NCBI GenBank assembly: GCA_016193285.1
Contig: JACPSL010000015.1
Location: 1-32,363, forward strand
DNA length: 32,363 bases
Source of the DNA: Candidatus Melainabacteria bacterium
GTDB taxonomy: Bacteria; Cyanobacteriota; Vampirovibrionia; 2-02-FULL-35-15
Direction of reading: 5' to 3'
The position numbers and the translations under genes are program-made. Below the pieces are notes generated by a model. It had not been told where the DNA came from and searched no databases. It saw only the letters and a program-made list of their open reading frames with translations. Shown here piece by piece: positions 1-32,363 of the stretch (positions within the stretch are counted from its first letter, which is position 1; the number at the start of each line of letters is the position of its first letter).

Positions 1-66
1 CCAGTTGGTGGAACAGAGTATGCCTTTAAGCAATTACAACTACCAATGCCAGGAATTAATATGTAG
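1..66 (+). CDS. C-terminal end of an unidentified protein (partial)
   Basis: The first 66 bases are open in frame 1 and end with TAG, giving a 21-residue tail that finishes PMPGINM. The frame enters from outside the window. The peptide is too short to assign, and coding is inferred only from the open frame and sensible composition. The next gene is on the opposite strand, so the two would be convergent. Confidence 0.3.
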   Translation, partial: PVGGTEYAFKQLQLPMPGINM

Positions 67-194
67 GCCATCTATTTTTGTTTAAACTTTAATATTTTCA
101 AGAATTACGCCTTTTCTCGAGATTAATTTTCAAAGTTGCGGGAAGACACACATAAAATGGCAGAAGCAAACAAAGCATTTGCTCACTATAGATA

Positions 195-1358
195 TTAACT
201 TTTGACAAGCTCTCGCGCAGGTTCTGGAAGAGCTTTCTCTTGTTCAGCTACCTTATCAGCACTGGAAGTTTCTTGTTGTTTCTGTCTAGAAAAAACAACT
301 ACTATGTTTTCATCTTTATCTAGGAAATAATCAGGTAGAGTTTTACAACCAAAGAATCTAAACAATGGCTTAAGAAAATAATTTCTAATTCCATTTCGTC
401 CTGCACCACCTTGATCACCTTCAGTTCCGATTAAAAATTTTAAAAAATAATTAAATGGTCGACATAATTTATATTTATTTTCTGTCTCTTCTGCTGAATT
501 CTTCTTACTTTCAGAAAAGAGTTTTAACGGATTAACAAAGTTTTTTAAAAAGCTTTTTACAAATGAGTTATGTGAAATGTCTTCTCGAAGTAGCATTGTA
601 TCTGGATTATCAACAAAGGTATCAAGTCCTTCTCTTATTGCTTGGTAAGGCATAAAGATATCAAGTCCATATTTAAAGATTTTACCTAAATTAAAAGTTT
701 GAATATCAGAAAGCCATGGTAATAGAGACATGACGGACCATTCAACACTACACCTTCTGTCACTTAATGCTGTAGTAAGGCTAGTTCTATACTCACTCCC
801 GTTAACTTCTCTTTCATTCTCATTTTTATTCCAGGAGACCATTGATAGCATGCTCTTTTCAATTGCTCCTGAGAACATTGTAAAAACATTTAATAATGAG
901 GCTGTGCTTAAAAATAACTTATTTAAAAACGCTACATCGTTAAAATTATTTTCTTTCTCTTCAAGAAATATCTCTTTAGCAGTACCAGCATAACCAGAAA
1001 TTCCTGACAAAACTTGAAACCAGGCTAGTACCCCATCTTTTGTTTTTTTATCAAACTTAAAACTTGAAATTAATACACTTACAGTTTCAGCAGCTGTAGT
1101 AAGCATATTAACCCATGTTGCAGGCCCAGGAAAACATTTCCAAAGAGCTGTTGCACCAACTACTTCAATTCCAGCTGCTGCTATTCCTGGACTTATAGGA
1201 AATTTATTTATCTCTCTATAGCAAACATTGCTTAGATCTGCAGCATGATCATTTGAAGTTATATTTTTTTTATTTGGAAAATTTTTTTCACTTGGAATTG
1301 CATATCCATTTTGACTAAATACTTGTCTTGCCATTATTTCCATTGATATTTGTTGCAT
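195..1358 (-). CDS. Hypothetical protein with several hydrophobic segments
   Basis: I do not recognise this protein. The frame opens at a TTG (1400), but the first ATG (1358, beginning MQQISMEIMARQ) is preferred because a GAG-containing stretch precedes it; a further ATG lies at 1334. The first 50 residues are polar. A hydrophobic region then runs from about residue 55 to 160 (GIAAAGIEVVGATALW, MLTTAAETVSVLISSF, LFLSTASLLNVFTMFSGAI), and later weaker segments include MSLLPWL and FNYFLKFLIG. The tail is charged. No signal peptide, metal motif or nucleotide-binding motif is visible. Its style (Gly/Ala-rich hydrophobic helices between Lys/Glu-rich linkers) recalls the larger unknown protein at 10831-12936, but homology is not shown. 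It is divergent from gcvPB and shares a 170-base upstream region with it. Membrane association is inference. Confidence 0.75.
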   Translation of the reverse strand: MQQISMEIMARQVFSQNGYAIPSEKNFPNKKNITSNDHAADLSNVCYREINKFPISPGIAAAGIEVVGATALWKCFPGPATWVNMLTTAAETVSVLISSFKFDKKTKDGVLAWFQVLSGISGYAGTAKEIFLEEKENNFNDVAFLNKLFLSTASLLNVFTMFSGAIEKSMLSMVSWNKNENEREVNGSEYRTSLTTALSDRRCSVEWSVMSLLPWLSDIQTFNLGKIFKYGLDIFMPYQAIREGLDTFVDNPDTMLLREDISHNSFVKSFLKNFVNPLKLFSESKKNSAEETENKYKLCRPFNYFLKFLIGTEGDQGGAGRNGIRNYFLKPLFRFFGCKTLPDYFLDKDENIVVVFSRQKQQETSSADKVAEQEKALPEPARELVKS

Positions 1359-1528
1359 AAATTTCTCAACAAAAACAATTCTACTGCAAAATATTCTCAA
1401 TTAAATAGAATAAATAACAATTTTTCTCAAAAAAGTCATATATAAATGCGTATTACGCTCTCTATTAAGGGTCTTTTTTCACGCCTTGCTCATATCAAAT
1501 AAAATCAACTAAACTAAAATGAAATGAA

Positions 1529-2983
1529 ATGACAAAAGTAATATTTGAAAAATCTAAAAAAGGAAGGATATCAGCAAACCTCCCAAGTATAGATGAACCT
1601 TCTGAAATATCGCAATATATTCCAAAAAGTTTTATCCGTCAGAGCAGTTTAAATCTTCCTGAAGTCTCAGAATTAGATTTAACTAGACATTTCTCAGAAC
1701 TTGCAAACAAAAATTTTTCTATTGACAAAGGATTTTACCCATTAGGTTCATGCACAATGAAATACAATCCAAAGTTAAATGAAATAATTTCAAGATTTGA
1801 AGACCTAACAACTCTTCATCCTAAGCAACCCGCCTCACAAGTTCAAGGTGCACTTGAAATAATGTTTGTTCTTAGTGAGTACTTAAAAGAAATAGGCGGA
1901 TTTAAAGCTATTACTTTACAACCAGCTGCAGGCGCACATGGAGAGTTAACCGGGCTTTTAATGATAAAAAAATTTTTTGAAAATCAAAACAATAAAAAAA
2001 GAAATAAGGTTTTAGTACCTGATACAGCTCATGGTACTAATCCTGCATCAGCTAGCATGTGTGGATTTAAAGTAGTAGAACTAAAATCAAATAACAAAGG
2101 GCAAGTAGATATAGATATTTTAAGAAAAAATCTTGATGATACAGTTGCAGCAATAATGTTAACTAATCCAAATACACTTGGGATTTTTGAAGAAAACATA
2201 CTTGCTATTAGTAAAATGGTTCACACTGCAGGAGGGCTTTTATACTACGATGGAGCAAACTTAAATGCAATTATGGGAATTGCCAGACCTGGTGACATGG
2301 GATTTGATGTATGCCACTTAAATTTACACAAAACATTTTCTACTCCTCATGGCGGTGGTGGTCCAGGAGCAGGTGTTGTTTGTTGTAATGAAAAGTTAGA
2401 GCCATTTTTACCAATACCAACACTAACTAAAAATAACAATGGTAAATTTTTCTGGGATTATGATAAAAAAGATTCTATTGGAAAAGTAAAAGCCTTCTAT
2501 GGTAATTTTGGAATGTTTGTTAGAGCATTAGCATACATCTTAGCTAATGGTAAAGAAGGTTTAAACCAAGTAAGCAAAGATGCCATGCTTAATGCAAATT
2601 ATTTAAAGGAAAAACTAAAAAATGATTATGATCTTCCTTATGATGTAGACTGTATGCATGAATTTGTTCTATCTGGAAAAAGACAAAAAGCAAAAGGTGT
2701 AAGTACTTTAGCAATTGCAAAAAGACTTCTTGACTTTGGTATACATTCCCCCACAATATATTTCCCTCTTGTTGTTCAAGAAGCAATTATGATTGAACCT
2801 ACAGAAACAGAATCAAAAGAAGAGCTAGATAATTTTATAGAAGTTATGAAAAGAATTGCAAAAGAAGTTATCTTGGATCCAAATATTGTTAACGGGGCAC
2901 CATATAATACTCCTGTTAGTAGAGTTGATGAAGCCACTGCTGCAAGAAATTTAAATCTTTGTTGGACCCAAAGCTGTAATTAA
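1529..2983 (+). CDS. gcvPB: Glycine dehydrogenase (decarboxylating) subunit 2
   Basis: This is the PLP-binding beta subunit of the two-subunit P-protein of the glycine cleavage system. P-protein decarboxylates glycine and passes the aminomethyl group to lipoylated H-protein. The 484 residues match the usual length. Visible family motifs are YPLGSCTMKYNPK near the N terminus, DTAHGTNPASASMCGF in the middle, and NLHKTFSTPHGGGGPG, in which Lys268 is the expected Schiff-base lysine. The ATG at 1529 follows overlapping ATGs at 1519 and 1524 and has no Shine-Dalgarno site. The partner genes gcvPA, gcvH and gcvT are not in the window, although gcvPA usually sits directly upstream. The gene heads a plus-strand string, with DUF2905 starting three bases after its stop codon. 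Confidence 0.96.
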   Translation: MTKVIFEKSKKGRISANLPSIDEPSEISQYIPKSFIRQSSLNLPEVSELDLTRHFSELANKNFSIDKGFYPLGSCTMKYNPKLNEIISRFEDLTTLHPKQPASQVQGALEIMFVLSEYLKEIGGFKAITLQPAAGAHGELTGLLMIKKFFENQNNKKRNKVLVPDTAHGTNPASASMCGFKVVELKSNNKGQVDIDILRKNLDDTVAAIMLTNPNTLGIFEENILAISKMVHTAGGLLYYDGANLNAIMGIARPGDMGFDVCHLNLHKTFSTPHGGGGPGAGVVCCNEKLEPFLPIPTLTKNNNGKFFWDYDKKDSIGKVKAFYGNFGMFVRALAYILANGKEGLNQVSKDAMLNANYLKEKLKNDYDLPYDVDCMHEFVLSGKRQKAKGVSTLAIAKRLLDFGIHSPTIYFPLVVQEAIMIEPTETESKEELDNFIEVMKRIAKEVILDPNIVNGAPYNTPVSRVDEATAARNLNLCWTQSCN

Positions 2984-2986
2984 TTT

Positions 2987-3211
2987 ATGGATTTAACATC
3001 AATAGCAAAATATTTTATATATTTTGGAGTATTACTTATCCTACTTGGTGGTCTTTTATACTTACTTAGTAAAACCGGGATTGGGTTTGGAAAATTACCA
3101 GGTGACATACTAATACAAAAGGATAATTTTACTTTTTATCTTCCCCTTGCAACATCCATAATTATAAGTATTGTTTTAAGCATCCTACTTAGCATAATTA
3201 TAAGAAAATGA
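2987..3211 (+). CDS. DUF2905 family small membrane protein
   Basis: This 74-residue protein has two hydrophobic helices (about residues 9-28 and 50-71). Between them is the characteristic GIGFGKLPGDILIQKDNFTFYLPL, which marks the DUF2905 family. The function of that family is unknown; the topology suggests an inner-membrane hairpin with the conserved GKLPGDI loop between the helices. It starts three bases after gcvPB, and its stop overlaps the next start as ATGA, so translational coupling with the SpoIID-type gene is likely. No Shine-Dalgarno site is visible. Confidence 0.9.
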   Translation: MDLTSIAKYFIYFGVLLILLGGLLYLLSKTGIGFGKLPGDILIQKDNFTFYLPLATSIIISIVLSILLSIIIRK

Positions 3212-4374
3212 AAATAGCAAGTAAAAATAGCATAGCTTTTATCCTTGCATTAACTATACTGTTTTTACTTACACATAGTGCAATATGCAAAGAAATAAAA
3301 ATTGGATTGTTAATAACTTCAGATACAGTCTCTATAGGCTCAAGCGAAAATGCTAGTTTGAGAAACTTGTTTACAAATACAGATATTGCAAGAACAAAAA
3401 AACTTGAGTCTTATATACTTCAAAATATAAATGGATTTATAAGTGTTACTAATAAGTTAAGCAATACTAAAATTGGTGCTTTTACTGGACCTCTTAAATT
3501 AACCTCACAAAAAAAAGATGGATTAGTTTATTGCAATATGAGTTGGTACAGAGGTGAACTGTTAATCCTAACAAACAGCAAGAGTAAAAATATTACTATA
3601 GTAAATAACGTTGATTTAGAAGATTACTTATTAAGCGTTGTTCCATCAGAAATTTCTCATACTTGGAATAAAGAAGTTTTAAAAGCCCAGTCAGTAGCTG
3701 CAAGATCATATGCCTTAGGATATTTAGGAAGAAGAAAAAGTAAAGGATATGATCTTGAATCAAGCATAGAAGATCAGGTATATAAGGGTGTAAGAGCAGA
3801 AAAAAAAGCAACTTCCCATGCAGTAAAAGAAACTAGAGGAGTTATACTTGTTGATTCTAAAAATAAACCTTTAATTGCTTTGTATCATTCAAGTGGTGGT
3901 GGATATACTGACAGCATTGAAAATCTCTGGGACATGAAACCATCAATTCACATCCAACCAAGACCTGACTATGATAACAACTCACCTTATTTTAAGTGGT
4001 ACAGAAATTATAAAATTGCAGAAGTAAACAAGCTATTAAGTAGTTTAAATCTTGGTGAAATTACAAACATTCTGCCTATTTCAAAAAGCATCTCTAACCG
4101 TATTACTTGGATAAAAATTACTGGAACTACAAATAATAAAACAATAAGAGGAGAAGAATTTCGAAAATATTTAAATCTTCCAAGTTCAAAATTTAATATT
4201 AGTATTGAAAATAATATTGTTAAATTTGCAGGCAGAGGTTATGGACATGGGCTTGGACTCTCACAATGGGGCGCAAAAGCACTTGCAGAGAAAGGCTTTA
4301 CTTACAAACAAATTCTTTCTTATTATTATCCAGGAGCAACGTTAGTATTGATTTCAAACGATGTAAAAATGTAA
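3208..4374 (+). CDS. SpoIID/LytB domain-containing protein (secreted wall hydrolase type)
   Basis: This is a 388-residue exported protein with an N-terminal signal peptide (hydrophobic core at residues 9-24, then HSAICKE). The SpoIID/LytB domain occupies about residues 130-385. Its hallmarks are EDYLLSVVPSEI, the catalytic-helix region LKAQSVAARSYAL, YHSSGGGYTDS, and the closing GRGYGHGLGLSQWGA with ILSYYYPGA. SpoIID proteins are lytic transglycosylases acting on peptidoglycan with stripped stem peptides. Outside sporulating bacteria, homologues (LytB, amidase enhancer) help remodel the wall. There is no sign of sporulation here, so a division or wall-remodelling role is inferred, consistent with rsmH, ftsI and murQ downstream. 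Its start overlaps the DUF2905 stop by four bases. N-terminal residues 29-125 are less conserved and may be a binding domain. Confidence 0.93.
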   Translation: MKIASKNSIAFILALTILFLLTHSAICKEIKIGLLITSDTVSIGSSENASLRNLFTNTDIARTKKLESYILQNINGFISVTNKLSNTKIGAFTGPLKLTSQKKDGLVYCNMSWYRGELLILTNSKSKNITIVNNVDLEDYLLSVVPSEISHTWNKEVLKAQSVAARSYALGYLGRRKSKGYDLESSIEDQVYKGVRAEKKATSHAVKETRGVILVDSKNKPLIALYHSSGGGYTDSIENLWDMKPSIHIQPRPDYDNNSPYFKWYRNYKIAEVNKLLSSLNLGEITNILPISKSISNRITWIKITGTTNNKTIRGEEFRKYLNLPSSKFNISIENNIVKFAGRGYGHGLGLSQWGAKALAEKGFTYKQILSYYYPGATLVLISNDVKM

Positions 4375-4383
4375 AATATAAAG

Positions 4384-5316
4384 ATGAAAAGTATTAAAAC
4401 AAAAAAGCAAGATTTTATAAGCATTACAGATTTATCTGGTACTACTTTACATGAAATTTTAAATTTGACAAAAAAATTAAAAGCAAAGCCTTTATTAAAA
4501 TCAAAATCATTATTGAATAAAAGTATTGCATTGATTTTTGCAAAACCTAGTTTAAGAACAAGAGTAAGCTTTGAAGTTGGAATACACCAACTAGGTGGAA
4601 ATGTAATCACTATAAAAATGGATGAAATTAGTGTTGGAATTAGAGAAAATGTAGAAGACATTGCTAATGTACTTAGCAGATATGTTAGCGCAATAGTAAT
4701 TAGAACTCATGAACATAAGCAAGTAATAGATTTAGGTAAATATTCAACTGTCCCAATAATTAATGCCTTAAGTAATGATGAACATCCTTGTCAAGTAATT
4801 TCTGATCTTTTTACAATTTATGAAATATTTAAAAGATTCCAAGGCTTAAAGCTAGCTTATATAGGAGATGGAAATAATGTAGCTCAAAGTTTACTTATTG
4901 GATGTGCATTAGCAAATATCAATATTTCTATTGCTTCACCAATTAATTACTTCCCACAAAAATACTTTTTAAAAATTGCAAAAAAAATAAATCCTAAAAT
5001 AAAAATTGAATTTACAGAAAATCCAAAATTAGCAGCAAAAAATGCAAACATTTTATACACTGATGTATGGACAAGCATGGGACAAGAAAAAGAATATCAA
5101 AAACGAAAAAAAATATTTAGCCCATATCAAATTAATGATGAGCTTTTAACTTATGCTGATAAAAAAGCAATAGTTTTGCATTGTTTACCAGCACATAAAG
5201 GGCAAGAAATAACAAATAGTGTTTTTAATAAATTCTCAGAAGTAATTTATGAGCAGGCTGAAAACAGACTTCATACTCAAAAAGCAGTACTATTAAAAAT
5301 TCTTAACGCAATATAA
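4384..5316 (+). CDS. argF: Ornithine carbamoyltransferase
   Basis: The enzyme transfers the carbamoyl group from carbamoyl phosphate to ornithine, giving citrulline in arginine synthesis (or the reverse in catabolism). The 310 residues are the normal length. Carbamoyl-phosphate binding is shown by SLRTR at residues 56-60 (a common variant of STRTR), by the HPCQ at 134-137, and by the C-terminal HCLPA at 266-270 that marks ornithine rather than aspartate transcarbamoylases. DVWTSMGQE at about 227-235 is the ornithine loop. It starts 10 bases after the SpoIID gene and is followed after one base by rsmH. No other arginine genes are present, so the string looks like a chance operon rather than a pathway unit. 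No ARG-box-like site was noticed. Confidence 0.97.
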   Translation: MKSIKTKKQDFISITDLSGTTLHEILNLTKKLKAKPLLKSKSLLNKSIALIFAKPSLRTRVSFEVGIHQLGGNVITIKMDEISVGIRENVEDIANVLSRYVSAIVIRTHEHKQVIDLGKYSTVPIINALSNDEHPCQVISDLFTIYEIFKRFQGLKLAYIGDGNNVAQSLLIGCALANINISIASPINYFPQKYFLKIAKKINPKIKIEFTENPKLAAKNANILYTDVWTSMGQEKEYQKRKKIFSPYQINDELLTYADKKAIVLHCLPAHKGQEITNSVFNKFSEVIYEQAENRLHTQKAVLLKILNAI

Positions 5317-5317
5317 A

Positions 5318-6256
5318 ATGCATGTTCCAGTACTACTTAATGAAGTTATTAACTTTTTAAATATAAAAAAAGGAAGAGTATATGTTGATTGCACAGTTGG
5401 TACGGGAGGTCATAGTCTTGAAATACTAAAAAGGTTAAACGATAGTGGAAAATTAATAGGAATAGAACAAGATGAAAACATATTAAATATTGCTAAGGAA
5501 AGATTAAAACATTTTGATAATTGTTATCTTTTCCATTCAAACTTTTTAGAATTAAAAAATATTCTTAATAGTTTGAATACAGATAAGATTGATGGAGGAG
5601 TTCTTCTAGACCTTGGTACAAGCTCATTACAATTTGATGATCCAAAGAGAGGATTTAGCATTAAGTACAATAGCATTCTTGATATGAGAATGAATCAAAA
5701 CCAGTCTTTAACTGCTTATCAGGTAATTAATACCTATAGAGAAAATAAGTTAGCAGATATTATATATAACTATGGTGAAGAAAGATATGCACGGAAAATA
5801 GCAAGATCTATTATCAAATGTAGAGAAAAATATGGGTCTATTAAAACTACAAATGAGCTAACAAAGTTAATATTGCAATGTTTTAGTACAAAAGAACGTT
5901 TTAAGACTCATCCTGCTACAAAAACTTTTCAAGCTATTAGAATTGAGGTCAATAAAGAACTCATAAATCTTGAGAAATTTCTTTGTTTTATTCCGGAACT
6001 ACTCTTGCCTGGAAGCCGACTTACAGTGATATCTTTTCATTCATTAGAGGATAGAATAGTAAAAAAATTTATTAAAAATAATAATGAGTTAATTCCTCTA
6101 ACTAAAAAACCAATAACTCCATCTGATAGTGAAATAGAAAAGAACCCACGATCAAGAAGTGCTAAATTAAGAGCAGCTGAAAAACAACCAAATGCCCCAA
6201 TATCAATTTCAAAAAAATCAAATGCTTGGTTCTCTTGTATTAAACACACCTTATAG
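5318..6256 (+). CDS. rsmH: 16S rRNA (cytosine(1402)-N4)-methyltransferase
   Basis: RsmH (MraW) uses S-adenosylmethionine to methylate N4 of C1402 in the 16S rRNA decoding centre. The 312-residue protein has the conserved start HVPVLLNEVI, the SAM-binding segment VDCTVGTGGHSLEIL (residues 23-37), DLGTSSLQFDDPKRGFS, HPATKTFQAIRIEVNKEL, and ISFHSLEDRIVK near the C terminus. The gene normally heads the division and cell wall cluster, just before ftsL and ftsI. That order is kept here even though mraZ and the mur genes are absent. It begins one base after the argF stop and its end overlaps the next frame. Confidence 0.97.
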   Translation: MHVPVLLNEVINFLNIKKGRVYVDCTVGTGGHSLEILKRLNDSGKLIGIEQDENILNIAKERLKHFDNCYLFHSNFLELKNILNSLNTDKIDGGVLLDLGTSSLQFDDPKRGFSIKYNSILDMRMNQNQSLTAYQVINTYRENKLADIIYNYGEERYARKIARSIIKCREKYGSIKTTNELTKLILQCFSTKERFKTHPATKTFQAIRIEVNKELINLEKFLCFIPELLLPGSRLTVISFHSLEDRIVKKFIKNNNELIPLTKKPITPSDSEIEKNPRSRSAKLRAAEKQPNAPISISKKSNAWFSCIKHTL

Positions 6257-6680
6257 TGTTGATGCATTTACCACTGCACCAACAATTCCTAAAATATTTA
6301 CTCTTCCTTTTGGTTTAAGAATTGATTCACCTCTTTTACTTAAATACACTCTAAGATTTACTTTTTTATCTTCACTTTTAATGACCATTACTTGTATTGG
6401 AATCACAAGTATTTATTTACCAATTCAGAATAAGAATTTTCAAATGATTAGCTTGGCAAAAAGTTTAACAAATAAAAACCTTACTCTCACTGCCAAGGAA
6501 CAAGAAGTTTCTACTTACAGTAAACTATTTTCAAATATAAATAACTTCTCACTCAAGGACTCTAAAGAAGTTCTTAGCATAAAAACAGATCTTAAGTATT
6601 CTAAATACTCATACAAAGATCAGGATAAAAAGCTATTAACTTTAAATAAATATCCTTCAATCCAATTTTCTGGATTTTAG
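6222..6680 (+). CDS. FtsL-like bitopic membrane protein (putative)
   Basis: I assign this by position and shape, not by a sequence motif. It lies exactly between rsmH and ftsI, where ftsL normally sits. Started at the ATG at 6222 it has 152 residues; an upstream ATG at 6192 would add ten and overlap rsmH further. After about 45 N-terminal residues there is one transmembrane segment (LRFTFLSSLLMTITCIGITSIYLPI) followed by a polar segment of about 85 residues, matching FtsL topology: cytoplasmic tail, single membrane helix, short periplasmic region. A coiled-coil register after the membrane helix is only weakly visible (residues near KSLTNKNLTLTAKEQEV). FtsL is poorly conserved across bacteria, so lack of a motif is not decisive. 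It would act with FtsI and FtsW at the septum. Confidence 0.6.
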   Translation: MLGSLVLNTPYSVDAFTTAPTIPKIFTLPFGLRIDSPLLLKYTLRFTFLSSLLMTITCIGITSIYLPIQNKNFQMISLAKSLTNKNLTLTAKEQEVSTYSKLFSNINNFSLKDSKEVLSIKTDLKYSKYSYKDQDKKLLTLNKYPSIQFSGF

Positions 6681-6713
6681 AATATCAGGTTTAGTTTATA
6701 ATCAAAATTTAAG

Positions 6714-8348
6714 ATGAGATTAGGATATAAACTTAGATTTCAAATATGGCAATGTCTTTTATTATTAATTTTTATACTTGTCTGGATACAGCTATTCAAA
6801 TTACAAATATTAAAATCATCAGGACTAATATCAGAAGCTAAAAAGCAATTTTTTAAACAACAAATTTTTCTAAGAGGAGATGTTAGAGATAGAAACGGAA
6901 TCTTACTGGCATTAGACTTGATTACCTATGACTTATATAACAATATACGAAATTTAAGCTCTATACCAGAAGAAAAAATCACAGAACTAGCAAATTTACT
7001 TAAGGTCAATCCTACTGAATTAAAAATAAAATTAAATCAGAAAATTGACACAAAAATGTTTTCAGGAATCAGTGAAAATATTGCAAATAAAATTCAAAAA
7101 GAAAACTTAAGGTTTGTATACACAAGACCTAAAGTAACCAGAGCATATCCACATAAAAGAATGGCTTCTCATTTAATTGGCTTTGTAAACAATGACCATA
7201 AAGGACAACATGGGGTTGAACATTTTCATGAAAACCTAATAACAAAAATATCTAATAATAAATCATACTTATTCCCCAAAGGAACTGATATTATACTTAC
7301 CATAGATTCAGCTTTACAAGAATTTGCGGAAGAAGAATTAAATAAGGCTATTGTAAAATCCAGAGCTGAACGTGGAGCAATTATAGTTTTGTCACCAAAA
7401 AGTGGAGAAGTTTTTGCATGGGCTGTTTATCCTAATTTTGATCCAAATCAATTTTATAAAGAGAAGGCTATTAAAAACTGGTCAATAACTGACATTTATC
7501 AACCTGGGTCAACTTTTAAGATTGTTACTGTTTCCAGTGCATTAGAAAGTATGACTATTCAAAAAGAATCCATATTTTATGATCCAGGAAGCATTACGGT
7601 TGAAAAAAGGATTATTAGAAATCATCATAAAAATAAACCTCAACAAATTAACTTGCTTGAGCTGTTCAAACAATCAAGCAATGTAGCAAGTGCTCAAGTT
7701 GGACTTTCAATGAGACCTTATATCTTTTATAACTCAATTAAGAATTTTATGATAGGTAAAAAGACAAATGTTGACCTTACTGGAGAATCTGAAGGCTTGC
7801 TACTAGATTATAAAAAATGGAAAAAAATTGATTTGGCTACAACAGCATTTGGTCAAGGTGCGGTTTCAGTAACACCATTACAACTAGCTTGTGCAGTAGC
7901 TGCAATTTCTAACCATGGCACTTGGACTCAGCCTCATGTACTAAAAGGCACATGGAATAATGATTACAAGCTTATTAATCCAAGCCCATATAATATTAAA
8001 AGCAAACAAATAATTTCACAAGAGATTGCAGATTATATTTCAGCACTTTTAAAACAAAGTGTAAAAGAAAATTTAAAATCAATGTCTTATCTTGGAGGAG
8101 ATGTACCTAATTATGAAGTAGCAGGAAAAACAGGAACCGCTCAAAAAATTAGACCTGATGGAAAAGGATATTGGGCTGGCCACACTGTAGCTTCATTTAT
8201 TGGCTATCTCCCTGCAGATAATCCTGAGATTTTAGCACTTGTAGTAATTGATGATCCAAAAACTGGTGGGGGTTGGGGAAATACTGTCTGTGGACCAATT
8301 TTTAATAGCATTACAAAGATGGCGGTAAAGAGGATAATTGAGAATTGA
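6714..8348 (+). CDS. ftsI: Class B penicillin-binding protein, FtsI/PBP3 type
   Basis: This is a D,D-transpeptidase that cross-links septal peptidoglycan. The 544-residue protein has an N-terminal membrane anchor (about residues 12-30). A non-penicillin-binding domain begins with LRGDVRDRNG and includes ASHLIGFVN. The transpeptidase domain carries STFK (Ser266 nucleophile, Lys269), SSN at 321-323, and KTGTAQ from Lys472. No PASTA repeats follow. It is 33 bases after the FtsL-like gene, with the gene order rsmH, ftsL-like, ftsI of the classical division cluster, which supports FtsI rather than the elongation PBP2. The last codons and the spacer to murQ contain a short heptamer repeat (ATTGAGA, a little over two copies) that includes the stop codon. 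Confidence 0.95.
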   Translation: MRLGYKLRFQIWQCLLLLIFILVWIQLFKLQILKSSGLISEAKKQFFKQQIFLRGDVRDRNGILLALDLITYDLYNNIRNLSSIPEEKITELANLLKVNPTELKIKLNQKIDTKMFSGISENIANKIQKENLRFVYTRPKVTRAYPHKRMASHLIGFVNNDHKGQHGVEHFHENLITKISNNKSYLFPKGTDIILTIDSALQEFAEEELNKAIVKSRAERGAIIVLSPKSGEVFAWAVYPNFDPNQFYKEKAIKNWSITDIYQPGSTFKIVTVSSALESMTIQKESIFYDPGSITVEKRIIRNHHKNKPQQINLLELFKQSSNVASAQVGLSMRPYIFYNSIKNFMIGKKTNVDLTGESEGLLLDYKKWKKIDLATTAFGQGAVSVTPLQLACAVAAISNHGTWTQPHVLKGTWNNDYKLINPSPYNIKSKQIISQEIADYISALLKQSVKENLKSMSYLGGDVPNYEVAGKTGTAQKIRPDGKGYWAGHTVASFIGYLPADNPEILALVVIDDPKTGGGWGNTVCGPIFNSITKMAVKRIIEN

Positions 8349-8358
8349 GAATTAAAAA

Positions 8359-9201
8359 ATGAAAGATAAAAACAATTTAGATTTAATGAGTATAAAACAA
8401 TTGGTAGAACTCTTCTTAAAAGAAGAACAAAAAACAATCAACATATTAAAAAAACAAAAATCAAGCATTGTTAAAGCAATAAATTTGATAAAGGAAAAGA
8501 CCGGAAGAGTAATTTATATAGGAGCAGGAACAAGTGGGAGACTTGGAATTTTAGATGCTGCTGAATGTAAGCCTACTTTTAGCACTAATACATTTCAAGC
8601 AATAATTGCAGGTGGTAAAAGAGCGATCTTTCAAGCAAAAGAAGGAGCAGAGGATAGCACAAAAAATGCAATTCAAGATTTAAAAAAAATTAAGTTTTTA
8701 AAAAATGATGTATTAATTGGAATCTCTGCTAGTGGAGAAACACCATATACAGTTAGTGCAATGAAAAAAGCAAAAAAAATTAAAGCAACTACAATTGCAA
8801 TAACTTCAAATCCAAATTCAACACTCTCAAAAACTGCTAATGCAGCTATCTCGCCAAATATACACCAAGAAATAATCTCAGATTCAAGCCGCTTAAAGTC
8901 TGGCACAGCACAAAAAATTATTTTAAATATGATTAGTTCAATCACTATGATAAAACGTGGAAAAGTTTACAATAACTTAATGATTGATGTTCAGCCTAGA
9001 AATAAAAAACTAGTTAATCGTGCAATCAGGATTATCTCTAATATTTGTAAAGTACCGCTTAACAAAGCTACTACTTTATTTAAAAAATCAAAAAGCAACA
9101 CAAAAGCAGCAATAGTAATGCATTTCAAGAAATGTGACTTACAAAAAGCAAAACTATTATTAAAAAAATCAAATCCCAATCTTAGAAAATTAATTGGTTA
9201 A
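8359..9201 (+). CDS. murQ: N-acetylmuramic acid 6-phosphate etherase
   Basis: MurQ cleaves the lactyl ether of MurNAc 6-phosphate, giving GlcNAc 6-phosphate and D-lactate during peptidoglycan recycling. The SIS-fold protein shows IGAGTSGRLGILDAAEC (residues 54-70, sugar-phosphate site, with Glu69 in the position of the catalytic glutamate), GISASGETPYT (121-131), SSRLKSGTAQKIILNM and LMIDVQPRNKKLV. At 280 residues it is slightly shorter than the usual 295-305, mainly at the N terminus. It follows ftsI by ten bases on the same strand, which links recycling to septal wall turnover. No PTS transporter or MurR regulator lies nearby, so internal wall recycling is more likely than uptake of MurNAc. 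Confidence 0.94.
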   Translation: MKDKNNLDLMSIKQLVELFLKEEQKTINILKKQKSSIVKAINLIKEKTGRVIYIGAGTSGRLGILDAAECKPTFSTNTFQAIIAGGKRAIFQAKEGAEDSTKNAIQDLKKIKFLKNDVLIGISASGETPYTVSAMKKAKKIKATTIAITSNPNSTLSKTANAAISPNIHQEIISDSSRLKSGTAQKIILNMISSITMIKRGKVYNNLMIDVQPRNKKLVNRAIRIISNICKVPLNKATTLFKKSKSNTKAAIVMHFKKCDLQKAKLLLKKSNPNLRKLIG

Positions 9202-9368
9202 AGATATCCCTAAGTTTACTTATTTCAAAATGGGAATGTCATTCTAGAAATTGGAAATTTAATCAATGTATTTAATTTGTCAAATATTACTAGTTTTATT
9301 ATTTTTAATTTTATTTATAGGTTCACTATTTATTTCTAAATCTAAGTTTGAGAATTGATTAAAAAAAG
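9202..9368 (+). other. Gene-free spacer after murQ
   Basis: This AT-rich stretch separates the plus-strand gene string from the accessory junction. I see no convincing terminator hairpin, promoter or reading frame in it. It ends with a TAA at 9360-9362, just before the short remnant frame. Confidence 0.5.
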
Positions 9369-9452
9369 TTGGATCTTGTGGGAAATGTTAGAATCAAAAT
9401 TACAGAACATAAGAGGTATTTGTATATTCCTAAGCTAGCTCAAGAAGCTTAA
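9369..9452 (+). pseudogene. Short remnant reading frame (motif I-x-E-x-K-x-YL-x-x-P-x-LA)
   Basis: An open frame preceded by a stop at 9360-9362 and ended by TAA at 9450-9452 encodes a peptide ending RIKITEHKRYLYIPKLAQEA. A TTG (9369) or GTG (9378) could start it, but it looks like the tail of a lost gene. A similar tail, with IEIIEYKGYLHMPDLALFN, occurs at 29179-29283 next to transposase debris. The shared pattern suggests two decayed copies of one small gene family of unknown function. Confidence 0.35.
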
Positions 9453-9470
9453 TGTAACCATTGGTTACAT
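9452..9470. promoter_or_regulatory. Operator-like perfect palindrome upstream of the ORF6N gene
   Basis: ATGTAACCA and TGGTTACAT form 9-base perfect arms around a single T. The site sits 55 bases before the ORF6N start codon and begins at the stop of the remnant frame. Its symmetry and position fit a dimeric repressor operator, perhaps for autoregulation. It is too tight to be a transcription terminator because the loop is one base and no T-run follows. Confidence 0.5.
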
Positions 9471-9525
9471 CATTGACTACATCGACTTTAAGATATAAAA
9501 TCAGCAGCTAAGAAAACCATATAAT

Positions 9526-10089
9526 ATGAGCACAGCATTAATCCCAATAGAAACAATTGAAACAAGGATATTTCTTCTACGTAGCAAAAAGGTGATGATG
9601 GATAAAGATCTGGCTGAGCTTTATAAAGTTAAACCTATAGCCCTGAGACAACAAGTTAAAAGAAATAAGGAAAGATTTCCAGAAGATTTTATGTTTCAGC
9701 TAACAAAAGAAGAAGTAGGAAACATGGTATCACAAAATGTGATACCTCCAAAACAGAGCTTAGGAGGACATTTGCCATATGCTTTTACTGAACAAGGCAT
9801 TGCAATGTTATCAACAGTTTTGAATAGTAAAAGAGCTATACAAGTAAATATTCAAATCATGCGAACATTTACCAAACTTAGAGAAATGATTGAAAACCAC
9901 AAAGATTTAAAAATTAAAATTGAAAATATGGAGAAAAAATACGATGCTCAGTTCCAAATTGTATTTGAAGCTATAAAGAAATTAATTGAACCTGAAATAA
10001 AACCAAGAAGAAAAATAGGATTTTATGTGGCTGATGAAGAGATAAAAAACCTAAAAAATTTTAAAGGGGTTAAATTTTATGATAGATAG
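9526..10089 (+). CDS. ORF6N domain-containing protein
   Basis: This 187-residue protein carries an ORF6N domain at about residues 5-95: IETRIFLLRSKKVMMDKDLAELYKV, LRQQVKRNKERFPEDFMFQLT, LPYAFTEQGIAMLS. ORF6N is a DNA-binding module first known from phage and large DNA virus proteins and is common in bacterial accessory regions; the cellular role is unclear. Residues 100-160 are charged and helical, probably a coiled coil for dimerisation. The start is the first ATG, without a Shine-Dalgarno site. It stands alone between the main operon and the tRNA genes, with operator-like symmetry upstream. A second inverted repeat (GGTATCAC and GTGATACC, five bases apart) lies inside the gene at 9726-9746. 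Its position beside tRNAs and a truncated tRNA copy suggests a mobile-element passenger. Confidence 0.9.
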   Translation: MSTALIPIETIETRIFLLRSKKVMMDKDLAELYKVKPIALRQQVKRNKERFPEDFMFQLTKEEVGNMVSQNVIPPKQSLGGHLPYAFTEQGIAMLSTVLNSKRAIQVNIQIMRTFTKLREMIENHKDLKIKIENMEKKYDAQFQIVFEAIKKLIEPEIKPRRKIGFYVADEEIKNLKNFKGVKFYDR

Positions 10090-10136
10090 TCCATATATTT
10101 CAAAACAATATTTATAATGATTTAATTCTTGAAATT

Positions 10137-10187
10137 TGGGTCTTGTGGGACTCGAACCCACAGCCTAGCGCTTAAGAGGCGTGTGCT
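10137..10187 (-). pseudogene. Truncated tRNA-Lys copy (3' part only)
   Basis: On the minus strand this segment reproduces the anticodon arm, variable region, T arm and acceptor 3' strand of a tRNA-Lys(CTT), including GCACACGCCTCTTAAGCG. It lacks the 5' half (acceptor 5' strand and most of the D arm), where an A-run and palindromic DNA stand instead. It agrees with the intact copy at 10336-10407 at about 42 of 49 positions; most differences are in the T and acceptor stems. The T stem GTGGG/CCCAC is perfect, so it was once a folded gene rather than random similarity. No CCA is encoded. Confidence 0.75.
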
Positions 10188-10204
10188 TTTTTTTATAACG
10201 CTCC

Positions 10205-10246
10205 GTAAATTGCTTCGGATATTGAATTATATCCTTTGCAATTTAC
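10205..10246. repeat. Large two-tier hairpin in the tRNA-Lys insert
   Basis: GTAAATTGC (10205-10213) pairs with GCAATTTAC (10238-10246). Inside, GGATAT (10217-10222) pairs with ATATCC (10229-10234), separated by symmetrical three-base bulges, with a six-base loop TGAATT. Total pairing is 15 bp. On the plus strand it is followed by a T-rich run, so it could also terminate transcription from the ORF6N gene. Its richer composition and place beside a broken tRNA suggest a palindromic insertion. Confidence 0.65.
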
Positions 10247-10281
10247 TTTGCTTTTTTGTTATCTCGCGAATTCGACGTTCC

Positions 10282-10304
10282 GATTTTTCGCTTACGGAAA
10301 AATC
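10282..10304. repeat. Second hairpin in the tRNA-Lys insert
   Basis: GATTTTTC and GAAAAATC form 8-base perfect arms around a seven-base loop (GCTTACG). It lies 35 bases after the larger hairpin and ahead of the intact tRNA-Lys, and shares the words CGTAAAT and GCTT-CGGA with its surroundings. A role as 3' processing or termination signal for the minus-strand tRNAs is possible but unsupported. Confidence 0.45.
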
Positions 10305-10335
10305 TCCACTTGACAATTCGTAAATCCTGAAATGG

Positions 10336-10407
10336 TGGGTCACAAGGGACTCGAACCCATAACCTAACGCTTAAGAGGCGTGTGCTCTACCATTGAGCTA
10401 GTGACCC
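10336..10407 (-). tRNA. tRNA-Lys (anticodon CTT)
   Basis: The minus strand folds as a cloverleaf. The acceptor pair is GGGTCAC with GTGACCC, the D arm is GCTC-AATGGTA-GAGC, the anticodon loop is CTCTTAA with CTT at 10373-10375, and the T loop is TTCGAGT. The T stem has one T-T mismatch (ATGGG/CCCTT). The discriminator is A at 10336, and the next three bases (10335-10333) read CCA, so this gene alone of the three appears to encode its 3' CCA. It reads AAG lysine codons. A truncated paralogue lies about 150 bases downstream in its direction of transcription. Confidence 0.92.
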
Positions 10408-10440
10408 GTGAATATTTTTTCTGATTTCTGATTCTCTGCA

Positions 10441-10520
10441 TGGGCGCTGAGGGACTTGAACCCACACGGTGTTACCATATGATCCTAAGTCATACGCGTC
10501 TGCCATTCCGCCAAGCGCCC
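10441..10520 (-). tRNA. tRNA-Leu (anticodon TAG)
   Basis: A class II tRNA on the minus strand. The acceptor stem is GGGCGCT with AGCGCCC, the anticodon stem is TATGA/TCATA, and the loop CTTAGGA has TAG at 10485-10487. A long variable arm (about TGGTAACACCG) marks Leu. The T loop is TTCAAGT, and the T stem has a single T-T mismatch like the neighbouring tRNA-Lys. No CCA is encoded. It decodes CUA. It begins one base from the 3' end of tRNA-Arg, so the tRNAs are probably one transcript read Arg, Leu, Lys. Confidence 0.92.
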
Positions 10521-10521
10521 T

Positions 10522-10594
10522 CGCGCCCGAGACGATTCGAACGTCCGACCAACTGCTTAGAAGGCAGTTGCTCTATCCACTGAGCTACGGGCGC
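10522..10594 (-). tRNA. tRNA-Arg (anticodon TCT)
   Basis: A standard 73-base tRNA on the minus strand. The acceptor stem is GCGCCCG/CGGGCGC, the D arm is GCTCAGTGGATAGAGC, the anticodon stem is ACTGC/GCAGT, and the loop CTTCTAA has TCT at 10559-10561. The T loop is TTCGAAT and the discriminator is G. CCA is not encoded. It reads AGA/AGG, the favoured arginine codons in this AT-rich sequence. It is the promoter-proximal gene of the minus-strand tRNA set. Confidence 0.94.
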
Positions 10595-10760
10595 AGAGAT
10601 CAATATCATAATCTTTTTTCTTAACCAAGTGTAGAAAAATAGGTAAAAATTGTAATTAAAACTTCTTTCAAAAGGTTAAGATCTTAATTAAAATGATTTT
10701 TTATAATTTTTTTATAAATCCTTCTAGACTTTGAATGTCTAATTTTTATACAATTCTTCT

Positions 10761-10776
10761 ATACACATTTGTGTAT
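10761..10776. promoter_or_regulatory. Palindrome upstream of the 701-residue gene
   Basis: ATACACA and TGTGTAT form 7-base perfect arms around TT, 54 bases before the start codon at 10831. The 10595-10830 interval is otherwise AT-rich spacer holding the divergent promoters for the tRNAs (minus) and this gene (plus). A perfect 12-base palindrome TTAAGATCTTAA also lies at 10676-10687. Either could be an operator; no clear -35/-10 pair could be fixed. Confidence 0.35.
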
Positions 10777-10830
10777 TAAAGCTGTTTATTCTAGGCAGTT
10801 TTATTAGTTTATTATTACATAATTAAATAA

Positions 10831-12936
10831 ATGGAAAAGGTTGATTCAATTGGTGGTCCATCCACTGTAGTTCGCATACAAGCATCTCCACAAAATGGAG
10901 GCGGAGGAAAACCTCCTTATGAGCCGTCTTGTGAAAAAAATAAAACCACTGCAAGATTAGCAGTTGGATGTGGATTAGGAGCGCTAGCAGCTATTGGAGT
11001 ATTTTTTAAAGCTGGTTTAGATGATGGTTTTAAAAAAGTTGGATCTTTAGGCAGGACAATAAGTAGCATATTTGCAATTCCAGCTACATTCCTAATGCCA
11101 ATTACTACTGCATACGGTGAACACGAAGAATATAGAGTAAAAAATCCTACAGAACAAAGTAGTAACAGACTAATAGAAATAGTTTATCCATTTTTAAGTA
11201 TAGCTTTTGCACCAATGACTGCTTTTGAACCATTAGAAAAGGCCACTCAATCTAAAGGCCACATGCTTACTACTTTAATTAACATGCCTCATATACTATT
11301 TACTCTCCTTTCTTATACAGGTGGAAGAGCTCTTACACTTGTAAAATCACTTCAACTTGCCTCTTCGAATCTTTCAGATGAAAAGAGATTAAGACTTGAA
11401 AACGAAAGAAAATTAGTAAGCACTGTTGGAGATATTGGTAGTGATAATGCAGCGGTTACTCCACAAGCTCACCAATTTATGACTGGGCTATTGACAATAA
11501 TTGATTTATTTAAAGGCGATTTTTCATCTATAAAGGAACGGTTTTTTGAAGCACCAGTTACAACTTTTTTAGGAACCTTCATGAGTTCTATCCTTTGGAT
11601 TCCAACATTTATAGGTAAATCTTTTGATACATCAATTAGAACATTAGAAATGACTGATCAGCTAAAGAATGCTATTCCAGAAGATTCTATGGTTTATAAG
11701 TATGCTCAAAAAGCAAAAAACTGGTGGCACACAACAGCTACAAATGATAGTGCTATTGGAAAAACATTAGGTTTAGGAAGAGAGTTTGGGAAAATTATGC
11801 AAGCTGTTGCTTCTCCATTAGGAATGATAGCTGTACTCTTCCCATCATTTGATCACTTTATCCATGGATTTCATAATAAAGAAACAGAAGATTCAATAAG
11901 TTCAGTAAGATCTCTTGACAAAATACTTAACGTCGCAGCATTTGCAGGACATGCTTATTTCACAACCCTCTATGGTTTATTTGTAAGACTCCCACAAACA
12001 GTTACAACAGTTGCATTCTATGGGTGCAATACAATAAACAGACTAAGAGGAGTACTTGATAAACCTGATGATCTAAAATATTTAGACCCAAGAAAAGTTA
12101 GAGATTATTTATTTAACCCAAATAAAGGATGGGCTAAAAAAGCTTCTGACTTTGCAAGAAACCTTATTGAAAAAAATACAGGTAAAAAATTCTTATATAA
12201 CGATATCTATAAAACAATTGCTGAACAAGAATGTTATAGGCCTCTAAGGGAAGACCTATACAAAAAAATATTTGAAAGCACAGAGTATGAAGTTATTGAT
12301 GAAGTAAGTAATCAAGTAGTTACTAAAACTAAAGAAGCAAAAAAAGATCCACTTCCAAATGAATGGGGTAAGATCTTAAAAGACAGGAAAGAAAATATAA
12401 TTAAAGAAGCAAAAGTCAGATTTAAAAAATATCTTAAAGAAGCATCAAGATTTAACGACTCTGAAGTTGATGGTTTCTTTAATCAATATAAGATATATGA
12501 CAAAATTCAAGAAGAACTAGAAAAAATTATTGATGCTGAAATAGATGTAAGTTTAGGAAATATCAAGGAAGATGACAATGCAAAGTTTAAAAAACCAAAA
12601 CTAGAGTCAAACGACTTTTTTGAAATGATTACTAATCCAATTAAATATAAAAATGACATTAAAGAGGTTTTTAAATTTAGAAATGCAATTGCTCAATTCG
12701 TCTTTTCACCACTAAACATACTGGACTTTGTAAACGTAATTGAAATGGGGGATAAAAATCTTCCTTACTACTTATCAAACTGGCTATTACAAGAAAGTTC
12801 TATTAGAATTGGAGACCTAAAAGCTGGTAATATTGGTGAACTTCCTGCAGTTTTTTGGCATGCAGTACAAACCTGCGGCAAAGGAATGGCTACTGTTACA
12901 AGACCATTTGAAAAGTTTTTTAGTATGGCAGCTTAA
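10831..12936 (+). CDS. Large hypothetical protein, multiple hydrophobic segments
   Basis: I do not recognise this 701-residue protein. A Gly-rich polar N terminus (GGGGKPP at residues 23-29) precedes about eight hydrophobic stretches, near residues 41-60, 78-94, 115-132, 147-163, 242-262, 325-346, 366-384 and 389-404. Residues 410-650 are highly charged and helical, with several Lys/Glu-rich stretches that could be coiled coils. The final 50 residues contain another mildly hydrophobic part (YLSNWLLQESS). There is no signal peptide, Walker motif or metal site. The many short amphipathic hydrophobic blocks could be a membrane protein or a membrane-interacting protein. It shares general style, but no proven homology, with the protein at 195-1358. 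It starts at the first ATG without a Shine-Dalgarno site, in a large upstream region that carries palindromes. Confidence 0.85.
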   Translation: MEKVDSIGGPSTVVRIQASPQNGGGGKPPYEPSCEKNKTTARLAVGCGLGALAAIGVFFKAGLDDGFKKVGSLGRTISSIFAIPATFLMPITTAYGEHEEYRVKNPTEQSSNRLIEIVYPFLSIAFAPMTAFEPLEKATQSKGHMLTTLINMPHILFTLLSYTGGRALTLVKSLQLASSNLSDEKRLRLENERKLVSTVGDIGSDNAAVTPQAHQFMTGLLTIIDLFKGDFSSIKERFFEAPVTTFLGTFMSSILWIPTFIGKSFDTSIRTLEMTDQLKNAIPEDSMVYKYAQKAKNWWHTTATNDSAIGKTLGLGREFGKIMQAVASPLGMIAVLFPSFDHFIHGFHNKETEDSISSVRSLDKILNVAAFAGHAYFTTLYGLFVRLPQTVTTVAFYGCNTINRLRGVLDKPDDLKYLDPRKVRDYLFNPNKGWAKKASDFARNLIEKNTGKKFLYNDIYKTIAEQECYRPLREDLYKKIFESTEYEVIDEVSNQVVTKTKEAKKDPLPNEWGKILKDRKENIIKEAKVRFKKYLKEASRFNDSEVDGFFNQYKIYDKIQEELEKIIDAEIDVSLGNIKEDDNAKFKKPKLESNDFFEMITNPIKYKNDIKEVFKFRNAIAQFVFSPLNILDFVNVIEMGDKNLPYYLSNWLLQESSIRIGDLKAGNIGELPAVFWHAVQTCGKGMATVTRPFEKFFSMAA

Positions 12937-12959
12937 GAGCATAATATACAATATTAAGT

Positions 12960-13979
12960 ATGCTTTGTGTAACATACGACAACAAAGAAAAGTTAAAAAT
13001 AATTGAAGCTCCAATTCCTCAAATAAAAGAAGATGAGGCCTTGTTAAAAGTAGATGTTTGTGGAGTTTGTGGTTCTGACTTAGTAAAAATTAAAAAAAAT
13101 CTTATTTCAGAAGGTACAGTTTTAGGCCATGAAGTTGTTGGAACAATTGTTGAAGTAGGAAGCCATGTTAGAAAATGGACTTCTTCACAAAAAGTTGTAG
13201 TAGCTCATCATGTACCATGTTTAAATTGTTATTTTTGTAAAAGTGGAAATTTTTCAATGTGTGAGCAATTTAAAAACACTAATTTATATCCTGGTGGTTT
13301 CTCTGAGTTTATAAAATTATCCAGAGCACATCTTGAACAAACTACATTTCTTATTCCAAAAAGTACTGTTTCAGATTATGAGATTGCACTTACAGAACCA
13401 CTGGCTTGTTGCTTACGTGCAGTAAAGAGAGCTAATATTTCTACAAGCAATTCAGTTTTAATTTGTGGACTAGGCTCTATAGGCATAATGTTAGGAAAAC
13501 TATGTATTGAAAAAGGAGCTCAAACGTTTGGAATTGATATTTTACAAAAGAGAATTACATTAGCAAAAGAAATGACAGCAATCCATGATGGTTACTTGGC
13601 AAATTCACCTGAACTAAAAAGTTGGATGCTAAATAAAACTGAAGGAAGAGGAGTAGATATAATCCTCCTAGCTAGTGGCAGTGAAAATAGTTTACCTACA
13701 GCAATTAATTGCATTAGGCCAGGAGGAACAATCATTGTTTTTTCAAGTGTTCCAAGAGAACAAGGATTTTTCAACAACGAGATTTACTATCGTGAGCTTA
13801 CAATAATTGGAAGTTATTCACCATCACCAATAGCCTTAAAAGAAGCACATCAGTTAATTATTACAGGAAAAATAAAGCTAAGAAATTTAATTACTGACAT
13901 TATTAAATTAAAAGACTTGCCTTCACAAATTGATAAATGTTTTAAAAATGAGTCTTTAAAAATGATGATAGAAAATTAG
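12960..13979 (+). CDS. Zinc-dependent alcohol dehydrogenase (MDR family)
   Basis: This is a medium-chain dehydrogenase/reductase of 339 residues. The catalytic zinc ligands are visible as Cys37 (CGVCGSD) and His57-Glu58 (GHE). The structural zinc site is the four-cysteine loop C87-x2-C90-x2-C93-x7-C101. The Rossmann motif GLGSIG is at about 170-175, followed by an acidic residue (GIDI), which favours NAD over NADP. The pattern resembles sorbitol, threonine 3- and related polyol dehydrogenases, but the substrate cannot be read from sequence. It starts 23 bases after the large unknown gene and its 3' end overlaps the convergent phosphodiester glycosidase gene by 24 bases. Confidence 0.92.
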   Translation: MLCVTYDNKEKLKIIEAPIPQIKEDEALLKVDVCGVCGSDLVKIKKNLISEGTVLGHEVVGTIVEVGSHVRKWTSSQKVVVAHHVPCLNCYFCKSGNFSMCEQFKNTNLYPGGFSEFIKLSRAHLEQTTFLIPKSTVSDYEIALTEPLACCLRAVKRANISTSNSVLICGLGSIGIMLGKLCIEKGAQTFGIDILQKRITLAKEMTAIHDGYLANSPELKSWMLNKTEGRGVDIILLASGSENSLPTAINCIRPGGTIIVFSSVPREQGFFNNEIYYRELTIIGSYSPSPIALKEAHQLIITGKIKLRNLITDIIKLKDLPSQIDKCFKNESLKMMIEN

Positions 13980-15089
13980 TAACGCACTACTAATTTTTCT
14001 TTCATGTCTTTCACTAAGCTTATTTATAATCTTCCCATCAACTACTAAAGTACTTGACCCGCCACCATCCAAGTTAATTGCTTCTTTTAAATTTAGTTTT
14101 TTTAAAAGTTCTGCTAGTTCTTGTAAAGTAACACCAACAGAATGATTGTCATCCTTGCTATCTACAACTATAAGGTAAAGCTTACCATTGTAATCTACAC
14201 CAACAGCACTTCGTGCAGTGTAAGTTTCTTTCTTTGCAAACTTAAACTTTTGGTTAATTTCATCTACATAGATCTCCCCGTTCATTATTAAATAAGGTCC
14301 ACCACTAACTGCTTCAACTACATTTGACCAGTCAGGGTGACTCTGCCACTTAATTTTTAAACGATCTTTCCTTTTTAGATAATTCAAAACATAATTTGCA
14401 TTACTTACAAGTACATAACCCTTCTTTGGAATTTCTGCTCTATCATTAACTATTTTTTTTATACAACCATTTTTTACAATCACACCAGTCTTAGAAGAAG
14501 GTAAAACCAACTCTTCATCCCAATTAATGGTAAATAAACTAATTTTATTATAAAAATGTGGTGGAGTATTTAAACCATCAATCTCAAAAGTGGTTACAGG
14601 TTTTCTTCTAAAACCCCTGTAAGTAGTTGCATTTCCTACAAGCATAACTTGATCAACAAAAGCTTTTTTATCTTTTGAAAAACCAATAGCAACTCTATCA
14701 TAAACAGGCCCAACCAACCACGTACCTTCTGTAATAAGTGTCCCAAGTGGATTTCCTAGCTTTACATCAAAATAATTTGCATTAATCCCAAGATAAGCCA
14801 TTTCATGTTTAACAATATTTAAAAGAGTTTCTTTTGCTTTAATCTTCTTTGCATCAGGTAAGCCTACTTTAACTGAAATGTTTTCATTTGATAAATCAAT
14901 TTCTAAAACATTTGCAACAACAGGACCTTTCTTAGTAATTGTACGAATTAAATGTCTTTTTATTCCTGGCTTATATTCTTTTGTTTCTTTAGTAAAGTAA
15001 TATTTAGGGGGATCTACATCTGGCAAGACTTGTACAGGGAGAAAAAATAAATTACCTATTAATAGAAAAATAAAAAACAATTTTTTCAT
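13956..15089 (-). CDS. Phosphodiester glycosidase family protein (NAGPA/DUF2233 domain)
   Basis: The start is taken at the ATG at 15089 (MKKLFFIFLL), seven bases after the pyrC stop; an upstream start would run into pyrC. Residues 1-22 form a signal peptide. The C-terminal two thirds match the NAGPA (DUF2233) domain: INANYFDVKLGNPLGTLITEG, SGGPYLIMNGEIY, TARSAVGVDYNGKLYLIVVDS and the signature INLDGGGSSTLVVDG. The family includes mammalian N-acetylglucosamine-1-phosphodiester alpha-N-acetylglucosaminidase and many bacterial secreted proteins thought to act on glycosyl phosphodiesters or exopolysaccharide. The protein is probably periplasmic or cell-surface. It is co-transcribed with pyrC only by position. 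Confidence 0.9.
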   Translation of the reverse strand: MKKLFFIFLLIGNLFFLPVQVLPDVDPPKYYFTKETKEYKPGIKRHLIRTITKKGPVVANVLEIDLSNENISVKVGLPDAKKIKAKETLLNIVKHEMAYLGINANYFDVKLGNPLGTLITEGTWLVGPVYDRVAIGFSKDKKAFVDQVMLVGNATTYRGFRRKPVTTFEIDGLNTPPHFYNKISLFTINWDEELVLPSSKTGVIVKNGCIKKIVNDRAEIPKKGYVLVSNANYVLNYLKRKDRLKIKWQSHPDWSNVVEAVSGGPYLIMNGEIYVDEINQKFKFAKKETYTARSAVGVDYNGKLYLIVVDSKDDNHSVGVTLQELAELLKKLNLKEAINLDGGGSSTLVVDGKIINKLSERHERKISSALLIFYHHF

Positions 15090-15096
15090 TGTTGTT

Positions 15097-16380
15097 TTAA
15101 TTCTTAGAAACAACTTCACCAGAAACAATTGTAAAAAGTGCTTTACCTTTTAACTTCCTATTATGAAAAGGTGAATTTCTAGACCTAGAAAAAGAATTGT
15201 TTACATCATAAGTCCAAGAAAAATCTGGATCAATAATTGTAATATCTGCAACATCATTAACTGATATTGAACCTCTTGGAATATTTAGTATTTTCGCTGG
15301 GTTTAGTGTAAGCATTTTTATAAAACTTAGTGGCGATAGCAACTTACTATGATAAAAAACTTCCAAATAAAGTGGCAATGCGGTTTCAAAACCAATAATT
15401 CCAAATGGGGCTTCTATAAGAGAGCTGGATTTTTCTTCAATAGTATGAGGTGCATGATCAGTTGCAAAAACACTTATAACACCATCAAGAACTGCTTTAA
15501 TTAAAGCCTCCTTGTCACTATTTGATCGCAAAGGCGGATTCATTTTTTTATTTGGACTATAGTCTTGCATATCTTCATCAATTAAAACTAAATGATGTGG
15601 GGTTACTTCAGTTGTAACATTTAGCCTATCTTCCTGTGCTTGTCTTATTAATTCAACTGCTTCTTTTGTACTAATATGAGCAAAGTGAATTTTCCCTTTT
15701 GTTTGTTTTACAAGCTCTATTTCTCTAGCAACACATGCTGCTTCACTAGCACTTGGTATCCCTGGTATACCAAGTTTATATGACCAATATCCTTCATGAA
15801 CAACTCCACCGGAGCAAAGTCTTGAATCTTCTGCATGGCTAATAATGTTTGCATTTATTATTTGTGCATATTCTAGAGCATGTCTTAAAAGTTTTAAATT
15901 CTCAATTGGTTTACCACCATCATCTGAAAATGCAACTGCGCCAGCTTTTCTTAATTCTTCAAAAGGTGTGATTTCTTCTTGCATTAAACCTTTGCTAACT
16001 GCTGCAACCTGAAAAATATTTACTGAACCAGATTCTTGGTTTGTTTTATTTACATACTCAACAAGAGCTGCACTATCAATTGGTGGTTTAGTGTTTGCCA
16101 TAGGACAAATGCTTGTAAAACCACCTCTTGCTGCTGCTCTTGTACCTGTCTCAATGGTTTCTTTTTCTGGCTGACCAGGATCTCTTAAGTGACAGTGGAT
16201 GTCAATCAATCCAGGTACTACCCAGTAATTTTTTGCATCAATAACTTTTGCTTCCCCATTAGATACAATATCTTTCTTTAACTCAACAACTTTTCCATTT
16301 TGTACTAATAAATCAAGATGTTCATCTTCATTTGTTTTTGGATTTAAGTATCTGCCATTTTTAATTAGAAGTTTTGTCAT
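15097..16380 (-). CDS. pyrC: Dihydroorotase
   Basis: The enzyme closes N-carbamoyl-aspartate to dihydroorotate in pyrimidine synthesis. The start is taken as the ATG at 16380 (MTKLLIKNGRYLNPK), giving 427 residues; an ATG at 16401 would overlap the divergent tgt start. Zinc ligands are visible in DIHCHLRDPGQ (His62, His64), HISTKEAVELI, TEVTPHHLVL and ATDHAPHTIEEK. The ANTKPPID segment is the substrate loop. Length and motifs fit the class I, PyrC-like group. Only 19 bases separate its start from tgt, so at least one promoter must lie within coding sequence. A chance hairpin (ACTTGGTAT with ATACCAAGT) in the conserved GIPGIPSA codons is explained by codon choice. Confidence 0.96.
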   Translation of the reverse strand: MTKLLIKNGRYLNPKTNEDEHLDLLVQNGKVVELKKDIVSNGEAKVIDAKNYWVVPGLIDIHCHLRDPGQPEKETIETGTRAAARGGFTSICPMANTKPPIDSAALVEYVNKTNQESGSVNIFQVAAVSKGLMQEEITPFEELRKAGAVAFSDDGGKPIENLKLLRHALEYAQIINANIISHAEDSRLCSGGVVHEGYWSYKLGIPGIPSASEAACVAREIELVKQTKGKIHFAHISTKEAVELIRQAQEDRLNVTTEVTPHHLVLIDEDMQDYSPNKKMNPPLRSNSDKEALIKAVLDGVISVFATDHAPHTIEEKSSSLIEAPFGIIGFETALPLYLEVFYHSKLLSPLSFIKMLTLNPAKILNIPRGSISVNDVADITIIDPDFSWTYDVNNSFSRSRNSPFHNRKLKGKALFTIVSGEVVSKN

Positions 16381-16390
16381 ATCAATGTAA

Positions 16391-17545
<1,155 letters not shown>

Positions 17546-17548
17546 AAA

Positions 17549-18955
17549 ATGAAAAATAAATATAGAAATTTTTTATTTATCTTTTTATTACTTAGCTCTT
17601 TTAATTTTGCATTTGCACAAACTCTTAAAAATCAAGTAACTTCAATTTATTGGAGTAACAATTCTTTAACTATTAACGCAACAAATAAAATTAGTTATGT
17701 TGAATCCAGACTTAAAGAGCCAGATAGATTAATTATAGACATTTTAAATTGTACAGTTGGCGAAAGTGAGATTAATAAATCATTTAAGAGTGAATCAGAT
17801 GAAAAAGTTATAATCTCAAAGCCATCCTTAAATACTTTAAGAGTCATATTTACAGGCACACAATCAATAAACAGAAAATCTTATCTTACAAATAATGAAA
17901 AAATTTTGATAGTAAGAATTGCAAGGATTGATTCTGATCTTGTTGAAAGCAACAATGGTGAAAATATAAAAGAAAAATCAACACCTGGAAATTTAAAAGA
18001 AATAACCACTGAAAAAAAAGATGAAGATGAAACTATTATTGAAATATCAGCAACTAAACCAATGAAATATAATTCATACTTTTTACAAAACCCGGACAGG
18101 CTTGCAATAGATTTATTAAACATTCTTCCTCCTGAGAGTCCATTGCCACGATTTACTTCTTCTCCCCTTGTATCTGGGATACGTGTAGGTCGTGCTGCAA
18201 GCGGAATAGAAGCTACAAGAATAGTAATTGATTTAGCCAAACAAAATATTGACTATAAAATAGATCCAAGTTTGCTTGGAAACAAATTAAAGATTAAATT
18301 AAATATTAATAAAGAAAGGGAAGAAATTGCAAGAAGAGCAGGGATTAAAGTCATAATTGATCCAGGGCATGGAGGATATGATATAGGAGCTAGTTACGGA
18401 GGCTTTGAGGAAAAAGATATTAATCTTGTAATATCTGAAAAGCTAAAAAAACAGTTAGAAGAATTTGGAATTAAGGTATTTTTAACAAGAGAAGATGATA
18501 GTTTTTTGTCACTAGCTGAAAGAGTTGAAATAACAAACAGTATTAGACCAGATGTATTTATAAGCATCCATGCAAATGCACTTGTTACTTCAAGAAAAAT
18601 CAGAGGTATAGAAACATATTACTGGTCCATGCAAAGTCAAAAACTAGCATATTATGTACACAGAAGTATCTTAAATAATATTAAAATTCCTGACCATTAT
18701 ATAAGAAAAGCAAGGTTTTATGTAATACGCCATTCGTCTTCACCAGCTGTATTAGCTGAACTTGCATTTTTAAGTAACTACGAAGACAGGCAATTGTTAA
18801 CAAACTCAAAAACTCAAGACGAGTTTGCAAAAGCAATTGCAGAAGCTATACTTAAGTTTCTTGATATAGAACCGAAGAAAGGCGAAACAGCGTATGGGCG
18901 TAACGGCGTATCGGCGAAAGAGGAAAAAGAAGGAACAAAGAACAAAAAACAATGA
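17549..18955 (+). CDS. N-acetylmuramoyl-L-alanine amidase with two AMIN domains
   Basis: This periplasmic amidase cuts the bond between MurNAc and the stem peptide, typically to separate daughter cells. The 468 residues comprise a signal peptide (1-23), a first AMIN domain (about 27-125), an acidic linker, a second AMIN domain (about 160-252) and an Amidase_3 catalytic domain (266-440). Zinc ligands and catalytic residues are His274 (DPGHGG), Glu288 (EKDINL), His341 (SIHAN) and Glu404 (AELAFLSN). AMIN domains target amidases to septal wall or envelope. The last 27 residues are unusual: bases 18885-18925 are GC-rich and contain two near-copies of GCGTAT-GGCG, followed by an A-rich repeat up to the stop. 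The tail looks like acquired repeat DNA. The stop overlaps murI as ATGA. Confidence 0.95.
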   Translation: MKNKYRNFLFIFLLLSSFNFAFAQTLKNQVTSIYWSNNSLTINATNKISYVESRLKEPDRLIIDILNCTVGESEINKSFKSESDEKVIISKPSLNTLRVIFTGTQSINRKSYLTNNEKILIVRIARIDSDLVESNNGENIKEKSTPGNLKEITTEKKDEDETIIEISATKPMKYNSYFLQNPDRLAIDLLNILPPESPLPRFTSSPLVSGIRVGRAASGIEATRIVIDLAKQNIDYKIDPSLLGNKLKIKLNINKEREEIARRAGIKVIIDPGHGGYDIGASYGGFEEKDINLVISEKLKKQLEEFGIKVFLTREDDSFLSLAERVEITNSIRPDVFISIHANALVTSRKIRGIETYYWSMQSQKLAYYVHRSILNNIKIPDHYIRKARFYVIRHSSSPAVLAELAFLSNYEDRQLLTNSKTQDEFAKAIAEAILKFLDIEPKKGETAYGRNGVSAKEEKEGTKNKKQ

Positions 18956-19764
18956 CACAGCAACCTATTTGTCTCTTTGACTCAGGCATTGGCGGACTAA
19001 CAGTCCTTAAAAAACTTATAAATAAATTCCCAAATGAAAATTATATTTATTTTGCTGACTTAGCAAGAGTACCATTTGGAGATAAAACAAAAGAAGAAAT
19101 TAAAGAAATTGCAAGTGAAATTATAGAGTGGCTTTCAAGGTTTAATCCAAAAACAATTATTATGGCATGTAATACTAGCTCTTCTGTATTGTGCGAGCAG
19201 GGCAGAATAAATCCTGCCCCTACAGTTCCTATTTACGGAATGATCAAATCTTGTGCAAAAGAAATTGCAAACTCAAATTACTTAAAAATTTCAGTTTGGG
19301 CAACTAGTCTGGTAGTAGAAAATAAAGCATATAAAAACTCAATTAATAATTTAAATCAAAAAATCGAAGTTAGTGAAATCGCATGTCCAAAATTAGTACC
19401 TATGATAGAAAGTTTAAATACAAATCACAAAGAACAAAGTGAGACATTACAAAAATATATAAATCAAATCCCAAATGATTCACAAGCTTTAATTTTAGGT
19501 TGCACTCATTATCCACTTATTAATGAAGTTTTACAAAAACTAATTAAAATAAAAATCATTGACCCAACAGATGCATTAATAAAAGAACTAGAAAAACATT
19601 TAATACCATGCACCGGTAATAAACAACAAATATCTATCTATGCAACTGCCGGGGAAGAAAAGCTTCAAAGATTTGCTAAATTATTTTTATGTGAAGATGT
19701 TAAAGTAAATTTAGTTAAGCTACACAAGCTAAGTAGTTACAAAGCTCTTAACAAAATTTTCTAA
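18952..19764 (+). CDS. murI: Glutamate racemase
   Basis: MurI makes D-glutamate for peptidoglycan precursors. The two catalytic cysteines are Cys73 (ACNTSS) and Cys184 (GCTHYP), with FDSGIGGLTV at residues 9-18 and PFGDKT at 41-46. Length (270) is normal. Residues 83-91 (QGRINPAPT) do not resemble the family, which has a charged helix here; they are encoded by a GC-rich inverted repeat at 19200-19219. The frame is preserved with about two extra residues compared with typical members, so activity could survive. The start overlaps the amidase stop by four bases, and the 3' end overlaps convergent trpA by 36 bases. Confidence 0.95.
   Translation: MTQQPICLFDSGIGGLTVLKKLINKFPNENYIYFADLARVPFGDKTKEEIKEIASEIIEWLSRFNPKTIIMACNTSSSVLCEQGRINPAPTVPIYGMIKSCAKEIANSNYLKISVWATSLVVENKAYKNSINNLNQKIEVSEIACPKLVPMIESLNTNHKEQSETLQKYINQIPNDSQALILGCTHYPLINEVLQKLIKIKIIDPTDALIKELEKHLIPCTGNKQQISIYATAGEEKLQRFAKLFLCEDVKVNLVKLHKLSSYKALNKIF
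19200..19219. repeat. Palindromic repeat inside murI
   Basis: GGGCAG (19200-19205) and CTGCCC (19214-19219) flank eight AT-rich bases and are followed by CTAC. It is a GC-rich island in AT-rich coding sequence, in frame, and it replaces family-typical residues. Its reverse complement (beginning GTAGGGGCAGG) resembles hairpin repeats that I recall as common between genes in cyanobacteria; one arm has decayed. Confidence 0.6.
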
Positions 19765-20481
19765 CCTTATTAAATTTCCTTTTTTCTTGCCTAAAACCTT
19801 AATCAAAGCACTTCCAATAACTACTCCGTCTGCACCATATGCAATTATTTGTTTTGCTTGCTTTGAATTACTAATTCCAAAACCTACAACAACAGGATTT
19901 CTTGTAAAAGATTTAATTTCTTGAATTTTGTTTTTTAGTTCTTGTGGGATTTTTTTTCTTACACCAGTCGTACCAGTAACTGAAACAAGATAAATAAAAC
20001 TAGTGGATGATTTTGTAATTTTTTTTATTTTTTCTTTTTTAGTTGGTGGTGCTGCAAGTAAGATTAAATGTAATTTATATTTTTTAAACAAGGGCAAATA
20101 TTTCTTTGCTTCTTCTAATGGTAAATCAGGAATTATAAGCCCATAGAAAAGAGGCTTTGGAAGATCATGTAATAATTTTTCCATGCCATAATTTAATATT
20201 GGATTAAAATATGAAAATAAAATTAATGGTTTGATTTTCTGTTGTAGAGACGCGATTAATTGCGTCTCTACAACGATCCATTTCAATGTAACATTATTTT
20301 CAAGTGCAATTTTTGATGAATGTTGAATAACAGGACCATCTGCAAGTGGATCTGAATGAGGTACACCAACTTCTATAAAGTCTGCACCTGAAATTGACAA
20401 AGTTTTTAAAATTGGTACAAATAATTTTTTAGTTGGAAACCCTGCTGTTATATATGGGATTAAGAGAGATTTATTTATCAT
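19729..20481 (-). CDS. trpA: Tryptophan synthase alpha chain
   Basis: TrpA splits indole-3-glycerol phosphate into indole and glyceraldehyde 3-phosphate, passing indole to TrpB. The start is the ATG at 20481 (MINKSLLIPYITAGFP); a TTG at 20487 is less likely. Catalytic Glu37 and Asp48 sit in FIEVGVPHSDPLADGP; VTGTTGVRKKIP is the mobile loop, and VVGFGISNSKQA and GADGVVIGSALIK bind phosphate. Length is 250. Residues 70-81 (VVETQLIASLQQ) are encoded exactly by the perfect palindrome at 20241-20274, in a helix before PLILFSYFNPIL. trpB is not in the window. Only 14 bases separate its start from divergent gatB. Confidence 0.95.
   Translation of the reverse strand: MINKSLLIPYITAGFPTKKLFVPILKTLSISGADFIEVGVPHSDPLADGPVIQHSSKIALENNVTLKWIVVETQLIASLQQKIKPLILFSYFNPILNYGMEKLLHDLPKPLFYGLIIPDLPLEEAKKYLPLFKKYKLHLILLAAPPTKKEKIKKITKSSTSFIYLVSVTGTTGVRKKIPQELKNKIQEIKSFTRNPVVVGFGISNSKQAKQIIAYGADGVVIGSALIKVLGKKKGNLIRLENFVKSFVTT
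20241..20274. repeat. Perfect palindromic repeat inside trpA
   Basis: GTTGTAGAGACGC (20241-20253) and GCGTCTCTACAAC (20262-20274) are 13-base perfect arms around GATTAATT. The repeat begins at the first base of codon 70 and encodes residues 70-80 plus the first base of codon 81, without breaking the frame. A hairpin with GTAGAGACGC arms is, from memory, a very common dispersed repeat in filamentous cyanobacteria, normally between genes. Such exact symmetry over 34 bases is not expected from codon choice. Confidence 0.85.
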
Positions 20482-20495
20482 GTACAATATACATT

Positions 20496-21956
20496 ATGCC
20501 AGTAACACAAACAAAATACGAAGTTGTAATTGGTCTTGAGGTTCATGCTCAATTAAAAACAAAGACTAAAATCTTTTGTACCTGCCCTGTAGATTTTGGC
20601 GCTGAGCCAAATATAAATGTTTGCCCTGTATGTTTAGGGATGCCTGGAGTATTACCTGTTTTAAATAAACAAGTGGTTGCTTATGCAATTAAAACTGGTC
20701 TAGCACTAAATTGTAAAATTGCTAAACATTGCAAGTTCGATAGAAAACAATATTTTTATCCAGACTTGCCAAAAAATTATCAAATATCCCAATACGATCA
20801 ACCAATTTGTTTAGATGGATATCTTGAAGTAAACGGAGTAAAAGAAAAAAAAATTGGCATTATAAGAATTCATATGGAAGAAGATGCTGGAAAATTAGTT
20901 CATGCTGGCTCAGATAGATTACATGGCTCTGAATATAGTTTAGTAGACTTTAATCGAACAGGAACCCCGCTTATTGAAATTGTAAGTAAACCTGATTTAA
21001 GGTCTGTTGAAGAAGCAAAAGATTACGCTCAAACACTAAGAAGCATATTGCGTTATCTTGATGTCTGTGACGGCAATTTAGAAGAAGGTTCGATGAGATG
21101 TGATGTAAACATTAGTTTACGGCCTACAGGAAGTAATACTTTTGGTACAAGAACTGAAATTAAAAATGTAAATAGTTTTAAATCACTTGTAAAAGCTCTT
21201 GAATCAGAAATAGAAAGACAAACAGAAATTTTAGATGGCGGCAGAAAAGTAATTCAAGAAACAAGACTTTTTGATGAAAGCTCTGGAAAAACCATTTCAA
21301 TGCGCAGCAAAGAAGAAGCTCATGACTATAGATATTTTCCTGAACCGGATCTTGTACCACTTGAAATTTCAGAAAAGTGGATTAATGAGATAAAAGAAAC
21401 AATACCTGAATTACCACATGCAAAAAAAACAAGATATCCAAAAGAGTTTGGACTTAGCATAGAAGACACTAAAGTCCTTATCGAAGATAGAAATATGGCT
21501 GAATTTTATGAAGCAGTCGTTAGACTTGGTGCAAACCCCAAGAAAGCTACAAACTGGTTAATAGGACCAGTTACAGCTTATCTTAAAGAACACAAAACCG
21601 ATATCATAAACTGTTGCATGACACCAAAACAACTCTCAGATTTATTAGGTTTAATTGAGAAAGGAATTATTAATGATTCCATTGCAAAAACTGAAATCAT
21701 TGAAGAACTTTTAGGTAAAGGTACTGACGCAGAAGAAATCATAAAACAAAAAGGACTTGCTCAAATTACCAATGTAAATGAATTAAAAGAAATAGTAAAA
21801 GAAATTTTGGAACAAAACCCAGAACAATTAAACCAACTAAAAGATGGCAAGGAAAAAGTTCGAGGATACTTTGTAGGCCAAATAATGAAAAAAACCAATG
21901 GCAAAGCAAATCCAACTATTGTGAATCAACTAATTACTGAGCTTTCAAGGAAATGA
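20496..21956 (+). CDS. gatB: Asp-tRNA(Asn)/Glu-tRNA(Gln) amidotransferase subunit B
   Basis: GatB binds the mischarged tRNA and carries the kinase/amidotransferase site that makes Gln-tRNA(Gln) or Asn-tRNA(Asn) with GatA and GatC. The start is the ATG at 20496 (MPVTQTKYEVVIGLEVHAQL); the frame is open further upstream but that part lies over trpA's start. Motifs are VCPVCLGMPGVLPVLN, FDRKQYFYPDLPKNYQIS, EEDAGKLVHAG, SLVDFNRTGTPLIEIVS and GSMRCDVNIS, followed by the C-terminal helical and YqeY-like tail (residues 330-486). The length of 486 is usual. gatA and gatC are absent from the window. The stop overlaps the next gene as ATGA. Confidence 0.97.
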   Translation: MPVTQTKYEVVIGLEVHAQLKTKTKIFCTCPVDFGAEPNINVCPVCLGMPGVLPVLNKQVVAYAIKTGLALNCKIAKHCKFDRKQYFYPDLPKNYQISQYDQPICLDGYLEVNGVKEKKIGIIRIHMEEDAGKLVHAGSDRLHGSEYSLVDFNRTGTPLIEIVSKPDLRSVEEAKDYAQTLRSILRYLDVCDGNLEEGSMRCDVNISLRPTGSNTFGTRTEIKNVNSFKSLVKALESEIERQTEILDGGRKVIQETRLFDESSGKTISMRSKEEAHDYRYFPEPDLVPLEISEKWINEIKETIPELPHAKKTRYPKEFGLSIEDTKVLIEDRNMAEFYEAVVRLGANPKKATNWLIGPVTAYLKEHKTDIINCCMTPKQLSDLLGLIEKGIINDSIAKTEIIEELLGKGTDAEEIIKQKGLAQITNVNELKEIVKEILEQNPEQLNQLKDGKEKVRGYFVGQIMKKTNGKANPTIVNQLITELSRK

Positions 21957-23230
21957 AGTTAGAAAAAAATCTGCTGTTTGCATTTATCATATTTGCATTT
22001 ATAGTTAGAATGGTTAATTTAACTTATCCAGAAAAAATTACCTGGGATGAAATTTACTATGTTGTTGACACACAAAAAATGTTACATAATGAACCTTATT
22101 TTATTGATCATCCTCCTTTTGGAAGATGGTTAATTGCACTTGGGATTTTAATTTGGGGCAATAATGCTTTTGGATGGAGAATTTCTCAAGCTATATTTGG
22201 AACATTGCTTATTCCTGTTTCATATCTTATTGGAAAAAAAATCTTTACTCATAAATTTTCAGGACTTCTAACTGCATTTTTTATTACTTTTGAGCTTATA
22301 TTTTTAACATATAGCAGAATGGGACTTGTTGATATTTTTTTAATTTTTTTTATAGCTAGTTCATTTTTATTATTCATAACTTCTTGTGAAAGTTCATTAA
22401 ATAATAAAACTGCTTATTTAATTTATATTCTTTCAGCAATTGTTAGTGGGCTTGCAATAGCAGTTAAGTGGACTGGTGTAACTATATTTCTAATTTTATT
22501 GTTTTGGGCTGTTTTTAATAAAAAACCTAACTATGTTAATAGATCACCAATAAATTTATTTTTTATATTTGTTGCTTTACTAACTTATTGTCTAACATTT
22601 TCATTTGAAAAGACAAATTTCCAATATTTTAATCAGAGGTACCACACAAAAATATCTAATCACATAGAAGGAATAACTACATGGCACAAACTTGCATATA
22701 GTTCACATACAAGAAAAAATTTATCTCACTCAGATACATCAAAATGGTACACATGGCCACTTATGTACAAGCCAGTATGGATTCATTTTAAAGTTACAGA
22801 TCGTGTACATAACAAAGCAAGGTGCATTGCAACATTTGGAAACCCAATCATATGGTGGCTTGGTCTTTTAGCAATAATAATAGAACTATTTTTCCTTAGA
22901 AAGAAAAAAGATAACTTGTCAATTTTTTTATTAAGTAGTTATTTTATTTCTTACTTACCCTATGCTTTTATTCAAAGACCAATGTTTTTATATCACTATT
23001 TAATAGCATTATTTTTTCTTATCCTGATTCTTGAATATACATTTGTGAAACTATATCAAAAGTTTACTTACCTGCAACCACTTTTACAGTTTACAATAAT
23101 TTCAACTATCTTAATGTTCTTTTACTTATACCCTTTTTCAAATGCAAGTGAGGTTACTAAATCCCAGTACCAAAACCGGTTATGGCTAAATAGCTGGGAA
23201 TTTACTCTTAAAGGATGGAGATGGAATTAA
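21953..23230 (+). CDS. PMT-type glycosyltransferase (GT39 family), integral membrane
   Basis: This is a 425-residue polytopic membrane protein with about nine to ten hydrophobic helices. The first luminal loop has the family's acidic pair Asp32-Glu33 (TWDEIYYV) and the downstream HPPFGRWL (53-60), the hallmark of dolichyl-phosphate-mannose protein mannosyltransferases and bacterial homologues that use polyprenyl-phosphate sugars. The large central loop (about residues 200-285) contains WYTWPLMYKPVW and a conserved GNPIIWWLG. Such enzymes O-mannosylate exported proteins; the actual substrate here is unknown. The coupled start with gatB (four-base overlap) is positional. Its 3' end overlaps convergent gdhA by four bases. 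Confidence 0.9.
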   Translation: MKLEKNLLFAFIIFAFIVRMVNLTYPEKITWDEIYYVVDTQKMLHNEPYFIDHPPFGRWLIALGILIWGNNAFGWRISQAIFGTLLIPVSYLIGKKIFTHKFSGLLTAFFITFELIFLTYSRMGLVDIFLIFFIASSFLLFITSCESSLNNKTAYLIYILSAIVSGLAIAVKWTGVTIFLILLFWAVFNKKPNYVNRSPINLFFIFVALLTYCLTFSFEKTNFQYFNQRYHTKISNHIEGITTWHKLAYSSHTRKNLSHSDTSKWYTWPLMYKPVWIHFKVTDRVHNKARCIATFGNPIIWWLGLLAIIIELFFLRKKKDNLSIFLLSSYFISYLPYAFIQRPMFLYHYLIALFFLILILEYTFVKLYQKFTYLQPLLQFTIISTILMFFYLYPFSNASEVTKSQYQNRLWLNSWEFTLKGWRWN

Positions 23231-24510
23231 AACCCTGTTCCTCTTAAGATACAGGCTTGTGCTACTCTCTCAAGGCCAACAGTATAAGCTGCTTGACGTA
23301 AGGATATTTTTTTAGCACGTGATAAATCACGTACCTTAACATAAGCATCTACTATTATTTTTTCAAGTTTCTTATTTACTTCTTCATGAGGCCAATAAAA
23401 CTGTTGTAAGTTTTGCACCCACTCAAAGTATGAAACAATTACACCACCAGCATTAGCTAAAATTCCAGGAGCCACTACTCTCCTTTTATCAATAAGAATT
23501 TCATTTGCTTGTGCTGTTACTGGTCCATTTGCTCCTTCAATAATAATTTTTGCATTAGTGTTATCAGCAATCTTATTATTTATTGATCCTTCAAGAGCAC
23601 ATGGAATTAAGACATCACAGTCTGCAAGTAAGAATTCTTCTCCTGACATAAAATCTACATTTGGAAAACCTCTTAAAGATTTGTTTTTTGTATAGTACTC
23701 ATGAGCAGCTTTTACATCAATTCCATTTGGATTATAAATGCCTCCCTTTGAAGAAGAAACACCTACAATTTTTCCATTTAATTCATCATGGATTAATCTT
23801 GCTGCATGATAACCAACATTTCCAAATCCTTCAATTAAAATATTGGTCTTACTTAGATCTATCTTAAGATCTTTTGCAATCTCTCTTAAAATGTACATTG
23901 TCCCACGACCAGTAGCTTCTTCTCTACCTTCAGATCCACCAAGACCAATAGGTTTTCCAGTAACAACACCAAGAGCATTTGTACTATGAGATTTTGAGTA
24001 TTCATCATAAAACCAAGCCATTGTCTGAGAGTTTGTATTCACGTCAGGAGCAGGGATATCAGTATGTGGGCCGATATTATCTCCTAAGTTGTAAGTATAA
24101 GCTCTAACTAATCTTTCAAGTTCAGTTCTAGTAAGTGTACTTGGATCTATAGCTATACCACCTTTTGCACCACCAAAAGGAATATTTACAACAGCACCTT
24201 TCCATGTCATTAGGTTTGCAAGCATTTGTACTTCTTCTAAAGTTACTTGCTGGTGTATTCGAAAACCACCTTTATAGGGACCTCTAGCATTGTTGTGTTG
24301 GACTCTGTAAGCTTTTACTGTAATTAACTTTCCATCATCTTTTCTTAGAGGGATCTCCATACAAATCTCACGTCTAAAACTATTTAAAACTTTTAATAAG
24401 TTTTCATCAATGAAACTTATTTTCTGAGCTACTGACTGAAAGAAACAACTTTCAGCATCAAAACATGAAGGACCTTCTACTTTAGGTATTGGTAAATCCA
24501 TTGTTTGCAT
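23227..24510 (-). CDS. gdhA: Glutamate dehydrogenase (Glu/Leu/Phe/Val family)
   Basis: The enzyme interconverts glutamate with 2-oxoglutarate and ammonia. Of 427 residues, the substrate domain shows NNARGPYKGGFRIH, MTWKGAVVNIPFGGAKGGI (catalytic Lys116) and the catalytic Asp156 in DIPAPDVNTN. The nucleotide domain has GFGNVG at 228-233. The residue group after the second beta strand reads VSSSKGG, where NAD enzymes often have an acidic residue, so NADP use is possible. Length and motifs suit the hexameric, about 420-residue class. Unlike most genes here it has a near-perfect Shine-Dalgarno site and a proposed 5' hairpin leader, which suggests high expression. Confidence 0.97.
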   Translation of the reverse strand: MQTMDLPIPKVEGPSCFDAESCFFQSVAQKISFIDENLLKVLNSFRREICMEIPLRKDDGKLITVKAYRVQHNNARGPYKGGFRIHQQVTLEEVQMLANLMTWKGAVVNIPFGGAKGGIAIDPSTLTRTELERLVRAYTYNLGDNIGPHTDIPAPDVNTNSQTMAWFYDEYSKSHSTNALGVVTGKPIGLGGSEGREEATGRGTMYILREIAKDLKIDLSKTNILIEGFGNVGYHAARLIHDELNGKIVGVSSSKGGIYNPNGIDVKAAHEYYTKNKSLRGFPNVDFMSGEEFLLADCDVLIPCALEGSINNKIADNTNAKIIIEGANGPVTAQANEILIDKRRVVAPGILANAGGVIVSYFEWVQNLQQFYWPHEEVNKKLEKIIVDAYVKVRDLSRAKKISLRQAAYTVGLERVAQACILRGTGF

Positions 24511-24517
24511 ATAACTA

Positions 24518-24525
24518 ACCTCCTT
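24518..24525 (-). promoter_or_regulatory. Strong ribosome binding site of gdhA
   Basis: The minus strand reads AAGGAGGT, ending seven bases before the ATG at 24510. It fixes the gdhA start and contrasts with the almost universal absence of such sites elsewhere in the window. Confidence 0.9.
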
Positions 24526-24543
24526 GTTAAGTTATCCATTAAT

Positions 24544-24560
24544 AAAGGCCAAGAGCCTTT
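24544..24560 (-). promoter_or_regulatory. Hairpin at the 5' end of the gdhA leader
   Basis: AAAGGC and GCCTTT form 6-base arms around a five-base loop. If the proposed promoter is right, transcription would start at about 24558, so the hairpin would be the first structure of the mRNA. That could stabilise the message. No T-run follows in the gdhA direction, so it is not a terminator for that gene. Confidence 0.4.
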
Positions 24561-24564
24561 CTAA

Positions 24565-24594
24565 TTATTATTCCACACTTCCTCTCAGTTACAA
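24565..24594 (-). promoter_or_regulatory. Candidate sigma-70-type promoter of gdhA
   Basis: On the minus strand TTGTAA (24594-24589) and TAATAA or ATAATA (24570-24565 or 24571-24566) lie 17-18 bases apart, a near-consensus -35/-10 pair ahead of the gdhA leader. It is read from pattern only. The interval is shared with the divergent mrdA gene, for which TACAAT at 24590-24595 is a weak -10 candidate. Confidence 0.4.
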
Positions 24595-24610
24595 TATCTA
24601 TTAACAAAAT

Positions 24611-26347
24611 ATGTTAACAAGAAACCTTAAAACAAAAATCTTACAGTGTATGACTCTAGCTCTTGTTCTTATACTTATCTCTAGGCTTTTTTATCTACAA
24701 ATATTTAAATATAAAACTATTGCACAAAGAGCTCAGTACTCAACATCCAGGATTTCAATCTTAGTAGCACCTAGAGGAATTATATACGATAGAAATAAAA
24801 AAATTTTAGCAACTAATAAACAATCGCTCTCATTAATTGTTTACCCAAATAAATTAAAAACTAAAAGTGAAAAACTAAAACTTTATGAAAATTTGAAAAA
24901 TATATTAAAGCACAATCCAAATAAACTAAAAAATACAATTTTAAAGCTACCTGAAGATGCAGCACTTCCAATTAGACTACAGAGTAACATAAGTCTAGAA
25001 GAAGCAATTCAAATTATAGAAAAACAACATTTATTAAAAGCAGTTAATATTCAAAAAGAACCTATCCGTTATTATCCAAATAAATCACTAGCTTCTCATG
25101 TACTTGGATATATTTCACAAATTGATGAAGAAGAACTTTTAAAAAGACCTGATAGAAAACCAGGTGATCTCATAGGAAAATATGGAATTGAAAAAATTTA
25201 CGATGATATTTTAAGAGGTAATGATGGAAAGGACATAGTAGAAGTTGACAGGTTTGGAAAACCAATAAATCCAAATTTTAAAGAATCTTTAATTCATATT
25301 GAACCAAAGCCAGGGAAAAGTATAACTTTAACTTTAGATCTTGATTTACAGAAAGCTACTGAGAATGCATTAAAAAAATCAAGCAACAACTCTGCAGCAA
25401 TTGTAGTAGATCCAAATACCGGCGAAGTATTAGCCCTTGCAAGTTATCCTGATTTTAATCCAAATATTTTTACAACAATACTAAGAGAAAATGTATGGGA
25501 AAATCTCTTAGCAAAAAAAGTTTTTCTAAATAGAGCACTTTTATCTTATGTTCCAGGAAGTATTTGGAAGCCAATTACATTAATTAGTGCTTTAGACTCA
25601 ATGGTAGTTAATCCTCATGAACGTTTTTATGTTAGTGATGCGATTTATCTCGGGAAAACTAGATTTGGAGATTGGACTTCAAAAGAAGGAATATATTCTC
25701 TACCAGAATGTCTTGCGTGGTCACGTGACACAGCTTTTTATCAAATTGGAAAAAGGCTGACACCTGAAAAAATAAAAGAGTGGGGAATAAAGTTAGGTGC
25801 AGGAAGAAAAACAGGGATTGAACTTTTAGGAGAAGAAAAAGGAATTGTGCCAGATGAGAGCTGGAAGAAAAAAATAATACATGAACCCTGGTATCCAGGA
25901 AATACTCTTCACTATGCAATTGGACAAGGTTTTTTACTTCTTACTTCTACACAAGCAGCAAGAATTTACAGTGGTATTGCAACAGGAAAAGAAATCCCAA
26001 AACTAAAATTAATTAAACAAGTTGACAGTTACATTACAAATCAAAAACCAAAAGAAAAATTTTACATAGATCCTGAAATACTGAAAGTAGTAAAAAAAGG
26101 ACTTGTGCTTTGTGTAGAAGCTGGAACAGGGCAAGCTGCAAAATTAAATAATATTAAAGTGGCTGGAAAAACAGGTTCAGCAGAAGTAAAAGGAAGTCAA
26201 AGAACTCATAGTTGGTTTGCTGCATATGCACCAATTGATCAACCTGAAATTGTTGTTGTAGCTATAGCTGAAAAAGCTGGACATGGTGGAACAGTTGCTG
26301 CACCAATTGTTAAAGCAGTATTAGAAAAGTATTTTGAGGATAGGTAG
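24611..26347 (+). CDS. mrdA: Penicillin-binding protein 2 (elongation class B PBP)
   Basis: This D,D-transpeptidase acts with RodA in lateral wall growth. The 578-residue protein has an N-terminal membrane anchor (about 10-30) and a pedestal domain with APRGIIYDRNKKILA and ASHVLGYISQ. The transpeptidase domain carries SIWK (Ser317, Lys320), SRD at 371-373 (the second Ser-x-Asn/Asp motif, Asp as in the PBP2 group) and KTGSAE from Lys520. The SxD motif and the DLIGKYGIEKIYDDILRGNDG segment favour PBP2 over FtsI. Together with ftsI at 6714 the window holds two class B PBPs. rodA and the mre genes are not here. Downstream is a convergent transporter with a 76-base spacer. Confidence 0.94.
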   Translation: MLTRNLKTKILQCMTLALVLILISRLFYLQIFKYKTIAQRAQYSTSRISILVAPRGIIYDRNKKILATNKQSLSLIVYPNKLKTKSEKLKLYENLKNILKHNPNKLKNTILKLPEDAALPIRLQSNISLEEAIQIIEKQHLLKAVNIQKEPIRYYPNKSLASHVLGYISQIDEEELLKRPDRKPGDLIGKYGIEKIYDDILRGNDGKDIVEVDRFGKPINPNFKESLIHIEPKPGKSITLTLDLDLQKATENALKKSSNNSAAIVVDPNTGEVLALASYPDFNPNIFTTILRENVWENLLAKKVFLNRALLSYVPGSIWKPITLISALDSMVVNPHERFYVSDAIYLGKTRFGDWTSKEGIYSLPECLAWSRDTAFYQIGKRLTPEKIKEWGIKLGAGRKTGIELLGEEKGIVPDESWKKKIIHEPWYPGNTLHYAIGQGFLLLTSTQAARIYSGIATGKEIPKLKLIKQVDSYITNQKPKEKFYIDPEILKVVKKGLVLCVEAGTGQAAKLNNIKVAGKTGSAEVKGSQRTHSWFAAYAPIDQPEIVVVAIAEKAGHGGTVAAPIVKAVLEKYFEDR

Positions 26348-26423
26348 ATAATTAGCGTGAAATTTCTCTATTTAAATTTTGAAGAAAAAAAAAGGATTAT
26401 TTTTTATGTGGTTTAAGCAACTC

Positions 26424-27482
26424 TCATTCTTTCAACACTGAGCATAAAAGAGTTTTTAAGAGCCCTAGAAATGTAATAGACCATGTTACTAAAGCTAGAT
26501 AAATGAAATATTTGGGAATGATATACAAAAAATCCAGTCCTGTAGCTTCTGCTAATTTAAATGTACAAGCAGTATACATTCCTAAAGGGAACACCATTCC
26601 CCAGTATTGTGGATCATAAATAAATGGGAAGTGTTTATAAAAGTGTCTCCAAATTCCAAGGATAAGCAAAAGTGGAATCCACCATGTGCCTGCTGCCCAG
26701 AAAAAAAGTGTAAACCCTTTTAAAAAAGGAACAATGCCTTGAAGGAATTCCCATTTTTCTGCACTGAGTATGATTAAAGCTCCAGCCAGCGTAGTAATAG
26801 CTATTGCACCCATGTTAATCCAATAAGGAGGAGTAAGTGCTTCTACAGTTAAATTCATGAAAGTAAAACGATAAAAAATAAGAGAAATAATTAAAAGATA
26901 CAACATGCAACCAAGTAAAAACATAAACAGACTAGAAAATAAAACTTCTTCTTGACGATATTTAAAATATGAAGCTATTCTTATCCCTAGAACTGAAATT
27001 GATTGAGTAGCAACAACTGCAATTAGCCATGCACCATTAATTCCTTTTTCGAGAGTTGGTTTGACTTCACTTAGAATAACAGCAGTAAAGAATCCGTACA
27101 TAATTAATATCCATAAAACAAGTCCAAAGATCCAAAGAAAAACTCCTATCTCATAATTCTGGTCAAGTAAGACAATTTGACTTCCCAGCACACAAGTACC
27201 TGCAACTATAGTAAAAAAACCTGGGCCACGTGAATGGTTTGTTAAATCATTTATCACATTTGGGAAATACTTAAAGAAGCGTATTAGAAATAAAACCCAC
27301 AAGACTAAATAAGCTATCTTATTTATGTTAAACAATAGTTGGGGAATTACATTCATCTTAAGAAAAGAAGCTGCTATTGAAATGATTCCAGTTGCCATAA
27401 CAAGTGCAAAGTATCCAGGAAATAAATTTGCTATTCCTAAAGATAAAGTTTTCTTAACTCTCTGTAAATTGAAAATAAACAT
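26424..27482 (-). CDS. TDT/SLAC1-family anion carrier or channel
   Basis: This 352-residue membrane protein has about ten hydrophobic helices. It opens with [19 protein letters not shown], the hallmark of the tellurite-resistance/dicarboxylate transporter (TDT) family that includes TehA, Mae1 malate permease and plant SLAC1 anion channels. [14 protein letters not shown] and the repeated helix pairs are typical. Substrates in the family include C4-dicarboxylates, chloride and nitrate. It lies 41 bases after narK on the same strand with no terminator seen, so it is probably co-transcribed. That suggests movement of an anion related to nitrate or nitrite metabolism, or charge balance; this is inference. 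Confidence 0.88.
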
Positions 27483-27523
27483 ATATAAGCACTTAGAGAA
27501 AGTTGTCTACAAAATATACCTCT

Positions 27524-29065
27524 TCAGCAACAAACCTCGGCACCTTCTCTTGCATAATACCACCAGTTAAGTAGTAAGCAAAATACATAAAATGCAGCAA
27601 GGTTATAAAGTGCTAATTCTGGTGTACCAGCTTCAATACTAGCTCCAAAAAGCTTAGGTATAATAAATGCACCATATGCAGCAACTGCTGATATCCATCC
27701 AAGTACTGGTCCTGCTTGCTTGGCTTCAAATATTACAGGTACTTTTCTAAATATGGCACCATTACCAATGCCAACAGCAAAAAACAAAACTAAAGAAACA
27801 AGCAAGAACAATATAAAATGTTGTTCTGGATTTGGTGAACTCTTTGCTAACTTAACAAGATTTGCAATACCGACTACACATATAGTCATAATAACAGTGT
27901 TTACATGAGTAACTTTTGCGCCACCAACTTTATCTGAAAGCCATCCTCCAATTGGCCTAATTAATGAACCTACAAAAGGTCCAAGCCAAGCAAAGTAAAA
28001 AGGATTTGGAGCATTTGGATTTACTACTCCACCAGGCAAATATCCAAATATAACCTTTATAAAAAGTGGAAATGCTGCTGAATATCCAATGAAGGTACCA
28101 AAGGTCATTATATACAAAAGTGTAACTATCCAGTTATGTTTGTTTTTAAAAATTTCATATTGATTATTCAGGTTTAATCTTACTTGTTTTGGTGTAAAGT
28201 CCATAAGAACTAAAGTAACAATTATAGTTAGTGGAAGAACTACCCATAAATCCAATTTTTGAACAAGTAATAAATACAAACCAAAAGATGAGCTTACAAA
28301 ACCTAAAAAAGTTAACCAGAATATTTTTACAAGACAAGAAATTGCAGGCCCAATCTTATGAACAGGAAGATTATCCATACCAAACCAGGCAAAAATAGTT
28401 CCAAGAATAAGAAATGGAATCCAAACAAAGCCACCATTTTGGATGTAAGTTAGAGTCCCAGCTGGTGTACTTCCTAAAGCACTTAAAAGTGGCCTTCCGT
28501 TTCCACAAAGTGTACCAAAAATTGACACAGATATTGCTACTGGAATTACAATTTGTGTAACACTCACACCAAAATTCCCAAGGCCGGCATTTAATCCAAG
28601 TGCAAGTCCTTGCATCCTTTTTGGAAAGAAAGAACTAATATTTGACATAGACGATGCAAATACTCCACCACCAATACCTGAAAGAGCAGCTAAGGTAACA
28701 AAAACTAAAAACGGAGTACCTATGTCTTGTAAAGCAATACCAATGCCAACTGCAGGAACAAGTAAGAGAAAAGTTGTTAAAGCAATAATATTCCTACCAC
28801 CAGAGATTCCAACCAAAAAGGAATAAGGAATCCTAAGAGTTGCCCCAGTAAGTCCTGCTACTGCAGTTAATGTAAAGAGCTGCTCGTCATTAAAAGGAAA
28901 CCCAAGATTTTTCATTTGGACAGTGATAATACTCCATGACATCCAGACACAAAAGGCTAGCATTAGACAAAAAATTGAAACCCATAAGTTCTTATATGCA
29001 ATTGTACTTCCTTTGGTTGTCCAAAATTCTTTGTCTTCAATTTCCCATTTTTCAATTTCGCTCAT
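27524..29065 (-). CDS. narK: Nitrate/nitrite transporter, NarK type (MFS)
   Basis: This 513-residue transporter has twelve predicted membrane helices. It shows the nitrate signature ALSGIGGGVFASSMSNISSFFP and QGLALGLNAGLGNFGVSVTQ in helix 5, and the paired arginines Arg78 (TLRIPYSF) and the Arg in LIRPIGGWLSD that bind the anion. The second signature appears as VGIGNGAIFRKVPVIF. NNP-family proteins exchange nitrate for nitrite or import nitrate with protons. It has a strong Shine-Dalgarno site (AAGGAGGA). No nitrate or nitrite reductase lies in the window. Downstream is the TDT-family gene. Confidence 0.95.
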   Translation of the reverse strand: MSEIEKWEIEDKEFWTTKGSTIAYKNLWVSIFCLMLAFCVWMSWSIITVQMKNLGFPFNDEQLFTLTAVAGLTGATLRIPYSFLVGISGGRNIIALTTFLLLVPAVGIGIALQDIGTPFLVFVTLAALSGIGGGVFASSMSNISSFFPKRMQGLALGLNAGLGNFGVSVTQIVIPVAISVSIFGTLCGNGRPLLSALGSTPAGTLTYIQNGGFVWIPFLILGTIFAWFGMDNLPVHKIGPAISCLVKIFWLTFLGFVSSSFGLYLLLVQKLDLWVVLPLTIIVTLVLMDFTPKQVRLNLNNQYEIFKNKHNWIVTLLYIMTFGTFIGYSAAFPLFIKVIFGYLPGGVVNPNAPNPFYFAWLGPFVGSLIRPIGGWLSDKVGGAKVTHVNTVIMTICVVGIANLVKLAKSSPNPEQHFILFLLVSLVLFFAVGIGNGAIFRKVPVIFEAKQAGPVLGWISAVAAYGAFIIPKLFGASIEAGTPELALYNLAAFYVFCLLLNWWYYAREGAEVCC

Positions 29066-29069
29066 TATT

Positions 29070-29077
29070 TCCTCCTT
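29070..29077 (-). promoter_or_regulatory. Strong ribosome binding site of narK
   Basis: AAGGAGGA on the minus strand ends four bases before the ATG at 29065 and supports that start. It is one of only three clear Shine-Dalgarno sites seen in the window. Confidence 0.85.
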
Positions 29078-29178
29078 ACACTTTACTACCTATCTTCTTT
29101 AACTACAGATACAATATTTAGAATACCAGATTTTAATAGAAAGAAGCTTGGATTCTTCAATTACTTATACACTTTTAA

Positions 29179-29283
29179 ATCCAGTTATTAAAAATATTAA
29201 TAGAGTTATTTCAAAAAGAAAAAATTGAAATTATAGAATATAAGGGATATTTGCATATGCCAGACTTAGCATTATTTAACTAA
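29179..29283 (+). pseudogene. Short remnant frame, relative of the one at 9369
   Basis: A stop-to-stop frame ends KIEIIEYKGYLHMPDLALFN and then TAA at 29281-29283. The tail matches the pattern of the remnant at 9369-9452 in protein and partly in DNA (a 47-base core is roughly 70 percent alike by eye). There is no good start codon, so it is scored as debris. The 29078-29178 interval before it is the narK upstream region and holds nothing else that I can support. Confidence 0.35.
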
Positions 29284-29301
29284 CAATACAATCTGCTTCT
29301 G

Positions 29302-29475
29302 TTTGTCAAGATTCACAAAAAAATATCAGGAGGATTTAGGAACGAGTTTGCTGCTCAAAGATATGCAGTACTAATGTCCATAATTGATACAGCTAAAAAA
29401 CAAGGGCTTAAAATGTTTGATGCCTGTCAAAAGCTTTTAAGCCGTACCTTAACCTTACAGCCTACTTCCTGCTAG
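29302..29475 (+). pseudogene. C-terminal fragment of an IS66-type transposase
   Basis: An open frame encodes FVKIHKKISGGFRNE, then FAAQRYAVLMSIIDTAKKQGL and a short tail ending at TAG (29473-29475). The KxSGGFR, then about ten residues, then a region ending TAxKQGL is the pattern I associate with the C-terminal end of IS66-family transposases. The rest of the gene and the catalytic residues are missing. The 3' end abuts the DUF4143 fragment in another frame, so the two remnants probably met by insertion followed by deletion. Confidence 0.5.
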
Positions 29476-29477
29476 GC

Positions 29478-29909
29478 AGAAACCTTATTTTTAATATTAA
29501 ACCCTGGAATAAAAAAATCACAAGATCCTTGCATAAAAGTTCTAAGGTATATTTTTATGACTGGGCTTCAGTAAGTTCTCCAGGAGCTAAGTTGGAAAAT
29601 TTTGTTGCTTCACAACTATTTAAAGCATGTACTTTATGGCAAGACAGATATGGATATAAATATGATTTAAATTATATTAGAACCTACGACGGTGCTGAAG
29701 TTGATTTTTTAATTACCTGTGAAAGAAAGCCTTGGCTTTTAATTGAAGTAAAACAGGGACAGCCTGATATTCAATCTTCATTGTATAGATTTAAAACTGA
29801 GTTAAACATCCCTGCTTTGCTGTTAACCAATCTTCCTAAAATAAACACTAAACATAAAGAGGGAATAAGTATTATGAGCTTAGAAAGATTTTTATCAATT
29901 TTGCCATAA
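29478..29909 (+). pseudogene. C-terminal remnant of an AAA/DUF4143 ATPase
   Basis: The frame encodes NLIFNIKPWNKKITRSL, then SSKVYFYDWASV, GAKLENFVASQLFKA, and GAEVDFLITCERKPWLLIEVK, with a plain tail to the stop. This is the DUF4143 half of prokaryotic AAA ATPases. It contains the E-V-D and E-V-K residues of the PD-(D/E)xK nuclease-like fold. The ATPase domain with the Walker motifs is absent, and the only start is a TTG at 29529 in mid-domain. It belongs to a different subfamily from the neighbouring ATPase at 30087. The gene was probably truncated by the IS66-type element whose tail precedes it. Confidence 0.75.
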
Positions 29910-30014
29910 TGCAACGGGACATTGCTTAAAATAAGAAGAAACAAGCTTTACTGCTTCTCTGGGAAAAGCACTGATTACTTCTTGCATAAGCTTATCTAAG
30001 GTATTGAAGGCCTA

Positions 30015-30057
30015 TTGTAAATTTTTACAAATCTAAAGTATCACTTTAGATTTGTAA
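30015..30057. repeat. Nested inverted repeats upstream of the AAA ATPase
   Basis: TTACAAATCTAAAGT (30025-30039) and ACTTTAGATTTGTAA (30043-30057) are 15-base perfect arms around ATC. Just before, TTGTAAA (30015-30021) can pair with TTTACAA (30024-30030), which overlaps the first arm of the large hairpin, so the two hairpins exclude each other. The large one ends 29 bases before the ATPase start. It could be an operator, an attenuator-like leader or the end of a former mobile element. Confidence 0.6.
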
Positions 30058-30086
30058 CCTACAATTAAGGGTATACTTCTCATGGT

Positions 30087-31308
30087 ATGAAGTATATAAG
30101 CAGGTATCTGGAAAGAAAATTGGCAAAAAAAACAACAAATACTCCTGTGGTTACGTTGACTGGCATAAGGCAAAGTGGCAAGTCGACATTACTGCGTCAC
30201 TTATTTAAAGAGTGGAAATATATAACATTTGATAATATACAACTAAGAGATGAAGCAAACAGAGATCCTGCATTATTTTTAAAAAAATATCCAGACAAAA
30301 CTATTTTTGATGAAGCTCAAAAAAACACCTGACTTGTTCCATGAGATTAAGCTACAGGTTGATACAAACAAAAAGAAGAGGTTTATACTGTCTGGCTCTT
30401 CTAATTTTTTGCTTTTGTCAAATATAACAGAAAGCCTTGCAGGCAGAACATCTCTTTGTGAGCTCTATCCTTTTTCATTATCAGAATCCAAGGAGGTAAA
30501 ACTTGAAGAAACCTTCTTAGAAGAATTACAAAAAGCAAAAACAATTGAGGACATAAATCTTAAAAGAGAAAACAAATATACCTTTAATGAAATTATAAAT
30601 GCAATTTTATTTGGTGGTTTTCCTAGAATTCATGAAATGACGAGTCATGAAGATAAACTAGAGTATTTTCAGGACTATCAAACAATCGTGATAGAGAAAG
30701 ATTTTCGTGATTTTATAAAAGTCAAAAACCTTCAGGAATTTAACAAACTATACAGAGCACTTGCATTTCAGACGGGAAATTTACTGAATTATGCAAATCT
30801 TTCAAATGATCTTGGGATCTCAGCAGTAACAACAAAAGAATATATAAATCTTCTTATTACAACCTATCAATTTTTTTTGCTTTATCCATACTATAAAAAA
30901 TTAAAGACAAGACTTGTTAAAACTCCTAAAATATATTCCTTAGATACAGGATTAACAAATTCCCTTGAGAGAATCACTGATAAAGACAGGCTTTTAAACA
31001 GTGGGAGATTTGGAAATATATTTGAGAATTGGGTTTTAACTGAACTTATAAAACAAAAATCTTTACTCGGCATACAGCCTGATTTTCACTTTTTTAGAAC
31101 ATCAACAGGAATTGAGATAGATCTAATAATTGATTTTACTGATAAGCTTATTCCTATAGAAATTAAATCCACTGCAAAAGTTGACTTTACAAGTATAAAA
31201 AGTATTGATTATTTTATGGAATCTTTTCAAAGTTCCAAAACCAAAGTACCTTTTGGGCTTGTAATTTATTTAGGAGACGATATAGTTTATACCAACCCTA
31301 ATAAATAA
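30087..31308 (+). pseudogene. AAA ATPase with DUF4143 domain, frameshifted and IS-truncated
   Basis: The N-terminal frame (30087-30332) has Walker A GIRQSGKS (residues 26-33) and Walker B TIFDEAQ (Asp75, Glu76), then stops. The rest continues in the +1 frame from about 30326 to 31308: TPDLFHEIKLQVD, FILSGSSNFLLL (sensor region), SLAGRTSLCELYPFSL, LFGGFPRIHE, and the DUF4143 part with SPKIYSLDTG-like TPKIYSLDTGLTN and the nuclease-like GIEIDLIIDFTDKLIPIEIKS. The break is at a seven-A run (30319-30325); removing one A joins the frames as DEAQKTPDL. The last five residues (TNPNK) and the stop lie in the inverted repeat of an inserted IS630 element, so the true C terminus is lost. The biological role of such ATPases is unclear. 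Confidence 0.85.
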
Positions 31309-31312
31309 AGCC
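31290..31312 (+). repeat. Left terminal inverted repeat of the IS630 element
   Basis: It begins TACCAACCCTAATAA and ends AAAGCC. Aligned to the reverse complement of the right end it agrees at about 17 positions with one gap. It encodes the last codons and stop of the interrupted ATPase. Confidence 0.75.
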
Positions 31313-31369
31313 ACATAAATGGGAACCATATAATGATTTTTGCGGGCCTCATTATGGAGGTAACGCAAA

Positions 31370-31438
31370 ATGAATAAAGTATTGAACAAATTAGAAGAGC
31401 ATAATTTTTTGGAATTGTACAAGAATGACGGATATTAA
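31370..31438 (+). CDS. IS630 transposase N-terminal fragment behind a strong ribosome site
   Basis: A GGAGG at 31356-31360 lies nine bases before the ATG at 31370. The frame encodes MNKVLNKLEEHNFLELYKND, then GY, and ends at TAA (31436-31438). This is probably the original translation start of the transposase; the helix-turn-helix region continues in the -1 frame (RILKRSRYAIMDWYNWF, open from about 31429). Either a small deletion occurred or an upstream frameshift is needed. Confidence 0.45.
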   Translation: MNKVLNKLEEHNFLELYKNDGY

Positions 31439-31458
31439 AGAGGTCAAGATATGCAATT

Positions 31459-31824
31459 ATGGACTGGTATAACTGGTTTGTAGAATACGGCATTGATGGG
31501 CTATACGATGATCAAAGAAGTGGGAGAACTCCTTTTTTAGCTAAAGAAAATAAAGAGAAGTTTTTGCAGTCACTGGAAAAGCTTCAAGAGGAAAAAGAAG
31601 GAGGACGTACGACTGGAGAAGACATAAGATTGTTATTAAAAGAAAAGTTTAATGCAAAGTACTCATTAAATGGTGTCTATGATTTATTGAAACGACTAAA
31701 TATTGTATGGATAACAGGTAGATCAATTCATCCTAAAGCGGATCTTGAGAAACAAGAGGAGTTCAAAAAAAAACTTCCAAGATCTAATAAAAAAATGTCT
31801 TCCCGTAGACGTTCCATTAAGTGA
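31459..31824 (+). CDS. IS630-family transposase, N-terminal DNA-binding part
   Basis: The 121-residue frame has MDWYNWFVEYGIDGLYDDQRSGRTP (the Leu-Tyr-Asp-Asp-x-x-Arg-Ser-Gly-Arg linker of IS630 transposases), YSLNGVYDLLKRLNIVW and HPKADLEKQEEFKKK. These are the winged-helix and linker regions before the catalytic domain. True family homology fades after a nine-A run at 31765-31773, where the catalytic part continues in the +1 frame. The homologous frame is open upstream to about 31429, so the ATG at 31459 may not be the natural start. Confidence 0.8.
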   Translation: MDWYNWFVEYGIDGLYDDQRSGRTPFLAKENKEKFLQSLEKLQEEKEGGRTTGEDIRLLLKEKFNAKYSLNGVYDLLKRLNIVWITGRSIHPKADLEKQEEFKKKLPRSNKKMSSRRRSIK

Positions 31825-32347
31825 TGTGGATATTCTGTTTGGAGATGAATCAAGGGTTGGTCAAAAGGGAATTATTACAAGAGATTGGTTTAAAAAGGGT
31901 ACAAGACCAAGAGTAATCAGACAACAACAACATATTTCTACATATATCTTTGGTGCAGTATGTCCAGAAAAAGATTATGGTGCAGCAATGATCTTTTCTG
32001 AATGTGACACAGAGGTAATGCAATTATTCCTAAATGAAGTATCTAAAAAAATACCAGTCGGAAGACATGCCGTATTAATACTTGATCAAGCATCATGGCA
32101 TACTACAGAAAACTTAAAAAGTCCTTCCAATATTTCTCTACTACATTTACCACCATATTCACCAGAATTGAATCCGGTAGAACAGGTTTGGCATTTCTTA
32201 AAGCAGTATTTCCTATCAAACAGAGTCTTCAAAGATTGGGATGACATTGCAAATGCTTGTGTAAGAGCCTGGAATGCCTTTATTCATGAGCCTTTGAGAA
32301 TAAGCTCTCTATGTTCTAGAGACTGGGCTAAATTAGTGTTGGCTTAA
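31745..32347 (+). CDS. IS630-family transposase, DDE catalytic part
   Basis: The frame has all three catalytic acids: Asp in DILFGDES, Asp in AVLILDQASWHT and Glu in PYSPELNPVEQVWHFLK. The ORF start at 31745 is out of phase with the N-terminal homology; real similarity begins after the nine-A run with NFQDLIKKCLPVD. Removing one A gives a continuous EEFKKNFQDL. Slippage at A-runs is known to produce active transposase in some insertion sequences, so expression is possible. The stop lies within the right inverted repeat. Confidence 0.88.
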   Translation: MRNKRSSKKNFQDLIKKCLPVDVPLSDVDILFGDESRVGQKGIITRDWFKKGTRPRVIRQQQHISTYIFGAVCPEKDYGAAMIFSECDTEVMQLFLNEVSKKIPVGRHAVLILDQASWHTTENLKSPSNISLLHLPPYSPELNPVEQVWHFLKQYFLSNRVFKDWDDIANACVRAWNAFIHEPLRISSLCSRDWAKLVLA

Positions 32348-32362
32348 TTGTCGGGATTGGTA
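32341..32362 (-). repeat. Right terminal inverted repeat of the IS630 element
   Basis: Read on the minus strand it begins TACCAATCCCGACAATT and ends AAGCC, the imperfect partner of the left repeat. It includes the transposase stop codon and ends in TA one base from the window edge. Confidence 0.75.
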
Positions 32363-32363
32363 T

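Follow-up and report, generated by a model that had tools for sequence, protein, structure and literature searches.

The closest described systems are REP elements and their REP-associated tyrosine transposases (RAYT, or TnpAREP). TnpAREP subclass 2.4 is described with double-foot REPs and with REPs lying in frame within the tnpAREP gene, although this is not stated for every member (Quentin et al. 2018, PMC6006769). In double-foot REPs, the hairpin has a GT[AG]G foot at its 5' end and the reverse complement, C[TC]AC, at its 3' end, and the RAYT motifs are NH[IFV]H, WQ, and YIxNNP; the double-foot REP/RAYT 2.4 type is known from Cyanobacteria and Bacteroidetes, and an internal REP in the RAYT gene is its special feature (PMC6006769). 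Intragenic GTAG/CGTC REPs have also been described, for example, in Opitutus terrae and in Xanthomonas recB, and in two species different REPs sit at roughly one and the same position of recB (Di Nocera et al. 2013, PMC3733652). Finally, Rickettsia palindromic elements (RPEs; Ogata 2000, 2002, as reviewed in PMC10969869) are described as about 150 bp long.

The palindrome reported here, in trpA of a Melainabacteria relative, is a double-foot GTAG REP of the TnpAREP 2.4 type and thus belongs to a class of element already known. We file it there because the subclass has been described with both double-foot and in-gene REPs; the likeness extends to both feet, the RAYT motifs, and an in-frame REP between the HuH and Tyr motifs of the RAYT gene. 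Unlike in Quentin et al. 2018, where copies within ordinary genes are mentioned in passing, the majority of copies here lie in housekeeping genes, and the host is not a photosynthetic cyanobacterium. The REPs of Di Nocera et al. 2013 likewise occur in frame in ORFs, among them genes for DNA repair and tRNA synthetases, but are mostly intergenic, whereas here 84% are intragenic and host codons are replaced (PMC3733652). The sequence-only reading had proposed a host-gene equivalent of the Rickettsia case. This holds insofar as both are mobile palindromes translated in frame within conserved genes (here, 63/75 copies are in-frame repeats), but not for the kind of element: compared by description, RPEs are ~150 bp and the review's account of them mentions no RAYT, while our GTAG REPs are 27-34 bp, have GTAG/CTAC feet, and replace host residues (PMC10969869). 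Intragenic REPs (PMC3733652) and RPEs (PMC10969869) are, like the REP/RAYT kind itself, already known. As far as could be found, the searched literature contains no description of how far coding sequence is occupied, how photosynthetic relatives differ, how codons are replaced, or how sites are re-used, as presented below, and nothing relevant on GTAGAGACG or on Melainabacteria palindromes.

The trpA palindrome is perfect and in frame, as first read from the letters. The window, meaning the whole stretch of 32,363 nucleotides that was analyzed, carries trpA (tryptophan synthase alpha chain) on the minus strand at 19729-20481, supported by Pfam, PDB homologues, and AlphaFold2. Its ORF matches Trp_syntA (PF00290) with an E value of 5.4e-76, and residues 5-237 are aligned across the palindrome. 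The 34-bp repeat copy at 20241-20274 has 13-bp arms around a GATTAATT center, in the layout GTTGTAGAGACGC-GATTAATT-GCGTCTCTACAAC; it is the only match in the window to GTTGTAGAGACGC-N4..12-GCGTCTCTACAAC, and 0/100 dinucleotide shuffles contained one. Within it, the 28-bp double-foot core (GTAG foot to CTAC foot, 20244-20271) matches our covariance model at 40.2 bits (E 1.1e-9), and flanking GTT/AAC lengthens the symmetry beyond this core.

The palindrome encodes TrpA residues 70-81, VVETQLIASLQQ (numbered from the ATG at 20481). These residues are lineage-specific and are lacking in sister families. For TrpA, the best named relatives, at 80, 73, and 68%, come from "Candidatus Melainabacteria" MAGs, the nearest at ~80% identity. 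In the AlphaFold2 model (mean pLDDT 81.5), a helix spans residues 66-78 and is followed by a lower-confidence loop; the earlier placement of the peptide in a helix is therefore roughly right, with the loop after it less certain. The stretch EVGVPHSDPLADGP, which we take to include the Glu and Asp that serve catalysis in TrpA enzymes elsewhere, is intact. At the element, the interval is 13 residues here and 11 in the relatives nearest to the empty state, so that "inserted" is better worded as "mostly substituted". Three relatives (G002, G005, and G010) have 11 unrelated residues at this site, G007 has GTAGAGACGTTGTGCACAACGTCTCTAC, and G003, G004, and G009 have decayed or tandem relatives. In G004 (locus L070), two decayed palindromes overlap in tandem and add 7 codons, indicating nested or serial insertion. 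A second trpA insertion of ~6 residues, after KIV, occurs in G006 and G003 (L071 and L072; RAYCNISLSD and KACHGMPHNG, respectively). Its DNA in G003, GGCATGCCATGGCATGCC, is palindromic, and the other genera lack it; it is probably another palindrome family.

The trpA palindrome belongs to a large dispersed family. Its core, GTAGAGACGC, occurs 54 times in the host genome (a 1.81-Mb draft in 39 contigs), compared with 0 occurrences of a reversed control. Searching with a covariance model built on the 28-nt hairpin places the element at ~75 distinct sites, probably a minimum (150 of 267 candidates scored), which answers the earlier suggestion of a genome-wide search. Copies are 27-30 nt long and take the form GTAGAGACG...CGTCTCTAC with GTAG...CTAC ends in nearly all. 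The nine outer pairs (GTAGAGACG) scarcely differ between copies, while the inner four, the apical stem, vary on both sides. This variation is compensatory: covariation is 0.398 versus 0.094 in shuffled alignments (0/500 shuffles as high), stem changes are double-sided in 53 cases versus 15.8 in shuffles, and 96.9% of pairs across copies are standard. The small dispersed repeats of Nostoc, which Elhai reportedly treated in 2008, are likewise said to be very small cyanobacterial hairpins (21-27 nt) with compensatory changes. We liken them by description only, and they are not known to be mainly intragenic.

Most copies lie within genes. We counted a copy as intragenic when an ORF of at least 100 amino acids started before the element and read through it; these are ORFs, not curated genes. 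Sixty-three of the 75 copies (84%) qualify, and the host ORFs number 55 distinct sequences. When 52 of these were scanned against NCBIfam or Pfam, 49 matched known families. They include LeuRS, AlaRS, GltX, enolase, AtpH, HemB, and PyrD; QueA, QueG, MnmA, MnmE, RlmB, RlmD, RsmG, Der, YchF, RadA, PurN, and Fmt; and TrpA, TrpC, AroE, LeuD, DapF, MtnA, ThiE, ThiL, and others (Fmt, RsmG, and AlaRS being named by family match only). ORFs of at least 100 amino acids cover ~91% of the window; thus, the element hardly avoids genes in this genome. The intragenic copies use the three reading phases in a ratio of 33:29:1, the third of which puts a TAG stop in frame. One 360-amino-acid enzyme, MtnA, has three copies and still gives a full-length family match (L062:1750-2829). 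A fused uroporphyrinogen-III methyltransferase/synthase ORF (L049:61-1620) has two copies, and the adjoining hemB has a third.

This placement differs from that in other cyanobacteria. Among the sampled relatives, the motif was present in 6/11 genomes of the family and in 0/86 from the remaining families of the class. Beyond the class, it is again present in many genomes of the phylum sample, some with >100 matches per strand. The suggested link to filamentous cyanobacteria is borne out: the exact motif is carried by plasmids of Calothrix, Kovacikia, Anabaena, and Planktothrix and by many photosynthetic cyanobacterial genomes. Only 4/30 out-of-class copies (30 genomes, one copy each, with photosynthetic status inferred from phylum) are within ORFs that reach 100 amino acids, two of which are only 110 and 120 amino acids long, compared with 63/75 here (P 1e-11) and 24/40 in sister genera. 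Scarcity of coding sequence does not account for this low share, because ORFs cover 59% of the out-of-class loci. The repeat is therefore mostly in frame in conserved enzyme genes in this groundwater cyanobacterial relative and mostly intergenic in other cyanobacteria. REPs are "extragenic" by name, and this 28-bp element mostly is so in photosynthetic cyanobacteria; in their sister lineage here, it sits mostly inside genes, those for enolase and tRNA synthetases among them.

Comparison with orthologues shows that the element largely overwrites host residues instead of only adding to them. We aligned 12 host genes with orthologues from five to nine other genomes and read the net gain where element-free relatives agreed, or nearly agreed, on one length; the MnmA second site and the MtnA fourth site, at which orthologues carry other insertions, were left out. 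Net gains in codons were +2 and, at a second site, +5 in QueG, +3 in ThiE, +8 in HemB, +2 and +4 in MnmA, +5 in MtnA, and +2/+1 in TrpA; in other genomes, they were +2 in ThiE (G009) and +4 in LeuS (G003). None of the measured genes gains the full ~10 codons, the range being 1-8. Furthermore, the in-frame share is equal for 28-nt copies (44/52) and 29-nt copies (17/21), a result that insertion of one fixed length could not produce. Because the gain is smaller than the element and both lengths keep the frame, host codons must have been lost, at insertion or soon after. We infer that the loss occurred during insertion, although the small net gain could instead arise if selection trimmed host codons afterwards.

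We consider it probable, at roughly 75%, that the element is a non-autonomous GTAG REP with two feet that is mobilized by a RAYT and substitutes into genes. As such, it would be a mobile repeat with GTAG at its 5' side and CTAC at its 3' side, and its mover would most likely be an HUH/tyrosine transposase (TnpAREP, RAYT) encoded at G000:C18 in the host genome, with the single-stranded hairpin as substrate. Landings would occur all over the chromosome. Those surviving in genes would keep the frame open and fall in a tolerant surface helix or loop, the peptide being read in whichever stop-free phase results. Entry of a ~28-nt hairpin with loss of variable host DNA would yield proteins that are 1-8 residues longer, often near their original length. 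A broader proposal is more tentative, and we lean somewhat against it: that REP/RAYT here spreads mainly through coding sequence by such substitutive insertion, the hairpin entering and variable host codons being lost in the same event with length nearly kept, and that tolerant surface sites are docking sites refilled by different palindromes across genera, so that essential enzymes would keep acquiring protein variation from this source.

Sites in host genes are re-used across genera. Orthologues in other genera also carry palindromes, often of other families (GTAAGGGCA, GTAGGGGC, GTAAAGGCA, and GAAGGCGAGG), and 9/18 of these lie at sites also used here, versus 3.1 expected under random placement, an expectation that ignores the scarcity of tolerant loops (P 0.00075). 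Shared descent of some insertions may contribute to this overlap, as may the limited choice of tolerant loops, and some shared-site elements could be old insertions that were kept palindromic rather than new ones. In its strong form, this would mean a single burst in the ancestor of the family, inherited vertically, with template-directed correction or gene conversion between copies maintaining the palindromes and little moving today. The excess of shared sites fits such a history, as does the presence of decayed versions at the shared sites of TrpA and LeuS, but we find it rather unlikely. Different families occupy one site in different genomes (GTAGAGACG versus GTAAGGGCA in LeuS, and GTAGAGACG versus GTAAGGTCCAG in PGM), and QueG, HemB, and ThiE show clean insertions confined to one genome, all or nearly all other genomes keeping one empty length. 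The random control, moreover, takes no account of how few loops are tolerant.

The candidate transposase carries the palindrome itself. The host genome has two Y1_Tnp genes, and the one at G000:C18 is of RAYT type, with the motifs NHVH, WQ, and YIVNNP. It matches Pfam Y1_Tnp above cut-off and the NCBIfam REP-associated tyrosine transposase (REP_Tyr_transpos) with an E value of 4.5e-16, below the curated cut-off. Between HuH and Tyr, the gene contains GTAGAGACGCGATTAATCGCGTCTCTAC in frame (L046:2631-2658), with the same center type as the trpA copy. This internal GTAG hairpin is the only one seen in the 6-kb locus; no flanking hairpin was found there, flanking REPs being typical of REPtrons but not strictly required. 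The RAYT-type genes of G003, G007, and G009 also have palindromes in this region, belonging to other families. Where a RAYT-type gene is present, genomes have 32 (G000), 6 (G003), 20 (G007), 8 (G009), and 0 (G010) motif copies, while the six without one have 3, 0, 0, 0, 4, and 0; this association of RAYT presence with copy number within the family is suggestive only. The RAYT-embedded palindrome is also only partly the commonest dispersed family of its genome, because in G007 the embedded family GTAGGGGC is abundant as predicted (17) yet GTAGAGACG is commoner (20), and in G003 the embedded GAAGGCGAGG has no further exact copy in the genome, with a near copy in leuS. A plasmid search with the RAYT protein returned distant matches only. 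An RNA intermediate has reportedly been suggested for the small dispersed repeats of Nostoc, and mobility here could likewise proceed without a RAYT, for instance through RNA. G001 and G006, with three and four copies but no detected RAYT of this type, point that way; the palindromes embedded in RAYT genes, together with the published link between double-foot REPs and subclass 2.4, make it unlikely.

A selected host function for the element, whether as mRNA structure, as a pause or stability signal, or as a useful linker peptide, appears very improbable. Perfect palindromes do persist in conserved, mostly essential genes, and REPs elsewhere are thought to affect mRNA (PMC3733652). However, copies are split nearly evenly between the two open phases (33:29, P 0.70), which give unrelated peptides (VET....SL. 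or.RDA...VST), the host genes share no obvious theme, and sister-genus orthologues often lack the element. Chance or an assembly artefact can be dismissed, as can conserved residues: nothing was found in favor of an artefact beyond the draft state of the genome in 39 contigs, while shuffles give an expectation of 0, and the palindrome has a high copy number, recurs independently in several genomes, and lies in frame in dozens of genes.

The contrast in placement between the two lineages allows the old Rickettsia question of whether mobile palindromes shape proteins to be tested in another, unrelated bacterial group, for which a candidate enzyme can be named. The host genes amount to dozens of natural experiments in which an essential enzyme accommodates a foreign peptide of ~10 residues.

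Several further observations concern RAYT genes and the window. The RAYT genes of G010, G009, and G007 (L195, L197, and L206, respectively) encode a VGADPCVCPN-like stretch downstream of HuH, which may be the translation of a REP that has decayed or is of a different kind. A genome of another family (L199, G017:C2) has a GTAGGGGC repeat family of nine copies, one of which lies ~0.1 kb away from a weakly matching Y1 transposase, and this looks like an ordinary flanked REPtron. Within the window, trpA (minus strand) and a GatB-like gene (plus strand, named by eye) have divergent starts 14 bp apart (20481-20496), and three tRNA genes are clustered on the minus strand at 10336-10594 (Rfam).
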